Shown here piece after piece: positions 1 through 64,000 of a stretch of DNA of 64,000 bases (the stretch's first letter is position 1; each line of letters begins with the position of its first letter). The stretch covers positions 124,001 through 188,000 of the forward strand of contig JAAXGN010000001.1 in NCBI GenBank assembly GCA_012267415.1. The letters run 5' to 3'. A program made the translations under genes and the position numbers. This DNA is from Candidatus Poribacteria bacterium. Its GTDB lineage: Bacteria > Poribacteria > WGA-4E > WGA-3G. The notes beneath the pieces are model-generated. The model saw nothing but the letters and a program-made list of their open reading frames with translations. It ran no database searches and was not told where the DNA came from.

Positions 1-15
1 GATAATTAAACTTGG

Positions 16-43
16 TGGGCACTACTTATATTAGTGGTGCCCA
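16..43 (+). terminator. Hairpin upstream of the first LRR gene
   Basis: A 10-base stem with one G-T mismatch (16-25 against 34-43, arms TGGGCACTAC and GTGGTGCCCA) closes an 8-base loop and is followed by TTTTAT. It looks like the intrinsic terminator of a gene outside the window. It sits only 12 bases before the LRR start codon, so a role in the leader of that gene is also possible. Confidence 0.5.
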
Positions 44-55
44 TTTTATAACATT

Positions 56-1126
56 ATGAAATCTCTGTACTTGCTTTTTACAATACCTATAGTTTTCCTC
101 GATTGTTCATCTAATCAGAATGTGGTAATACCAGATGTCAACTTAGCCACTGCTGTGCGCGAAGCACTCGAATTAGGTCCAACCGTTCCTATCCCACAAA
201 ATCAATTGGTTGAGTTAGAACAACTCAATGCTGGAGGAAAAGGCATAAAGGACTTAACCGGACTGGAAAAAGCATCCGGGTTAAAGGTTTTAAAACTTTA
301 CAAGAATGAGATAACAGACCTAAGACCAATTGCAGGATTGACTCAACTTACAGAGTTAATTCTCTACGACAATAAAATCAGCGACATCTCACCAATTGCG
401 GGGTTAAAGAATCTTAAAACACAACTATATCTTGATGGTAATCAGATAAGTGACATTTCACCACTAGCAAACTTAACGCAGTTGTCAGAGTTAAACATCT
501 GTCAGAACCAAATAAGTGACATTTCGCCTCTTGCACACTTAACGCAATTGACAATGTTACATCTTTACGACAATCAGATTAGTGATTTGGAACCACTTAA
601 AACATTGACCCAGTTAGAGAAACTAAACCTTGGGAAGAATCAGATCAGCGAGTTTTCTCCTCTATCTAACTTAAAACAGCTAACAAGTCTATACCTTCAC
701 AATAATTACATCAAGGATCTTACAGCACTTGTTGGTTTACCGAATCTAAGGTCTTTATCACTTGCCCATAATCAGATCAGCAACATAACGCCACTTGCAG
801 AATTGCGACAATTGACACACTTGACTCTCCAAAACAACCAAATAAGTGACATAACACCACTCGCTACATTGTCAATGTTAAATGGGTTATTGCTTGGGGA
901 GAATCAGATAAGTGATGTTAAACCTTGTTCAAAATTGACACAGATTACGGAATTATATCTGAGTAAAAACCATATCCGGGACATTACACCACTGGAAAAC
1001 TTAACCGAATTGATAGACTTATGGATCATAGGTAATCCAATTCAAGATATGGAACCACTCAGAAAACTACTGAAACAGAATAAAGACTTGGAAATTGATG
1101 TAGAAACGCTATCTGATAAACACTAA
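56..1126 (+). CDS. Internalin-type LRR lipoprotein (paralogue 1)
   Basis: A 356-residue surface or periplasmic protein. The N-terminus is a lipoprotein signal (hydrophobic residues 4-15, then a lipobox-like FLDC with Cys17). A cap at about residues 24-75 reads VVIPDVNLATAVREAL and ends at DLTGLEKASG. About twelve 22-residue leucine-rich repeats follow, with the pattern LTxLxLxxNQISDISPL typical of the LRR_4/internalin class. The C-terminal cap has NPIQDMEPLRKLL. LRR proteins of this class bind proteins or glycans; the ligand is unknown. It is the first of six same-strand paralogues. Repeat 11 carries PCSKL in place of the usual PL core, a small irregularity. Family assignment is firm; function is not. 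Confidence 0.85.
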   Translation: MKSLYLLFTIPIVFLDCSSNQNVVIPDVNLATAVREALELGPTVPIPQNQLVELEQLNAGGKGIKDLTGLEKASGLKVLKLYKNEITDLRPIAGLTQLTELILYDNKISDISPIAGLKNLKTQLYLDGNQISDISPLANLTQLSELNICQNQISDISPLAHLTQLTMLHLYDNQISDLEPLKTLTQLEKLNLGKNQISEFSPLSNLKQLTSLYLHNNYIKDLTALVGLPNLRSLSLAHNQISNITPLAELRQLTHLTLQNNQISDITPLATLSMLNGLLLGENQISDVKPCSKLTQITELYLSKNHIRDITPLENLTELIDLWIIGNPIQDMEPLRKLLKQNKDLEIDVETLSDKH

Positions 1127-1236
1127 TACATCTTTTGGTTAATCGTAAATACAAATATAACCCAAGTTGCTACCTATAAGTTTTGGAAATGGAAACACCG
1201 TCTTTAATGTAAAAATGCTGTTAACTAGCCAGTATT

Positions 1237-1364
1237 TGTAGCACGGGGAATGCCATTGGGCGAATGCGCGCATGGCATTCGCCATGATTCATACCGTTGA
1301 TTTCACTTTTAGTTTGCGCCATTTGACACAAACTGAAAGTTTGTGCTACATAGGTGGCGACTTA
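1237..1364. repeat. Dispersed palindromic element, copy 1
   Basis: This fills much of the 313-base gap between the first two LRR genes. It starts with TGTAGCAC and has the inverted copy GTGCTACA at 1343-1350. Inside are two further palindromes: AATGCCAT with ATGGCATT, and CACAAACT with AGTTTGTG. A near-identical copy lies at 55949-56078, on the same strand and about 54.7 kb away. Similarity continues about 14 bases past the terminal repeat. No reading frame is seen in it, so it resembles a non-autonomous MITE or REP-like element. The rest of the gap shows nothing recognisable. Confidence 0.75.
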
Positions 1365-1439
1365 GGTAAATATAGTAGAACACAATTATTGAAAATCGGA
1401 ATAGTGCCAATTTATTCACATTAGCAGGAATATCACTCT

Positions 1440-2375
1440 ATGAAGAATTTTTGTCTGCTCCTTACTTTGCTCATAGTTGTTCTTGGTTGTTCTTCTGGTC
1501 CAGAAGTGATAATACCCGATGTAAACTTAGCCACTGCGGTAAGAGAAGCACTCGGTTTAAGTCCAAACACACCTATTCCACAAGGGAAGTTTGAAAACTT
1601 AGAAAAACTCAGTGCCGATAGTCGAGATATAGAAGACTTAACGGGTTTAGAGAAAGCTATAGGATTAACGACTTTAGAACTTCGAAAGAATCAGATTGAG
1701 GACTTAATGCCTCTCTCGAATCTAACACAACTGACACACTTGTACCTTGGTGAAAATCAGATCAGCAACATTAGACCTTTGTCTAACTTAACCCAGTTGA
1801 CGAGTTTGGATATCGTAGCAAATCAGATCAACGACATAAGACCGATAGAAAACTTGTCACAGTTGGAAATGCTATGGCTTGATAAGAACAAAATCAGTGA
1901 TTTAATACCACTGGCAAACTTGACAGAGTTGACCACACTATACATTTCAGATAATCAGATTAGCGACATAAATCCACTCAATAATCTAACACAGTTGATA
2001 ACGTTGTGGTTGGATAAAAACAAAATCAGCGACATAAAACCACTGGAGAACTTAACCCAGTTAACAACATTAGGCATAGAGTTGAATCAGATCAGTGACG
2101 TAAAACCACTTAGCCACTTGACACAGTTGACAAAGTTATACCTTTCGGATAATCAGATCAGTAGTATAGAATCTTTCAATGACTTAACACAATTGCAAGT
2201 ATTGTCACTAAATCGGAATCAAGTCAGCGACATAAAGCCACTGAATAACTTGACTCATTTGGAAGAATTATTCCTTACGGACAATCCAATTCAGGATATG
2301 GAACCACTGCGAAAACTCAAAAAACAGCTTCCAGATTTGGCTCTGGACATTGAGGTCGCAGAAACAGATGAGTAA
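1440..2375 (+). CDS. Internalin-type LRR lipoprotein (paralogue 2)
   Basis: A 311-residue LRR protein of the same design as its neighbours. It has a clear lipoprotein signal (MKNFCLLLTLLIVVLGC, lipobox VLGC, Cys17), then the cap VIIPDVNLATAVREALGL, about ten 22-residue repeats of the NQISDI type, and the C-cap NPIQDMEPLRKLKKQ. It should be lipid-anchored in the envelope. Its stop codon lies inside ATGAGTAA, where the ATG at 2368 begins the next LRR gene in another frame. The two genes are therefore either translationally coupled or the two halves of one frameshifted two-module gene. Confidence 0.85.
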   Translation: MKNFCLLLTLLIVVLGCSSGPEVIIPDVNLATAVREALGLSPNTPIPQGKFENLEKLSADSRDIEDLTGLEKAIGLTTLELRKNQIEDLMPLSNLTQLTHLYLGENQISNIRPLSNLTQLTSLDIVANQINDIRPIENLSQLEMLWLDKNKISDLIPLANLTELTTLYISDNQISDINPLNNLTQLITLWLDKNKISDIKPLENLTQLTTLGIELNQISDVKPLSHLTQLTKLYLSDNQISSIESFNDLTQLQVLSLNRNQVSDIKPLNNLTHLEELFLTDNPIQDMEPLRKLKKQLPDLALDIEVAETDE

Positions 2376-3135
2376 GTGCCAAAAGGATTTCATTTTTATG
2401 GAGAATCTGACTGGAACCATTCCAGACATCAACTTAGCCAACGCTATAAAAGAGGCAATCGGTTTGAGTTCTGAGGAGGCTATACCGCTAAAGGAACTTA
2501 AAGAACTGAAGGATCTAAAGGCAGAAGAGAAAGAAATAAAAGATCTAACTGGGTTAGAATCAGCGACTGGCTTAATAGTATTAGAGCTTCAAAAAAACCA
2601 TATTAGTGATATAAGACCGATTGCAGGTTTGACAAAGTTGACATACTTAGAGTTCTGGGACAATCAGATCAGTGATATTTCACCTCTGGCAGATTTAGCA
2701 CAATTAACGAAATTAGGACTTGGCAAAAACAGAATCAGCGACATTACTTCACTCGCTGGATTGAGAAAACTGACAGAAATGGGACTTTGGGACAATCAGA
2801 TCAAGGACTTGAGTCCACTTGAAAACTTAAAACAGATGGAGATATTGAACATCAGAAGGAACTTACTAAAGGACATCAGTCCACTCTCAAACTTATCTGA
2901 ATTAACGCATTTATGGCTCAGTGGGAATCAGATTAGTGATATATCACCACTTGCTGGTTTAAAGCAATTGACACACTTAGCACTGGACGAGAATCAGATC
3001 ACTGACATTGACATTATAGAAAACTTGATGAACCTGAAACAATTAAATATCAAAAACAACCCGCTCCAGGACTTGAAATCGCTCAACAGACTGAAAAAAC
3101 AGATGCCAGATTTAGTACTTGATACAGGAGAATAA
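2368..3135 (+). CDS. LRR protein lacking a signal peptide (paralogue 3)
   Basis: A 255-residue LRR protein if the ATG at 2368 is used. That ATG overlaps the stop of the upstream gene by 8 bases. A TTG at 2350 and an ATG at 2398 are alternatives. The cap GTIPDINLANAIKEAIGL is reached within about 15-20 residues, with no export signal before it, unlike the other five paralogues. About nine 22-residue repeats and the C-cap NPLQDLKSLNRLKKQ follow. As a free protein it would be cytoplasmic, which is odd for this family. As a continuation of the upstream gene it would form a two-module protein like 4487-7366. Confidence 0.7.
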   Translation: MSKCQKDFIFMENLTGTIPDINLANAIKEAIGLSSEEAIPLKELKELKDLKAEEKEIKDLTGLESATGLIVLELQKNHISDIRPIAGLTKLTYLEFWDNQISDISPLADLAQLTKLGLGKNRISDITSLAGLRKLTEMGLWDNQIKDLSPLENLKQMEILNIRRNLLKDISPLSNLSELTHLWLSGNQISDISPLAGLKQLTHLALDENQITDIDIIENLMNLKQLNIKNNPLQDLKSLNRLKKQMPDLVLDTGE

Positions 3136-3146
3136 AAGTACACAAA

Positions 3147-4436
3147 ATGAAGAATAGCTTGCTAATGTTAACGTTGCTTATAGTTTTCCATTTTCTTATA
3201 CCTACATACGCGGTGACTATTCCTGATGTCAACTTAGCGAATGTTGTCCGGGTAGCACTCGGCCTGGAGGACAACGACACTATTCCGCCGGAGAAATTGG
3301 CAACATTAGAGCAGTTGCATGCTTACAACAAAAACATAGAAGACTTAACAGGGTTGGAGAAAGCAACGAGTTTAAAGACTTTGCAACTTCGTAAGAATCA
3401 TATCCGTGATCTTACACCGCTTAGTTCATTAACACAATTAACAGGATTGTACCTCAAGGAGAATCAGATCAGCGATCTCACACCCCTTAGTGGATTAACA
3501 AAGTTAACAGAATTATCCCTCGGTGGAAACCAGATTAACAACATAAAACCGATCGCAGGGATGAAGCAGTTGACCAAGTTATGGCTCTGGGGAAATCAGA
3601 TTAGTGATATAATGCCAGTCGGTGGACTGACGCAATTATCAGAGCTGTGGCTGAATGATAATCAAATTACCGACATAAAATCGCTCAAAAACTTAACACA
3701 GTTGGAGAAGTTAAGACTTCAGGGAAATCAGATCAATGACATCACGCCTCTCTCAAAGTTAACACAGTTAGTAGAGTTAAACCTCGCAGGAAATCAGATT
3801 AGTGACATAAAACCGCTTGCAGATTTGAAGCGCTTGACAAAGTTATGGATTTGGCGGAAGCATTTAAGTGATATTTCCCCACTCAAGGATCTAACACAAT
3901 TAACCCACTTATATCTTGGGGATAATCAGATTAGGGACATCGCACCACTCACTCAATTGAAACGATTAGTGGCGTTAAATCTTCAAAGGAATAAGATCAG
4001 TGATATAACACCACTCGCAGGGTTAACGGAGATGACAGATATGGCACTCGGTGGGAACGCAATTAGTGACATCACACCACTCGCTGGCATGAAACAATTG
4101 GCTTGGATATGGATTTGGGGAAACCGAATTACTGACATTACACCACTTGCTAAGTTAACACAATTGACAATACTGCATCTTAGCAGAAATCAGATTAGTA
4201 ACATAAAACCGCTTGGGGGATTAACAAGACTAAAAGAATTAGTGCTCTCTACTAATAAAATCAGTGACTTTAGTTATATTGAAAACCTTACAAATCTAAA
4301 CAGTTTAGATGTAAGACGAAATCCAATTCAGAATATGGAACCACTTCAAAAATTACTTGAACAGTTGCCAGATTTAGAACTGGATATTCCAGTAGAAATG
4401 GAATTGAATATTAAACCACCCGCTGCAAACAGATAG
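3147..4436 (+). CDS. Secreted internalin-type LRR protein (paralogue 4)
   Basis: A 429-residue protein with a Sec signal peptide that is not a lipoprotein signal: hydrophobic residues 4-18 and a likely cleavage after PTYA, giving VTIPDVNLANVVRVAL. The cap is followed by about fifteen 22-residue leucine-rich repeats, several with an unusual WLWGNQI or WIWRKH face. The C-cap is NPIQNMEPLQKLL and the short tail ends in LNIKPPAANR. It starts 11 bases after paralogue 3, so the two are probably co-transcribed. The tail is shared with paralogues 5 and 6. Confidence 0.85.
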   Translation: MKNSLLMLTLLIVFHFLIPTYAVTIPDVNLANVVRVALGLEDNDTIPPEKLATLEQLHAYNKNIEDLTGLEKATSLKTLQLRKNHIRDLTPLSSLTQLTGLYLKENQISDLTPLSGLTKLTELSLGGNQINNIKPIAGMKQLTKLWLWGNQISDIMPVGGLTQLSELWLNDNQITDIKSLKNLTQLEKLRLQGNQINDITPLSKLTQLVELNLAGNQISDIKPLADLKRLTKLWIWRKHLSDISPLKDLTQLTHLYLGDNQIRDIAPLTQLKRLVALNLQRNKISDITPLAGLTEMTDMALGGNAISDITPLAGMKQLAWIWIWGNRITDITPLAKLTQLTILHLSRNQISNIKPLGGLTRLKELVLSTNKISDFSYIENLTNLNSLDVRRNPIQNMEPLQKLLEQLPDLELDIPVEMELNIKPPAANR

Positions 4437-4486
4437 ATGATCACTTCAATGTTAAAATGTACCAGACTTTCCAATGAGGTAACATT

Positions 4487-7366
4487 ATGAAAAGAAATTG
4501 TCTTGTATTTATCATACTCATTGTTTCTCTCCCTTATTCTTCAATCCATGCAGTGACAATACCTGATGTCAACTTAGCTGCTACACTGCGTGATGCAATC
4601 GGTTTAAATGAAAACGAAACAATCACAAAGGAGAAACTACAAGAATTAGAATCCTTAGATGCAACAAAGAAAGACATAAAAAACATAACAGGTTTAGAGA
4701 AAGCAACAGGACTAACGACTTTAAAACTGACAGATAATCAGATCAGAGACATCACTCCATTGGAAGATTTGAAAAAACTGAAGGATCTGGACTTGATAAA
4801 TAATCTTATCAGTGACATCACGCCTGTCAAAGGACTAACACAACTTACTAAATTATCGATCTTTGGCAATCAGATCAGCGACATTACATCACTTACAGGA
4901 TTATCAAAACTAACAGAATTAAGGAGTTCCCATAATCAGATCAGCGATATAAAACCCCTTACTGGTCTGACACAACTCACACATTTATTCATCGAAAATA
5001 ACCCAATTATCGACCTTACACCACTTATAAGCATGAAGCAGTTACAAGGACTATACATTGGTGGAAATCCAATCAACGACTTAACGATATTTGCTGGTTT
5101 GACAGAATTAAGGCATCTATCGCTTTGGGAAAGTCAAATAAGTGACATCACACCCATCGCTGGATTGACAGAATTAACGAAATTATTCCTCATAGGGAAT
5201 TCAATCAGAAACATAACGCCACTCGCTGGGTTAACGAAACTGAATAGGTTACACCTTGCGTATAATCAGATTAGCAATATTGAACCCCTTGCAGAACTTT
5301 CAGATCTCACGATTCTAGGGCTTGATGGCAACAAGATCAGTGATATAAAACCACTCTCCGGATTGACGAAACTAACAAGGTTGACACTCATGGAAACTCA
5401 AGTCAGCGACATTTCGCCACTTGCCGGATTGAAGCAATTGACATGGTTAGATCTCTATGACAATAATGTAAATGACATTTCACCGCTTTCAGGTTTAACC
5501 CAACTAACAGAATTAGACCTCATGTTTAATAAAGTCGGAGACATAAAACCACTGGCGGACTTGACGCAACTGACAGATCTGTTTCTTAGTAATAACGAAG
5601 TTAGCAATATAAAACCGCTTGCGCGTTTGACGCAGCTGACAGACTTATTACTTGGCAGCAATAAAATCAGCGACCTAAAACCGCTTGAGAAAATGACTCA
5701 GTTGACAAGATTAACGCTTGAAGGCAATCAAGTAACCGACATTACACCACTATCTAATTCAACGAAACTGACACAGTTGCTGCTTCATAACAATAAAATC
5801 AGCGACATGAGTCCTATTGAAAAGTTAACTGGTTTAACGCGATTAACTGTTAGAGGAAATCCAATTCAGGATATGGAACCACTTCAGAGACTACGGACAC
5901 GACTTCCGAATTTGGAATTAGATATGCAAATAAGTATCCTGGATCCCACAATTCCTGATGTTAACTTAGCCAACGTTGTCCGGGGAGCACTCGGTCTAAG
6001 TCCCAACGACATAATTCCACCAGAAAAGTTGGCAACATTGGAGCAGCTGCATGGTTACAACAAAGACATACAGGACTTAACAGGGTTGGAAAAAGCTGCG
6101 AGTTTAAAGACTTTGCAGCTTCGCCAAAATCAAATCAGTGATCTTACACCGATCAGTGGATTAACACAATTAACTGGTTTATACCTAAAGGATAATCAAA
6201 TCAGTGATCTCACACCGATCAAGGATCTAACAAAGTTAACTGAACTATCCCTCGGCGGAAATCAAATTAGCGACATAAAACCGATTACAAACTTGAAACA
6301 ATTAACAACTTTATGGCTTTGGGGTAATCAGATTACTGATATAATGCCAATCGATGGATTATCGCAATTGTCTGAGTTGTGGCTGAATCGTAATCAGATC
6401 ACCGACATTACACCCCTCAAAAACTTAACACAACTTACAGAAATACATATTCAAAGGAACAGAATTGCTGATATAACGCCACTCAGAGAATTAACCCTGT
6501 TAGAAATATTAGATCTGGGTGGGAATATAATAGAAGACATTACACCCTTAACAGGATTGACAGAGATGAGAGAACTGTGGCTTTGGGGGAATCATTTCTT
6601 CAACATCACATCACTCAAAGAACTAACAAACTTAGAGGAGTTAAACCTTCATGACACGCAAATTCGTGACATAACTATTCTCGGTGATATGACAGAACTG
6701 ACATGGCTACGACTTGATAAAAATGCAATTATTGACATTACACCCCTCAAAAACTTGACACAACTTACAGATTTGCAGTTACAAGGGAATCAAATCACAG
6801 ACATCAGACCACTAACGGGTTTAATAAAACTGGAGAAACTACGACTTCATAACAACCAAATTGATGATATCACACCACTTAAAGAATTGACCCGGTTAAG
6901 AGAGTTAAATTTGGGTGGGAACCAAATTGATGATATCACGGTTCTTCAAAATATGCGGTATCTGACAGCATTGTGGGCATGGAGAAATCAGATTGCGGAT
7001 ATCACACCTCTTACTAAGTTGATAAGAATGCAAAGGTTATGGCTTTGGGGGAATGATATTCAGGATATCACACCGCTAAAATATCTGAGATTTTTAGAAG
7101 AACTAAGTCTTGGTCAAAACAGAATCAGCGATCTCACACCGATTGCTAGAGCCATACGGTTAAAGACGTTGCATTTTGACAGAAACCAGATCACTGACAT
7201 CAGTCTCATTGAAAAGTTTCGGCGTTTAACAAGTTTATATGTCCATGGAAATCCGATTCAGGATATGGGACCATTTCAGAAATTCATGGAACAAAATGCA
7301 GATTTACAAACGGATATGCCAGCAGAAGTGGAATTGAATATTCAACCACCCCCTGCAAACAAATAG
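4487..7366 (+). CDS. Two-module secreted LRR protein (paralogue 5)
   Basis: At 959 residues this is the largest LRR protein here. A Sec signal (hydrophobic residues 5-16, cleavage near IHA-VT) leads into the cap TIPDVNLAATLRDAIGL. About eighteen repeats run to the C-cap NPIQDMEPLQRLR near residue 470. A complete second module then begins near residue 488 with TIPDVNLANVVRGALGL, and about seventeen more repeats lead to NPIQDMGPFQKFM and the tail LNIQPPPANK. Module 2 resembles paralogue 4 more than module 1 (for example the WLWGNQI repeats), so the gene looks like a fusion of two neighbours. Binding partner unknown. Confidence 0.85.
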   Translation: MKRNCLVFIILIVSLPYSSIHAVTIPDVNLAATLRDAIGLNENETITKEKLQELESLDATKKDIKNITGLEKATGLTTLKLTDNQIRDITPLEDLKKLKDLDLINNLISDITPVKGLTQLTKLSIFGNQISDITSLTGLSKLTELRSSHNQISDIKPLTGLTQLTHLFIENNPIIDLTPLISMKQLQGLYIGGNPINDLTIFAGLTELRHLSLWESQISDITPIAGLTELTKLFLIGNSIRNITPLAGLTKLNRLHLAYNQISNIEPLAELSDLTILGLDGNKISDIKPLSGLTKLTRLTLMETQVSDISPLAGLKQLTWLDLYDNNVNDISPLSGLTQLTELDLMFNKVGDIKPLADLTQLTDLFLSNNEVSNIKPLARLTQLTDLLLGSNKISDLKPLEKMTQLTRLTLEGNQVTDITPLSNSTKLTQLLLHNNKISDMSPIEKLTGLTRLTVRGNPIQDMEPLQRLRTRLPNLELDMQISILDPTIPDVNLANVVRGALGLSPNDIIPPEKLATLEQLHGYNKDIQDLTGLEKAASLKTLQLRQNQISDLTPISGLTQLTGLYLKDNQISDLTPIKDLTKLTELSLGGNQISDIKPITNLKQLTTLWLWGNQITDIMPIDGLSQLSELWLNRNQITDITPLKNLTQLTEIHIQRNRIADITPLRELTLLEILDLGGNIIEDITPLTGLTEMRELWLWGNHFFNITSLKELTNLEELNLHDTQIRDITILGDMTELTWLRLDKNAIIDITPLKNLTQLTDLQLQGNQITDIRPLTGLIKLEKLRLHNNQIDDITPLKELTRLRELNLGGNQIDDITVLQNMRYLTALWAWRNQIADITPLTKLIRMQRLWLWGNDIQDITPLKYLRFLEELSLGQNRISDLTPIARAIRLKTLHFDRNQITDISLIEKFRRLTSLYVHGNPIQDMGPFQKFMEQNADLQTDMPAEVELNIQPPPANK

Positions 7367-7500
7367 ATGATCGTTATTTTGTTATAGAATGGTCTCATGG
7401 ACAAATCTTTTCATCATATTCCAATGGAGATATTTCAAAATATTGGACTATGAACGTTAACATTCATCAGGTGCGTTTGGTGGCGTTCTTGTATAACTTT

Positions 7501-8460
7501 ATGAAACATATTTCTTTTCTTTTTATTCTTCTTATATTTTTTTTTAGTTGTTCATCTGACCAGGATGTTACAATTCCTGACCCAAACTTAGCTGCTGCCG
7601 TTCGAGATGCACTCGGTTTAGGTCCAACCGATCCTATTCCGCTAAAGAAGTTGAAAGAATTAGAACGGTTGGATGCTGACAACAAGGGCATAAAAGACCT
7701 AACAGGATTAGAAAAGGCAACACGATTAAAGATTTTAAAACTTCAGAAGAATCAAATCAGTGTCATCAAGCCTCTTACCGAATTAACACAGTTAGTCCAT
7801 CTTGAACTTTTTGAGAATCAGATTGACGATATCACCCCTCTCGCTAGATCAACAAAGTTAACGTTATTATGGCTTGACTATAATCATATCCGTGACCTAA
7901 CATCCCTCACTCGCTTGACACAAATAACAAAATTAGGACTTAATGGGAATCGCATCAGCGATCTAACACCGCTCACCAGATTAACACAGATCGCAATATT
8001 ACGACTTCGCGACAATCATATCAGCGACCTAACACCGCTTACTGATTTGACACAACTATCACATTTAATTCTTATGGAGAATAATATCTCCGACCTAACA
8101 CCACTCACCAGATTGACACAGTTGGAAGGATTATGGCTTGATAACAATCAAATAGACGATCTTACCCCACTTGCTGGGTTGACACAGTTGACTGAATTAG
8201 GAATCAATGAAAATCAAATCAAGAATGGTACACCACTCACTGATTTGACACAGATGATGAGATTACGGTTAAATAGAAATCAAATTAGCGACATCAGTTT
8301 TATTGAAAATTTCATGAATTTGAAACGTTTACGTATCAGAGAAAACCCGGTTCAGGATTTGGAACCGCTCCAAAAATTATTAAAACAAATCCCGGATTTG
8401 GAACTGGATATTCAACCAACAGAAGAGTTGGATATTCAACCTCCGCCTGCAAATGATTAA
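7501..8460 (+). CDS. Internalin-type LRR lipoprotein (paralogue 6)
   Basis: From the ATG at 7501 this is 319 residues. That start is preferred over an in-frame ATG at 7450 because it places a lipoprotein signal at the N-terminus (MKHISFLFILLIFFFSC, Cys17). No good Shine-Dalgarno is visible for either. The cap TIPDPNLAAAVRDALGL, about eleven 22-residue repeats (NQISDLTPL type), the C-cap NPVQDLEPLQKLL and the tail LDIQPPPAND follow. It ends 47 bases before the first DUF1501 gene on the same strand and may be co-transcribed with it. Confidence 0.8.
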   Translation: MKHISFLFILLIFFFSCSSDQDVTIPDPNLAAAVRDALGLGPTDPIPLKKLKELERLDADNKGIKDLTGLEKATRLKILKLQKNQISVIKPLTELTQLVHLELFENQIDDITPLARSTKLTLLWLDYNHIRDLTSLTRLTQITKLGLNGNRISDLTPLTRLTQIAILRLRDNHISDLTPLTDLTQLSHLILMENNISDLTPLTRLTQLEGLWLDNNQIDDLTPLAGLTQLTELGINENQIKNGTPLTDLTQMMRLRLNRNQISDISFIENFMNLKRLRIRENPVQDLEPLQKLLKQIPDLELDIQPTEELDIQPPPAND

Positions 8461-8507
8461 GTACCACATGTCTGAATTAAAAAGCAGACATGCAAAGGAG
8501 TTAAACA

Positions 8508-9986
8508 ATGGATCCGATTAAGGAATATCTGAAACTTGAAACCCGCCGTCAATTTTTCGGCAAATGTGCTATGGGACTCGGCGGTGCTGCCCTTGCCTCA
8601 ATGCTGCCGAGTAGTATTGTTAACGCACTTGAACAACAAGCAGGAACACGGGTCGGGGGTCTACCAGAACTACCACACTTTGCCCCGAAGGCTAAACGCG
8701 CAATTTACCTGTTTATGTCCGGTGCACCATCACAAATGGACCTGTTTGACTATAAACCGACTATGGGAGAATGGTTTGATAAGGACCTACCAGAAACGGT
8801 TCGGATGGGACAACGCCTCACGACAATGACTTCAGGACAAGCACGTTTTCCTATAGCACCCTCTATCTTTGAATTCAAAAAGTATGACAACGGCAGCGAT
8901 GGTGCATGGTTGAGCGAATTGTTACCTCACACCGCAACGATGGTAAAAGATATTGCTATCGTCAAATCGGTACACACGGATGCGATTAACCACGATCCTG
9001 CCATCACCTTTGTCTGTACTGGCGATGAAACCCCTGGCAAACCGAGTCTTGGTGCATGGCTCAGTTACGGACTCGGCAGTGAGAACCAGAATCTTCCCGC
9101 TTTTATCGTTATGAACGCTACTTGGAGCGGTCCTAAGGGCGCACAAGCACTGTACAACCGTCTCTGGGGTTCCGGTTTCCTCCCATCCGAACATCAAGGT
9201 GTACTGCTTCGTAGTCAAGGTGACCCTGTCCTCTTCCTTTCAAATCCGAAAGGGATGAGTGAAAAAGCACGCAAACGCATGTTGGACACACTTGTCAAAC
9301 TCAATGAGGAATTATACGAAGAGGTCGGTGACCCAGAAACACATGCCCGTATCTCACAATATGAGATGGCATTCCGTATGCAGTCCTCTGTCCCTGAACT
9401 TACAGATCTAAAACAGGAATCGGACAAAGTTAAGGAGATGTACGGACCAGAGGTAGATACGCCCGGAACATTTGCTAACTGCTGTATCCTTGCCAGACGC
9501 ATGATGGAACGTGATGTCCGTCTCGTGCAGATCTTCCATCGTGGATGGGACCAGCACGGAGAACTACCGAAGAACATTCGGAATCAGGCGCGCGACATTG
9601 ACCAACCTGCAACCGCACTCGTTCAAGACCTGAAGCAACGTGGGATGCTTGATGATACACTCGTTGTGTGGGGTGGCGAATTTGGTCGGACTGTTTATTG
9701 TCAAGGTGCACTTACGAAGGATAATTACGGACGCGATCATCATCCGAAATGCTTCACACTCTGGATGGCTGGTGGCGGTATAAAAGGTGGAATCGTTTAC
9801 GGTGAAACAGATGATTTCAGTTACAACATCGTCAAAGACCCTGTCTCTGTCCGCGATCTAAATGCAACGATCCTTAACCAACTCGGTATTGACCATGAAA
9901 GGTTGACTTTTAAGTTCCAAGGGCTTGACCATCGGTTGACTGGTGTTGAAGAGAAAGCACGGGTTGTGAATGAGATATTGGCTTAA
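8508..9986 (+). CDS. DUF1501 twin-arginine exported protein, copy A
   Basis: A 492-residue protein with a Tat signal ([10 protein letters not shown] followed by a hydrophobic stretch to about residue 35) and a sulfatase/alkaline-phosphatase-like fold typical of DUF1501. The C-terminal half contains VWGGEFGRT and GRDHHP, which are hallmark segments of the family. A strong ribosome site (AAAGGAG) lies 9 bases before the ATG. DUF1501 proteins are abundant in planctomycetes and poribacteria, and their substrate is not established; a sulfatase-like hydrolase is the usual guess. It is about 93 percent identical by eye (35 differences counted) to the copy at 11478-12956. Its stop overlaps that of the convergent dehydrogenase. 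Confidence 0.9.
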
Positions 9987-11089
9987 TTCACCCGTGGGTC
10001 TATGGCAATGCGAATAACATCTTGACGGAACGCATGTGCAAAAGCATCGTCAATCTCAGACAATGGATATGTTTTTCCGATGAGTTCTGCAAACGGGTAA
10101 CGAGTCCGATTCTTTGCTATAAACTCCAAAGCTGTTTTTAGCACGGTAGGATGATAATTGTGAACACCTTGCAGCGTAATACACTTCGTAACCAGTTGGT
10201 GTACATTAAATGGAATGTTATCCAGTGGGTAAACATATCCGAGCGTCAAACATCTGCCACCGATTGCTAACCAGTTAATCATATCAGGTAGTGCAGACGG
10301 TGCGCCACTGACTTCAACTGCAAGGTCAATCCCACGTCCATCCGTTATCTCTTTCAATATAGTTGAAATATCTTCAGCAGATGTAGTATCTGCGTTAAGA
10401 GTATGTGTTGCCCCGAACTGTTCAGCCATCTGTAAACGAGATGCGTTTTTGTCTACAATAGCAACAGTTTCGTAACCTTTTTCACGCAAATAACATACTG
10501 CATAAATACCTAACGTCCCCGCACCGTGGACAATGGCAGTCTCTCCTGGATATGTACCAATCGTTTCCAAACCGTTTATGACTGTTGCAAGCGCACAATT
10601 GATAGGGGCTGCTTCGGCATCTTGAATCGTATCAGGAATTTTGTAGATTGCTGTTCCAGCTTTCAACTGAATATGCGATGCAAAACCACCGGATAACGTA
10701 TCCTCACCTACGCACTGGGCATGTCCGTATTTGAACATCGTTTCGCATTTCTGTGGAAGTTCTTTGGTTACACAATAATGACATGCTCCGCAAGCGGTCG
10801 TCAGACTCCAGACAATTCTATCACCCTCGCGAAGTTGTTTACCATCAGCAGATTGTATGTTTGTAGGTGCAGCAACGGTTCCGACTGCTTCATGTCCGAG
10901 CACACATGGCACATCTGCACCGCGTCTGCCTGATACAGTATGTAGGTCTGAACCGCAGATGGTTGCTAAGTTGACGCGCACAAGAACAGTGTTTGCTGAA
11001 ACCCCCACAGGTACTTCACTAATCTCAAATGGCGTGTCCACGCCGTGGAATAGGGTAATCTGTGTAACTTCCTGTCCGTTTTCTGGCAT
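9983..11089 (-). CDS. Zinc-dependent alcohol dehydrogenase (MDR family, HpnZ-like)
   Basis: A 368-residue medium-chain dehydrogenase. Visible are the catalytic zinc site (TICGSDLH and GHEAVG), a structural-zinc Cys cluster (CGACHYC, then C a few residues on) and a Rossmann turn GAGTLG near residue 190. The pieces LPQKC, KYGHAQ and GGFASH recall the proposed phosphonate-associated subgroup (TIGR03366, HpnZ), from memory. No phosphonate genes are nearby, so the substrate is left open. AGGAAAT precedes the ATG. The gene lies between the two DUF1501 copies on the opposite strand and shares its stop-codon bases with copy A. Confidence 0.85.
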
Positions 11090-11115
11090 TTATATTTCCT
11101 ATCTTAACGACTTGC

Positions 11116-11132
11116 ACCAATTTACAATTGGT
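11116..11132. promoter_or_regulatory. Perfect dyad upstream of the dehydrogenase
   Basis: ACCAATT-TAC-AATTGGT is a perfect 7-3-7 dyad, 26 bases upstream of the dehydrogenase start (minus strand). It sits in the 388-base gap that also feeds DUF1501 copy B. It could be an operator for a dimeric regulator or a small hairpin in the leader. Confidence 0.35.
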
Positions 11133-11344
11133 TTGTTCGTTTTCGCATATATTTACTTTTAGTCTATAAACAGAATAACCCGAATTGTGCTACATTTTGC
11201 TTGCTACGTCAAGTATTATTTTGTATAATTTGTGAACAACATATAATACAACCAATAATTGATGGGACACTTTCTGTAGCATAAACTGTATGAAGATTGA
11301 GATTTAAATTGGGTAATATGTGAATGGGGAAACCGGAAATATAC

Positions 11345-11363
11345 GGGTTGGGGAACCCAACCC
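11345..11363. repeat. Short palindrome of the CCCCTACG repeat type
   Basis: GGGTTGGG-GAA-CCCAACCC followed by CTACGAGG. It shares its layout (G-rich arm, C-rich arm, CTACG flank) with the palindromes inside the MITE-like elements at 13045, 23067 and 45012, but without their TATAGTAAA ends. The remainder of the 11090-11477 gap shows no gene. Confidence 0.5.
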
Positions 11364-11477
11364 CTACGAGGAAACCCAGTCCTATGATCGTCATGATGGA
11401 TTTGATTACCTGAATATTCATATCATCTTCATAAACCTATTGATGACTTAAACGAGCATCGCCAAAGGAGTTAAATA

Positions 11478-12956
11478 ATGGACCCAATTAAGGAATATTT
11501 AAAACTTGAAACACGCCGCCAATTTTTCGGCAAATGTGCAGTGGGACTTGGCGGTGCTGCGCTTGCTTCATTACTACCGACCTCAATTGTGAACGCACTG
11601 GATCAACAAGCACCAACAGAGACTGGTGGGTTACCCGGTCTTCCGCACTTCGCGCCTAAGGCAAAACGCGCTATCTACCTGTTTATGTCTGGCGCACCAT
11701 CACAGATGGATATGTTCGACTACAAACCGACGATGGGAGAGTGGTTTGACAAAGACTTACCAGAAACGGTTCGGATGGGACAACGACTGACGACAATGAC
11801 TTCGGGACAATCGCGTTTTCCAATCGCACCTTCTATCTTTGAATTCAAAAAGTATGACAACGGCAGTGAAGGTGCATGGTTGAGTGAATTGCTACCGCAT
11901 ACTGCGACGATGGTAAAGGACATTGCCATTGTCAAGAGTCTTCATACCGACGCGATTAACCATGATCCCGCAATTACCTTCGTCTGCACAGGTGATGAAA
12001 CGCCGGGGAAACCGAGTCTCGGCGCATGGCTCAGTTACGGGTTAGGTACTGAAAACAGAAACCTACCATCTTTTATTGTCATGAACGCAACATGGACAGG
12101 TAGGAAATCAGCACAAGCACTCTATAACAGACTATGGGGTTCCGGTTTCCTACCCTCCGAACATCAAGGTGTTCTACTTCGCAGCCAAGGTGATCCGGTA
12201 TTGTTCCTTTCAAATCCGAAAGGGATGAGTGACAAGGCACGCAAACGTATGCTGGATACCCTCGTCAAACTGAATGAGGAACTCTATGAGGAGGTAGGTG
12301 ATCCAGAAACGCACGCGCGTATTTCCCAATATGAAATGGCATTCCGCATGCAGTCCTCCGTTCCAGAACTCACTGATCTGAATCAAGAATCAGACACAGT
12401 CAAAGAGATGTATGGTCCTGATGTCAACAAACCCGGCACATTTGCACACTGCTGTCTGCTTGCACGTCGTATGATGGAACGTGATGTCCGTCTCGTTCAA
12501 ATATTCCATCGCGGTTGGGATCAGCACGGGAATCTACCAAACGACATCCGTAATCAGTGTCGTGACATTGACCAACCTGCCACCGCACTCGTTCAAGACC
12601 TGAAACAACGTGGGATGCTTGACGATACGCTTGTTGTATGGGGTGGTGAATTCGGACGCACCGTTTACTGTCAAGGCGCACTCAAGAAGGACAACTATGG
12701 ACGCGACCATCACCCGAAATGCTTCACAATGTGGATGGCGGGGGGCGGCATAAAAGGTGGGATTGTGTATGGTGAAACAGATGACTTCAGTTACAACGTC
12801 ATCAAAGACCCGGTCTCTGTTCGTGACCTAAACGCTACGATCCTCAACCAACTCGGTATTGACCACGAAAGGTTGACCTATAAATTCCAAGGACTTGATC
12901 ATCGGTTGACTGGGGTTGAGGAAAAAGCACGGGTCGTTAATGAGATTTTGGCATAA
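11478..12956 (+). CDS. DUF1501 twin-arginine exported protein, copy B
   Basis: A 492-residue duplicate of the gene at 8508-9986 with the same Tat signal ([10 protein letters not shown]) and the same VWGGEFGRT and GRDHHP segments. The AAAGGAGTTAAATA leader before the ATG is also conserved. The 35 amino-acid differences are mostly conservative and cluster around residues 46-55 and 300-360. The second cluster could tune substrate choice. Both copies are intact, so this is a recent duplication with both genes retained. Unlike copy A it has no LRR gene directly upstream. Confidence 0.9.
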
Positions 12957-13044
12957 CCGAAACAATTATTGAAAGATACGCTTTGTAATTGTGTTATCTT
13001 CAAAAGTTGAAATTCTGCATATCCATCTCTGTTAAGGTCTTACC

Positions 13045-13168
13045 TATCGTGAACTTTAGAATTAATAAAACACGCCACAGCGGGCGAGGTAACCTCGCCC
13101 CTACGCTGAGTGGTCTTCGTTATCGTTGTATGGGATGAAATGTCTCATCAATTATTGACTTTACTATA
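13045..13168. repeat. MITE-like element, copy 1 (TATAGTAAA family)
   Basis: About 124 bases. The left end is TATCGTGAACTTTAGAATTAAT. The right end, read on the other strand, is TATAGTAAAGTCAATAATTG, giving imperfect terminal inverted repeats of about 20 bases. The core is the palindrome GGGCGAGGT-A-ACCTCGCCC followed by CTACG. It is non-coding. Related copies lie at 23067-23180, 45012-45137 and, with a different core, 51960-52076. Confidence 0.75.
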
Positions 13169-13183
13169 TCTTTACTATATTCT
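13155..13183 (+). promoter_or_regulatory. Candidate sigma-70 promoter partly inside the MITE
   Basis: TTGACT (13155-13160), a 17-base spacer and TATTCT (13178-13183), 25 bases before the channel gene start. The -35 box lies in the right terminal repeat of the MITE-like element; the -10 lies just outside. Confidence 0.4.
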
Positions 13184-13208
13184 GTTTTTTAAGGTGTAGG
13201 GTGTTAAG

Positions 13209-14357
13209 ATGTCAGTTTATCATGCTACCGATCAGACACTTGATGCAGATACATTTCTCTCTATTTTGCAAGCAGATTATGAATCCGTTTTTTTGACGAA
13301 TTGTATTATTGAAGGTGCGATCGTTTTTTCAACCGAATCCAGTAAACAATCGGTGGTGGATAAGGAAATTGTTTGCATAGGGTGCACGTTTAGAAATAGT
13401 GTCAAATTCGAAAAAACCGGTTTTCAAAAAGAGGTCTTTTTCGGCAATTGCGTTTTCCAAGATGCTGTTTACTTTCGTAATAATGTGTTCCAAAATTCCT
13501 GTGATTTTGGAGAATCGAAATTTGAGGGACCCGCGCTCTTTCGTGGAACAACCTTTTGTGGGAAGGCATGTTTCCGTAAAAGCAGCTTCCAACAGGTTGC
13601 CGATTTCAACGCGGTACAATTTCAAGAAAACGGTGTTTTCAGAAATGCAATGTTCCAAGACGCTGCGCATTTCAGTAGCGCGCTTTTCAGCAAAGAATTA
13701 GACTGTATGCAAGCCCGTTTCTCTGAAACAACAGTATTTAATCATTCACAGTTTCTTGGAAAAACTGACTTCACTTCGGCACGGTTTGCTGTTGCGGTAT
13801 CCTTCAGAGATGTGAGTTATGTCCCAGACACAGTATGGCAATGGCTTCGGAACAGATTTACTCACCAGTCAGAGCAACCAACCGAATTCTATTTGGATAG
13901 TGAAGATATTAACGGGGTTCTGAATCCGTTTTTCAAGCGTTATGTGACGGATCAACAGTTCATCCGTGCTTTCAAAGAAAGACACCCATTTTGGGCAATA
14001 GTTTGGCGTTGGAGTTCAGATTATGGTCGCAGTCTTGCGCTTTGGGCATTTTGGTCATTGCTAATTGCTCTCTCGTTTGCATTTATATGTATGCCAGCAC
14101 CGACATGGTTTTCAGAATGGCTGCAGGAAACCATGCCCCATTTCTACCAAGTAACTGGGAATGAAGGAGAGGGACACTTAACATTTTGGAAGTCCTTTTA
14201 TTTTAGCATTGTAACCTTTACGACATTGGGATTCGGGGATGTAGTCGCAGCCAACACCTCCGCACGGATACTTGTTACACTTGAAGTTATGTTCGGGTAT
14301 ATTATGCTCGGTGGACTCATCAGTATTTTTGCCAATAAACTTGCTAGCCGGAGTTAA
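13209..14357 (+). CDS. Pentapeptide-repeat protein with K+-channel pore
   Basis: A 382-residue fusion. Residues about 50-210 form a pentapeptide-repeat-like solenoid with a Phe nearly every five residues (for example CVFQDAVYFRNNVFQ). After a linker, residues about 270-380 form a two-helix ion channel: a first membrane helix near 276-296, a pore loop with the selectivity-filter sequence TTLGFGD, and a second helix near 350-372. Pentapeptide-repeat channels of this type are known in bacteria and are presumed potassium channels (Ion_trans_2), with the solenoid as a cytoplasmic gating or binding domain. A candidate promoter starts inside the upstream MITE. The gene stands alone on this strand. 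Confidence 0.8.
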   Translation: MSVYHATDQTLDADTFLSILQADYESVFLTNCIIEGAIVFSTESSKQSVVDKEIVCIGCTFRNSVKFEKTGFQKEVFFGNCVFQDAVYFRNNVFQNSCDFGESKFEGPALFRGTTFCGKACFRKSSFQQVADFNAVQFQENGVFRNAMFQDAAHFSSALFSKELDCMQARFSETTVFNHSQFLGKTDFTSARFAVAVSFRDVSYVPDTVWQWLRNRFTHQSEQPTEFYLDSEDINGVLNPFFKRYVTDQQFIRAFKERHPFWAIVWRWSSDYGRSLALWAFWSLLIALSFAFICMPAPTWFSEWLQETMPHFYQVTGNEGEGHLTFWKSFYFSIVTFTTLGFGDVVAANTSARILVTLEVMFGYIMLGGLISIFANKLASRS

Positions 14358-14429
14358 TATTACATTAGTCTGTTGTTTGGTGGATTTTCGTTAGTATAAC
14401 CTAAATATGCGGGGAGAATTAGCAGGTTG

Positions 14430-14873
14430 CTATGCATCCGCAGGATTAACGGCAGTAATTCCTTCGGCAGCATAACGGGTAAAGTCTGCTGTGTTGAAGG
14501 TCAAGATACGTTTTACGCCGTGGAAAACCATCGCTGCGACTAACCGGGCATCATGAACTTGTTTACCTGACACGTCATACTTCACGACAAGCCGCCTCCA
14601 TAAAGGATACACATTATGTGAATCCTTCAGTAAAGGGAAAAGTCGTTCTAATTCTTGCAAGAGTGGGTCCGTTTCAAGTGGAGTTCGCCCAAAACCGTTT
14701 AGATGCTTAGGACGGGTTGACACGTTCCAAAATTCAGCGAGATTTTGTGATGCTGTCTGTAGTTGATCACCATTTGTCCATAGTTTAGACACAGCCGTTT
14801 GCACAATTGGATAACGTGAGTCTTCAGTATGCACCGCTCCTAATAAAACATTGGTATCAACCAGATAAATCAT
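14430..14873 (-). CDS. PIN-domain toxin, VapC-like
   Basis: A 147-residue PIN-domain ribonuclease-like protein. The acidic residues expected at the active site are visible: Asp6 (YLVDTNVLL), Glu47 (NLAEFWN), Asp108 (VHDARLVA) and Asp130 (FNTADF). VapC-type toxins cleave RNA, often tRNA. It starts two bases after the stop of the small gene at 14876-15100, the usual antitoxin-toxin arrangement. The AEFWNVSTRP segment is typical of the PIN subgroup paired with short beta-strand-rich antitoxins. Confidence 0.85.
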   Translation of the reverse strand: MIYLVDTNVLLGAVHTEDSRYPIVQTAVSKLWTNGDQLQTASQNLAEFWNVSTRPKHLNGFGRTPLETDPLLQELERLFPLLKDSHNVYPLWRRLVVKYDVSGKQVHDARLVAAMVFHGVKRILTFNTADFTRYAAEGITAVNPADA

Positions 14874-14875
14874 AG

Positions 14876-15100
14876 CTATGGGTGATCTGCGTATATACCT
14901 TCACGACTTATTGCATAATCGGACAATGGTTTGAAATCCGGGCCTACAGACTTCGTAAATTTGTCTGCTACCTGTTTTAAAAGAGCTATACGTTCATCAA
15001 CAGATAGTTTCGAATTGTTACCTACTGATGGCTCTGCCGTATAGTCAGGAATCTCTATAACTTGACCATTTTTAGAGTGGATATAAACTTCAAGGGTCAT
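14876..15100 (-). CDS. Antitoxin partner of the PIN toxin
   Basis: A 74-residue protein just upstream of the PIN toxin. It has a beta-rich N-terminus (LEVYIHSKNGQVIEIPDYT), a middle helix (SVDERIALLKQVADKF) and a C-terminal segment LSDYAISREGIYADHP that is probably the toxin-binding tail. No named DNA-binding fold is recognised. The antitoxin call rests on position, size and the 2-base spacing to the toxin. A close paralogue lies 31 bases further upstream. Confidence 0.7.
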   Translation of the reverse strand: MTLEVYIHSKNGQVIEIPDYTAEPSVGNNSKLSVDERIALLKQVADKFTKSVGPDFKPLSDYAISREGIYADHP

Positions 15101-15131
15101 CGTTCACCTCACATTAATTTCTTCAGATAAA

Positions 15132-15362
15132 TCATAATTTTGGATGATCTTCGTATATGCTTTCACGACTCACAGCATAATCGGACAATGGTTGAGCATC
15201 AGGTTTGGCAAATTTCCTTGCTAACACATCTAGCCTCTCTAATGCTGCTTTAAAATCCTCGTGTGATAACTTTTTATTGTTATTTCCTAACGGATCCATC
15301 ATACCGTCGGGAATCTCTATAACTGAACCGTTATTAGAGTAGATATAAACTTCAAGTGCCAT
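15132..15362 (-). CDS. Orphan paralogue of the antitoxin
   Basis: A 76-residue relative of the gene at 14876-15100. It shares LEVYIYSNNG, VIEIPDG, GNNNKKLS and the tail LSDYAVSRESIYEDHP. The ATG at 15362 is chosen over one at 15371 because GAGGAG lies 9 bases before it, while it would nearly touch the earlier ATG. No toxin of its own follows. It may be a duplicated, possibly diverged, immunity gene for the same PIN toxin or for a lost one. Confidence 0.7.
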   Translation of the reverse strand: MALEVYIYSNNGSVIEIPDGMMDPLGNNNKKLSHEDFKAALERLDVLARKFAKPDAQPLSDYAVSRESIYEDHPKL

Positions 15363-15378
15363 CTGTATCATCTCCTCT

Positions 15379-16206
15379 TCATGACGAGTTCTCTTCCGAA
15401 ACTATTTCCTCATCATTCACTGTTTTTTTACGTATTTCTCGATTTTGCTCATCTATAAAAAACTCTAATTTCTGTAAAATCCTCTGTTGCGTATTGGGCG
15501 GGAATTCGTTTATCCGACTTTCCAAAAAGCCAATATGATTCCGTATGCTATTCTCAGACACCGATTCTGTGAGTATTACAGGTTTACGGACACCGGTGGT
15601 TATATTGTGTAGGTCCTTTTTAATGTGTTTGACAGCTTCGGCTATCTCATAAAGCGGTGTCTTTCCAATTGTCGCCAAACCTTCATCCTCACCGAAATCA
15701 AGGTAAAAGGTGTGTTCGTACTTATGTTTCTGTTTCACCGCATCTGTATATGTAACACTGAATTCAAGGGGAGTTTTTTTCAACTCATCCAATTTGCCTA
15801 TTACACTCACCAGAAAATGCTCAATACTTTGTCCAGGTCCAAGATAATCTATTCCTTTATTTAGAAAACCAACTTCCCCAAGTGCTCTCTCTCCATCAGG
15901 TTTAAAAGAAAGATCTGTTTGGAATTGGATGTTACGAGCAGCCCCTGTTCCTATATTTTCTATGCAAAGCATAACACAATGGATATATGCCTCGTGAGGT
16001 CGTAAAGAAATAGCAATCTCAGGCGTGTTGTTTGCTTTTAACATCTGCCTCGTTAGATCGGCATAATATCCTGTTATGCCTACGAGCACAACAGTGGCTA
16101 TCGCAATGATCTCACCATCTTTGTTTTCTAGCCAGTCTGTAAATACGACAATTGCCACAGTAATTACCATAATAACTGCAACTAAAATTCCTATTACGAT
16201 TCTCAT
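15379..16206 (-). CDS. Membrane-anchored protein of unknown function
   Basis: A 275-residue protein with two predicted membrane helices at the N-terminus (residues about 3-23 and 34-50), then GYYADLTRQMLKA and a soluble domain from about residue 60. The soluble part is beta-rich and includes CIENIGTGAARNI, a pattern seen in many uncharacterised bacterial membrane proteins. The C-terminus is charged and helical. AAGGAGAAGTTC precedes the ATG. It lies between the truncated restriction-modification gene (22 bases upstream) and the antitoxin-like genes (16 bases downstream), all on one strand, so a defence-island role is possible but unproven. Confidence 0.6.
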   Translation of the reverse strand: MRIVIGILVAVIMVITVAIVVFTDWLENKDGEIIAIATVVLVGITGYYADLTRQMLKANNTPEIAISLRPHEAYIHCVMLCIENIGTGAARNIQFQTDLSFKPDGERALGEVGFLNKGIDYLGPGQSIEHFLVSVIGKLDELKKTPLEFSVTYTDAVKQKHKYEHTFYLDFGEDEGLATIGKTPLYEIAEAVKHIKKDLHNITTGVRKPVILTESVSENSIRNHIGFLESRINEFPPNTQQRILQKLEFFIDEQNREIRKKTVNDEEIVSEENSS

Positions 16207-16227
16207 GAACTTCTCCTTATATATATT

Positions 16228-17979
16228 TTACCTTAATTTTGGCAACTTCGCAACAATACCCACCGTCTCCAAACTCACCGTAATCACCTGTCCAATCAAG
16301 CGGACAATATACTGCGGATCATTCGCACGGTTAGGATCGTTGACGATGCCGCTGCGTTTGTCCGTTTTTACGCAATACTGATTGATGACCCACTCCAACG
16401 CGGAACGCGTGCCGAGTCGATAGTCATAAGTTTTGGTAGGGATACCGTCAAGTATGAGAAAATCGTTATAAACAAGCGAGGTTTTATCTTTGGAGAGTTT
16501 CATCTTCTCAACACGCCAATTAAGCGGGACGTTCGGGTTCTGTACTAACTTCAACTTGTCGTATTCAGGTTGGGACTCGTAGTTGACGTGGATTTCGGCT
16601 AACCGTGCGCCTGCGTTGGCAAAACCCCAAAAGTCTTTGGCAGATGGTGCAAACGGGATATGCGGTAGGTCACGCTTAAGGTTCGCTTGGTATTTCTCGC
16701 GATAATCTGGATGGTGTAAAATGCCGTAGACATAGTGGAAGATGTCCCACTTGCTGATAGCTTCGTCTTTGTAGTGAGTGCGGAACTGCGTCAATGCCCA
16801 ATCGGTGATATTTTCGCGGTGGTTTGTGCCATCTTCATCGTAGGTATAAAAGGGGAAACATTGAAAACTATCACTTGCTGCGAGTGTATGAAGGTCGGGA
16901 ATTAAATTTGTCATCAAAGTATTAAAACCTGAACGAAATCCGTGATCACTAACGATTATCTGACGATTTTCTGCTTCATTCTCTGGTGTTGGCAAAATGC
17001 GGTGTTGTTGATAACGTTCTTCATTCCAAAAGTTATCAAAGTAGAGATATTTCTGACAGAAGGGACGATACAACGCAGTGCGAAAGTGTGACTCTTCATA
17101 GCTGCTCAACTCAAGTTTTTTCAAAGATGCCTTAACTTGACGACTCCATTTAATACGCGGATCATTTGTATCTATAAAATCTTCAATAGGTGCTTTAGGA
17201 TCGTGCCGCCGTTTCCGATCAACAGCAGTATTGTATATCTCAATAAAAGCGTGAACCCGTTTTTGCAAGAGTTTAAGATCGTCCGAGTATACCAATCTAT
17301 CTCTACTGGTAACGACACTGCAAGAATATAACCTGAAAATCGTCTCTCCGCCACTTGTGGGCCGTTTCGTTTCTTTACTTCCAATCGGCATAAATGTGTC
17401 AAACTCAGCGCGGAGTCCTTCAGTGAGCCAGGTGTGTCGTGGGTCCGGTTGAATCGGTTGCCATTCAATACCACCTACGTGTTGACGGTCATTCAGAAAG
17501 TCAAACTTCTGCTTCTTGTCCCACAGGTCATCGGTGCGATAATAGAAGATTTGTGGTGCATCTGACGAATCTTCCTTTTCTTTGATAAATAGATTGATAC
17601 TCACACCTACCCGAATGCCGAATACATTGGCATCGGAGACCTTCAATCCCTTACGCGCATTCCCACCTAAGTCCAGAATGTAAATTGCATCGCAATCTTC
17701 CGCGAGATGTTTCCGCATACCGTCAAACGCAACACCGTCAAGAAAACTGTTGTTTGTAATGAATGCCACAATCCCTTCTTCGCCTTCAATTAATTCTGCT
17801 AACCTCTCACCGAGTTCGGGCACAATTTCTTTGAATTCTGCGACAGCATCATGCCATGCCGAGATGTTTTCTTCTTGGTATGCAAAGAATGTCTGGAGAA
17901 CGTGGACAAGGTTTTTTGGATCAGTTATGTCTACGTCTAGTTGTAGCTGTCCGTTTTGATAGAGAAGTGCATGTGTCGG
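16228..17979 (-). pseudogene. 5'-truncated type ISP restriction-modification enzyme
   Basis: An open frame of 584 codons encodes only the C-terminal part of a single-polypeptide restriction-modification enzyme: the end of the methyltransferase domain (GIVAFITNNSFLDG is a post-catalytic N6-methylase segment) and the target-recognition domain of the type ISP family (for example LYRPFCQKYLYFD and DIFHYVYGILH). The nuclease, helicase and methylase catalytic motifs are missing. In-frame coding begins right where the TnpB element ends; a TGA lies at the junction (17980-17982). The missing 5' part is not found on the other side of the element. A GTG at 17823 could start a shorter product. Probably dead. 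Confidence 0.75.
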
Positions 17980-18130
17980 TCAACTATCCAAGCCTAAAGA
18001 CTTGGGCTTGTAACAGCATCAAACAGCATTAACTGCTCTGCGTGCTTAAAGCCCTTAGTCTTTGTTGCTTCGTTCTTGTTTCTCGTTTCATAGAGGGTGG
18101 TAACCCACCGCTCTCCACGAAGGGCAGCAG
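17980..18130 (-). ncRNA. Possible omega-RNA (reRNA) of TnpB element A
   Basis: In studied TnpB systems the guide RNA scaffold covers the 3' end of tnpB and the element right end, and the guide is the sequence just outside the element. By that rule the scaffold would end near 17980 and the guide would be the first 16-20 bases of the truncated restriction-modification gene. Only the terminal hairpin is directly visible; the rest is inference and the upper boundary is arbitrary. Confidence 0.3.
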
Positions 18131-19259
18131 CTGCCCTAAAAAGTATGTTTATCGCAGCGTTGTGGTCGCGGTCTAAAGACATGCCACAAAAACTACAATC
18201 AAAGGTGCGTATCGCCAGCGAAAGTTTCTTTGGCGACTTCTTACCGCAACTTGAGCAGGTTTGCGAGGTGTTCTTCGGGTCAACTTGGTGGAAATGGAAA
18301 CCGTCTCTTTCGGCTATGTTCCCAACCCACTTGAAGAATGCACACCAAGACGCATCGCTGATACTCTTACTGAGGTGTTTGTTCTTGACCATATTAGATA
18401 CGCATAAGTCCTCTGCCACTAATACATTATTTTGCTTGTAGTGGTATAGTTTATAGACGAGTTTACCGATAAAGTCTTTGCGTCTGTTCGCGGTTCGCTC
18501 ATGGTGTAAAGCGAGTTTATGTTGTTGTTTCTTACTTCGGTTGCTACCTTTTTTCTTACGAGAAAGGTCTTTGGAATGCTTGCGGGTTACCCCTTCTGCT
18601 TGACGATACCAACGTGGGTTATCCTCTTTTTCGCCTTCGGAAGTCGTTAGATAATGGGTTGTTCCCATATCCACAGCAATGGCTTCGGTTGCTTCAACCT
18701 TTGGCATATCCGGGAGTTCACAAACGATATGAGCATACCAACCACTTGCTTTTTTGACAAGTGTAACGCCTGTGGGATCACCTTGCAGGGGACGGTGCAT
18801 GTATATCTTGACTTCACCAAGTTTCGGCACTTTCAAACGGTCATGTTTCCATGCTGTTTCTCGGATAGGGTTTTGACGGACACGTTCACCGCTCTTAAGC
18901 TTGTGTTTACGGAGTTTCCACGACATAGACCTAATCTGTTTTCTGTGTCTTGGATACCCTTTTTTCGCATCCCCTTTTTTGCAGCGTCTATAAAAACCGT
19001 CAAACGCTTTATCTGTGCGTTCCAAAGCACACACTTGTATATCTTGAGGCACTTCGCGAAAGTCATCGTATTTTTCACGGGCAACTTTCAACTTCTGTTG
19101 CTGGTCATTGCAAGAAACACGTTCACCTTCAGTCTCCCAAGCAACTTTGCGGTCATGGCGCGCAGAGTTCTGAAGCTCACAAAGGTGGTCTAACCATCGC
19201 AATAATGTTGTTTCTTGTTCCTGTGTAGGATACACAGGGTATCTAAAGGTTAGTTTCAT
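17994..19259 (-). CDS. tnpB: TnpB RNA-guided nuclease, canonical RuvC site
   Basis: A 421-residue TnpB/OrfB protein. The RuvC residues look intact: Asp197 in AVDMGTTHYL, Glu283 in VAEDLCVSNM and Asp365 in DRDHNAAIN. A zinc ribbon with two Cys pairs (CSSCG and CSFCG) sits between them. The N-terminal half has the basic helix-turn-helix-like region seen in the family. TnpB cuts DNA next to a short motif under omega-RNA guidance, which helps the element persist. A near-consensus promoter lies about 97 bases upstream. The frame is undamaged, so activity is plausible. Confidence 0.9.
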   Translation of the reverse strand: MKLTFRYPVYPTQEQETTLLRWLDHLCELQNSARHDRKVAWETEGERVSCNDQQQKLKVAREKYDDFREVPQDIQVCALERTDKAFDGFYRRCKKGDAKKGYPRHRKQIRSMSWKLRKHKLKSGERVRQNPIRETAWKHDRLKVPKLGEVKIYMHRPLQGDPTGVTLVKKASGWYAHIVCELPDMPKVEATEAIAVDMGTTHYLTTSEGEKEDNPRWYRQAEGVTRKHSKDLSRKKKGSNRSKKQQHKLALHHERTANRRKDFIGKLVYKLYHYKQNNVLVAEDLCVSNMVKNKHLSKSISDASWCAFFKWVGNIAERDGFHFHQVDPKNTSQTCSSCGKKSPKKLSLAIRTFDCSFCGMSLDRDHNAAINILFRAAAALRGERWVTTLYETRNKNEATKTKGFKHAEQLMLFDAVTSPSL

Positions 19260-19355
19260 GGTATATCGTGTATCGTGCGTTTATCCTCTACTAAGTGGGA
19301 GGCAAGCACATTGCCAAGTAGCAACGCTTAGTATGCTTGCCAACACGATATTATA

Positions 19356-19384
19356 ATTGTATTACATCTTGATAGCAATGTCAA
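19356..19384 (-). promoter_or_regulatory. Consensus-like sigma-70 promoter for tnpB A
   Basis: On the minus strand: TTGACA (19379-19384), a 17-base spacer and TACAAT (19356-19361), reading toward tnpB. The 18 bases TCCTATTTTTTCTTGACA also occur in the promoter of the metal-efflux operon (30437-30465). Confidence 0.6.
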
Positions 19385-19593
19385 GAAAAAATAGGAGCGG
19401 GCATTCCTCCCAAACTTAAAAGTTTGGGCTTCCTGCCCGAAGATTAGTGATGGCAAGAGGAAATACGCACTCAAAATTGAAACTAAAATAGCCACCTAAA
19501 CTTGTAGGGTTTTGGTGGTTGAAAAAAGATCGAAAATCTGATATTATTTTTACTAAGAAGATAAGAATGTCATTATTGTTTTCCTTTGATGAA

Positions 19594-19701
19594 AATTCAA
19601 TAAATAATTGGGTAATTCAGATCACAAGAATCATCATAGGAACAAGGTATCGTAGGGGCGGGGTTTCCCCGCCCGCGTATTACCCAATTAATAATTCAAA
19701 C
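19594..19701. repeat. Nested inverted-repeat element
   Basis: The outer arms AATAATTGGGTAAT (19603-19616) and ATTACCCAATTAATAATT (19679-19696) are inverted copies with a few mismatches. Between them is the palindrome GGGCGGGG-TTT-CCCCGCCC preceded by CGTAG. It belongs to the same general class of short palindromic repeats as the MITE-like copies but has different ends. The rest of the 19441-19799 gap shows no gene. Confidence 0.5.
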
Positions 19702-19799
19702 TTCCTGAAAGAAAGTTATTCTGAGAGGATACCTGCTTTTCTACTTTTTGTCTCTAAAATTCTTATAATTACCCAAACTTAGTAATGGAATACATGTGT

Positions 19800-20285
19800 A
19801 TGAAAAACAAATTATTTTTAATAGTGATAGCATGCTGCATGGCACTAACCTTTACAACCTGCATCTTTGCTCAAGACTCATCAAAATGGGGTTTACCCAA
19901 AGGTGCGAAAATGCGGCTCGGAAAAGGTGAGATCAAGGAGATTGTGTATTCACCAGATGGTACCAAACTGGCAGTGGCGAGTACTATCGGTGTATGGATA
20001 TATGATGTTCAGACAGGTGCAGAACTGAACTTCTTCACTGGACATACAGATGATGTCTATAGCGTATCTTTTAGTGCTGATGGTAGCACCCTCGCAAGTG
20101 GGATCGCAGACGAGGCAATCCGGATATGGAATACGAAAACTGGTAAATCTATCCGCACGCTATCTGGACATACGTCTTGGGTCAGAAGCGTTGCCTTTAG
20201 TCCTGATGGCAGCATCATAGCGAGTGGAAGCTCAGACGGGACAGTAGTCTTATCACTCTTTCGCCACAAGACCCCGCTGCTTTAG
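19800..20285 (+). pseudogene. WD40-repeat protein truncated by TnpB element B
   Basis: The remaining 161 codons encode a Sec signal peptide (MKNKLFLIVIACCMALTFTT, ending near IFA-QD) and the first two to three WD40 blades (IVYSPDGTKLAVAS, GHTDDVYSVSFSADGS, GHTSWVRSVAFSPDGS). The third blade breaks off after SSDGTV; the next residues come from the inserted element. No WD40 sequence resumes beyond the element at about 21700, so the 3' part is lost. The ATG at 19800 is chosen because it gives a compact signal peptide; in-frame ATGs lie at 19785 and 19794. Confidence 0.8.
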
Positions 20286-21699
20286 CCCGGGGATGTAGTG
20301 GTGACGCTCTGGTATATTCTATCAAATAAACATGAGATTTTCAACAAAACTTGGTGTCCTTTTAAACATCATTGTGGCGGTGGATGTAGCCTTCCGCTTG
20401 GAAGTGACACCCCACCGGTTCACATTAGCATCGCAATGAGAAGGATATCACAATGAGAACCCATAAAGTCAAGATTAGATATAGTCCACAGTTAGACAAG
20501 ATCAATGCTGCGTCTGCTTCCGTGTGGAATGAATGTTTGAAACTCAAAGAAGTTTGGGACTATACTCATGGTTACCGTACAGGTGTAGACTTAGAAAAAC
20601 CGTGTGAGTTATGGATGGATAAACACCTTTCTAAAACACAACCCTTACATTCTCAAAGTATTCAAGCTGTTCGCGCAAGGTATTTCAAGAATAGAAAAGG
20701 ATATCGTGAGTTACGAAAAAATGGAAATACCAAAGCGAAACCACCACATAAGCAGAAAAAGTATCAGACAACAACTTGGAAAAAGTCTGCGATCTCTATC
20801 AAAAACGGCATGCTTGTGCTTTCTAACGGGAAAGGTGTTGAACCTTTAGATGTCCCACTTCCAAAGAAGTTTAATAAAGATTACAAACCTGCTATTGTGA
20901 ACCTTGTCTATAACTATGGAGAATATGAACTCCATTTTGTCTATCACACCGAGAAACCTGATAAAATAACTTCAGAAGATGTTGTCGGTGTTGATATTGG
21001 TGAGATACATCCTATGGTGAGTTTTGATGGGGACCAGACAATGATTTTCAATGGGCGGTATATCCGTAGTCTATACCGGTTGAGAAACAAAGTGCTTGCG
21101 TCTTTTGACTCTAAAATAGATAAGTGTCTCAAACATTCAAAGCGTTGGTGGTGGCTTGTGCGTAGAAAATGGCGACGCATCCGCAAAGTTGATAATCAGA
21201 TTATGGATTGTCTACACAAGCAGACCACAAAGTTTGTTGAAGTGTGTCAGGAAAAGAACATCGGCACAATTGTCCTCGGATCCCTAACCGGCATCCGAGA
21301 CACTATTGATTATGGGAAACGTGCTAATCAGAAGTTGCATCAATGGGCATTCGGTAAAATAACGTTTTTGATAGAATACAAGGCGAAACATGCTGGTATC
21401 GCTGTCAAAAAGATTAATGAGTCGTATACTTCACAAACTTGTCCAAACTGCGGTAATAGAAAGAAACCGACTAATCGTACTTATACTTGTCCGTGTGGTT
21501 TCACATATCACCGCGATGGTGTCGGTGCGATGAATATTAGACAAAAGTATCTGGGACACCTCGGTGTCCCCGTAGTGGCGGCCATGGCACCGCCCATCGG
21601 AATCCGATTAGAACCCCGATGTTGCTCCGCGTAAGCAGAGAACGTTTCTATAAGAGACGAAAGAATCACCGAGGCCTTAGCTCGGTGAGTATGTCAAGG
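20246..21699 (+). mobile_element. IS200/IS605-superfamily TnpB-only element B
   Basis: Approximate limits. The left end carries a hairpin with CCCCG and CGGGG arms (20272-20292) and the right end a hairpin with ACCGAG and CTCGGT arms (21668-21686) followed by GAGTATGTCAA, both typical subterminal palindromes of this superfamily. It carries one tnpB and no tnpA. It interrupts a WD40 gene and lies about 0.8 kb from element A in the opposite orientation. Confidence 0.7.
20453..21634 (+). CDS. tnpB: TnpB-like protein with rearranged RuvC glutamate
   Basis: A 393-residue TnpB of a different subgroup from element A. Asp181 (VGVDIGEIH) and Asp355 (YHRDGVGAMNI) match RuvC positions, and the zinc ribbon is present (CPNCG and CPCG). 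At the usual glutamate position the sequence reads IVLGSLTGIRD, with no Glu. A Glu323 about 47 residues later (KKINESYTSQTC) occupies the alternative catalytic position known from a TnpB/Fanzor subset. It is therefore probably a rearranged-site nuclease rather than a dead one, but this is inference. AAGGA precedes the ATG. Confidence 0.85.
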   Translation: MRTHKVKIRYSPQLDKINAASASVWNECLKLKEVWDYTHGYRTGVDLEKPCELWMDKHLSKTQPLHSQSIQAVRARYFKNRKGYRELRKNGNTKAKPPHKQKKYQTTTWKKSAISIKNGMLVLSNGKGVEPLDVPLPKKFNKDYKPAIVNLVYNYGEYELHFVYHTEKPDKITSEDVVGVDIGEIHPMVSFDGDQTMIFNGRYIRSLYRLRNKVLASFDSKIDKCLKHSKRWWWLVRRKWRRIRKVDNQIMDCLHKQTTKFVEVCQEKNIGTIVLGSLTGIRDTIDYGKRANQKLHQWAFGKITFLIEYKAKHAGIAVKKINESYTSQTCPNCGNRKKPTNRTYTCPCGFTYHRDGVGAMNIRQKYLGHLGVPVVAAMAPPIGIRLEPRCCSA

Positions 21700-21796
21700 G
21701 AGTAGTTAGAACATATCTCATATTCAGATGTTATACGGACATTGGTGTTAATTCCCAAAAAAATTAATAAAACACTTTGGAGAAACAGAAATAGCA

Positions 21797-22960
21797 ATGA
21801 ACAAAAAACTAACAGCAGTCGTTGTCGGTGCAGGATGGTCAGCAGAAGGACATACGAAAGCGTTTCAACATTACGGTGTTGACGTCCTCGCTATTTGTGC
21901 GCGTAAACCGGACATCGTCCAGAAAGTCGCATCTGGTTTAGGTGTACCAGATGCTTCTATTGACTGGCGAAAAAGTCTGTTAGAACATAAACCGGACATC
22001 GTCGCAGTAACAACACCTGCTATTCTACGAACAGAGGTGATTGAATTAGCAGTCGAACTCGGTTGCCATATTGTATGTGAAAAACCGTTAGCACTCACCG
22101 CAGAAGCTGCTGGACATATCTACAGTCTCGTCAAAGACACAGATTTAAAACACGGATTCGCTGCAACGCATCTATATGATCCCACTAACGCTTTCATGCG
22201 TGAATTGCTGACGAAGCAGAAAGTCATTGGAGACCTAACTGCTGTTGACATCGGATACACCCGCAGAATTCATAATCCTCAATCTTCAGATAGGGTTAAA
22301 CCGTGGAACTGGATGAGTTCTTTAGCACACGGCGGTGGTGCACTGAACAACGGACTTACGCATAGACTCGGTATGCTTGAACGGATGACTGGTATGAAGG
22401 TTACCGCTGCTGTGGGTGAAGCGAAGATATACCCGCATAAAGCACCCGTTGTACCTGAAATTCGCGACTTTCGGGTGTGGCGAAGAGAGATGATCTCTGC
22501 CGAAGAAGCATCAAAACTTGAATGGAGAGATTGTGATGCTGAATGGGATTATTCCGCATTTTTCAAACTCGGCTCTCCTGATCCTGACACTGGCAATTCT
22601 ATTCTTGTAACAATGCGGACACATCCAGGGGTGCCATCTCATAGGCCAACAGGGGGTTGGTTTTTCTACGGGACACAAGGAACACTGGTCGGGAGAGGTG
22701 GACATATCCTACATCCTATCACCAAACATGTCGGTGAGGAAACTGAAGAACTGCATGTTCCGCAGAATCTAATTGATGATTTTCCTCAAATCGGAGACGA
22801 GATACAAAACAAATGGACTTCACTTGTCCGCGATTTCCTTGCGGATATTGAAGGTCGACCCCACGAATCGTATCTGACGTTTCATGATGGATGCCGGTAT
22901 CAGATCGCTATTGATGCTATACGGGAAAGTAAGGGATGGGCTCAGTTGACGCATACATAG
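21797..22960 (+). CDS. Gfo/Idh/MocA family oxidoreductase
   Basis: A 387-residue NAD(P)-dependent oxidoreductase. The N-terminal Rossmann fold has VVVGAGWSAEGH. The hallmark CEKPLALTAE near residues 94-103 carries the conserved Lys. The C-terminal alpha/beta domain contains HGGGALNNGLTHRLG, with a His likely to be catalytic. The family oxidises or reduces sugars, inositols and related polyols; the substrate cannot be read here. It is not closely related to the four tandem copies at 38849-43246. It stands alone between element B and the metal-efflux operon. Confidence 0.85.
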   Translation: MNKKLTAVVVGAGWSAEGHTKAFQHYGVDVLAICARKPDIVQKVASGLGVPDASIDWRKSLLEHKPDIVAVTTPAILRTEVIELAVELGCHIVCEKPLALTAEAAGHIYSLVKDTDLKHGFAATHLYDPTNAFMRELLTKQKVIGDLTAVDIGYTRRIHNPQSSDRVKPWNWMSSLAHGGGALNNGLTHRLGMLERMTGMKVTAAVGEAKIYPHKAPVVPEIRDFRVWRREMISAEEASKLEWRDCDAEWDYSAFFKLGSPDPDTGNSILVTMRTHPGVPSHRPTGGWFFYGTQGTLVGRGGHILHPITKHVGEETEELHVPQNLIDDFPQIGDEIQNKWTSLVRDFLADIEGRPHESYLTFHDGCRYQIAIDAIRESKGWAQLTHT

Positions 22961-23066
22961 TGCCAATAACTTTACACAGCTGTTTTTAGCTGAAAGTTTG
23001 CTGAGATGGTCTTGTAGATTGGATTAAGAGATAATTCAACCTACAAGACAGATGGATTAACCTAAC

Positions 23067-23180
23067 TATAGTAAACTTTAGAATTAATGAACACTTCACA
23101 ACGGGCGAGGTTCCCTCGCCCCTACGCTGGGTGTTCTTCGTGAACGTTGAAATGTCTTACTAATTATTCACTTTACTATA
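23067..23180. repeat. MITE-like element, copy 2 (TATAGTAAA family)
   Basis: About 114 bases. Left end TATAGTAAACTTTAGAATTAAT; right end, on the other strand, TATAGTAAAGTGAATAATTAG. Core palindrome GGGCGAGG-TTC-CCTCGCCC followed by CTACG. It ends 20 bases from the 3' end of the RND pump gene. Confidence 0.8.
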
Positions 23181-23199
23181 ATATAGAGTGGTCAGACAT

Positions 23200-26100
23200 C
23201 TATGCTTTTTCTGCACTGTGTTTCTCAACAAGATAATACAACGCTGGTAAAACAAGCAATGTCAGGAACGTTGCGGTAATCATACCCCCACTTATCACAA
23301 TTGCTAACGGTTTCTGGAGTTCTGCACCTGAACCGTGTGCCAGCGCAAGCGGTAACATCCCTAAACCTGTCGTCAAAGCTGTCATGAGTACTGGACTTAT
23401 CCGCTCCGATGCTCCTTTCATCACAGCATCATATAACGATAATCCTTCTGAACGCAAGGTATTGATGTGGGAAACTAAGATGATTCCGTTACGCACTGCA
23501 ATCCCGAACAATAAAATAAATCCTACCATTGATGGAATACTCAATACGCCACCAGTGAGAAAAACACTTACAACGCCACCTATTAATGCAAGTGGTAAAT
23601 TTAACATCACGAGGATTGAGAGTTTCATTGATCCCATCGCAAGGAATAGCAAGATACATATTCCGAGAAAGACAAAACCTGTTTGAATCAATATACGTCT
23701 TTGGGCTCTCTGTTGACTCTCAAATTGTCCGCCATAAGTAAGGAAATACTCCTCTGGTATATCAATGTGTGAATCAATTTCACTTTTTACTTCATCAATA
23801 AAATTACCGAGGTCCTTATCTTGCACATTGCATTGTATCACGATTCTCCGTGATACATTTTCACGGTTGATTGTATTGGGACCTAATCCAATACTAACAT
23901 CTGCAACCATTTTCAAAGGAATGAATGCTCCTGTAGGGGTACGTAGTTTCAGATTTCCGATAGAATCAACGTTATTGACAAGCCTTGGGTCCATCCGGAC
24001 GACAAGATCATACTGGCGTTGTCCCTGAATAACCTGACTTACAGTTTCACCTTTGAATGCAGCTTCTGCGAAATGTGTTACATCTTGAACACTTAACCCG
24101 TAACGTGCTGCTTCATATCGTTTTACTGTAATCTGAAGTTGTTCAATCTGCGCTTGTTGCTCAACTTGTAAATCCGCTACACCATCAATATCAGACATCA
24201 CCGCTTTTATCTCTTCTGCTTTATGTCTTAGTATATCAAGATCGGGCCCAAATAGTTTCAGTGCGACTTGTGCACTTACGCCAGACAACAGGTGGTCAAG
24301 ACGGTGTTGTATCGGTTGTCCTACAGAGACTTGCACGCCTGGAAAGTTTTCTGTAGAGAGCATTTCTCGGACTTCTGCAAGTAGATCTTCACGTGTCTTT
24401 TCACGTTCATCTGGTGGAATGAAATTGACCACGATCTCATGTGTATTCACATCGTGCGCGTGTTCATCAGCACCTGCGCGTCCAGTACGACTACTCACAC
24501 TTGTCACCTCTTGAATCTCTAACAATCTTTTTTCCATTTCACGACCAATCCGTGTAGATTCTCCCAAAGAGGTGCCGGGTGGAGAAAATACGCTGATGGT
24601 AAAGGTCGCTTCATCCATGACAGGTAGGAATTCCCGTCCCAAACGAGGAATTGCGGCAATAGTGACGACAACAAGGATAAGAGCAATTGTCACAACTAGC
24701 CAACGTAAACGTATGACCGATGAGAGAATTGGACGATATGCGCGTTTGATCCACATCACTACAGGTTGAAGTGTTAGTGCAGATTCAACATCCGATTTTG
24801 GTGCTAATGCAACAACGAACAACCTCCATCGCACCAGAAGGTTGCGAAAGGAAGTAAATAAACGACGGAACCATTTTGACCTACCTCTATCTTCTGCTAA
24901 ACTCGGTTCTTGTAGTGGTATATCTCTTACCCGCCCCAATAGGAGATCACTTAAGACTGGCACCACTGTTAAAGCTACGAGTAGTGATGCAGCCATGGAT
25001 ATAACGACTGCCCAACCGAGTGGACGGAACATCCGTCCTTCAATTCCACTGAGACTAAAGAGTGGCAAGAAAACCAGAATTATGATTAGAGTCGCAAACA
25101 CGATAGATACCCGCATCTCATCGCTTGCACGATTGACGACTTGTGTCGGTGTTTCGTCTGTCTGATTACCCAATTCACGTAGGTGAAAATACTCCTGCAA
25201 TCTTCGGAAGATATTCTCTACATAGACAATTGCATCATCAACCACCATTCCTACAGCGATTGCTAACCCAGCAAGTGTCATGATGTTTAGTGTGCTTCCC
25301 TGCCAAAGTAACACAATTATCGCAATAATCAAAGACAACGGAATAGCGGTGAGTGTGATTAGTGCGGTACGGATGTTGAATAGGAAGATAATCAGAATAA
25401 TCACCACCAGAATTGCGCCATCTCGTAATGCTTCTTTGACAGTATCAACAGCCCGTCGTATCAGGTCCGCTTGTGCATATTCAACTTCGACCTTAACACC
25501 TTCGTGCAGTGATTCTTCCAAAGTTTCCAGCTCTGACACCACTTTGTCGCTGAGTGTAAGTGTATTTATTCCCGGTTGTTTGACGACCTTACCTAAAACA
25601 GTTTCCTCACCGTTTCGACTGCCTGCACCCCGACGGATTTCTGGAATAGAACCGATTTTCACTGTTGCCACATCCTTTACGAGAATGGGTATGTTATGTT
25701 CTCGGACATCAATCACCACATTCTCAATATCGGAAACAGAGGAAATCCGTCCCAATCCTCTAATCATCAACTCATGCGTATCCTTGATGAGGAATCCGCC
25801 TGCAGCGTTATCATTGCTCTTCTCCAGTGCATGTGCAACATCCTCAAGTGAGACATTGTAACTCACCAACCGTTCAGGATTAACAAATACCTGAAACCGC
25901 TTAACATAGCCACCAATGTTAATCACATTCGCGATGCCTCCCTGCGATTGGAGTCTATACTTTATCACCCAATCTGCAATGTCACGCAGCTCCATCGGAT
26001 CCAGTTCTTCACCAGATTCATCAATGAGTGCGTATTCAAGTATTTCACCTAAGAGGGAAGATGTCGGTAAAATGATCGGCGTATCAACACCCTCTGGCAG

Positions 26101-26460
26101 ATTTGAACCGATAAGTAAGAGCCGTTCAGAGACCATCTGCCGCGCAAGAAAAATGTCCATACCCCATTCAAACTCAACAAAGACGAGAGAGAGACCGATT
26201 GCTGATGATGAACGCACACGAGTCACATCAGGGGCACCGTTCATTGCACTTTCTATAGGCAAGGTGACAAGCGTTTCCATCTCTTCGGGGGACCATCCAT
26301 GCGCTTCGGTGAGAACAGTGATACGCGGCGGATTGATGTCAGGATATACATCAATTGGAGCAGTCTGAAACATCCTAAAGCCGATGATGACTGTAGCGAT
26401 GAGACCAATAATTACAAGAAGTCTATTCCTAAGTGATACTTCAGTGATTTTTGACCACAT
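23200..26460 (-). CDS. czcA: RND heavy-metal efflux pump, CzcA/CusA type
   Basis: A 1086-residue inner-membrane RND transporter, the usual length. It has a first membrane helix at about 13-30, the porter-domain start PIDVYPDINPPRI, a helix-4 region with GMVVDDAIVYVEN, a second helix at about 565-585, and the C-terminal helices (GIAVRNGIILVSHIN). It would use the proton gradient to export metal ions or organic compounds through the adaptor and outer-membrane channel encoded upstream. The helix-4 double Asp is more like the multidrug branch than classic CzcA. The His-rich partners favour metal. AAGGAGG precedes the ATG. Last gene of the operon. Confidence 0.85.
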   Translation of the reverse strand: MWSKITEVSLRNRLLVIIGLIATVIIGFRMFQTAPIDVYPDINPPRITVLTEAHGWSPEEMETLVTLPIESAMNGAPDVTRVRSSSAIGLSLVFVEFEWGMDIFLARQMVSERLLLIGSNLPEGVDTPIILPTSSLLGEILEYALIDESGEELDPMELRDIADWVIKYRLQSQGGIANVINIGGYVKRFQVFVNPERLVSYNVSLEDVAHALEKSNDNAAGGFLIKDTHELMIRGLGRISSVSDIENVVIDVREHNIPILVKDVATVKIGSIPEIRRGAGSRNGEETVLGKVVKQPGINTLTLSDKVVSELETLEESLHEGVKVEVEYAQADLIRRAVDTVKEALRDGAILVVIILIIFLFNIRTALITLTAIPLSLIIAIIVLLWQGSTLNIMTLAGLAIAVGMVVDDAIVYVENIFRRLQEYFHLRELGNQTDETPTQVVNRASDEMRVSIVFATLIIILVFLPLFSLSGIEGRMFRPLGWAVVISMAASLLVALTVVPVLSDLLLGRVRDIPLQEPSLAEDRGRSKWFRRLFTSFRNLLVRWRLFVVALAPKSDVESALTLQPVVMWIKRAYRPILSSVIRLRWLVVTIALILVVVTIAAIPRLGREFLPVMDEATFTISVFSPPGTSLGESTRIGREMEKRLLEIQEVTSVSSRTGRAGADEHAHDVNTHEIVVNFIPPDEREKTREDLLAEVREMLSTENFPGVQVSVGQPIQHRLDHLLSGVSAQVALKLFGPDLDILRHKAEEIKAVMSDIDGVADLQVEQQAQIEQLQITVKRYEAARYGLSVQDVTHFAEAAFKGETVSQVIQGQRQYDLVVRMDPRLVNNVDSIGNLKLRTPTGAFIPLKMVADVSIGLGPNTINRENVSRRIVIQCNVQDKDLGNFIDEVKSEIDSHIDIPEEYFLTYGGQFESQQRAQRRILIQTGFVFLGICILLFLAMGSMKLSILVMLNLPLALIGGVVSVFLTGGVLSIPSMVGFILLFGIAVRNGIILVSHINTLRSEGLSLYDAVMKGASERISPVLMTALTTGLGMLPLALAHGSGAELQKPLAIVISGGMITATFLTLLVLPALYYLVEKHSAEKA

Positions 26461-26483
26461 TGATCTGCCTCCTTTTATAGATC

Positions 26484-28400
26484 CTAATGTGAATGTCCTG
26501 CGTGTGGGTCAACCACGGTTGTTGAACCCGCTGCAGCTCGCATCAGTTGATGTGTTCCCTGTATTACAACCTTCTCACCTGCTAACAATCCCTCTTTAAT
26601 TTCAATATACTGATCGTCCTTCACACCTACCTCAACTTCATGCTTTATGTAAGTATTACCAGATTCAACAAACACAATCTGTGACGAACCGTCTTCAAGT
26701 ACAGCATTCAACGGTACACATAAGACATCATCTACTTTCTCTATAGTAAGGGTTTGTTCTGCAAACATACCAGGTTTCAGTTGTTGTGAAGGATTATCTG
26801 CCTCTGTCCAGATAGACACTGAGCGTTTTTCTGGATTAACAACAGCAGAAATTCGGGATATCTTACCGGTGAAAACGTTGTTTGGATAAGCAGGAACACG
26901 AATTCGCACTGCCCTACCGACTTGTAGTTTGTTATTGACCACTGCAAGCGAATCTTCATTTACCTCACCTTCAACCCAGACGACATCAGTATCAAGTATT
27001 GAATATAGGGATTCACTCTTATCTATAGTTGCGCCAAGTGTAGCATCCTGTTTTATGATCTGTCCGTTGATGGGTGCGGTGACGTTAAAGCGTGATTTAT
27101 GTTTCCCTGTTTCTATGATCTCATCTATCTCTTTCGTTGTGAGACCGTACACTTCAAGCTGACTTTTCACTTTGGCTAATAAAATAGCAGCGTTACGTTG
27201 TGCTTCTTCTATATGCATCAATACCTCTAACACTTGAATACTTGCCATGAAGGGTGCATATTTTTCGATAATATCTTCCGTGGAAAATTCATCAAACGTT
27301 TCAATCTCACCAATCTTAGAGATGGTTTCCAACTGACTTATCGTCAAACCAGCCGCAAGAACACGCTGTCTGTTTGCGTCAACCTTAATATCGGCAGACT
27401 TGTAAGCTAATTCTGCATCCACGAGTCCGGCAGCTTCCTCAATCAGACTAACATATTTCAGAGCATCACTGTTTTTACTTGAAGACGATTTACCTGTAAT
27501 CTGACTTTCAGAATTCAGTAATGTAAGAATCGGAGTAGATCCATCGTCACTCAGAATCTTTTCAACCGTCTGTTCACTGACACCGAGTAGATAAAATTGT
27601 CGTTTCTTACCAGAAAATGCGTTAGTTGCTTTCGTGTATTCTGCTTGTTTCGTAATCAGTTCTTTCTGTGCAGAAACACGGATATCGGTTAGAGATTTAA
27701 TACGTTCAAGCGTATTCTGAAGTAATCTGCGTTCTACATCAGACTTTACAAGTTCAACACGCATCTGTTCTAATGCAGATATTGTCTTAGAAATAGCAAT
27801 TGACCGATGTATCTGAAATGCGTTTTGCTTTTCTTGTAGATCTCTTATAGACTCTAAAAAATCAATTTGCCGTGTCTTTAGTTCCACAAGTATTTGTTTT
27901 GCAAAAACTGATTTGTGCTCTGCTGCTGTAGAATCCAATGATTTCTGTCGTTGCACAGCTTCTATCAGATTTATAGCAGCTAATTGCAGGTCTATACTCT
28001 CCAATTCAAGCAATATATCCCCTTTCTTGACTGTGTCACCAAGTTTGGCATGAACATGTTTGATGATCCCGCCGACTCTTGGGGTAACAACTGCTCGTTT
28101 ACCGGGATGCGAAATTATATTACCCGTTACTTGGACGACTTTATCAATAGATCGGACGTCTGCTACGGCAGTCTTTAAACCGATATTGGCTTTTGCTTTA
28201 TCCGACAACGTAACAGTATCTTCCTGAGCATGTGTGTGGGTATCATCCTCAGCATGAACATGCGGTTCACCTATTTCACTATCTACTTGTTCATCCGCTG
28301 CGTTGACAAGACTTATAGTTGTGTCTGACCAAAACAGACACTGCAAAGTAAACACAGAAAGTGTTAAAATAGACAGTGTAAAATGTACGTAGCGTTTCAT
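26484..28400 (-). CDS. czcB: RND periplasmic adaptor, CzcB-like
   Basis: A 638-residue membrane-fusion protein, longer than the 400-500 residues usual for the family because of an extended coiled-coil hairpin at about residues 125-420. After a signal peptide comes a His-rich stretch with HVHAEDDTHTHAQ (about 47-59). Then follow the lipoyl half-motifs (GGIIKHVHAKLGDTVKKGD and NVTAPINGQIIKQDATLG) and a beta-barrel domain. The C-terminus ends in DPHAGHSH. The His clusters suggest direct metal binding before hand-over to the pump. AAGGAGG precedes the ATG; 23 bases separate it from czcA. Confidence 0.85.
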   Translation of the reverse strand: MKRYVHFTLSILTLSVFTLQCLFWSDTTISLVNAADEQVDSEIGEPHVHAEDDTHTHAQEDTVTLSDKAKANIGLKTAVADVRSIDKVVQVTGNIISHPGKRAVVTPRVGGIIKHVHAKLGDTVKKGDILLELESIDLQLAAINLIEAVQRQKSLDSTAAEHKSVFAKQILVELKTRQIDFLESIRDLQEKQNAFQIHRSIAISKTISALEQMRVELVKSDVERRLLQNTLERIKSLTDIRVSAQKELITKQAEYTKATNAFSGKKRQFYLLGVSEQTVEKILSDDGSTPILTLLNSESQITGKSSSSKNSDALKYVSLIEEAAGLVDAELAYKSADIKVDANRQRVLAAGLTISQLETISKIGEIETFDEFSTEDIIEKYAPFMASIQVLEVLMHIEEAQRNAAILLAKVKSQLEVYGLTTKEIDEIIETGKHKSRFNVTAPINGQIIKQDATLGATIDKSESLYSILDTDVVWVEGEVNEDSLAVVNNKLQVGRAVRIRVPAYPNNVFTGKISRISAVVNPEKRSVSIWTEADNPSQQLKPGMFAEQTLTIEKVDDVLCVPLNAVLEDGSSQIVFVESGNTYIKHEVEVGVKDDQYIEIKEGLLAGEKVVIQGTHQLMRAAAGSTTVVDPHAGHSH

Positions 28401-28444
28401 TTTTTCCTCCTTAAAATGTTAGCACACAAGCTGTGCTTTATCAC

Positions 28445-29689
28445 CTATGGCACTAATTCAATAGAAGTGCCGATAGTTGTTTCAAGTTCTGTTACTGCTT
28501 TATGATATGTTTCAAGTGCATCAAGATATGAAAAACGTGTTTTGACGAACTCGTTCTGCAACAGTAGCACTTCCAATAGTTGTGCCTCACCCAGTTCGTA
28601 AGCAGCACGTGTTAGCGTTAAGTTTTCATTGAGTAGTTTCAGCAGATCACCTTCATAAAACTTAAGTGTTTTTTCGGCTGCATTCAGTGTGATATAAGCT
28701 GCGATGACCTCGCTGGAAATTAGTTTCTCAACATGGGTAATATCTGCAACATCAACCTGTATTTGTGCCTTTGTGGCATCTATCTCAGCACGATTTCTAT
28801 CAAATATAGGTATCTGTAGCGAGAACTTCACACCATAGCCGTATTGACCGACACTCCGTTCAGCACTTCCACCTATCCTCAAGTCAGGTATGTTTGCACC
28901 TTTAGCAAGACGATAAGCACTTTCTGTGAGTTGGACATTTAGACGGTGCGACAATAAATCTGCACGATTCTCAAGCGCGTGCAACTTTAACGTTTCAAGT
29001 TTGAGACTTTTTGAGAGTTTTTCTGGTATATCACCACTTGCAACCGGTTTAGCATCAAGTGGTGCTCCCATCAAACCGTTCAGTCTAAGCTGCGCTAACA
29101 GCAAATTGCTTTCCAAGGTTGTTGTCTCGCGAATGGCTGTTTGCAGTTGAATATTCGCAAGTGCAACCTGTGTAACGGAGATGTCTCCTGTTTCATACTG
29201 CAACCTTGCCATATTTAGTATCTGTTGATTGTGCTTAACAATCTCCTCTGCCAACTTCAACTTCTCTTGAACAATCACAAGCTGATAAAAAGCAAGTTTT
29301 ACGGAGCTGGTCAACTTCTGTGATTCATGAGTGAGTTCAAGGTTGATTTTCTCAAGATTCATCATTGCTATACTTTTTCTATGACGACGTTGTCCACCAA
29401 TTTCAAATGACTTTGATAATTCGACAACTTGTTCACCATGAATACCGCTAACATATTCAGATTCTAATTCAGGATTGCTCAGTAATGGCATACCATCAAG
29501 TTGCGCTTTGGCAACTTTGCTCTTTTCTCTAATCACTTTCAGTGCTGGGTTTTCGTTTATCGCGGATTTTATGGCACTGTCAAGTTTTATTTCCTCATTT
29601 ATGTCAGCGAGAACATCAGATGTAGAGACATAAAATATAAAAATCCATATCCCGAGCATTAGGAAGATAACACTCACTTTGTTTTTCAT
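28445..29689 (-). CDS. czcC: TolC-family outer-membrane channel, CzcC-like
   Basis: A 414-residue outer-membrane factor. The ATG at 29689 is preferred over one at 29707 because GAGGAG lies 10 bases before it and it opens directly on a signal peptide (MKNKVSVIFLMLGIWIFIFY). Two repeated helical halves are visible, each with long coiled-coil segments (around residues 95-220 and 290-400) and PVASGDIP at the junction. It would form the exit duct for the RND pump. It lies 44 bases upstream of the adaptor gene. Confidence 0.85.
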   Translation of the reverse strand: MKNKVSVIFLMLGIWIFIFYVSTSDVLADINEEIKLDSAIKSAINENPALKVIREKSKVAKAQLDGMPLLSNPELESEYVSGIHGEQVVELSKSFEIGGQRRHRKSIAMMNLEKINLELTHESQKLTSSVKLAFYQLVIVQEKLKLAEEIVKHNQQILNMARLQYETGDISVTQVALANIQLQTAIRETTTLESNLLLAQLRLNGLMGAPLDAKPVASGDIPEKLSKSLKLETLKLHALENRADLLSHRLNVQLTESAYRLAKGANIPDLRIGGSAERSVGQYGYGVKFSLQIPIFDRNRAEIDATKAQIQVDVADITHVEKLISSEVIAAYITLNAAEKTLKFYEGDLLKLLNENLTLTRAAYELGEAQLLEVLLLQNEFVKTRFSYLDALETYHKAVTELETTIGTSIELVP

Positions 29690-29882
29690 AACTATTCTGC
29701 TCCTCATTACTTAGATGTTTATAGAGAAAACTACGTCTTCGTCTACAATCAAAATGAATCGGATTGCATTGTAAAACAGTATAAAGGAATTACATATCAG
29801 ACTTACATAATGACCTATCACAGTCTATATGTAATCAGCGTTCAGTTTTTTATAGTAGAAATGGTTTGCGAAAACGGTAGGA

Positions 29883-30368
29883 TCAAATGAGCAGCGCGAC
29901 GGTTCGAAGAGAATTAAGGATTGGATCTATCAACGGTGCAAAAAGGGTTAGCGATTTAGTGGGTGGAAATAAAATGAAAAATTCTTTATGAAGTATCGGT
30001 GAGACTATTGATACATTATGGTCGGGGGTGATCGGGTTCTTTGCTTCTGTTATAATTATTGTTTCGGTGTTAATACATGCAAAAATAGGTATATCAAGAC
30101 AGTTCCCACAGTGGTCTTCCTCTGTGTGGTCATGCTCATGCTCTGTATGGTCATGGTCATGCTCATGCTCTGTGTGGTCATGCTCATGTTCTGTATGGTC
30201 CTGGCAACACCCATGATCTGCCTTCGCTGCGTACTCAATTCTGATGTGTCCATCTTCGCCTATACACAGTACATAGTCAGAGATCTGCATCGGTATGATG
30301 GCAGAATAGACAAACAGACAGATCAACGTAAAGAAAGATTTCTTGCGTGTAATTGAATTCAAGGACAT
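29883..30368 (-). CDS. His-rich exported metal-binding protein
   Basis: A 161-residue protein from the ATG at 30368; a TTG at 30404 is a weaker alternative. An N-terminal hydrophobic segment (about residues 10-27) is followed by VLCIGEDGHIRIE and HGCC. Next comes a low-complexity stretch of repeated HTEHEHDHDH (about residues 57-85), then HCGNCLDIPIF. The His, Asp and Cys residues point to binding of Zn, Ni, Co or Cu in the periplasm. It is the first gene of the efflux operon and has a strong promoter. The His-rich stretch is encoded by imperfect tandem DNA repeats at 30119-30203. No named family is recognised. Confidence 0.75.
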   Translation of the reverse strand: MSLNSITRKKSFFTLICLFVYSAIIPMQISDYVLCIGEDGHIRIEYAAKADHGCCQDHTEHEHDHTEHEHDHDHTEHEHDHTEEDHCGNCLDIPIFACINTETIIITEAKNPITPDHNVSIVSPILHKEFFILFPPTKSLTLFAPLIDPILNSLRTVALLI

Positions 30369-30436
30369 TTTCGGTTCACCACTTGAAAAGATAGGGTTTT
30401 GCAATGATTGCGTTAACGAAATGCAGGTTGAATAGT

Positions 30437-30465
30437 AGTATACCTGAATCTGATAAGATTGTCAA
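30437..30465 (-). promoter_or_regulatory. Consensus-like sigma-70 promoter of the efflux operon
   Basis: On the minus strand TTGACA (30460-30465), 17 bases, TATACT (30437-30442). It reads into the His-rich gene 68 bases downstream. The block upstream of and including the -35 is the same 18 bases as in the tnpB A promoter. Confidence 0.65.
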
Positions 30466-30496
30466 GAAAAAATAGGATGAAACAAATAAACACTGC

Positions 30497-30525
30497 TTGA
30501 CATTATATCATTACAGTGATAGCAT
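30497..30525 (+). promoter_or_regulatory. Candidate promoter for the sugar isomerase gene
   Basis: TTGACA (30497-30502), a 17-base spacer and TAGCAT (30520-30525). It lies 72 bases before the isomerase start and is divergent from the efflux promoter, only about 30 bases away. Confidence 0.5.
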
Positions 30526-30597
30526 ATTGTCCGTTGACAAAGTTGAACATACTGATCGTGATTAAGTATCATTTAATACATAAGGAAAGGGAGTATT

Positions 30598-31374
30598 ATG
30601 GCAAGAGTACCAATTGGTTTAGAGTTATTTTCTGTTCGTAATGAATTAGCAGCGGATGCGCGAAATACAATAAAGGCTGTCGCTGAAATGGGATATGAAG
30701 GTGTAGAATTTGCTGGACCACCACAGCATCCCGCAGAAGAATTAAAGGGTTATCTGGATGAGTTCGGTTTAGTCTGCTGTGGTTGGCACACACCATTCAA
30801 CCTTGTTCAAGAAGACACGCTCGCTGATACTATAGAATTTAACAAAATACTTGAGAATCGTTATGTCATTGTTCCAGGAATTCCAGGGAATTTACGTCAA
30901 TCGCGTGCGGATTGGCTAAAGTTAGCGGATTTTTTCAATGAACTTGCAGACAAACTTGAACCGCACGGCATGGTAACCGGTTATCATAACCATCATGCAG
31001 AATTCTCTCCTCTTGACGGTGAGATTCAGTGGGATACCTTCTTTGGGAATACGAACAAAGGTGTAGTGATGCAATTGGATATGGGTAACGCGCTCAGTGG
31101 AGGTGCGGACCTTGTTGCGATTTTGAAGAAATATCCCGGTCGCGCAGGTACGGTGCATCTAAAACCTTATACCTTATCTGAAGGTGAAACGGATCGACAT
31201 AAGGGTTTTCGTCCAATTATCGGAGAAGATAGCGTGCCGTGGGAAGAGATTTTCAATATCTGTGAAACAACTGGTGACACACAATGGTATATCGTTGAAT
31301 ACGAAAGCGATGCTTATCCGCCATTAGAGGCTGTTGAACGATGTTTGAAAGCACTAAAAGCGATGGGGAAATAG
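30598..31374 (+). CDS. Sugar phosphate isomerase/epimerase (AP endonuclease 2 fold)
   Basis: A 258-residue TIM-barrel protein of the xylose-isomerase-like superfamily. Visible are the strand-1 start IGLELFSVRNEL, the helix-strand unit EMGYEGVEFAG, and the probable metal ligands in GYHNHHAEF, QLDMGNA, TVHLKPY and IVEYESD. Family members isomerise or epimerise sugars, inositols or related keto acids using a divalent metal. AAAGGGAG lies just before the ATG. It is monocistronic here. Together with the Gfo/Idh/MocA genes in this window it suggests carbohydrate or inositol use. Confidence 0.85.
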   Translation: MARVPIGLELFSVRNELAADARNTIKAVAEMGYEGVEFAGPPQHPAEELKGYLDEFGLVCCGWHTPFNLVQEDTLADTIEFNKILENRYVIVPGIPGNLRQSRADWLKLADFFNELADKLEPHGMVTGYHNHHAEFSPLDGEIQWDTFFGNTNKGVVMQLDMGNALSGGADLVAILKKYPGRAGTVHLKPYTLSEGETDRHKGFRPIIGEDSVPWEEIFNICETTGDTQWYIVEYESDAYPPLEAVERCLKALKAMGK

Positions 31375-31536
31375 GCATCATCTGCAGAATAATTTCTAAT
31401 CAATTCAGATAATTTTCATTTTTTTCAGATTATGCACGTTTTCAGCATTCAAATTACGTCTTTAAAAGTCAAGTGATTAAAACAATCGTTGTGTATAACG
31501 ATTTCGTTCAATGTCTGAAAACCAAATGGAGAAAAA

Positions 31537-32841
31537 ATGATTATCAGAATTAAACACACCATTTTAGTTCTATTCCTTCTTTGCAATTTCTCTCTCGCTT
31601 TCGCTGCACCGCCTGAAGTTACACGATTTACATTAAGCAACGGTATTAAGGTTGTCAATCTGTATGTTGAGAATTCCACGGTTGTTGGGATTTTCGGTTA
31701 CTTACCTCTTGGACTTGCTGCGGATGGAAAAGCAAAGACACAGTGGAGCCATCTGATTGAACACTTGACAATCCGAACCTCAGGTCCCATTGATTTCAAA
31801 ACAAGTAACGCGGAAACAATGGCTGACAACATGCGGCTGGATTTCTTGGGTAACACCGATAACTGGATGGATGGCTTGAAACAACACACACAATGGCTTT
31901 CTGGATTGCCGTTTTCGGCAGAAAGTTTAGCCGAGGAGTTGCCGAAAGCCTTATCCGAGATTGATTTTACTGAAAAGAGATTAGCGACACACAAATGGGC
32001 ATTCGCTGCATGGAATCAGGCCATTCGACATGGTGAAACCGCTATATCCATGCGCGGTGATGTTCAATCAGCGCAGTTGCGTGAATTAGAAGAATACCGA
32101 GATCTACACTTGGTTCAGGCTGATCGTGTACTTTTGTGTGTCATCGGTGGCGTTAAGGCGGAAACACTAAAGCCAGCAATGGAAGAACATCTCGGATCTA
32201 TCAACCTAACGGCAAAAAAACTCCCCCCAGCAACGGTAACATCGGAGCTAGTGAAAGACCAAGTTACCTCTTGGGATATCAACGTAACCCACTACCTGGA
32301 AACTTACGCTATACCCAACGTTGATCATAGAGACTACCCAGCACTTTATATGGCAAGTCTGCTTCTACGGATAGCCTGCATGCAAGATACCCAATTGAAG
32401 GAATCGATTGGCTACATTTACTGTGGTATTGATCTTATCACACCTGAACAGATATATTTATATGTCAGTGCTTCGCTCAAACCGGACACAGAAATTGGAA
32501 AGGTTAAGAAGCGGGTTGGAGAGTTGATAAACCAGCTAAAGCAACCTGGGAAGAACGCAATGGTGCCGATGTACGCAATGAATCTTTCAATGCAACTCAG
32601 TTCGCCTCCAGATATAGCGTTAGTAATGCTACAGAAACCGATAGGTATTACAGAAGATATGATGCTTGGGAATATCGGTTTACAGTGGGGTATGCTTGAA
32701 TATCAATATGGTGATACCTTACCCAAACTTGCAGGCGCGCTTGCCGGTGTCACAGCGGATGATGTTGCAGATGTTGTTAAGCGGTATCTAACCGAAGATA
32801 AGCGGATGACGTTGCTTCTCAAGCCTTCTGCGTTGAAGTGA
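31537..32841 (+). CDS. Secreted M16-type zinc peptidase-like protein
   Basis: A 434-residue exported protein. The signal peptide is residues 1-23 (cleavage near AFA-AP). Then comes an M16 (pitrilysin-like) N-domain start, VTRFTLSNGIKVV, and the inverted zinc motif HLIEH at 72-76. Glu141 in ALSEIDF, 65 residues later, fits the third zinc ligand. The second half resembles the non-catalytic M16 domain. It should be a periplasmic or secreted peptidase or processing enzyme. GGAGAAAAA precedes the ATG. The peptidase domain is duplicated in the sigma-factor fusion just downstream, where the same metal-site residues are mutated. Confidence 0.8.
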   Translation: MIIRIKHTILVLFLLCNFSLAFAAPPEVTRFTLSNGIKVVNLYVENSTVVGIFGYLPLGLAADGKAKTQWSHLIEHLTIRTSGPIDFKTSNAETMADNMRLDFLGNTDNWMDGLKQHTQWLSGLPFSAESLAEELPKALSEIDFTEKRLATHKWAFAAWNQAIRHGETAISMRGDVQSAQLRELEEYRDLHLVQADRVLLCVIGGVKAETLKPAMEEHLGSINLTAKKLPPATVTSELVKDQVTSWDINVTHYLETYAIPNVDHRDYPALYMASLLLRIACMQDTQLKESIGYIYCGIDLITPEQIYLYVSASLKPDTEIGKVKKRVGELINQLKQPGKNAMVPMYAMNLSMQLSSPPDIALVMLQKPIGITEDMMLGNIGLQWGMLEYQYGDTLPKLAGALAGVTADDVADVVKRYLTEDKRMTLLLKPSALK

Positions 32842-32897
32842 TATGAGGTATTTGTCGAAATCCAGTAGTCTGTCTACATTTGAATTACATGTAAATT

Positions 32898-32968
32898 CGT
32901 TTGTAGTAGGGCAATTCATTGCCCGTTCTCCCTTCAGAAACGGGCAATGAATTGCCCTACTACAAACG
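32898..32968. repeat. Long perfect hairpin repeat
   Basis: Arms of 30 identical bases (32898-32927 and 32939-32968, beginning CGTTTGTAGTAGGGCAATTC) enclose an 11-base loop. Each arm itself contains the palindrome GGGCAATTCATTGCCC. The same GGGCAATGAATTGCCCTACTAC unit forms the core of the MITE-like element at 51960-52076. It sits between the peptidase gene and the sigma-factor fusion, so it may act as a terminator or processing site, or be an insertion of two head-to-head repeat units. Confidence 0.8.
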
Positions 32969-33035
32969 TGGGCACCCCATTTTTTGATTGGATAGAACAC
33001 TAGTTGTCTGTGTTTACGTACTACGGAGGGGCCTG

Positions 33036-35228
33036 ATGGAACAGAATGACGTTCAGTTGATTCACAGCATCTTGTCTGGCAACGATAATGCGTTCAGCAC
33101 CCTGGTTCAAAAATACCAAAAGAGTGTTCACGCCCTCGCTTGGCGGAAGATAGGTGATTTTCATTACGCTGAAGAAATTACACAAGACGTCTTCCTGCAG
33201 GCTTATGAGAAACTCTCAACACTCAAGAATCGCAATCAGTTTGCAGGATGGCTGTATGTCATTACAAATAATCTATGCACCGATTGGCTCCGAAAGAAGA
33301 AACCTGTGATGCAACCGCTGGGGGACGCGTCTGTGAAAGCAGTAGATAAACTATCTTATGAGCGTTATATGATGGAACAACGCGAGACAGAAGCATCCGA
33401 GACTCGTCATGAAATCGTCAAGCACCTTCTGAGAAAATTACCAGAGAGCGAACGGACTGTGGTGACACTCTATTATCTCGGTGAGATGTCTACGAAGGAG
33501 ATTAGCAAGTTCATAGGGGTATCAGTGAATACGATTACGAGTCGGCTTCAACGGGCGCGGGAGCGTTTACAAGCCTCGGAAGAACTCTTGATTAACGAAA
33601 CGCTTGGTGGTTTGCCATTGTCTAGTAATTTACTTGAAAACATCATGCGGCAAGTTGCTGACATAGAACCGAGTGCTTCACCGACCGGAAAACCTTTACT
33701 GCCCTGGGCGTCTTTGAGTGCAGCTACGGCTTTGATTATATTGCTGCTTGGTGCAAGTCATCAATATCTTGTCAGATTCCAGCGACCGTATAGTTTTGAG
33801 GTGCAAACCGAGCCTACTATTGAAATAATTGAGGCAGGTGTCGTTCTTAAAACCGACGCAAAACCGGCTGTGCGAAATCAATTGGGACAAGCTGCCACAC
33901 ATGGTAAAAACAGCAGTACCGGTCCACAAGTCTCTGAGGAAGTGTTAGCACCTAATGCGTCAGAGGACTTTCCAAATTTGCTTACTTCTAATACCGCACC
34001 TGAAGTAACACGTTTTACATTAAGCAACGGTATCCGGGTTGTCAATCTCCACGTTGAGGATTCCCCAGATGTCATCATCTTAAGTTATTTACCCCTCGGT
34101 CTCGCGACTGATGGGAAAGCAAGGACATTTTGGAGCCATCTCATTAATCACTTAACAGTGCGAACCATGGGTCCGATTGACTATAAGACAAGCGGTGCAG
34201 AGACATTGGCTGACAATATACGTTTTGATTTCATCGGCAACATGGACAACTGGACGCAAGGTCTGGAACGACATGCTAAATGGCTTTCTGAATTGCCTTT
34301 TTCAGCAGAAAGTCTCGCTGAAGCCCGTCAAAATGCTTTACGTCAGTTTGACTATATTGAAGAGAACTTAACAACCCATAAATTGGCTTACGCTGCCTGG
34401 AACCAGGTCTTTCGACATGGTGTAACCGATATAGCGATGCGAGCTGACATTCAATCGGCGCGACTCAGCGAACTCCAAGCGTATCGTGATCAGCATTTGG
34501 TTCAATCAGATCGTGTTCTTTTGTGCGTCATTGGTAGTATTAACCTTGACACACTGAAAGATACTATGGAGCAACAACTCGGTGTAATCAACTTAACCGA
34601 GAAAACACTCCCCCATCCAACAGTCCGTCCAGAGATAGCGAAAGATCAAAGTGCTACTTGGGACATCAACGTAACTCACTATATGGAAACCTACGCGATA
34701 CCACACTCTAAGGACAAAGACTATCCGGCATTGTATATGGCAAGTGCGCTTCTAAGTTTAGTATTCATGCAGGATACGCAATTGAAAAAACAGATAGGTC
34801 ATATTTTCTGTAACCTTGACTTGATCACCCCTGAACAGGCTTATTTGCAGATCAACGCTTCGCTCAAGCCGGATGCGGATATAGAAGAAGTCAAGCAACG
34901 GATTAGCGTAATGATAAGTAGGTTAATGCAACCAGAAAACAATACGCAGGTCGTCATGGCTGCCCCATTCATCTCCATGCAATTCAGCGCACCCTTGGAT
35001 GTAAAGATGGTAATGCAGCAGCAGCCTATCGGCGTGTCGGAAACTATGGTACTTGGTAACATTGGTGTGCAGTGGGGTATGCGGGAATACCAGCACGGTG
35101 ACACATTATCCCAACTTGCGGGTGCATTTGCGAACATCTCCGCGGCGGATGTGGCTAGTGTTGCTAACCGTTACCTAACTGAAGAACGTCGAATGACGTT
35201 AGTCCTCACGCCACGAGTATCGGAATAG
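33036..35228 (+). CDS. Membrane-anchored ECF sigma factor fused to an inactive M16 peptidase domain
   Basis: A 730-residue fusion. The start at 33036 has GGAGG six bases upstream of GCCTG-ATG. Residues 8-90 are sigma region 2 (YAEEITQDVFLQAYEKL, FAGWLYVITNNLCTDWLR). Residues 125-182 are region 4 (LPESERTVVTLYYLGEMS, TITSRLQRARERL). One membrane helix spans about 222-243. After a linker, residues 322-730 repeat the M16-like protein encoded upstream (VTRFTLSNGIRVV). The zinc motif is HLINH (368-372), with Asn for the catalytic Glu, and the third ligand is Gln437. The domain is therefore a pseudo-peptidase. Inferred role: an extracytoplasmic sensor that holds or releases its own sigma factor. 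I know of no characterised example of this architecture. Confidence 0.85.
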   Translation: MEQNDVQLIHSILSGNDNAFSTLVQKYQKSVHALAWRKIGDFHYAEEITQDVFLQAYEKLSTLKNRNQFAGWLYVITNNLCTDWLRKKKPVMQPLGDASVKAVDKLSYERYMMEQRETEASETRHEIVKHLLRKLPESERTVVTLYYLGEMSTKEISKFIGVSVNTITSRLQRARERLQASEELLINETLGGLPLSSNLLENIMRQVADIEPSASPTGKPLLPWASLSAATALIILLLGASHQYLVRFQRPYSFEVQTEPTIEIIEAGVVLKTDAKPAVRNQLGQAATHGKNSSTGPQVSEEVLAPNASEDFPNLLTSNTAPEVTRFTLSNGIRVVNLHVEDSPDVIILSYLPLGLATDGKARTFWSHLINHLTVRTMGPIDYKTSGAETLADNIRFDFIGNMDNWTQGLERHAKWLSELPFSAESLAEARQNALRQFDYIEENLTTHKLAYAAWNQVFRHGVTDIAMRADIQSARLSELQAYRDQHLVQSDRVLLCVIGSINLDTLKDTMEQQLGVINLTEKTLPHPTVRPEIAKDQSATWDINVTHYMETYAIPHSKDKDYPALYMASALLSLVFMQDTQLKKQIGHIFCNLDLITPEQAYLQINASLKPDADIEEVKQRISVMISRLMQPENNTQVVMAAPFISMQFSAPLDVKMVMQQQPIGVSETMVLGNIGVQWGMREYQHGDTLSQLAGAFANISAADVASVANRYLTEERRMTLVLTPRVSE

Positions 35229-35293
35229 TGTAGTTTGAAGAAATTCACGGATGGAAAATAGGGCACTGCTGTGCTTTCTGAAACCCAACACCC

Positions 35294-36352
35294 TTATGTT
35301 AAATCCGCCAGTTGGGGCATTACCTCATTTTTTAGAAGTTCCATTGAGTTGACCCATTGCTCTTTAGGTTGCCATTCGTGTCCCATTGCAAGCAGCACCC
35401 CGAACCCTCCAACATCTTCATAGAGTTGTCGTAAACGATTAGCAACATGATCAGGACTCCCAACAATCCATAACGTATCCAACAGGACCTCTAAACACTT
35501 CTCAACATCAGGTATATCTGGCTTCATTTTGAATTTTTCCCATCCGAATAGACGAAACCAGTATTCACGAAAATCGCGACCGAGTGTCCCTTCAATTGCT
35601 TCTTTACGTGCTTGTTCATCGGTATCTGCGACATATACTTCACGAGCAATACGCCATGTAGATCGTGATGGAGAGAGTCCGGTTTTCTCAGCCCCTTCCT
35701 CAACAGCATCCCAATGCGTTTTTATAACGTGAACAGGTGCAAGATTGATACTCATTGGGATCCAACCACGTTCTCCAGCAAAAATGAGTGTATCGGATTT
35801 TGTAGACGAACCTGCCAATGCAATCGGTGGATGTGGTTTCTGGTAGGGTTTCATGTGAATACTCACGATGTCTGGATGTCCATCGGGGATTTTAAACTCC
35901 CAAGTATCACCCTTATAGTGGCCAGGTTCAGGATCCGTCCAAATCTTGAGAACCGCATCAATTCCTTCGCGAGTTGCCTTACGTCTATCTGATGAAGCCA
36001 TGAACATTTCTGCATCACTCGGTGTAGAACTTGAGCCAACACCCCAGTGAAAACGTCCGTGCGCCAGATGGTCTAATTGTGCGATACGGTGTGCAACAAC
36101 TGCTGGATTATGTATCGGCATGCATGTTATACCCGTTCCGAAGATGATGTTCTCTGTCATCGCCAGTGCTTTGGCAATAAATAGGTCTGGTGAAGGAATA
36201 TTTTCCCATGTAAACGTAAAATGCTCACCGACATAAGCCTCCTTGAAACCTAATCTATCCAATGTCACCATCTGTTCAAGGTCGTCATCAAGTGTTTTGG
36301 TCGTGTCGCTACCCGGTGGATGTAAAGGCATTGTAAAGAATCCGAGTTTCAT
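35294..36352 (-). CDS. LLM-class flavin-dependent oxidoreductase
   Basis: A 352-residue luciferase-like TIM-barrel monooxygenase. It has MKLGFFTMPLHPPG at the N-terminus, GEHF at about 42-45, the strand-loop GTGITCMPIHNP and HGRFHWGVGSSS. The family uses reduced flavin, FMN or F420, to oxidise diverse substrates; the substrate is not readable. GGAG lies 6 bases before the ATG. It is isolated on the minus strand between the sigma fusion and the LivK-like gene. Confidence 0.85.
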   Translation of the reverse strand: MKLGFFTMPLHPPGSDTTKTLDDDLEQMVTLDRLGFKEAYVGEHFTFTWENIPSPDLFIAKALAMTENIIFGTGITCMPIHNPAVVAHRIAQLDHLAHGRFHWGVGSSSTPSDAEMFMASSDRRKATREGIDAVLKIWTDPEPGHYKGDTWEFKIPDGHPDIVSIHMKPYQKPHPPIALAGSSTKSDTLIFAGERGWIPMSINLAPVHVIKTHWDAVEEGAEKTGLSPSRSTWRIAREVYVADTDEQARKEAIEGTLGRDFREYWFRLFGWEKFKMKPDIPDVEKCLEVLLDTLWIVGSPDHVANRLRQLYEDVGGFGVLLAMGHEWQPKEQWVNSMELLKNEVMPQLADLT

Positions 36353-36476
36353 AGGTTACTCCTTGACATGATCAAGCGATTCTGCTATTGTTTTGATATG
36401 TCTTGTATTTTTCATAAGGTTATCACATTTCTTGACACTGTTCAAGTATTAAAGATTAGAAAGGAAATTATTAATT

Positions 36477-37667
36477 ATGTACAAAAAATGTTCTGTTTTC
36501 ACCTCGGTTGTGTTGCTGGCAGTTTTGAGTTTCTGTATATTAGGATGTGAACGTATTGATCCTATGATCCCCACCGACACTACACCTGAGGAAGATGCTG
36601 TTTTAAAGATCGGTGTTATTCAACCAGCATATAGTTATACAACTTTTAGCCGAGGTGCAGAAACTGCTCGTGTACAGATAAATGAAAATGGTGGTGTACT
36701 TGGTAGGCAAGTTGCGTTTATCAGTAGAAATAACCAACCTATAGAGAATGAAAACCCAACTGTAGAAGCAAGTAGAAATGCTGCAAATGAATTAATTGAG
36801 ATGGAAAACGTATTTGCACTGCTGGGTCCTGTGCGTTCTACGATGGCAGTAGAAGTAGGTCCAATTGCACAACAAGCACAAAGGTTGATGTTGCCTGGTT
36901 CCAGTGGATCAAATGTGCCATCTGTGGGTGATTATGTCTTTCTCATCACCGTACCGAACCCATTTCAAGGAAAGGTGATGGCAAGTTTTGCAATGAATCC
37001 TGACGAACTCAATGCTAAAACTGCTGCGACAATTTTTGAGGAGGGAGATAATTACTCCATTGATCTCGTTCAAGCATTTGAAGCAGCATTTAGGGAAAAT
37101 GACGGTCAAATCGTTCATAGTGGTTCTTATACTGCAGGACAAACCACTATCGCTGATCTTCTTGATGCCATTCAAACTGTTTCTCCAGACGTAATCTTCT
37201 GTCCGGGGCATCAACCACAAGTGCCACTATTGATAAGTGAAGCACGTCAAGCTGGTATCACAGCAACTTTTCTGGGTGGGAGTGCTTGGGATGACAGAGA
37301 ACGATTCCTTGGTGTATTAGACGATAGCACTGTGTTGGATGGTAGTTACTATCCGACTAATTTTTCTGTTGCGACACAGGACGCGGATGTGCAAGAATTC
37401 GTGAGTGGATACATGGAACTTTACGGTAGTCCACCGGATGGTATCGCTGCGTCGGGATACGATGCGATGCGACTCTTGGCACGTGCAATAGAGGCGGCGG
37501 GTTCGCTTGACCGCGTTGCGGTTCGCGATGCATTCGCTGCTGTCAATGGTTACAAAGGGGCGACAACCATTTCGCATTACGATGAGAACCGTCATCCCGT
37601 CAAAAGCCTTACAATTCAAGTAATCCGAAACGGACAGGTTGAACACTACAAGGTAGTGGAACCGTAA
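36477..37667 (+). CDS. ABC-transporter substrate-binding lipoprotein, LivK-like
   Basis: A 396-residue periplasmic-binding-protein fold (Peripla_BP_6 class). A lipoprotein signal runs to ILGC (Cys24). LKIGVIQPAYSY, the AALGxVRS-like segment ALLGPVRSTMAVE, GYDAMRLLARAIEAAG and a C-terminal QVIRNGQVEHY are typical of branched-chain amino-acid or amide binding proteins. No permease or ATPase gene is adjacent, so it would depend on components elsewhere or act as a sensor. A TTGACA at 36434 could be a -35 box, but the -10 is weak. The next gene begins 21 bases downstream. Confidence 0.8.
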   Translation: MYKKCSVFTSVVLLAVLSFCILGCERIDPMIPTDTTPEEDAVLKIGVIQPAYSYTTFSRGAETARVQINENGGVLGRQVAFISRNNQPIENENPTVEASRNAANELIEMENVFALLGPVRSTMAVEVGPIAQQAQRLMLPGSSGSNVPSVGDYVFLITVPNPFQGKVMASFAMNPDELNAKTAATIFEEGDNYSIDLVQAFEAAFRENDGQIVHSGSYTAGQTTIADLLDAIQTVSPDVIFCPGHQPQVPLLISEARQAGITATFLGGSAWDDRERFLGVLDDSTVLDGSYYPTNFSVATQDADVQEFVSGYMELYGSPPDGIAASGYDAMRLLARAIEAAGSLDRVAVRDAFAAVNGYKGATTISHYDENRHPVKSLTIQVIRNGQVEHYKVVEP

Positions 37668-37688
37668 TATTAATAGGATAAACACTAA

Positions 37689-38723
37689 ATGCCAAACCAA
37701 ATCATTCAACTCGGAGTCATCGGTTGTGGATGGGCAGGCTGCCGCGCTATTGAATCTGCGAATGCGACCCATCGGTTGAACGTTGTTGCAATCGCAGAGC
37801 GTGATCCAAACCGTCGTGATCAAGCAGGTGATGACAATGCAGTCCCACACCGTTACACTGATTATCAAGAACTGCTGGAGAATCCTGATGTGGAAGCCGT
37901 CTATCTCGCAACTTCTCCTGATGGTAGGCTGCAACAGGTTCTTGATACGCTCAATGCGGGTAAGCATGTCTTGGTGCAAAAACCGCATGCTATCCGCGCC
38001 CCTGAGATTTTAGAGATGGCGGCAGCGGCACAGGAAGCTGGAAAGACGCTTCAATTCTGTTACTTTATGCGTCACTTTCCGCACAATCGACAAATTCGGA
38101 GTGCGGTCCAAAAAGGGGCAATCGGAGACCTGTATCACGCCCGCATCTTTGGAAAATTCAACTCCATCCCCGACTTTGATGTGAACAGCCGTTGGCTGCA
38201 CGTCTATGGACAGAAAGGTGGTTCATTAGGACAGCACTACTCCCACGAACTCAACCTTACGTGGTGGTGGATGGGATGTCCGAAACCTGAGTGGGCATTT
38301 GCAGCGAAGCATGTGCTTTACCCGCAATATGACGGACCAGAAGGTGCAGCAGAGGACTACTTCACGGGTATCCTCGGATGTGAAGGTGGGAAAACTATCC
38401 AGATTGATTGTTCACGGATGAGCCATTCGGATTCTGGGAGTGTTGTGGAACTCTATGGTACAACAGGCGCAATTACAAACGGTGGTATATCAAGATTCAA
38501 AGATGGTGGGTTTATCCGAGAACCGATAGATGAACCTGTTGAAATAGATCATGGAGAACTGCCTGAAGAAGTACCTGTGTTCTACTATGAACTTAACCAT
38601 TTTGCTATGGCTATTGCAGGTGAAGTGGCTCCAGATGTTGATGCGTCTGATGCTTATACCTTTATGCAAATACTGGATGCACTTTATGATAGTGCGAAAA
38701 GTGGCGAGAAAGTTTGTGTGTAA
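37689..38723 (+). CDS. Gfo/Idh/MocA family oxidoreductase
   Basis: A 344-residue NAD(P)-dependent oxidoreductase: Rossmann motif GVIGCGWAGCRAIE, the VQKPHAIRAPE segment (QKP in place of the usual EKP) and the C-terminal domain with GQHYSHELNLTWWWMG. The EKP-to-QKP change keeps the Lys. It starts 21 bases after the LivK-like gene and may be co-transcribed with it. It is distinct from the four tandem copies that follow about 125 bases downstream. Confidence 0.85.
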   Translation: MPNQIIQLGVIGCGWAGCRAIESANATHRLNVVAIAERDPNRRDQAGDDNAVPHRYTDYQELLENPDVEAVYLATSPDGRLQQVLDTLNAGKHVLVQKPHAIRAPEILEMAAAAQEAGKTLQFCYFMRHFPHNRQIRSAVQKGAIGDLYHARIFGKFNSIPDFDVNSRWLHVYGQKGGSLGQHYSHELNLTWWWMGCPKPEWAFAAKHVLYPQYDGPEGAAEDYFTGILGCEGGKTIQIDCSRMSHSDSGSVVELYGTTGAITNGGISRFKDGGFIREPIDEPVEIDHGELPEEVPVFYYELNHFAMAIAGEVAPDVDASDAYTFMQILDALYDSAKSGEKVCV

Positions 38724-38766
38724 TAAGGTTTGACAAAAACACATCTTTCTGTTAATCTATATCAGA

Positions 38767-38794
38767 ATAGATTCCTCGTTCGCGAGAAATCTAT
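38767..38794 (+). terminator. Hairpin between oxidoreductase genes
   Basis: ATAGATT-C-CTCG, loop TTCG, CGAG-A-AATCTAT: an 11-base stem with one mismatch pair. The flank is AT-rich rather than a clean T-run, so an intrinsic terminator or an RNA-processing hairpin is possible. It separates the gene ending at 38723 from the four-copy array. Confidence 0.45.
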
Positions 38795-38848
38795 ATTCTA
38801 TATTTTCAATGTATTAGCAAACAAATTCCTAACTTAGGAGAAATTTTC

Positions 38849-39886
38849 ATGTATAAAAGTGCAATGTTAGGGTGCGGTGGACGTGCCGGAGGACATGCAA
38901 GTGCCTATCGCTTTGTCAAAGGTGGTAAGCTCGCAGCTATCTGCGATATGGACGAAGAACGCCTCAACGGTTTCGGTGATCGTTTTGAAATCTCTTCCCG
39001 CTACACAGATTTAGATGAGATGTTGGAAAAAGAGAAACCTGATCTTCTACACATAGTAACAGCTCCAGTTCTTCGTGGGTCAAATGAACGAATCAGATAT
39101 TCGTTGATGAAACAAGCATCTGACCACGGCGTACCCGCCGCAATCGTTGAAAAACCAATTGCAGTTGAAAGCGAGGACTGGAAACAGATCGCGGGTTTAG
39201 CTGAAGAGACCAAAACAAAGTTTGTTGTCAATACACAGCTTAATTTCCATCCCAAAAACCTTGAACTGAAAAGGGATGTAGCAGATGGAAAAATCGGTGA
39301 GTTAAAGTTCATTGATGCCAGTGCGCGGAGTACACCTGTAGATCAAGGTCCGCACGTGCTGCAACTCGTATCATCATACATAGACAACTCACGTCCTGTA
39401 AGCGTCTTAGGACAGATTGCTGGTAGAGACCATCTGGATTCAGCACAACCATCACCTATGCACGCAGCTGCGCATGTCTTGTATGAAAATGGCATGCATG
39501 TCTCGGTGGCTTTCGGACAAGGTGTAGGAACAATGGCATCTGATGATCAGGGAATATATTGCCACAAACGCGTCTTTGTTGTCGGGACAGAAGGATTTGT
39601 GCATTGGCGTTTCAGTAGTTGGGAACGTGCAACACAAAAGGGGGGATACGAAGGTGGACCCCTCAACTATGGCGAACAGGATGTTGAAGCACAAGGTAAT
39701 CTGACTGAAGCTGTCTTTGATTGGTTGGATGATGAGAAAAACATACATCCGACACATCTGAAGCAATCTCTTGCAGAATTCAATCTCCTATTAGGAATGT
39801 ATCACAGCGGTATAACGTGTCAGATAGTCGATCTCCCGTTTGATCCGCCAAACGGATTAATGGATACTCTCAGAGAGAATTTGTAA
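38849..39886 (+). CDS. Gfo/Idh/MocA oxidoreductase, tandem copy 1
   Basis: A 345-residue oxidoreductase, first of four tandem copies. It has the Rossmann motif MLGCGGRAGGHA, the AICDMDEE segment after strand 2, the hallmark VEKPIAVESEDW near residue 100, and the C-terminal domain with QLNFHPKNLEL and VHWRFSSWER. Product substrate unknown; the subgroup is common in poribacteria-like genomes. TTAGGAG lies before the ATG. Copies differ most around residues 195-235, which may shape the substrate pocket. Confidence 0.85.
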   Translation: MYKSAMLGCGGRAGGHASAYRFVKGGKLAAICDMDEERLNGFGDRFEISSRYTDLDEMLEKEKPDLLHIVTAPVLRGSNERIRYSLMKQASDHGVPAAIVEKPIAVESEDWKQIAGLAEETKTKFVVNTQLNFHPKNLELKRDVADGKIGELKFIDASARSTPVDQGPHVLQLVSSYIDNSRPVSVLGQIAGRDHLDSAQPSPMHAAAHVLYENGMHVSVAFGQGVGTMASDDQGIYCHKRVFVVGTEGFVHWRFSSWERATQKGGYEGGPLNYGEQDVEAQGNLTEAVFDWLDDEKNIHPTHLKQSLAEFNLLLGMYHSGITCQIVDLPFDPPNGLMDTLRENL

Positions 39887-39922
39887 GAATTTTTGGATTC
39901 TACTATTTAAGGAGAAATAAGG

Positions 39923-40960
39923 ATGTATAAAAGTGCATTTTTAGGTTGTGGTGGACGGGCGCGTGCACACGCAAGTGCGTACCGTTTCGTCAAAGGTGGC
40001 AAGATCGGTGCGATCTGCGATATGAACGAAGAACTTCTCAATAGGTTCGGTGATGACTTTGATGTATCTGCCCGATATACCGACTTGGATGAGATGCTTG
40101 AAAAGGAAAAACCCGACCTTCTACACATTGTTACGGCTCCGGTCTTACGAGGAACAAATCAACGTATCAGGTATCCGTTGATGAAGCAGGCATCTGACCA
40201 CGGTGTTCCAGCGGCAATCGTTGAAAAACCTATTGCTGTTGAAAGTGAAGACTGGAAAGAAATTGCTGGATTAGCAGAAGAAACAGAAACGAAGTTTATT
40301 GTTAACACCCAGCTTAACTTCCATCCCAAAAACCTTGAACTGAAGAAGGATGTTGCTGACGGTAAGATCGGTGACATAAAGTTTATTGATGCAAGTGCCC
40401 GCAGTACCCCTGTTGACCAAGCACCTCACGTATTGCAGTTGGTATCCTCATATATTGATAACTCGCGCCCGGTGCGTGTGTTAGGTCAAATTGCAGGTAG
40501 AGAGCAATTAGATTCAGCACAGCCCTCTCCGATGCATGCCGCTGGACAAGCAATATATGAAAATGGTTTGCACGTTTCACTTGCGTTTGGTACAGGTATG
40601 GGCACTTTGGCATCAGAGGGTGGCGGCACAGTAACACACAAACGTGTTTTTGTCATCGGTACAAAAGGATTCGTGCATTGGCGGTTCAGTAGTTGGGAAC
40701 GTGCCACACCTGAAGGTGGTTATGAAGGTGGACCTCTTAACTATGGTGAACAAGATATTCAAGCACAAGGCAACCTTACTGAAGCAGCTTTCGATTGGCT
40801 TGACGATGAGGATAACGTTCATCCCACGCATCTAAAACAATCTCTGGCAGAATTCAACCTATTGTTAGGTATATACTACAGTGGCATAACGAACAGAATA
40901 ATTGATCTTCCGTTTGACCCGCCCGATGGTCTGATGGAATCTCTTAGGCAGTATTTGTAG
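39923..40960 (+). CDS. Gfo/Idh/MocA oxidoreductase, tandem copy 2
   Basis: A 345-residue copy with the intact Rossmann motif FLGCGGRARAHA and VEKPIAVESEDW. It follows copy 1 by 36 bases with an AAGGAG ribosome site, so the two are probably co-transcribed. Differences from copy 1 concentrate near the coenzyme-contacting strand 2 (GAICDMNEELLNRFGDDFD) and around residues 195-235 (REQLDSAQ, TGMGTLASEGG). Confidence 0.85.
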   Translation: MYKSAFLGCGGRARAHASAYRFVKGGKIGAICDMNEELLNRFGDDFDVSARYTDLDEMLEKEKPDLLHIVTAPVLRGTNQRIRYPLMKQASDHGVPAAIVEKPIAVESEDWKEIAGLAEETETKFIVNTQLNFHPKNLELKKDVADGKIGDIKFIDASARSTPVDQAPHVLQLVSSYIDNSRPVRVLGQIAGREQLDSAQPSPMHAAGQAIYENGLHVSLAFGTGMGTLASEGGGTVTHKRVFVIGTKGFVHWRFSSWERATPEGGYEGGPLNYGEQDIQAQGNLTEAAFDWLDDEDNVHPTHLKQSLAEFNLLLGIYYSGITNRIIDLPFDPPDGLMESLRQYL

Positions 40961-40984
40961 GTTGGAAGAATGGAAGGTTGGAAG

Positions 40985-41015
40985 AGTGGAAGGACAAAAG
41001 AGAAGTCCTTCCACT
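40985..41015 (+). terminator. Perfect hairpin between copies 2 and 3
   Basis: AGTGGAAGGAC and GTCCTTCCACT form a perfect 11-base stem with a 9-base loop. It is preceded by direct repeats of GGTTGGAAGA/GGAAGGTTGGAAGAG (40961-40985). No T-run follows. It may attenuate transcription in the array or be another mobile palindrome. Confidence 0.5.
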
Positions 41016-41077
41016 ATAATGCGAATTGGTTGACACAGTTACTGTAATGGAAGTCTAAACATTCTAAGGAGGAATGT

Positions 41078-42115
41078 ATGTACAAGACAGCGATATTAGG
41101 GTGTGGTGGTCGTGCCCGCGCACATGCAAATGCATATCAATTTGTAAAAAATGGCAAACTCGCGGCGATTTGCGACATGAATGAGGAACAATTGAACAGT
41201 TTCGGAGACCACTTCAATATCTCTTCTCGCTACACAGACTTAGATGAGATGCTGGAGAAAGAAAAACCGGATCTCCTACACATCGTCACAGCACCTGTCC
41301 TTCGTGGAACAGATCAACGGATTCGGTATCCCTTAATGAAGCAGGCATCTGATCACGGTGTACCCGCGGCAATAGTAGAGAAACCGATCGCTGTTGAAAG
41401 TGAAGACTGGCGCGACATTGCAGGATTAGCTGAAGAGACAAAAACGAAGTTTGTCGTAAATACACAACTCAATTTCCATCCGAAGAACTTAGAACTGAAG
41501 CGCGATGTCGCCGAAGGAAGGATTGGAGATATAAAGTTCATTGATGCAAGTGCACGCAGCACACCTGTAGACCAAGCACCACATGTGTTGCAGCTCGTCT
41601 CGTCATACATTGATAACTCCCGACCAGTGCGCGTGCTTGGACAAGTCTCTGGTGGACAAGGTCTGGACTCCGCACAACCTTCACCCATGCACGCTGCTGC
41701 ACAAGCATTGTATGAAAACGGACTCCATGTTTCTCTTGCCTTCGGTACAGGTATGGGAACTTTAGCATCTGAAAGTGGTGGTAACAATAGACATAAACGG
41801 GTCTTTGTTGTCGGGACGAAAGGTTTTGTACATTGGCGTTTTAGTAGCTGGGAACGTTCCACACAAGAAGGTAGCTACGAAAGTGGACCTATCAACTATG
41901 GGGAACAGGATACCATTGCACAAGGTAATCTTACAAATGCAGTCTTCGATTGGCTTGACGATGAGAATAAGGTTCATCCAACACATCTCAAACAATCTCT
42001 GGCAGAATTTAATCTACTACTTGGAATCTACTATAGTGGCGTAACGTGTCAGATAGTAGATCTTCCGTTTGATCCTCCCGATGGATTAATTGACATCTTA
42101 CGAGAAAAACTCTGA
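41078..42115 (+). CDS. Gfo/Idh/MocA oxidoreductase, tandem copy 3
   Basis: A 345-residue copy with ILGCGGRARAHA, VEKPIAVESEDW and the shared VHWRFSSWER segment. AAGGAGGAATGT precedes the ATG. A 117-base gap with a hairpin separates it from copy 2, so this copy may have its own promoter. Divergence from copy 2 is again strongest around residues 195-235 (GGQGLDSAQ, SESGGNNRH). Confidence 0.85.
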   Translation: MYKTAILGCGGRARAHANAYQFVKNGKLAAICDMNEEQLNSFGDHFNISSRYTDLDEMLEKEKPDLLHIVTAPVLRGTDQRIRYPLMKQASDHGVPAAIVEKPIAVESEDWRDIAGLAEETKTKFVVNTQLNFHPKNLELKRDVAEGRIGDIKFIDASARSTPVDQAPHVLQLVSSYIDNSRPVRVLGQVSGGQGLDSAQPSPMHAAAQALYENGLHVSLAFGTGMGTLASESGGNNRHKRVFVVGTKGFVHWRFSSWERSTQEGSYESGPINYGEQDTIAQGNLTNAVFDWLDDENKVHPTHLKQSLAEFNLLLGIYYSGVTCQIVDLPFDPPDGLIDILREKL

Positions 42116-42208
42116 ACCTTCTACTCAGGAGACTGTCTATATTCAACGTGGATGTGTAGATACTCACACTAAAATCGTAATAATGTGATCCAATTAAGGA
42201 GATTCTGT

Positions 42209-43246
42209 ATGTATAAAACAGCGATATTAGGATGCAGGGGTCGTGCCCGTGCACATGCTGCTGCATATCGCTTTGTTAAAGGTGGTAAACTCGCAGCGAT
42301 CTGCGATATGAATGAAGAACGTCTAAACGGTTTCGGTGATCATTTTGAAATATCTTCCCGCTACACAGATCTGGATGTGATGCTGGAGAAGGAAAAACCG
42401 GACCTGCTGCACATTGTTACTGCACCTGTCTTACGCGGTACGAATCAACGTATTCGGTATCCGTTAATGAAGCAGGCATCAGATCACGGTGTTCCAGCAG
42501 TAATTGTTGAGAAACCTGTTGCAGTAGAAAGCGAAGACTGGAAACAAATTGCTGGGTTAGCAGAAGAAACCGAAACAAAAATTGTCGTAAATACACAGCT
42601 TAACTTCCATCCAAAGAATCTTGAGCTGAAACGTGATGTAGCAGAAAGCAGAATCGGTGAGCTTAAGTTCATTGACGCAAGTGCACGCAATCCACCCGTC
42701 AACCAAGCACCCCACGTGCTCCAACTGGTGTCATCCTATATTGATAATTCAAGACCTGTGAAAGTCCTCGGGCAGATTTCTGGCAATGAACGTTTGGTTT
42801 CAGATGAACCCTCACCGATGAATGCTGCAGCACATGTTCTGTATGAAAATGGACTCCATGTCTCACTTGCTTTCGGTACTGAAATGGGTACATTGGCTTC
42901 CGAAGCTAGCGGAACCCATGTTCACAAACGTGTCTTTGTTATGGGGTCAGAAGGATTTGTACATTGGCGTTTTAGCAGTTGGGAACGTTTTACGCGAGAA
43001 GGTGGGTATGAAGAGGGACCACTCAACTACGGTGAACAGGATACTATCGAACAAGGTAATCTGACGGATGCTGTCTTTGACTGGCTTGATGACGAAAACA
43101 GCGTGCATCCTACACACCTGAAACAGTCCCTTGCAGAATTTAACCTGCTTTTAGGTATCTACTATAGCGGTATTACCAATAAAGTAATTGAACTCCCATT
43201 TAATCCTCCTGATGGATTAATGGATTTACTCCGAGAAAGATTGTAG
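42209..43246 (+). CDS. Gfo/Idh/MocA oxidoreductase, tandem copy 4
   Basis: A 345-residue copy. The ATG at 42209, with AAGGAG upstream, matches the start of the other three; an in-frame start at 42185 is ignored. It differs in the coenzyme loop, where GCRGRARAHA replaces GCGGRA. An Arg at a Rossmann glycine could weaken or change coenzyme binding. The middle region (RNPPVNQAP, NERLVSDEP) is also the most diverged of the set. VEKPVAVESEDW is kept. Confidence 0.85.
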   Translation: MYKTAILGCRGRARAHAAAYRFVKGGKLAAICDMNEERLNGFGDHFEISSRYTDLDVMLEKEKPDLLHIVTAPVLRGTNQRIRYPLMKQASDHGVPAVIVEKPVAVESEDWKQIAGLAEETETKIVVNTQLNFHPKNLELKRDVAESRIGELKFIDASARNPPVNQAPHVLQLVSSYIDNSRPVKVLGQISGNERLVSDEPSPMNAAAHVLYENGLHVSLAFGTEMGTLASEASGTHVHKRVFVMGSEGFVHWRFSSWERFTREGGYEEGPLNYGEQDTIEQGNLTDAVFDWLDDENSVHPTHLKQSLAEFNLLLGIYYSGITNKVIELPFNPPDGLMDLLRERL

Positions 43247-43301
43247 CATATCTGTCCGTGGTCTATAAGATTTTGGATGCTTTAATTGGGGAGATTAAAA
43301 G

Positions 43302-44045
43302 TTGCGTAGATTAGGAACAGTGTTCATTTTATCTGCCTGTCTTATATTATGCCTTATGGTCGCCGAGACAGATGCAGAATTGGTAGGTTATTGGTCATTT
43401 GATCAGGATGACGGTGTGAAAGACTTGAGTGGTAATGGGCACGATGGAATTATACACGGATTCCCATTGTTCGTGGATGGTAAAAGAGGTGAAGCATTAG
43501 AGTTCAACGGATTAAGCGACTATGTTGCTATTCCCCACGACCCAGCTATTTCAGATTTGGAGGCATTGTCTGTGGCTGCCTGGATACAAGCAAAAAGACA
43601 TGGAACATGGGTTGCTGTTATAGAGAAGGGTGTTCATGAGAATTGGAGTTACGGCTTTTTTGTTGAACCAGATGGAACACTGTCGTTTGAAGTTTCTACC
43701 GGTCCCAACAATAATCTTATTTGTTGTGTCGGTGATGTTGAACTCAATATTGGAGAATGGTATCATATCTTTGGTTCTTATGACGGTGAGTTTGTCAGAG
43801 TCTATGTTAACGGTAAATTGGAAGGTGCTATGAAAGCCTCTGATTCAGTCCACATAACTGATGGATTACCTCTAACCATCGGCAGCAGAAACGGACGAAA
43901 CCACTTCACTGGAATCGTTGATGAACTTGCCTTATGGAATGTTGCGATATCTGTTAATGAAGCTATGCGTCCCTTCTCAGTCCAACCCAGAGACAAATTA
44001 CCAACGACTTGGTCTATGATAAAATCCAAATACAAATTTGATTAA
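43302..44045 (+). CDS. Secreted LamG/concanavalin-like domain protein
   Basis: A 247-residue exported protein. It starts at a TTG (43302) with GGGGAG eight bases upstream; no in-frame ATG gives a signal peptide. Signal peptide residues 1-25, then a LamG-like jellyroll: LVGYWSFDQDDGVKDLSGNG, DYVAIPHDPAISDL, NIGEWYHIFGSYDGEFVRVYV, and FTGIVDELALWNVAIS. Such domains bind glycans or proteins outside the membrane. It overlaps the 3' end of the convergent rsgA gene by 4 bases. Confidence 0.85.
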   Translation: MRRLGTVFILSACLILCLMVAETDAELVGYWSFDQDDGVKDLSGNGHDGIIHGFPLFVDGKRGEALEFNGLSDYVAIPHDPAISDLEALSVAAWIQAKRHGTWVAVIEKGVHENWSYGFFVEPDGTLSFEVSTGPNNNLICCVGDVELNIGEWYHIFGSYDGEFVRVYVNGKLEGAMKASDSVHITDGLPLTIGSRNGRNHFTGIVDELALWNVAISVNEAMRPFSVQPRDKLPTTWSMIKSKYKFD

Positions 44046-44998
44046 GTATTTAGAGTGTCCCCAGTTTTCAATACGACGTAACTTCGATATCGTTCGGGAT
44101 GTATCTCTCCGCTTTCAACTGCCGTTTGGATCGCGCAATCATCTTCTTTTACATGGGCACAGTCGTTGTATTTACAGGTATTGATGAAGGGTTCCATCTC
44201 TGGGAAATAATACTCAAGATTGTCTGTGTCTACACCCCATAGTCCAACTTCCCTTATGCCAGGTGTATCTGCCACTTCGCCACCCATGTCAAGTGTGAAC
44301 ATTTCCACCAGAGTTGTCGTGTGCCTGCCTTTCCTTGTCTTTTCACCTACTTCTCCAGTACGCAATTTTAGGTCAGGTTGAATAACATTCAGCAGACTGG
44401 ATTTACCAACACCCGAAGAACCGACAATCACAGTGAATTTATCTATTAGTATCTGCTTAAGCGTTTCTATACTGCTCGGTTCTTCAATGCTTGTGAAAAT
44501 GACCTGATAGCCGAGGTCCTGATAGACAGTGAAGGTTTGGGTAAGTTGTTTGCGATTGTCCGTATCTATCAGATCCATCTTATTCACACAGATAATTGCT
44601 TTCATCTCCCCTGCTTCTGCTAAGATGAGGAATCGATCAAGGGTTCGGTAATTGAGTGGCGGCATCTGTGTTGAAACTACAGCTAAGACCTGATGTGCGT
44701 TTGCAACAATAATTTGTTCAATATCTTCATGTCTTCCTGCGTATCGTCTTGAAAACTTTGTTTGACGTGATTTTATTTCCTCAATGACACCTTCCTCCGC
44801 GTCAATCTGTGTGAAGATAACTTGGTCGCCAACTGCGACAGGGTCAGCGAATAGTCTACGTCCTGCTTCAGATTTTCGGCTTCTTTTTAAAGTGCCACGT
44901 AGCGTGCATCGAAGCACGAGTTCACCGTGCTGAACGTCGTAGAAACCAGATCTTGCTCGAATGACTTTGCCTTGTTCCCGTTGAAGAATAAACGTCAC
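44042..44998 (-). CDS. rsgA: Ribosome small-subunit-dependent GTPase RsgA
   Basis: A 318-residue circularly permuted GTPase that helps mature the 30S subunit. An N-terminal OB fold is followed by the permuted G-motifs: NKMDL (G4) near residue 140, SSGVGKSSLLN (G1) near residue 200, DTPG (G3) near residue 245. A C-terminal zinc knuckle has Cys-Cys-His-Cys ligands (CKYNDCAHVKEDDC). The frame opens at GTG (44996-44998) with GGGAGG immediately before it, closer than usual. A MITE-like element lies 13 bases upstream, between this gene and uppS. Confidence 0.9.
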   Translation of the reverse strand: MTFILQREQGKVIRARSGFYDVQHGELVLRCTLRGTLKRSRKSEAGRRLFADPVAVGDQVIFTQIDAEEGVIEEIKSRQTKFSRRYAGRHEDIEQIIVANAHQVLAVVSTQMPPLNYRTLDRFLILAEAGEMKAIICVNKMDLIDTDNRKQLTQTFTVYQDLGYQVIFTSIEEPSSIETLKQILIDKFTVIVGSSGVGKSSLLNVIQPDLKLRTGEVGEKTRKGRHTTTLVEMFTLDMGGEVADTPGIREVGLWGVDTDNLEYYFPEMEPFINTCKYNDCAHVKEDDCAIQTAVESGEIHPERYRSYVVLKTGDTLNT

Positions 44999-45011
44999 CT
45001 CCCATAATATT

Positions 45012-45137
45012 TATAGTGGACTTCAGAATTAATCATATACTCTACAGCGGGCGAGGAGACCTCGCCCCTACGAACAGCGGACGAGTTGTAATCTTTGTAA
45101 ATGCGTAAATGTCTCATTAATTATTGACTTTACTATA
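45012..45137. repeat. MITE-like element, copy 3 (TATAGTAAA family)
   Basis: About 126 bases. Left end TATAGTGGACTTCAGAATTAAT; right end, on the other strand, TATAGTAAAGTCAATAATTAAT. Core GGGCGAGG-AGA-CCTCGCCC followed by CTACG. It lies between rsgA and uppS. Its right end carries TTGACT with TAACAT 17 bases later, a possible antisense promoter into uppS. Confidence 0.8.
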
Positions 45138-45183
45138 TGCGGTATATAACATTGTAATAGTTCCTGCTTATGTCATCCCTTGT

Positions 45184-45987
45184 TCACTTTCCAAATCTTC
45201 GTTTACGTTGACTGTAATCCCGTATTGCACGAAGGAAGTCTATCTTGCGAAATGAGGGCCAATAGGTGTCACAGAAGTAGAATTCTGAATAGACGCTCTG
45301 CCAGAGTAGAAATCCAGACAATCTTATCTCTCCACTCGTGCGAATGATCAGCTCCGGGTCAGGTAAGTTTGAAGTATATAGATAGGGAGCAATTTTGTCA
45401 ACGCTTAATTCCGCTGCGATCTGTTGAGCATCTTTTCCATCTCGAATTTCTGCGTTCAGATGGCCTCTACATGCTTCTATGATTTCCTCGCGTCCTCCAT
45501 AGGCGACTGCAACATTAAGGATGAACTTATCGTAGTTTTTTGTTGCTTCTTCAGCCTCTCGAATCGCTTCCTGAAGACTCTGTGGTAGTCGTTCAATTTG
45601 ACCCATTGCCCGTACCTTAATCTGATTTGTATGAAGTCCTTCAATAGTTGCAAGTTCTCGCATTTTCCTTTCAATAAGACCTAAGATGCCTTTTACTTCG
45701 TCATCTTCTCGGTTGAAGTTATCAAGTGAGAAAATCCAGATTGAAAAGATTTCAACACCGAGTTCATCACACCAATGTAACACTTCTTCAAGTTTATCTG
45801 CACCTTCATAATGTCCTTTTATAACATTGTCTAACCCAGTCGCCTTAGCATAGCGTCGGTTTCCATCAAGGATAACACCTATATGACGCGGGATCTTCCA
45901 CGTACCTGCTTCGGCTTCCAGTCTTTTCTGGTACGTGTTGTAAAACCATTTTTCTATTCTAAACTTGAGGTATCTGAAAGGGTTCAT
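45184..45987 (-). CDS. uppS: Isoprenyl transferase (undecaprenyl diphosphate synthase type)
   Basis: A 267-residue cis-prenyltransferase that makes the lipid carrier for cell-wall and glycan assembly. It has the catalytic HIGVILDGNRRYAKA (Asp in DGN), the FSLDNFNR segment near residue 90, and RTSGEIRLSGFLLWQ near residue 215. DGNRRYA resembles archaeal and eukaryotic enzymes more than the DGNGRWA usual in bacteria. It is upstream of rsgA on the same strand, with a MITE-like element between. The Shine-Dalgarno is weak. Confidence 0.9.
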   Translation of the reverse strand: MNPFRYLKFRIEKWFYNTYQKRLEAEAGTWKIPRHIGVILDGNRRYAKATGLDNVIKGHYEGADKLEEVLHWCDELGVEIFSIWIFSLDNFNREDDEVKGILGLIERKMRELATIEGLHTNQIKVRAMGQIERLPQSLQEAIREAEEATKNYDKFILNVAVAYGGREEIIEACRGHLNAEIRDGKDAQQIAAELSVDKIAPYLYTSNLPDPELIIRTSGEIRLSGFLLWQSVYSEFYFCDTYWPSFRKIDFLRAIRDYSQRKRRFGK

Positions 45988-46222
45988 GTTATTTCTTTCT
46001 GTAAAGAGATACTGTTGAAATTCTTATGGTGGTCCTAATTTCAGACTGTGTACGTAGCTTCAAAAGTATGACATGTGATTAATGCGAATATCTAATTATA
46101 CCATGAAAAGTCTGTTAAGAAAATAGAAACAACAGAGAGTCATATTCATTCAATTGACACGTAGGACATATTCGTGTAAACTACACAAAACTATACGTCC
46201 TCTTGTGTGCTTAAATTACGTG

Positions 46223-48175
46223 ATGGATATACAAAAGTCCCAACCATTGACACCTTCAAAAATACCTACCCACGGTGTTACACTAAAGTCCATATTAATT
46301 GCTTCCATTCTGATCCCGATTAATTGTTACTGGGTTATTGAGATGGAAGTTATTCGTTATTCGGGACATCCTGTAACGATTTCACTCTTTTTTAATGTCA
46401 TATTTAGCCTCTTAGTGGTGATTGGTTTCAACCAGTTGCTGAAGCGTTTTATACCACGTTTAGCGTTAATCCAAAGCGAGTTAGTCATTGTCTATCTGAT
46501 GCTTTCTATCGCATCAGGGATTACTGGTCACGATATGCTTGAAATTTTAGTTCCAATGTTAGGACATGCTTTCCGCTTTGCTACACCAGAGAACGAATGG
46601 CAACAGTTGTTTCTTCCTTTCCTTCCAGAATGGCTGACAGTGAGTGATGACAGGCTCCTGCAAGGCTATTATGAAGGGGATCTCCCTCTTTATACATTGG
46701 ATACATTGCTTGGGTGGACAACACCTATACTGTGGTGGACATCCTTTATTACCGTGTTGGTCTTCGGTATGCTCTGTATTAATATAATAATCAGAAAGCA
46801 GTGGATAGAATATGAGAAATTGAGTTATCCCATCATACAGTTGCCACTTCAGATGACAGAAACACATCACAATCGTTTTTTCAGAAACAGGTTAATGTGG
46901 CTCGGTTTTGGGGTTGCTGGTGGTCTGGCACTATGGAACGGTATCAGTTACCTATATCCTTTTTTACCTGAACTACCTACCCGCAATAGGAGTTATACTG
47001 TATTCACGGAAAGTCCATGGAATGCTATGGGAAGAATACCTTTTTCACTCTATCCGTTTGCGATTGGTCTTGGCTTTTTCATACCTTTGGATCTATCCTT
47101 TTCTTGCTGGTTTTTCTTTTGGTATTGGCGAATTTTGCGCGTTGTTGGTGCGATGTTTGGCTTTCGGAGTTTGCCGGGATTTCCCTATATGAATGAGCAA
47201 GCATCTGGCGGATACCTCGCACTGTGTGTCTTAGCGTTGTGGACAAGCCGTAGACATCTAATGCAGGTGGGACGTCTACTCTTCATTAAGAACAATTCTG
47301 CAGAGGGTAATGATATTCCGGTTTCCTACCGTTTTGCGGTTATTGGACTCATTGCTGTATTGGGGTTCTTGGTTATGTTTTCCTATTATGGTGGCGCGAA
47401 CATAGTCATTATGATCGCATTTTTTGTGATTTACTATATGATCTCCATCGCTATTACGCGTATGCGTGCAGAATTAGGTACGCCTGTGCATGATTTACAC
47501 TATTCTGGTCCAGATCAGATTTTGACACGTACAGTTGGAACACGTCGGTTGGGTAGAGGCAATCTTGTTATGTTTTCCATGTTCTGGTTCATCAACCGTG
47601 CCTATCGTAGTCATCCAATGCCGCATCAGTTAGAAGGATTTAAAATAATAGAGCGAACAAACATGACGATGCATCGTATAATATTCGCGCTTATGTTTGC
47701 TACGGTCTTAGGTTCACTTGCAGGTTTTTGGTCTTTGATCGATAGAGGCTATCAGTTAGGGATGGAAATTCGTGCGGCGTCTCCATCCCTAACGGCATTC
47801 GGTATAGAACCGTACCGTCGTCTAACGGGTTGGCTTCAAACACCCACCGATACGCTAATACCTGAAAGCAGTTTTATGGGTCTCGGTTTTCTACAAACAA
47901 CTATACTTATGCTATTTAGAATGCGTTTTGTATGGTGGCCCTTTCATCCAGCAGGATTTGCTATATCCACAAGTTGGGGAATGAACGTCACATGGGGTTG
48001 CCTATTTATGAGTTGGTTGATTAAGTTGATCATTCTCAAGTATGGTGGACCTGTGAAATACCGAATGATTGCTCCATTGTTCTTAGGTTTAATTTTGGGT
48101 GAGTTTACTATCGGCAGCACCTGGACTATCGTCGGTATAATCGCAGGCATTCCAACTTACGGGTTTTGGGTCTAA
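46223..48175 (+). CDS. Polytopic membrane protein, DUF6785-like
   Basis: A 650-residue membrane protein from the ATG at 46223; an upstream TTG at 46154 is less likely. About 14 hydrophobic segments are visible, beginning with LKSILIASILIPINCYWV. Family-like features are RYSGHPVTISLFFNV, EKLSYPIIQLPLQ and MRAELGTPVHDLHY. The protein resembles the DUF6784/DUF6785 families frequent in planctomycetes and poribacteria, and is remotely like oligopeptide transporters. No substrate can be named. It converges on the P-type ATPase-like gene with a 4-base overlap. Confidence 0.7.
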   Translation: MDIQKSQPLTPSKIPTHGVTLKSILIASILIPINCYWVIEMEVIRYSGHPVTISLFFNVIFSLLVVIGFNQLLKRFIPRLALIQSELVIVYLMLSIASGITGHDMLEILVPMLGHAFRFATPENEWQQLFLPFLPEWLTVSDDRLLQGYYEGDLPLYTLDTLLGWTTPILWWTSFITVLVFGMLCINIIIRKQWIEYEKLSYPIIQLPLQMTETHHNRFFRNRLMWLGFGVAGGLALWNGISYLYPFLPELPTRNRSYTVFTESPWNAMGRIPFSLYPFAIGLGFFIPLDLSFSCWFFFWYWRILRVVGAMFGFRSLPGFPYMNEQASGGYLALCVLALWTSRRHLMQVGRLLFIKNNSAEGNDIPVSYRFAVIGLIAVLGFLVMFSYYGGANIVIMIAFFVIYYMISIAITRMRAELGTPVHDLHYSGPDQILTRTVGTRRLGRGNLVMFSMFWFINRAYRSHPMPHQLEGFKIIERTNMTMHRIIFALMFATVLGSLAGFWSLIDRGYQLGMEIRAASPSLTAFGIEPYRRLTGWLQTPTDTLIPESSFMGLGFLQTTILMLFRMRFVWWPFHPAGFAISTSWGMNVTWGCLFMSWLIKLIILKYGGPVKYRMIAPLFLGLILGEFTIGSTWTIVGIIAGIPTYGFWV

Positions 48176-50913
48176 TGTCCATCTCGTCTTGGATTTATGG
48201 CTAAATTCAACGGCAGTAACAATAGAATCAAACTACATAAGGAGGTTACAACCCATTCTTCTCGCAACGGTACAATTTCAAGAAGTTCATGTAAAGGTTC
48301 TACGTACATGACACCCAAGTGAAGTCCGATGATACCAATTAGAATAAAGAAAAGACGAATGTTTGCGAACATTCTTCTGAATAGAGATTCCCATGGATAA
48401 CGTGTGCACTGGAAATAGGAAGCCACTTGTGCAAAAATGAGTGTCGTACATGCTGCGGTTTGTGCTACTTCTATACTGGAATCGGTCGCAAAAGTCGTCA
48501 AAACTAAAAAATGGATAATCGTCATCAGACTGATAACAACACTACGGCATACCACATCAAGTACTGCAGTTTTTGGTAGTAGCAGCACCGCACGACCAGG
48601 CCGTTGTTGTTTTTCATTGAGATATATCTTTTCAAAACCTAATCCCAATGCCGGAAGCATTGTCGTTAAGAATTGAACCCAGATAACCTGTGTTATTGTC
48701 AATGGCATTTCTTCGAATTCAAATGCTACAAAGAGTACTAATCCAAAAATGACGGTTAGAAACTGCGAGAGTGTGCAGGATAAACACCATCGGAGTGAAC
48801 CGGAAAGGTTCTGATATGCTTCACGGGCAAAAAGTAAACAGTCTTTAACAGCCTTAAAACCTTTTTCAACTATGAGACAATCCGCATGTTCTAAGGCGAA
48901 ATGTGATGCATATCGTGTATCTGCAAAAGCGAGATCCGCCGTAATCATAGCACGTTGGTCATTCACATCTCGTCCTAAATATCCTACCGAATGATTGTGT
49001 CGTTTTAAACTTAGAACAATATTCCGACGTTGTTCTTGGGTCGGTTGCGAATACGCATTCCAATTTGGAACTTCTTTATCAAACTCCTGTGTAGAAAGTT
49101 CCATCAGTTCTTCTCTTGTACCGACTGCATTTCGGGAGTGAATAAGTCCTAATTCTCGGGCTAAATCGGTAGTAGACTGTTCATCGCTGTCACTGATTAA
49201 AATAACCTTAAGTCCTGTATCTGTGAAAGACTTTATTGCCTCTCTTACCTCTTCGTCATCATTTGCAGAGAAACCGATAAACCCTAAGAAAGTTGACATT
49301 CTTTGCACTTCTGGTGGTGTTAGAGGAACTTCAGAATGGACGGATGCTACACCGTAGACAGTATCCCTTGAATTCTGCATGTAATTTAGGATCTCATTAC
49401 TCACTTTGTATTGTTCATTGCTGAATTCCTTTAGTTCTTTGTTGACGAGAATGTAGTCGCATGCCTCAAGCACATTGCGTGCATCTCCAAATAAGATGTT
49501 AAGATACTCATTTTCGTCGGATTGAAATACATGCAGTTCATATCCGAAGTTTGAAGTCCAAGGATATTCAGCAACAAGTTCCATTTTAGATTGAAGCTCA
49601 GTCAATTCATACCCAAGCTGTTTCATTGTTTCTTTGATGACTTGCTGATGGACATGATCAATATCATATCTATCGTAGTATCTTTCACCTGAAGTGCCTA
49701 AACCAGCAGTCAACACAAGACCGGGAGCACCTTGAGGTACTTGGAATCGCGGTGAAATACTGTTGACTCTTGTGCTTTTTTCTTCTTTTGGCAGCGTGTC
49801 AAGTGTTTTTAGCCAACTTTCCCATACAGGTCGATTCACAAGCTGCTCATCAACGTAAATATTGGATATAGTGAGTGCTTTTCTACTAGCAATACCTTTC
49901 TCGTCTGAACAAAAGGCAGTAAGACGATTCAACCTTTCAAGGAATTGACGGTTTCTTAGAACTACTCCTATTTTTAGTAAACCTGCAACTTTTTGCGTAA
50001 GAATCGCATTTAGTAGCAACAACAGATCATGAGGGGTTGCCGCAATAGCAAAGAGTAATGCGAATTGTACAGACATTTGCCAATCAATTGCGTTAGTTTG
50101 CTGTGATTCATTCCACCACAAGATAGCAACGACTATACCACCAACGACTATACCTGCAATTCTTAGTATATCAACAAAGAACTTGATCTGATTTTCTGCT
50201 ACAGTCATCTCATTCGGCATGGTTCTTGTGCTTTGGTCATGCTGATACATTTCCAACTGCTTCCCTGTCCTTACCACAATCGCATGCCCCGTTCCGCTAT
50301 CTACATAAGTTCCTCCAAATACCATATTTGTCTGTTTTTCAGGTGTTAGTCCGGCTTCCTCTAAATCATTATCAGATTTTTGAGCAGAACCACTACTGCC
50401 GAAAAGTGCTGATTCGTTAACTGTCAGCCCCTCAGATTGTACTATTCGCGCATCTGCAGGTATAAAATTACCAGGTTTCAGCAGCAGGAGATCGCCAGGA
50501 ACAATTTCGCTTGGTGAACACTTCTCCTGCTTGCCTTGACGAATTACTGACACAGTAACATTGAAATGTGTGTTACATTGGTTCTGCTTTTTCCTCAAGT
50601 TGATAGCAACGAAAATTGACCAAGATAGTGTAATTATAAAGACACTACCGATAAACACAACTCTTGGTATTTTAAGCGTGTCATTATCAGTTAAAGCAAA
50701 GATTACTGCTGTAGCAATCAATAGTAGCAATTTCCAATTAAGCACCTGTTCAAAGAACAGTCCGATTTCTGATTTCACCATTTTAGACTTGTGTTCATTC
50801 GTGCCATGACGTTCTCTTGCATTAATTACATTTGCATGGCTCAGACCGTTCTCAAGGTCGGTATTAAAATGGTTCAGCAGGAAAGAGATACTTTCTGCAT
50901 AGAAATTAGACAT
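48172..50913 (-). CDS. Pseudo-P-type ATPase (catalytic motifs lost)
   Basis: A 913-residue protein with the full P2-type cation pump layout: N-terminal actuator part, four plus six membrane helices, P and N domains. The catalytic motifs are degenerate. TGES is FGSS (171-174). The helix-4 PEGLP is PHDLL (294-298). DKTGTLT is DEKGIAS from Asp337. The KGAPE region is FGDAR (475-479). TGD is SDS (574-576). GDGVNDAPAL is GRDVNDQRAM (647-656). Asp337 itself and VND remain. The frame has no stop or frameshift, so it is a conserved pseudoenzyme rather than a decayed gene. Role unknown; it may sense or regulate. AGGAA precedes the ATG. Confidence 0.8.
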   Translation of the reverse strand: MSNFYAESISFLLNHFNTDLENGLSHANVINARERHGTNEHKSKMVKSEIGLFFEQVLNWKLLLLIATAVIFALTDNDTLKIPRVVFIGSVFIITLSWSIFVAINLRKKQNQCNTHFNVTVSVIRQGKQEKCSPSEIVPGDLLLLKPGNFIPADARIVQSEGLTVNESALFGSSGSAQKSDNDLEEAGLTPEKQTNMVFGGTYVDSGTGHAIVVRTGKQLEMYQHDQSTRTMPNEMTVAENQIKFFVDILRIAGIVVGGIVVAILWWNESQQTNAIDWQMSVQFALLFAIAATPHDLLLLLNAILTQKVAGLLKIGVVLRNRQFLERLNRLTAFCSDEKGIASRKALTISNIYVDEQLVNRPVWESWLKTLDTLPKEEKSTRVNSISPRFQVPQGAPGLVLTAGLGTSGERYYDRYDIDHVHQQVIKETMKQLGYELTELQSKMELVAEYPWTSNFGYELHVFQSDENEYLNILFGDARNVLEACDYILVNKELKEFSNEQYKVSNEILNYMQNSRDTVYGVASVHSEVPLTPPEVQRMSTFLGFIGFSANDDEEVREAIKSFTDTGLKVILISDSDEQSTTDLARELGLIHSRNAVGTREELMELSTQEFDKEVPNWNAYSQPTQEQRRNIVLSLKRHNHSVGYLGRDVNDQRAMITADLAFADTRYASHFALEHADCLIVEKGFKAVKDCLLFAREAYQNLSGSLRWCLSCTLSQFLTVIFGLVLFVAFEFEEMPLTITQVIWVQFLTTMLPALGLGFEKIYLNEKQQRPGRAVLLLPKTAVLDVVCRSVVISLMTIIHFLVLTTFATDSSIEVAQTAACTTLIFAQVASYFQCTRYPWESLFRRMFANIRLFFILIGIIGLHLGVMYVEPLHELLEIVPLREEWVVTSLCSLILLLLPLNLAINPRRDGH

Positions 50914-51008
50914 AAGTATTCCTAACGATCTAAGTTATAGTACATAATCAAATCGAGGTTTATTACTATAGTCGGGAATCGGCCAGAATTATGTTAACTG
51001 GCCTCCTA

Positions 51009-51935
51009 CTATCGGTTTTCTTCGTCATGCGTCCAAACACGCGCTCCTTCTTGGTCCGCACGTATCACCTTTATCTGACATGGAATATTGTGTCTCATAA
51101 AGGCAGCTTTCATCTGTTTACCAACTGTTTCCATATTATTCAGACAGAAGGCAGCGATAGTGGGTCCTGCCCCACTCAAAGTAGTACTAAGTGCCCCAGC
51201 ATCTGATGCAGCGTGAACAACTTCATCAAATCCTGGAATTAGATTACTACGGTATGGTTGATGTAGCACATCCTTCATAGATAAGGATAACATGTCTAAC
51301 TTTCCCGTAGCGATACTGGCAACAAGTAATGAGCATCTACTAATATTGTAGATAGCATCTGAGAATTTTACCGTGTCTGGTAGAATGTCTCTTGCTTCCT
51401 GCGTAGATAGTGTGAATTCAGGAATTGCCAACACCAAGTGAAGATCGGGATCACAATCTAACTTAATCGTGTGAATGTGGTTGCCGTCCTGCACAGAAAT
51501 AACCATGCCGCCGTAAAGAGAAGCAGCAACATTGTCGGGATGTCCTTCTATCTCTGCTGCAATATTGAGAATGTCTGACAGCGAGAATGGAGCATCACAT
51601 AATTCATTTGCAGTAAGTAATCCACCAAGTATAGCAGTTCCGCTGCCACCTAACCCGCGAATAGCAGGAATTCCGTTTTCTATACGTAGTCTCATACCCT
51701 TCGGTTGCGGTATACCACTACGTTGAAAAATCGTCTCAACAGCTTTAAACCCACTATGTTCTGGCGTGCTTGGAATTTTCTCAGAGTCGACCCCGCTTAC
51801 GACAACTTCTGTATCCTCACCTATTATTTTCAAGGTGACAGTACTGTAAAGTTGTAATGCGAGTCCTAACACATCAAATCCAGGCCCTAGGTTTGTTGTG
51901 CTAGCAGGTATACGCGCTGTTGCTTTACAAGACAT
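51009..51935 (-). CDS. thrB: Homoserine kinase
   Basis: A 308-residue GHMP kinase that phosphorylates homoserine in threonine synthesis. It has the N-terminal ARIPASTTNLGPGFDVLGLA, the ATP-binding loop PAIRGLGGSGTAILGGL near residue 90, and the C-terminal LSGAGPTIAAF. The length is typical. It follows the aminotransferase gene on the same strand, with a MITE-like element between them. No Shine-Dalgarno is obvious. No other thr genes are in the window. Confidence 0.9.
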   Translation of the reverse strand: MSCKATARIPASTTNLGPGFDVLGLALQLYSTVTLKIIGEDTEVVVSGVDSEKIPSTPEHSGFKAVETIFQRSGIPQPKGMRLRIENGIPAIRGLGGSGTAILGGLLTANELCDAPFSLSDILNIAAEIEGHPDNVAASLYGGMVISVQDGNHIHTIKLDCDPDLHLVLAIPEFTLSTQEARDILPDTVKFSDAIYNISRCSLLVASIATGKLDMLSLSMKDVLHQPYRSNLIPGFDEVVHAASDAGALSTTLSGAGPTIAAFCLNNMETVGKQMKAAFMRHNIPCQIKVIRADQEGARVWTHDEENR

Positions 51936-51959
51936 ACGAGGAACTACCTACATTCACTA

Positions 51960-52076
51960 TATAGTAAAACCTAAAAAGTTGATGACACTTCTTAACACGA
52001 CGGGCAATGAATTGCCCTACTACGAACGGGTATCTGTTAGTGAATAAGTGTACATTTGATTCTAAGGTTTACTATA
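51960..52076. repeat. MITE-like element, copy 4 (different core)
   Basis: About 117 bases. Ends TATAGTAAAACCTAAAAA and, on the other strand, TATAGTAAACCTTAGAA. The core is GGGCAATGAATTGCCCTACTAC, the unit also found twice in the 32898-32968 hairpin. The right end overlaps the last codons of the aminotransferase: its TAG stop (52072-52074) is part of the terminal repeat. Confidence 0.75.
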
Positions 52077-53244
52077 ACTTATCAATTGCTGTCTCAATAC
52101 GTTCTAATGCATCCTCAATATTTTCCAACGAATTCGCATAAGAAAGTCGCAGGTAACCGTCTCCAAATTTACCAAAAGCTGTACCGGGTAAGAGTGCAAC
52201 GCCAACTTCATCCATCAGATAATCAGCCAGTTTTTCGCAAGAGAGAGGAAGCTCAGTTACATTAGGAAAAACGTAAAATGAACCGAGAGGTTTAACACAT
52301 TTTATGCCATTAATTGCATTTAGTCCATCTACGATGACATCGCGCCGTTTTTGGAATTCCTTTACCATCTGCGTGACAAATGTTTGAGGACCCGTTAGTG
52401 CTTCTATACCGGCAATCTGTGTGAATGTTGCCGTACAAGAGTTTGAATTGATCGTCAGACGGGTGATCTTATCAGCAATTTCGCGTGGTGCGACACCATA
52501 GCCGAGACGCCATCCTGTCATAGCATAGGTCTTTGAATGTCCATCAATTAGAATCGTCTGTTCTTTCATCCCGGGTAAACTGAGGATGCTTTGATGTGTT
52601 CCTTCGTACAGCAGTCTTGAATAGACTTCATCTGTGAGGATGTAAAAGCGATGTTGCTTTGCGAGTTCTGCTATCGCATTAAGGTCTGATGCGGTCAAGG
52701 TTCCACCCGTTGGATTCTGAGGGGAATTGAGTATCAGCAATTTTGTGCGGTCAGAAATAGAGTCAACTAAATCCTCAATGCGAAATCTAAAATCTACCTC
52801 TTCACGTAATGGTAAGGGAATAGCTTTTCCACCGATAAAATCGATGACGGATTCATAGACGGGGAATCCTGGTTCAGGATAGATCACCTCATCTCCATCA
52901 TCCACTAATGCTAAAATTGTGAAAAAGATTATCGGTTTGGCACCAGGTGTGACTGTCACTTCATCAGGATGGATATCAATATTTCGGGTTTCAGAAATGT
53001 GTTGTGCAACGACTTCACGAAATTCAGGTAGTCCTGCGGAGGGACAATAACCTGTATGACCGTCTTTCATTGCCTTGAATGCTGCTTCACAAACATTCAT
53101 CGGCGTTGTGAAGTCTGGTTGACCAATCTCTAAATGGATAATATCCTTCCCTTGTGCTTCTAAACTTTTTGCTTTTGCCAACACTTCAAAAGCAGATTCT
53201 GTTCCCAACCTACTCATGCGGTTGGCGAAAGTATGGCTATTCAA
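52072..53244 (-). CDS. Class I/II aminotransferase, aspartate aminotransferase-like
   Basis: A 390-residue PLP enzyme. The Lys-containing DGHSKTYAMTGWRLGYG, the Asn-Pro segment NSPQNPTGG, and YPEPGFPVYES are classic fold-type I aminotransferase features. It starts at TTG (53242-53244) with GGAGG six bases upstream; the ATG in between opens directly on a TGA. A consensus promoter is upstream. The substrate may be aspartate or another amino acid. The stop codon is provided by the adjacent MITE-like element. Confidence 0.9.
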   Translation of the reverse strand: MNSHTFANRMSRLGTESAFEVLAKAKSLEAQGKDIIHLEIGQPDFTTPMNVCEAAFKAMKDGHTGYCPSAGLPEFREVVAQHISETRNIDIHPDEVTVTPGAKPIIFFTILALVDDGDEVIYPEPGFPVYESVIDFIGGKAIPLPLREEVDFRFRIEDLVDSISDRTKLLILNSPQNPTGGTLTASDLNAIAELAKQHRFYILTDEVYSRLLYEGTHQSILSLPGMKEQTILIDGHSKTYAMTGWRLGYGVAPREIADKITRLTINSNSCTATFTQIAGIEALTGPQTFVTQMVKEFQKRRDVIVDGLNAINGIKCVKPLGSFYVFPNVTELPLSCEKLADYLMDEVGVALLPGTAFGKFGDGYLRLSYANSLENIEDALERIETAIDKL

Positions 53245-53266
53245 AACATGCCTCCTCTATATCCTT

Positions 53267-53295
53267 ATTATATCTGTAACCGATCAGACTGTCAA
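53267..53295 (-). promoter_or_regulatory. Consensus sigma-70 promoter of the aminotransferase
   Basis: On the minus strand TTGACA (53290-53295), exactly 17 bases, TATAAT (53267-53272), 22 bases before the TTG start codon. It is a full match to both consensus boxes. Confidence 0.75.
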
Positions 53296-53386
53296 TTCCT
53301 TCAATACATGTCGTCAGTTAATATTTTAATGGCGTTCCTCTACCCGACCTACATAAGAAGACTTGACAAACACTAAAACGTCGTAG

Positions 53387-54430
53387 TTATTTAACTTTTA
53401 AGATTAGACCGCGTGCCCCTACGATCCAAACGTTATCCTTATCAAGCACAAAGACTCTAATCATTTTTTCTTTACTAATTTTTTCTTCTGTCTCTTCTAA
53501 TTCCCATTTCTTACCCCCGTTGTTTGTACTAAGAATGACACCGACGCCAAGGTCTCCGCCTACTGCCCATCCAGTATATTTATCGACGAATCTGACGCTT
53601 CTAAGGGTCTCGATAGTGCCACTGTCCTGTTCTCTCCATAGTTTCCCGCCGTTTGTCGTGTGAAGAATCACCCCGTTTTCTCCTACTGTCCACCCCACAG
53701 AGTCATCAAGGAAAAAGACGTCTTCAAGGATATCCTCTTTTCCGGTTTCTTGGTTTTGCCAAGTTTCCCCACCGTCCGTGGTCATTTGGATGATACTTTT
53801 CTGATTTTTTGCTTGTGGATTAACGCGTATGCCTACAATCCAACCTGTGTTTTCATCAATAAACTGTAGCGCACTAAACATACTTGCGGGTTCATCACCT
53901 ACAGCTCCGACGATGCCGCCATCCAGAACATTCCAAACGCGTCCTCCATTTTTTGTTTTAAGAATAGTATCGGTTTCTCCGACAGCAAAACCTACATTTT
54001 TATTTATGAAATATATGCTCCTAAGCGCGGTATCTGCTTTGCTTATTTGGATATCCCAATCTTTGCCATTTGTCGTATTTACGATTAAACCTTTGGCACC
54101 GACTGCCCAACCGTTTTCATCATCTAAAAAGTAAATTCCGGTAAGATCAGCACTGATTTTTGTATCCATTTTTTGCCATGTTGCTCCACCATTCATCGTT
54201 TGTGCAATGAATCCTGGGTTCTCAAAATCCTCGGCAAGTGCTGACCCAGCTACCCAGCCGATCCCTTCAGATGTGAAGGTAACATCCATATAATCTCTAT
54301 AATCTGGATCGCTCCTTTGCATAACAACCCATGCAGCGAATACTGGTATAGAGATTATCGCAGTTGTAAGAATTGTTATGAGTAAGATTATTTTTGGTAA
54401 TGTCAATTGTGACTTTATTTTCTTCATCAT
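53387..54430 (-). CDS. Ycf48/BNR-repeat beta-propeller protein
   Basis: A 347-residue protein with an N-terminal membrane or signal segment (about residues 13-33) and six or seven beta-propeller blades of the Ycf48/Hcf136 kind. The repeated phrases are GWAVGAKGLIVNTTNGKDW, VGETDTILKTKNGG and GWTVGENGVILHTTNGG. In bacteria such proteins are usually periplasmic or outer-surface proteins of unknown partner. AAAGGAG precedes tandem ATGs; the second has the better spacing. It heads a run of envelope genes on this strand. Confidence 0.8.
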   Translation of the reverse strand: MMKKIKSQLTLPKIILLITILTTAIISIPVFAAWVVMQRSDPDYRDYMDVTFTSEGIGWVAGSALAEDFENPGFIAQTMNGGATWQKMDTKISADLTGIYFLDDENGWAVGAKGLIVNTTNGKDWDIQISKADTALRSIYFINKNVGFAVGETDTILKTKNGGRVWNVLDGGIVGAVGDEPASMFSALQFIDENTGWIVGIRVNPQAKNQKSIIQMTTDGGETWQNQETGKEDILEDVFFLDDSVGWTVGENGVILHTTNGGKLWREQDSGTIETLRSVRFVDKYTGWAVGGDLGVGVILSTNNGGKKWELEETEEKISKEKMIRVFVLDKDNVWIVGARGLILKVK

Positions 54431-54497
54431 TTCTCCTTTATACTTATGGTAGACTTTTAACTATGAATATATACTCTCTATGATATAACGGTTCAAT

Positions 54498-55910
54498 TTA
54501 TTTTGCAAGTATGATTGTTCCGGTCTTGAAACTTTCTCCGATCTGTAATTGATAAATGTAGATTCCGCTTTCTCCGATTTCACCGTTTTCGTTCCTACCG
54601 TCCCATTTCAATTCTGTTTCACCGAGTTCTGCAATGAGAGATTTTATTAGCACGCCATTTAAGTTATAGAGTAGCACACTGAATTCACCTTCAGCATCAT
54701 CTATTGTTCGAGCTGGAAAAACGACGGTGTTAAAATCGGGGTCGGGTGAAAGGGGGGTGAATGGGTTTGGATACGGTTTATCAAAAATTCGCAGCCTTTT
54801 CTGAACAGGTGCGGATTCGTTATCCGCTTCGTCAATTGCCACTATGGCATAAGTAAAACTACCTGTAGACAACTGTCTATTATCTACGAATCTAAGTTCA
54901 TTCGAAGTGTTGGTAGTTGTATCATTTGACGTTTTTTCTGCTGAAATTTCATTATTTGGGAGCGGATTAAGTGTGTCTGAGTCGGCAGAGCCGAACATAA
55001 TACGGTACTTTGACACATCACGACTCACACTCGGTTCCCAATAGATTACGATACCTTCTCCTGATATGACGATCCGAATTGCATTCGGTGGTTTCGGTGG
55101 TGCTGTGTCTTCAGACACGTTGACGGTTTGTATCGGTGAACGTTCCGATTGTAATATCTTTGTCTTAAAGGCTGTAATCTGATAGGTATGATTTCCCGGT
55201 GGTGCATTCACGTCAAGAAAAGTTGTCGATTCGCGTTGTTCAACGTCAATTTGAACATCGTCATCCCTGTATATAACATATCCATTAACATCTAAATCAG
55301 TTGACTTTTCCCAGCGGAGTGTTACGTTGTTTTCCCCTGTTTTGTCAGATGTAGCCGTGAAACCTGTTACAGGTGCAGGAGGTACATTTGGAATGACCTG
55401 TAGCGTAAAATTATCGTTATTTGGTTTGCCATCGGCTGGACCCGCGCGGATATATTCACCGATTGGACTATCCTCTGTATTGCGTAATCTTGCCCTGAAC
55501 ATTTTCTCTCCGACGTTATTCGGAGTACGACAGTCAAAAGCAATTTCATATTCAGAGTTCTGAAAATCGATGATGGGTTCGTTGAGAACAACACGTAAGA
55601 CATTTCCACCAGAGGTTTCAACTCTTGCAGCCAGTTCTACTCTATCTCTCAAGATATGCTTGAAATCTGGCACTGTTGTTTGAAAACCTGACGGCATTGT
55701 AATTTCAATAATCATTATTTCTTCGCCGGTTACTGCCTGTGATCTGTCAATTACGAGTGTCACAAGAAGCGTCACTGTTGAACTTGCTGGAACTATACCT
55801 TTCGTTTCACCGTCAACGTTTATTTCACCGATAGAGGTGACGGCTCCAAAACTGATGTGTGTAATGAAGAAGCAAATAATCAATAGAGAAATAAGAACTG
55901 CGTTTTTCAT
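54498..55910 (-). CDS. FN3-domain secreted protein with FlgD/type IX-like C-terminus
   Basis: A 470-residue exported protein. The signal peptide is residues 1-22 (cleavage near SFG-AV). A beta-rich domain lies at about 25-170 and fibronectin type III domains at about 172-270 and 272-370. The C-terminal segment has YPNPFTPLSPDPDF, FSVLLYNLNGVLIKSL, ELKWDGRNENGE, SGIYIYQLQ and FKTGTIILAK, which matches the FlgD-Ig/type IX sorting-domain pattern. Such tails direct proteins across the outer membrane in species with a type IX system. PorX, PorY and PorV homologues follow in the window. Confidence 0.8.
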   Translation of the reverse strand: MKNAVLISLLIICFFITHISFGAVTSIGEINVDGETKGIVPASSTVTLLVTLVIDRSQAVTGEEIMIIEITMPSGFQTTVPDFKHILRDRVELAARVETSGGNVLRVVLNEPIIDFQNSEYEIAFDCRTPNNVGEKMFRARLRNTEDSPIGEYIRAGPADGKPNNDNFTLQVIPNVPPAPVTGFTATSDKTGENNVTLRWEKSTDLDVNGYVIYRDDDVQIDVEQRESTTFLDVNAPPGNHTYQITAFKTKILQSERSPIQTVNVSEDTAPPKPPNAIRIVISGEGIVIYWEPSVSRDVSKYRIMFGSADSDTLNPLPNNEISAEKTSNDTTTNTSNELRFVDNRQLSTGSFTYAIVAIDEADNESAPVQKRLRIFDKPYPNPFTPLSPDPDFNTVVFPARTIDDAEGEFSVLLYNLNGVLIKSLIAELGETELKWDGRNENGEIGESGIYIYQLQIGESFKTGTIILAK

Positions 55911-55948
55911 TATGTATGATCCTTAGAGTTAGAATGATTTACCAATGT

Positions 55949-56078
55949 TGTAGCACGGGGAATGCCATTGGGCGAATGCGCGCATGGCATTCACCATGAT
56001 TCATACCGTTAATTTCACTTTCCAGTTTGCGCCCATTTGACACAAACTAAAAGTTTGTGCTACATAGGTGGCAACTTG
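55949..56078. repeat. Dispersed palindromic element, copy 2
   Basis: Second copy of the 1237-1364 element, in the same orientation. Terminal TGTAGCAC (55949-55956) and GTGCTACA (56057-56064), with the same two internal palindromes; a few base changes and one extra C. It fills the gap between the FN3 gene and the PorV-like gene, ending at the latter's stop codon. Confidence 0.75.
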
Positions 56079-56080
56079 AG

Positions 56081-57037
56081 TTAGAATAAGAGGTTTATTG
56101 AAAACCGTTGTGTTGTGTTGTTCTGTAGGTCACCTGTCAGAAGTTGAAATCCGTAGTCAAGTTGCAATGCTGTCCCACCGATAGGAACCTTTGCACTGCC
56201 ACCGAGATTTACGGTTGTCACTGAATTATCATCACTTATCATCCCAAAACCGCCACGAACAGCGATGGCATTATTGATCCAGATTTCTACACCTCCACGC
56301 GTAGTTACCACGCCATCGCGCGCATTAAGTTCAACAATTGCTAATGTGTTCTTCAATACGTTGCTGATTGCTTCTCCTTGTGCACTCATTTCGGCTATTG
56401 ATTCAAGTCTGTAAACGATACCTGCGCGTATATTCTGAGGTATTGTATCTGTCTCTGCCTCGGAAATACTAATATCTGCTGGCACTAAATTCTCCGCAGA
56501 TATCCCGATGTGTAGATCATCAATAGGCTTTGCCATCAGGCCAATGTCAAAAGAAAATGTCGAGCTTGATGTCTGAGCAAAGTATGGATTCTCTTTTACA
56601 GATTCATTCGCTTCATCGTAGGATGTACTAAAATACTTTAGGTTAACGCCAATCCCTATTTGCTTGATAACTGTCCTTGCATAAGAGAAACGAAACGTCT
56701 GTTCGTTGTAAATACCAGAATCTTCAGATAGAAAACCGACATCTGCTCCAATTGTACCTATACGTCCAACAGGTAACACAGCGGCAATAATTGAGTAATT
56801 GACGAGTCCACTAAAACGTTGTGCATAAGTGGCACCCAAATGAATATTATTAACATAAGCTAATCCTGCAGCATTGTAATTTGCAGCATTGCTATCATCT
56901 GCCAGTGCGACAAAAGCACCACCGAGACCAAGTGGACGCGCTCCCACACCTATATCATTAAAAGCACCGAATACAGGTTGTGTAAAGAGTAAGGTCAGTA
57001 TTAAGACATAACAACATCTGATTTTTGTTTTTAGCAT
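56081..57037 (-). CDS. PorV/PorQ-type outer-membrane barrel protein
   Basis: A 318-residue beta-barrel protein. After the signal peptide (residues 1-24) comes the family start IGVGARPLGLGGAFVALADD and NAANYNAAGLAYV. Alternating strand patterns continue to a C-terminal aromatic end (FSINLLF). PorV is the outer-membrane shuttle that carries type IX cargo. Here it lies close to a FN3 protein with a type IX-like tail and to PorX/PorY homologues. AGGAG precedes the ATG; 8 bases separate it from pcm. Confidence 0.8.
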   Translation of the reverse strand: MLKTKIRCCYVLILTLLFTQPVFGAFNDIGVGARPLGLGGAFVALADDSNAANYNAAGLAYVNNIHLGATYAQRFSGLVNYSIIAAVLPVGRIGTIGADVGFLSEDSGIYNEQTFRFSYARTVIKQIGIGVNLKYFSTSYDEANESVKENPYFAQTSSSTFSFDIGLMAKPIDDLHIGISAENLVPADISISEAETDTIPQNIRAGIVYRLESIAEMSAQGEAISNVLKNTLAIVELNARDGVVTTRGGVEIWINNAIAVRGGFGMISDDNSVTTVNLGGSAKVPIGGTALQLDYGFQLLTGDLQNNTTQRFSINLLF

Positions 57038-57045
57038 TTTTTCTC

Positions 57046-57684
57046 CTATGGTTTGCCTGTCATTGGAACAAAACTGACTCCTGTAATTTTTGTTGTGTTG
57101 ACTTTACCAGCCCTTTTCTTTAATAAAAACAGATCCTGTAAATCAGTACCAACCGGAACAATCATTCTTCCACCTTCAGCGAGTTGTTGTGTTAGGCGGT
57201 GTGGTGTTCTTTTAGGTGCAGCTGCAACCAGCACACAATCATACGGAGCGTGTTCAATCCAACCGTAATAGCCATTGCCTTTTTTAAAATGAATGTTATG
57301 ATAGTTGAGCGTATTCAGTCTCGCTTCAGCTGCTTCTGACAGTTCTGCTATGATTTCAACGGAAAATACCTCTTTTGCTAATTCAGCTAAAATTGCGGTT
57401 TGATACCCGCACCCGGTTCCAATTTCAAGTACTTTAGAATTCGCTCCTAATTCCAGTAATTCTGTCATTAGAGCTACGATGTAGGGTTGTGAAATAGTTT
57501 GACCTTTGTCTATTGGAAGCGGTTTATCGTCATAAGCCCACTTTCTGTATTCCGGTGAAACAAACAGATGACGTTGAACTTTCCGCATTACTGCCAATAT
57601 ATCAGGATTCTCAATACCCCGTTTCTCAATCTGGTTTCGAACCATCTTCTGTCTGACGTTCGTAAATCCATCGGCTGGTGTCAT
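57046..57684 (-). CDS. pcm: Protein-L-isoaspartate O-methyltransferase
   Basis: A 212-residue SAM-dependent repair enzyme that methylates damaged isoaspartyl residues. It has the family signature PLPIDKGQTISQPYIVALMT, the SAM loop VLEIGTGCGYQTAIL near residues 80-94, and VGTDLQDLFLL near the C-terminus. It is just upstream of the PorV-like gene in the same run and just downstream of the SppA fusion, so all three are probably co-transcribed. Confidence 0.9.
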   Translation of the reverse strand: MTPADGFTNVRQKMVRNQIEKRGIENPDILAVMRKVQRHLFVSPEYRKWAYDDKPLPIDKGQTISQPYIVALMTELLELGANSKVLEIGTGCGYQTAILAELAKEVFSVEIIAELSEAAEARLNTLNYHNIHFKKGNGYYGWIEHAPYDCVLVAAAPKRTPHRLTQQLAEGGRMIVPVGTDLQDLFLLKKRAGKVNTTKITGVSFVPMTGKP

Positions 57685-57727
57685 TGTTTATCATCCTTCA
57701 CGTATCATTAGAGCCGATTCATTTTAT

Positions 57728-60103
57728 TTACGGGTTCACATCGATTTCATAAGGCATCAATAGAAACATATTGTGTTTCTTTATGATCTCAATCAGTTTT
57801 AGATTTCCGTTATGCTCCAGAAACGCAATGATGTTTGATAGGAACGGTATCTTCATGGTAGATATAAAGCTTGAATACCCAAAGAAAGTTGATAACCATG
57901 ATACCCTTGGCAATCTAACGATTTCAACAGTCTTGTCATTTAGTCCCATCCGTTGTTTCGCAATTGCAAGTGCTTTGTCTAATCCACCAAGTTCGTCCAC
58001 CAATCCTATCTCTTTTGCTTGTCTTCCTGTCCATATACGTCCACGAGCGATTTGATCTACTTCGGGTGCGGTTAGATTCTCTCTACCGTGTGCAACTTTT
58101 GTGATAAAATCATCGTAAATCTCTTTGAGTTGGATTTTTAGATTCTCCTTCTGTTCTGGTGTAAAATCACTAAAATTACTAAAGAAATCAGCATTTTTAC
58201 CGCGTGTCATTATCTCCTTTTTGATGCCAATCTTCTCATACAATCCCTTTAGACTATGCTTGCCACCGATAACCCCAATCGAACCTGTTAGTGTACCGGG
58301 TTCAGCGACAATCGTTTCCGCGGGGACAGCAATATAGTATCCACCAGAGGCTGCAACATCCCCCATAGAAACAATAAGCGGCTTTCTCGCTGTGAGGCGC
58401 ATGAGTTTATGCCATATTATATCTGCTGCAACGACTAATCCACCAACGCTGTCAATTCGGAGCACTACGGCTTTAATTGAATCATCTGTTCTACAGTGAT
58501 CTATAGCACGTGAGATTGTCGCTGCTCCCATGACGGAACTGCCGGTCAAGAGATCATAAAAACTCTCACCTGTCAGCATCATCCCCTTCGCTTCAATGAC
58601 AGCGATTTTTGGTTTGGGAACAGACCAATCTTGTGGATACAAACTGCTGCTTAGGTATTCATATAATCTAAGATGTCTGACATCTCTTTTCACAAGTCTT
58701 TTGATCACATTCTCTAACTGGTCCTCATATAGCAGTCTATCAACAATCTTGGACTTGATTGCTTGATTCGCAGTGAAAGGTCCACTGTCAATCTTCTTTT
58801 TTACGGTTTCAGGTGTCCATCCGCGTGCTGTTGCAATATCTGTTGTCAGTTGGTCATATAAATCATCAAGAATAGCGTTCATGTTTTCACGATGCTTCTC
58901 TGACATATCTTTGCGAGTGAAGACTTCGGATGCAGATTTATATTCACCAAAATGGTCAAGCTCTGCCTGGATACCGAGTTTGTCCAACACATCTCTATAG
59001 AAGGAAAGTTCGAATTTCAGTCCGACAAGTCGCACATCAGCACTCGGGTGCATATAGATGGCATCACATGCAGACGCAACGATATAATCCCCTGTGGAAC
59101 AGTAAGTGATATAACAGACAACGATTCTTCCTGATTTCCTGAAATCTATGATGGCATCACGGATTTCTTGCAGACGTCCCATACCAAACTTTATACCTTT
59201 TAGTCGGATCAACACACCAGCGACATCTTTGTCCGATTTTGCGATACGGAGTGTTCTCTCCAGCTGCGACATCTCTAAGTGAAGAAAAACACGTTTCCGT
59301 GATATCGGTTTCGTAATGGCGGCGGTTGTAAAATGGAAGTATCCAACACCTGTATCTGATGTGCTGTTTTCATCAAAGTAGTTGACAGACCCAATACCGA
59401 AATTACCGAGATTGATTCCAAACCGTATATCATAACTCTTATCACTGTTGTATGTTCCACGGAGCATGAGTTCTCTAATGGGACGGATTTCAACACCGTA
59501 GCTAAAGTCTAAACCGGATACATCTTGCAATTTTCGCATGTCGACGGAAAGTGTTGTTCTCCATGTTCCAGGTCGCAGTGCAAATCCGATATCGTAAGTT
59601 CTTCCCAATTTCTGATTATTTATTTTCGGTCTATTAAGGTCGCGTCCGATTGCGCCAATTGAAAAGTATCGCCTACGATACATTAAACCTATAGAGATTG
59701 ACTTATAGTCATCAAAACCTTCACTGTCCGAGTTGATCCAGCTATAACTTGTCCCCCAATACAAAGCACTGCCGAGATGATGTCCTGCGGAGAGATTGTA
59801 ACGTGTAAAATCGATCTCTTCTGTCGCGTTCGCAAATTCCATGCTAAAACCTGTGTTTGGTGCAGCGATGAAGAATGCATCATCATTTGGCAACGTACTG
59901 CCATACGTTCGTAGATAGTAGAGGTTTAATGCGCGCCTAGTGCCTAAACCAGCAGGATTGAAGAAGGTCGCTAACGCATCATCGCTCATCGCAACAGAAT
60001 TTGTTGGAAGATTGCTGCGTGTTTTGGTTTGGGCTACTGTAGTTAGGATAGGAAACAAACTACAGAGTATAAGGATGTAAACAAAGTGTTTCTGTATACG
60101 CAA
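57728..60103 (-). CDS. sppA: SppA-type signal peptide peptidase fused to a PorV-like barrel
   Basis: A 791-residue protein. A signal peptide (1-24) is followed at about residues 30-265 by an outer-membrane barrel-like domain with MSDDALATFFNPAGLG, which resembles PorV-family starts. From about 272 it is a 67K-type SppA with two Clp-like domains. The catalytic Lys389 lies in FGEYKSASE and the catalytic Ser586 in GDVAASGGYY; DSVGG is also present. SppA degrades cleaved signal peptides and membrane protein fragments. With an outer-membrane barrel, this one would face the periplasm from the outer membrane. It begins at TTG (60103) with AGGAAAATCTT upstream. Confidence 0.85.
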   Translation of the reverse strand: MRIQKHFVYILILCSLFPILTTVAQTKTRSNLPTNSVAMSDDALATFFNPAGLGTRRALNLYYLRTYGSTLPNDDAFFIAAPNTGFSMEFANATEEIDFTRYNLSAGHHLGSALYWGTSYSWINSDSEGFDDYKSISIGLMYRRRYFSIGAIGRDLNRPKINNQKLGRTYDIGFALRPGTWRTTLSVDMRKLQDVSGLDFSYGVEIRPIRELMLRGTYNSDKSYDIRFGINLGNFGIGSVNYFDENSTSDTGVGYFHFTTAAITKPISRKRVFLHLEMSQLERTLRIAKSDKDVAGVLIRLKGIKFGMGRLQEIRDAIIDFRKSGRIVVCYITYCSTGDYIVASACDAIYMHPSADVRLVGLKFELSFYRDVLDKLGIQAELDHFGEYKSASEVFTRKDMSEKHRENMNAILDDLYDQLTTDIATARGWTPETVKKKIDSGPFTANQAIKSKIVDRLLYEDQLENVIKRLVKRDVRHLRLYEYLSSSLYPQDWSVPKPKIAVIEAKGMMLTGESFYDLLTGSSVMGAATISRAIDHCRTDDSIKAVVLRIDSVGGLVVAADIIWHKLMRLTARKPLIVSMGDVAASGGYYIAVPAETIVAEPGTLTGSIGVIGGKHSLKGLYEKIGIKKEIMTRGKNADFFSNFSDFTPEQKENLKIQLKEIYDDFITKVAHGRENLTAPEVDQIARGRIWTGRQAKEIGLVDELGGLDKALAIAKQRMGLNDKTVEIVRLPRVSWLSTFFGYSSFISTMKIPFLSNIIAFLEHNGNLKLIEIIKKHNMFLLMPYEIDVNP

Positions 60104-60137
60104 AAGATTTTCCTATGGGTGTTGAAATCTATTAATT

Positions 60138-60166
60138 ACGTTACCATGTATCAAGATTATTGGCAA
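60138..60166 (-). promoter_or_regulatory. Candidate promoter for the sppA-pcm-porV run
   Basis: On the minus strand TTGCCA (60161-60166), 17 bases, TAACGT (60138-60143), 34 bases before the TTG start of sppA. Moderate match to consensus. Confidence 0.4.
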
Positions 60167-60350
60167 GAGAAAAAGTGTTGAATGTGATGAATAGGTGAAG
60201 GGTGTATAGTTTTTGTAGAATTCTCTCCATGTTGAATTATGCATAAGAAATTTGGTTTTTTTATAATATTTATAATCATTTTTGGATATGAAGGTAGGAA
60301 GTTAAGTAACAAAAACTTTACATCCCCATAGAGAAGTAAAAATAACTTAC

Positions 60351-60379
60351 TTGAAATAACGCATCATTTAAGATATAAT
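60351..60379 (+). promoter_or_regulatory. Consensus-like promoter of porYX
   Basis: TTGAAA (60351-60356), exactly 17 bases, TATAAT (60374-60379), 48 bases before the kinase ATG. The rest of the 324-base gap 60104-60427 holds the divergent sppA promoter candidate and otherwise nothing I can name. Confidence 0.65.
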
Positions 60380-60427
60380 ATTACTATACCGATATGTTTG
60401 AGGCGTGTAAATTTGCTTAGAGGCGTT

Positions 60428-61912
60428 ATGTTGAGGTGGTATCGGAACATTACTTCTACTTACCCGACCAGTCGGTTAATGCTCATCTATTTCAGTGTTG
60501 GCGTAGTCATACTGGTTTTTGTATTTACGTATTATACGCGTCAAATTTCGGATTTAAATGCTGAAATAGAGTCACAAATAGAAATTTTTGTGAACCTTGC
60601 GATTGAATTACCGAGTATTGAAGATCGGGAGTTGCAAGTGCGTCTACTTTCAGTTATGCGGCAGGAACTTTATGCTGAGAATAGGGTGCGTCGGTTTTCT
60701 TTTATTATAACCGACGCTGATGGAAATGTTGAGATTTCTCAAGGTGTTGATACAAAGTTAGATGAAAAAGTCAACGAAGATGGTACTATTTCGTTAACAG
60801 ATACAGAGAAAGCACTGTTACTCTCATCTTTGAAACGGATGAGAAGTAAGAATGAACCGAGAAAAATACCGTTCCTTCAAGAAGATAGAAAAATTGCGGG
60901 ATATTTCTACTATGGCGATGTGGCACCGAGTGAGATGGCACAACTCCCATTCGCAATAACGGATACTGATAAAACGCCGCAAAAATGGCAGATGTGGAAC
61001 GATGTACTCACTGCCGAAAAGGCGACTCTTGAGGAGAAAGAACGCGCAAAGACATTCGTTCAAAATACACTTTCTTTCGCAGCAATTCAGACTATACCCG
61101 AATGGCAAGAAGGTTATTTCTACTATGAGATTAGATCGTTTTACGGTTTATTGGTAACACCCATTGTATTGGCAGTTGTTTTCTTGCTTTTTGGTTTTGG
61201 CTCCCTGCTGATCTATATGCGGATAAAATCTTATGAACATGCAGCAATATGGGGAGGATTAGCCAAAGAGACCGCACATCAACTTGGCACACCTATCTCG
61301 GCTCTGTTAGCATGGACTGAACTATTAGATGAACACAGTGAGGAAACAGGTGACAGAGTCCTTGAGGAACTATCTGCAAACATGCAGAACGACCTTGAAC
61401 GACTGCAGAAAACAACTACAAGATTTGGCTTGATCGGCACTGAACCAACTATGACTGAGGTGGACCTTGCAGAGGTGCTCGCCGAAGTTCTAACATACTT
61501 TGAAAAGCGATTACCTCAGATTAGTCGGGATGTTGATATCGGTATTACACCTTATAATGTGCCTGTTATTACGGGTAATGCACAATTGCTACAGTGGGTC
61601 TTTGAAAACTTAATTCGGAACTCATTGGATGCAATGCAAAAAGAGGTCGGACATATTGAAATAGAACCTGAATATGACACTCGACATAAGCAAGTGATCA
61701 TACGTTATTCGGATAACGGAAGTGGTATTGCAGCAGAAAATCAACGGACAATATTTGAACCGGGTATGACAACAAAAACGCACGGTTGGGGACTTGGGTT
61801 GACTATCGTACGACGTATTATTAGAGACTATCATCACGGTAGTATAAGGTTAGTAGAAAGTAGTTCTGATGGAACTACATTTGAAATTCGTCTGCCGTGT
61901 AATGTAGCTTAG
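60428..61912 (+). CDS. porY: Sensor histidine kinase, PorY-like
   Basis: A 494-residue membrane histidine kinase. The ATG at 60428 has AGAGG upstream and is preferred over a TTG at 60398. Two membrane helices lie at about residues 16-35 and 243-265, enclosing a periplasmic sensor domain of about 200 residues. The H-box has His284 in ETAHQLGTPISALL, the N-box is FENLIRNSLDAM, then DNGSGIAAEN and GWGLGLTIV. It would phosphorylate the adjacent PorX-like regulator, which starts 20 bases downstream. The H-box wording and gene pairing match the PorY type. Confidence 0.8.
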   Translation: MLRWYRNITSTYPTSRLMLIYFSVGVVILVFVFTYYTRQISDLNAEIESQIEIFVNLAIELPSIEDRELQVRLLSVMRQELYAENRVRRFSFIITDADGNVEISQGVDTKLDEKVNEDGTISLTDTEKALLLSSLKRMRSKNEPRKIPFLQEDRKIAGYFYYGDVAPSEMAQLPFAITDTDKTPQKWQMWNDVLTAEKATLEEKERAKTFVQNTLSFAAIQTIPEWQEGYFYYEIRSFYGLLVTPIVLAVVFLLFGFGSLLIYMRIKSYEHAAIWGGLAKETAHQLGTPISALLAWTELLDEHSEETGDRVLEELSANMQNDLERLQKTTTRFGLIGTEPTMTEVDLAEVLAEVLTYFEKRLPQISRDVDIGITPYNVPVITGNAQLLQWVFENLIRNSLDAMQKEVGHIEIEPEYDTRHKQVIIRYSDNGSGIAAENQRTIFEPGMTTKTHGWGLGLTIVRRIIRDYHHGSIRLVESSSDGTTFEIRLPCNVA

Positions 61913-61931
61913 CGTGTATTAAGGAAAGAAA

Positions 61932-63506
61932 ATGCAACAGAAATCACACCAAATACTATGGATAGACGATGAAATAGAGGCATTGCTACCGCATAGACGT
62001 TTTCTTGAAACACGCGGATATGTCGTCACCGCTGCTACGAATGGGGAAGATGGGATTGAATTGCTGAAGCAGCAAAAAACTGGCTACGATGCAATCTTAC
62101 TTGACCAAGTGATGCCCGGGAAAGACGGCATGGCAACATTGGATGTTATCCGGACAATTAACACACAGGTTCCTGTAATCCTCGTAACACAGTCCAGTGA
62201 TGATAAATTTGTTGATGTCGCCCTCGGTAAACAGGTGACAGATTTTTTGGTAAAACCGATTGGAGTTGCTCAGATTGCTTCTACACTCAAACGCGTACTC
62301 GAACAGCAACACATAGTGGAAACGCAAATACCGGGTCGTTACACCAATGATTTTAATACGATTAGCACACTAAAGGCATCACAACCGGGTTGGCAAGATT
62401 GGATTGATATCTACGTCAAATTACTTAAATGGGATCTACAATCTGATCGGTTAGCCGAACAGGGGTTACAAGAGACACACTTGGAGCAGAAAAAAGAGTG
62501 CAACACCGAATTCTCTGATTTTGTAGCATTGAATTATCCAGAATGGGTTAACGGTGGTGTGGATAGACCCCCGTTATCTGTAGATGTTTTGGACCGTCAT
62601 GTGTTGCCATTACTTAAAGAGAATGTTCCGATCTATTTTATAGTCGTAGATTGTTTTCGTCTTGACCATTGGATGGCGATAGAATCGCTATTGTATCCAT
62701 ATTTTTCCATTAATTTAGACTATAGTTTTTCTATTTTACCGAGTGCAACAATGTATTCTCGGAATGGTCTATTTAGCGGGTTATTTCCTGCCGATTTAGC
62801 AAGGAATTACCCAGAATACTGGCAGGAGAAATCGGACAATGGCACAAGTACAAACCAGTATGAACGACAATTACTTGAGGCGTATTTAAAGAGAAACGGC
62901 ATCAGTATCAAACCTGGTGTTAAGTATTTTAAGATTTTTGATTTACGCGGTGGCAGTGAATATAAAAAACGGGTTGCTGCAGCGGCACAAGTCAGTTTAT
63001 CTGCGTTGGTTGTGAATTTTATAGATATTTTAACGCATCAACGTTCACAATCAGAAGTACTGCAACAACTGGCCCCTGACGAACCGGCATTTCGTGCTTT
63101 GGCGCGCTCTTGGTTTGCACATTCATCCCTTTACGATATTTTACGGATAATAGCTGATCAAGGGGTACATGTTGTGCTTACGACAGATCACGGTTCAGAG
63201 TTCTGCAATCGTGCAACTCGCGCGTATGGCAATCGCGATACAAGCACAAGCCTCCGCTTCAAAATCGGGAATAATTTAGGATGTGATGAGAACCAAGCCG
63301 TGTATATTTCAAAGCCAGAGGAATATCGGCTACCAGCCGAAAACGCGAGCAAGGATTATATTCTCGCAAAAGACGATTATTATTTCGTCTATCCAAACGA
63401 ATTTTATAAATATAAACGGCAGTTTCAGGGAGGGTTCCAACATGGGGGTATCTCAATGGGAGAACTGATAACCCCTGTGGTTACGTTGACACCACGGAAA
63501 GAGTAG
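61932..63506 (+). CDS. porX: Response regulator with PglZ domain, PorX-like
   Basis: A 524-residue bifunctional regulator. Residues 5-125 are a receiver domain with acidic pair Asp12-Asp13 (ILWIDDEIE), phosphoacceptor Asp58 (LLDQVMPGKDG), Thr86 and Lys108 (LVKPIG). The rest is an alkaline-phosphatase-like PglZ domain with FIVVDCFRLDHW, ILPSATMYSRNG and LTTDHGSEF, which carry the expected metal-binding residues. PorX controls type IX secretion in Bacteroidetes and has phosphodiesterase activity. The domain order and neighbouring kinase match that system closely. AAGGAAAG precedes the ATG. Confidence 0.85.
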   Translation: MQQKSHQILWIDDEIEALLPHRRFLETRGYVVTAATNGEDGIELLKQQKTGYDAILLDQVMPGKDGMATLDVIRTINTQVPVILVTQSSDDKFVDVALGKQVTDFLVKPIGVAQIASTLKRVLEQQHIVETQIPGRYTNDFNTISTLKASQPGWQDWIDIYVKLLKWDLQSDRLAEQGLQETHLEQKKECNTEFSDFVALNYPEWVNGGVDRPPLSVDVLDRHVLPLLKENVPIYFIVVDCFRLDHWMAIESLLYPYFSINLDYSFSILPSATMYSRNGLFSGLFPADLARNYPEYWQEKSDNGTSTNQYERQLLEAYLKRNGISIKPGVKYFKIFDLRGGSEYKKRVAAAAQVSLSALVVNFIDILTHQRSQSEVLQQLAPDEPAFRALARSWFAHSSLYDILRIIADQGVHVVLTTDHGSEFCNRATRAYGNRDTSTSLRFKIGNNLGCDENQAVYISKPEEYRLPAENASKDYILAKDDYYFVYPNEFYKYKRQFQGGFQHGGISMGELITPVVTLTPRKE

Positions 63507-63727
63507 GTGTGAATTGCAAACAATCATAACACGGAGAGAGATTATGATCTTTTATTTGAAAGTTTATCATCAGAACCTTGAGAATCCTATGTACAGTAAA
63601 TCTATTGCTGTATTGCAATTGCGACTAATGAACTCTTCTTTCTCAGTGCTGCCGCTTATTCATCAAAACGAATTGACTAACCGAGATGTTTTTTTACGGA
63701 AAGGCATGATAGGAGGTAAAGCTGATA

Positions 63728-64000
63728 ATGGAAAAGGAGATACTGATTTCTGACGATGAGTATGAAACGCGATGTGCTGTATTGGAGGAAGGCGTATTAA
63801 ATGAAATTCAGATTGAACGAAAAGCGGTAAAACCTGTCTTAGGGAATCTATATAAAGGACGGGTCGAAAATGTATTACCGGGCATGCAGGTCGCTTTTGT
63901 CGATATAGGTTTAGAACGACATGCTTTCCTACACATATCTGATCTGAAATATAACAACTCAATTAACGGTAGTGGGGAGGATGGATTGCCAACAGTAGAC
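63728..64000 (+). CDS. rng: Ribonuclease G/E, N-terminal part (runs off window)
   Basis: The first 91 codons are present. AGGAGG lies about 12 bases before the ATG. The sequence EILISDDEYETRCAVLEEG, then GNLYKGRVENVLPGMQVAFV and LERHAFLHISDL, matches the N-terminus and S1 domain of the RNase E/G family, which processes rRNA and decays mRNA. The catalytic domain is outside the window. The 221 bases upstream hold only a doubtful small frame. Confidence 0.85.
   Translation, partial: MEKEILISDDEYETRCAVLEEGVLNEIQIERKAVKPVLGNLYKGRVENVLPGMQVAFVDIGLERHAFLHISDLKYNNSINGSGEDGLPTVD

Follow-up and report, generated by a model that had tools for sequence, protein, structure and literature searches.

Why should a sigma factor be joined, in a single polypeptide, to what looks like a peptidase that has lost its active site? 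The question is raised by a gene at positions 33036–35228 of a 64,000-nucleotide window (the whole stretch of DNA that we analyzed) from Poribacteria, which are best known from marine sponges. The reading frame is uninterrupted from the ATG at 33036 to the stop at 35228 and encodes 730 residues; it lies on the forward strand, as do the other genes, protein segments and promoter element of the window described below. At the N-terminus, Pfam recognized sigma region 2 (33102–33302, residues 23–89; Sigma70_r2, PF04542, E 3.6e-14) and region 4 (33411–33572, residues 126–179; Sigma70_r4_2, PF08281, E 8.3e-16), matched the head to PF07638 as well, and gave no match to sigma region 3 in the protein. 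The head scored 96.8 bits against NCBIfam sigma70-ECF TIGR02937 (cut-off 42.9); having regions 2 and 4 without region 3, it is an ECF sigma-70 factor.

The protein extends 550 residues beyond region 4. Residues 179–318 had no Pfam match; within them lie a conserved cytoplasmic juxtamembrane segment common to helix-bearing paralogues (33579–33698, residues 182–221), a membrane helix (33699–33764, residues about 222–243) and a conserved extracytoplasmic collar (33765–33860, residues 244–275, ..RFQRPYSFE..SEPTIEII..) that is alike in paralogues whatever domain, or ear, they carry beyond it. When two paralogue segments were compared with Pfam, one had no match and the other a weak one to DUF7040 (E 0.18, below cut-off). 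The single membrane helix proposed in an initial annotation of this DNA coincides with the protein's only hydrophobic segment (mean Kyte-Doolittle hydropathy 1.98, at about residues 221–239) and with an AlphaFold2 helix at residues 224–247, where model confidence is low. The AlphaFold2 models of the fusion and of the adjacent peptidase both have a mean pLDDT of about 48, and their confident parts are mostly in the C-terminal M16 half. The ear itself (33996–35210, residues 321–725) is 63% identical to the adjacent peptidase, contains Peptidase_M16_C (PF05193) at residues 478–630 (31.3 bits, cut-off 23), and matches the profile of 5euf over residues 322–635; by profile, then, it has the M16 fold. 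Pfam searches recognized no anti-sigma or zinc-finger domain between head and helix, and no anti-sigma gene among the four neighboring proteins scanned, in keeping with the earlier claim that a separate anti-sigma factor is lacking. With an extension beyond region 4 and no anti-sigma factor among these neighbors, the protein fits the ECF factors with an extension that is putatively regulatory.

Twenty-six other assemblies encode the same fusion in a total of 27 further unbroken frames (a contig end truncates one of these frames on its 5′ side), making 28 unbroken copies in Poribacteria with that of the window; one more copy (L091, genome G058) is broken. A sequencing or assembly artifact is rejected on the strength of these 27 copies, which confirm that the fusion is real and conserved and that the intact sigma–membrane helix–M16 frame was read correctly at the outset. 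The hydropathy peak is 1.86–2.41 in 27/28 fused copies (the exception is the truncated L057, for which the slice examined did not include the segment), and the collar residues R247, F248, Q249, P251, Y252 and T261 are unchanged across all 28.

The zinc motif of the ear has degenerated to HLINH (34137–34151, residues 368–372), so that Asn371 aligns with the HxxEH Glu of the adjacent paralogue; Gln437 (34344–34346) aligns with the third ligand Glu. The HxxEH Glu is kept in 0/28 fused copies versus 30/30 stand-alone copies, which bears out the view that the M16 domain is inactive. Both substitutions singled out in the initial annotation are present; the replacing residues are not conserved (at the Asn371 position N 19, M 7, S 1 and T 1 of 28; at the Gln437 position Q 20, E 7 and G 1), and what never varies is the loss of the Glu. 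These counts include L057 (fused) and L101 (stand-alone), both 5′-cut by contigs, and exclude L091, whose fused frame is split into two ORFs, fragments in G053, G056, G060 and G076, and the distant homologue L118 (G010, HMVEH, 21% identity). The fused ear lacks the HxxEH plus distal Glu of M16 peptidases and, judged by these residues, is catalytically dead. Metal binding, which had been suggested as one function for the ear, is not supported: metal sensing is unlikely because all three zinc ligands are retained in 0/28 fused domains, some sites now reading NLIMR, QLVNR or HLVSS. The ear is nonetheless under purifying selection, with dN/dS of 0.08–0.24 in 8/8 pairs tested. A search for the outcomes that would speak against this architecture (two genes joined by a sequencing error, homologues always encoded separately, HxxEH restored in relatives) found none of them.

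Immediately upstream lies the gene for a stand-alone peptidase (31537–32841, 434 residues) with HLIEH at residues 72–76, Glu141 and a PF05193 match (E 2.1e-8). The HLIEH motif and third ligand Glu are present in 30/30 stand-alone copies, and the protein has a profile match to the solved M16 protease 5euf; with HxxEH, a distal Glu and a subunit of about 400 residues, it is a likely M16B enzyme. Foldseek searches with its AlphaFold2 model returned M16 proteins, with TM-scores near 0.3. The N-terminus MIIRIKHTILVLFLLCNFSLAFAA (31537–31608) was recognized by eye and by hydropathy as a signal peptide, similar hydrophobic N-termini ending in a small-residue site occur in the other stand-alone copies except the contig-cut L101, and the paralogue is accordingly predicted to be secreted. 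Stand-alone and fused genes lie on the same strand of the same contig at 23 loci, 24–194 nt apart in 22 of these; this is 23/25 of the judgeable fusion loci, the remaining 3/28 ending at contig edges. The fusion occurs on its own, with no peptidase, in the single-contig genomes G082 and G083; conversely, G080, G030, G033 and G068 encode the peptidase but no fusion. The two genes probably form one operon.

A candidate ECF-type promoter element, TGCACGTTTT-N8-AAATTACGTC (31433–31460), ends 76 nt before the peptidase ATG. The 5.46-Mb genome contains it just once in perfect form and its backward control nowhere; shuffling predicts 0.01 matches for the window. With 0–2 mismatches, the element lies upstream in 27/35 fetched loci and in the window; of the seven others, L100, L114 and L117 are without it and four stop at a contig edge or close to one. 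Across 58 family genomes the backward form was absent and perfect matches fell at the M16 locus, at its remnants, or at the same place by a gene of related architecture in G036; one-mismatch copies occurred elsewhere at 14 places in eight genomes. A perfect element was found in 24/29 genomes with this sigma head versus 4/29 without it (Fisher p 2e-7, from a table counted by hand over genomes that are not independent, and with G031 counted as having the head from a cut frame below the head-search threshold). The presence of the element thus tends to go with the sigma head rather than with the ear. In genome G036, head and element are the same and so is the adjoining TIM-barrel gene, while the ear is of the WD40 type; in G083, where the M16 ear is on another head, the element is replaced by TGCACCAG..CGCGTC, a type that precedes L036_1008, the nearest compared head to that of G083. 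Because the element persists without this head in five genomes (perfect in G053, G060, G068 and G076, with one mismatch in G033), another sigma factor may read it there, or these may be remnants. A separate promoter directly before the fused gene was sought and rejected, the best match to the operon element having five mismatches; the element precedes the upstream gene.

Promoters of this general kind recur with this kind of head. In the window's genome, TGCA-N19-21-CGTC occurs within 350 nt upstream of 18/39 genes with such a head (shuffled control: mean 0.33, maximum 3 of 500; backward pattern 0), the pattern having been derived from the same upstream regions on which it was scored; the other 21/39, the fusion among them, are without it directly upstream. 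The stricter TGCAMCC-N16-SCGTC occurs at nine places genome-wide versus one for the control, and 7/9 precede head-bearing genes. The correlation between promoters and heads over 15 genes was modest (rho 0.31, a value reached in 95 of 5000 permutations), and very different promoter elements stand before some nearest heads. From these associations, we infer that the head of the fusion recognizes the element at 31433–31460.

On balance we lean toward the view that the fusion is a one-piece transmembrane receptor–sigma factor, in which a pseudo-M16 ear senses the substrate of the peptidase, or the peptidase, and switches on its own operon. The cytoplasmic sigma head would be tethered through the juxtamembrane segment, helix and collar to the extracytoplasmic ear, which most likely senses the substrate of the neighboring peptidase or the peptidase itself; a change in the ear would pass across the membrane to the head, which would be freed by regulated proteolysis or activated while tethered, and would then transcribe, from 31433–31460, the operon for the secreted peptidase and the receptor. 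The window's genome encodes an M50 (site-2-type) protease. At the level of sequence, the genomes document the architecture, the conserved loss of the catalytic Glu, the gene arrangement, the conserved, head-associated promoter element and the exchange of ears on a shared chassis; the ligand and activation step of the ear have less support than the operon and promoter recognition.

In an alternative that we judge rather unlikely, ear and neighbor would pair as the non-catalytic (alpha-like) and catalytic (beta-like) subunits of a heterodimer, and the sigma factor would respond to whether this M16B clam-shell is assembled or occupied. Adjacent active and inactive M16B subunits are known in bacteria (SPH2681/2682 and TTHA1264/1265; PMC12731061, PMC11266112), and such pairs, like mitochondrial processing peptidase, resemble the present locus in having side-by-side genes, only one of which encodes HxxEH, for subunits of about 400 residues; here, unlike there, the inactive member of the putative pair has become part of a membrane-tethered sigma factor. 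The side-by-side arrangement of active and inactive genes on one strand in 23/25 judgeable loci agrees with the heterodimer, as do the Foldseek matches of the peptidase model, which include subunits of such heterodimers. Genealogy does too. In the whole-domain M16 tree the fused copies form two groups, hinting at two independent inactivations. We set these aside: a single clade of fused copies is not firmly rejected (AU p 0.051), and the first third of the domain, which holds the active site, splits fused from stand-alone copies once (SH-aLRT 97, or 82 without the motif columns). In trees of the later two thirds the two kinds are intermixed, as would be expected from gene conversion between the genes, and we therefore prefer one inactivation followed by gene conversion. 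Against the heterodimer stand the genomes that carry fusion or peptidase without the other. The R/Y pair of the C-terminal M16 domain, usually supplied by the inactive half, was also rejected as evidence for it: at the position that we take, from the M16 consensus, to be that of the motif, the pair is conserved in neither set, both having a conserved Lys instead of the Arg and no conserved Tyr.

The receptor–sigma reading gains a wider setting from the relatives of the fusion. Among 41 related ORFs in the window's genome, 29 have a hydrophobic helix at the same place (peak above the 1.6 threshold), followed by an ear of the WD40, sortilin-like, LRR, lectin or M16 kind; these 29 proteins, whose ears are otherwise unrelated, have juxtamembrane segment, helix and collar in common. 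Such proteins number 29, 19 and 14 in the three family genomes counted, and ears are exchanged on the same head (WD40 in G036, LRR-GHL15 in G049). Head, juxtamembrane segment, helix and collar are thus a shared chassis for different ears. A wider proposal, which we consider plausible and put forward tentatively, is a class of receptor–sigma factors in which one chassis carries exchangeable ears, often degenerate copies of an adjacent secreted protein, and head-specific TGCA-N20-CGTC promoters control the proteins' own operons. The resemblance of ears to neighbors is a raw comparison with no chance baseline and is weak for WD40 ears. One lectin-domain ear adjoins a gene for a lectin-domain protein. 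The initial annotation had missed the adjacent paralogue with an active site, the candidate ECF promoter that precedes it, and this large family sharing a chassis.

A common chassis with unrelated and swappable ears is also what would be expected if the ear were only an anchor that tethers the sigma factor, with the juxtamembrane segment and collar or a separate protease doing the sensing and the identity of the ear hardly mattering. This seems improbable for the M16 ear, which is under purifying selection, has uniformly lost its catalytic Glu and adjoins a paralogue with an active site in nearly all judgeable loci. It is very improbable that the hydrophobic segment is no anchor and the protein wholly cytoplasmic, which may be the case for the WD40-containing ECF factors of Planctomycetes: a few same-genome relatives consist of head and propeller without the segment (L033_4200, two in L050, two in L055) and two Arg lie just outside the helix, but the hydropathy peaks of the 29 ORFs and of the fused copies, and the predicted signal peptide of the ear's paralogue, argue against it.

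The proposed receptor–sigma factor has partial counterparts among known regulators. BlaR1 and MecR1 likewise sense through a domain that descends from the family of the enzyme whose expression they control (for the fusion, a proposal), and differ from the fusion in fold, in relying on acylation, and in acting through a protease and repressor. In the SigI/RsgI biomass sensors, paralogues sense different substrates through a domain carried by a separate anti-sigma factor, whereas in the fusion the proposed sensor is part of the sigma factor itself. Clostridium thermocellum has several paralogous transmembrane regulators of this type, each linked to a sigma factor, with release by RseP (PMC12203970).

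Further counterparts are ECF factors with a membrane-crossing C-terminal extension, namely IutY, SCO4117/ECF52, ECF48 and ECF53 (PMC8999054, section 3.5); like the fusion, they combine an ECF head with a C-terminal membrane helix and no separate anti-sigma factor. SCO4117 also has an extracytoplasmic domain, one that binds carbohydrate in the periplasm, and for IutY proteolytic release has been shown (same source). To call the fusion a new signaling design, as was done initially, was therefore an overstatement. It differs from the IutY and ECF52 types in that no zinc-finger or anti-sigma domain was recognized between head and helix, in that its ear, an inactive peptidase, is a paralogue of the neighboring gene's product, and in that about 30 copies of the chassis with unrelated ears occur in one genome. 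In ECF57 of Planctomycetes, several paralogues have a long WD40 domain after the ECF head (PMC8567305, PMC8999054), as do some chassis proteins; the chassis is distinguished by its hydrophobic helix after the head in most ORFs examined and by ears other than WD40. What looks new is that a pseudopeptidase forms the ear, that ears are exchanged on one chassis and that the promoter is linked to the head; membrane-anchored ECF factors with extensions were known.

If the proposal is right, bacteria have a receptor class like chemoreceptors or one-component systems whose output is a sigma factor, put together by coupling a single chassis with many different sensors, and some of its members would be pseudoenzyme receptors, derived from enzymes and wired directly to RNA polymerase. 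The M16 case offers a clean test of a dead enzyme turned sensor, since its live counterpart is the product of the adjacent gene and a candidate promoter has been identified. Candidate promoters can also be proposed for many of the regulators in this phylum, most of which is uncultured. Between the two genes of the window lies a perfect 30-nt inverted repeat with an 11-nt loop (32898–32968), which is given no part in the proposed mechanism.

The fusion gene (33036-35228), in which an ECF sigma factor head, a membrane helix and an M16-like, probably extracytoplasmic domain (the ear) share one frame, encodes 730 residues from an ATG preceded by a good ribosome-binding site. Sigma region 2 occupies residues 23-89, region 4 residues 126-178 and the single hydrophobic helix residues about 222-243; the C-terminal half of the M16 domain scores above the Pfam cut-off, and structure models were of poor quality. 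Directly before it, on the same strand, lies a stand-alone M16 gene (31537-32841) whose 434-residue product has an HLIEH motif and a predicted signal peptide, and is 63% identical to the fusion over their M16 parts. A Pfam scan found no anti-sigma factor among the flanking genes, which encode a xylose-isomerase-like TIM barrel (30598-31374), a luciferase-like monooxygenase (35294-36352, minus strand) and a periplasmic binding protein (36477-37667). The stand-alone and fused genes are probably one operon because only 24-194 nt separate them in 22 of 23 pairs. In the window, the space between them holds a perfect 30-nt inverted repeat with an 11-nt loop (32898-32968), which looks like an inserted repeat element since the gap is just 24-66 nt in 17/23 pairs.

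The M16 part was searched against 84 genomes of the phylum and matched in 38. The loci read held one broken fusion, 30 stand-alone copies and, spread over 27 genomes, 28 fusions with an unbroken frame (the window's counted; one of them cut at a contig end), so that the single-frame sigma-M16 protein proposed in the initial annotation recurs in homologues. All 21 named related loci come from Poribacteria MAGs, and the window's own genome has an estimated contamination of 5.3%. The HLIEH motif and the distal Glu were kept in 30/30 stand-alone copies; the HxxEH Glu was gone from 28/28 fused copies, replaced by Asn (19), Met (7), Ser (1) or Thr (1). The annotated loss of the catalytic Glu is thus general, but Asn in its place is not invariant and the distal Glu, also annotated as lost, persists in 7/28. 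With the first His kept in 18/28, the second in 16/28 and all three zinc ligands together in none, the suggestion that the ear might bind a metal does not fit. Beyond the first 25 positions, Tyr43 and the HxxEH Glu were the only columns conserved in ≥95% of stand-alone copies and kept in ≤20% of fused ones. Judging by its codons, the ear is not decaying (dN/dS 0.08-0.24, eight pairs tested), so that the dead active site looks like a selected state.

The whole-domain tree required two changes between fused and stand-alone forms and did not firmly reject a single fused clade (AU p 0.051). The N-terminal third, containing the active site, parted fused from stand-alone copies in one split (SH-aLRT 97; 82 without the motif columns); in the middle and last thirds the two were intermingled, with three changes each. 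The simplest account would be one inactivation of the ear, then gene conversion between the neighbours that reworked the C-terminal part. The stand-alone M16 proteins of L087, L092, L094, L097 and L098 carry about 250 additional C-terminal residues, for which Pfam gave nothing but a LolA-like hit below threshold in L098 (E 0.003).

The sigma part was found again in dozens of ORFs of the window's genome. Among 41 examined, 29 (the window's counted) have a hydrophobic helix at the same position, 11 have none there, and one more has the helix in a frame that lacks sigma region 2. The helix-bearing ORFs align over head, juxtamembrane segment, helix and a predicted extracytoplasmic collar just past it (..QYLxRFQxPYSxxAxSExxxEI..), and diverge beyond this chassis. 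A Pfam scan covered the window protein and 29 others, among which were 18 of its 28 helix-bearing paralogues, each with the full chassis. The ears of the 18 were WD40 in seven (one weak), sortilin/BNR propellers in seven, LRR plus a GHL15 glycosidase-like domain in one and a C-type lectin in one, with no known Pfam domain in two. Within the phylum, a linker-helix-collar query tested on 11 genomes matched 19 and 14 times in two family genomes that are single contigs, twice in a genome from a different family and nowhere in the remaining eight; a 320-residue query gave 6 to 29 matches per genome in nine family genomes (E up to 1e-90). Headless chassis copies, with juxtamembrane segment, helix and/or collar and no sigma domain, occur at L041:13635-15374 (+), L044:18142-18825 (+), L041:8479-8754 (+) and L033:6745-7668 (+), and may be receptors that lack an output, or copies in decay. 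Sigma heads joined to a WD40 or BNR propeller at L033:4200-6758, L050 (two genes) and L055 (two genes, their heads only distantly related) are apparently cytoplasmic variants, as they have no hydrophobic helix.

Like the window fusion, some ECF factors already described have membrane-crossing C-terminal extensions (PMC8999054, section 3.5; PMC8103513), and like several Poribacteria heads, ECF factors reported from Planctomycetes are linked to WD40 (PMC8567305). A 2014 Poribacteria paper found WD40 and LRR proteins abundant, some with membrane helices; the word sigma is absent from its main text (PMC3909097). Among the matches listed from the open-licence literature, none concerned a sigma-M16 fusion or tethered Poribacteria sigma factors.

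As far as sequence comparison can tell, ears are exchanged between heads. A quick sigma tree placed 27/28 M16-type heads in one group (SH-aLRT 95), together with the head fragment from the broken fusion and with a G049 head bearing an LRR-GHL15 ear. In G036, a head 82% identical to the window's, beside the same TIM-barrel gene, bears a WD40 ear (PF00400, 30.7 bits, cut-off 27), and the M16-part search of that genome gave no match; in G083 the M16 ear is joined to another head, which shares 49% identity with the window's over residues 1-308. In some cases an ear may have a related protein encoded in the same locus, with an identity of 34% over 311 aa for the lectin ear of L043 and a neighbour with a predicted signal peptide, 31% over 103 aa for L047, and a weak likeness for several WD40 ears.

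AAC and CGTC motifs are common in ECF promoters. Alignment of upstream DNA revealed a conserved block of this type before the stand-alone gene (31433-31460), TGCACGTTTT-N8-AAATTACGTC, with one perfect match in the window's genome (backward control 0) and six other places at 2-3 mismatches, one just upstream of a chassis paralogue. Four close variants, TGCACCTTTTT..AAATACGTC, lie at C68:174794, C92:10998, C92:25162 and C118:17879; a fifth, at C68:158535, stops some 24 nt short of the start called for a chassis paralogue. With ≤1 mismatch the element occurs in 34/58 family genomes (backward control zero throughout). It is perfect in 28, always at the M16 locus or what is left of it, or, in G036, at the chassis gene in the same place; with one mismatch it occurs, besides G033's locus, at 14 other places in eight genomes. 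It was present with 0-2 mismatches in the window and 27/35 fetched loci; of the seven remaining, four run up to a contig edge or stop close to one, and three are without the element, namely L100 and L117, which have no fusion, and L114, whose fusion is on another head. The upstream element of L114, TGCACCAGTTT..TCGCGTC, is the type before L036 paralogues of the window's genome, one of which has the head nearest to L114's among those compared. All that is left of the M16 locus in G053, G056, G060 and G076 (L119-L122) is short C-terminal fragments beside conserved flanking genes; G053, G060 and G076 still have the element.

By a table counted by hand over 29 family genomes with this head and 29 without, the promoter element tends to go with the head. 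The perfect element was found in 24/29 of the former, the remaining five having a two-mismatch element at the locus (three) or ending at a contig edge (two), and in 4/29 of the latter, all at the M16 locus or remnants, while a fifth of these genomes, G033, has it with one mismatch (Fisher p 2e-7, only indicative because the genomes are related). In the window's genome, TGCA-N19-21-CGTC lies within 350 nt upstream of 18/39 genes with this kind of head, helix or not, and is missing from 21; the contrast with shuffled controls (mean 0.33, maximum 3 of 500; backward pattern 0) is somewhat flattering, since the pattern was derived from the same regions. Genome-wide, TGCAMCC-N16-SCGTC occurs at nine places versus one for the control, seven of the nine before head-bearing genes. 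Head and promoter distances are modestly correlated (rho 0.31; 95/5000 permutations as high; 15 genes). That sigma genes stand behind such elements suggests autoregulation.

The stand-alone peptidase is probably secreted, and the dead M16 copy on the sigma factor's end would face the same side of the membrane. Most likely, this pseudopeptidase would bind either the peptidase or what the peptidase cuts; transcription of the operon by the sigma head would follow, giving more peptidase and more receptor. The main rival, in which ear and peptidase form a heterodimer, is favoured by M16B precedents where an active and an inactive gene are paired, and weakened by genomes that carry only one of peptidase and fusion. 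For the sensing pseudopeptidase, release of the head through intramembrane proteolysis is plausible because the genome encodes an M50 protease and IutY provides a precedent for release by proteolysis (PMC8999054).

At L086, L087, L089, L096, L099, L102, L104, L105, L108, L120 and L121, the gene directly after the element codes for a membrane protein of 187-210 aa that has repeats of small residues (MSKTF/MKKTF/MEKTF..), which precedes the M16 gene(s) or remnant and gave no convincing Pfam match in the one copy scanned. L097, L105 and L108 have a second perfect element before a gene whose product, 83-100 aa long, is predicted to be a membrane protein and is another candidate member of the regulon.
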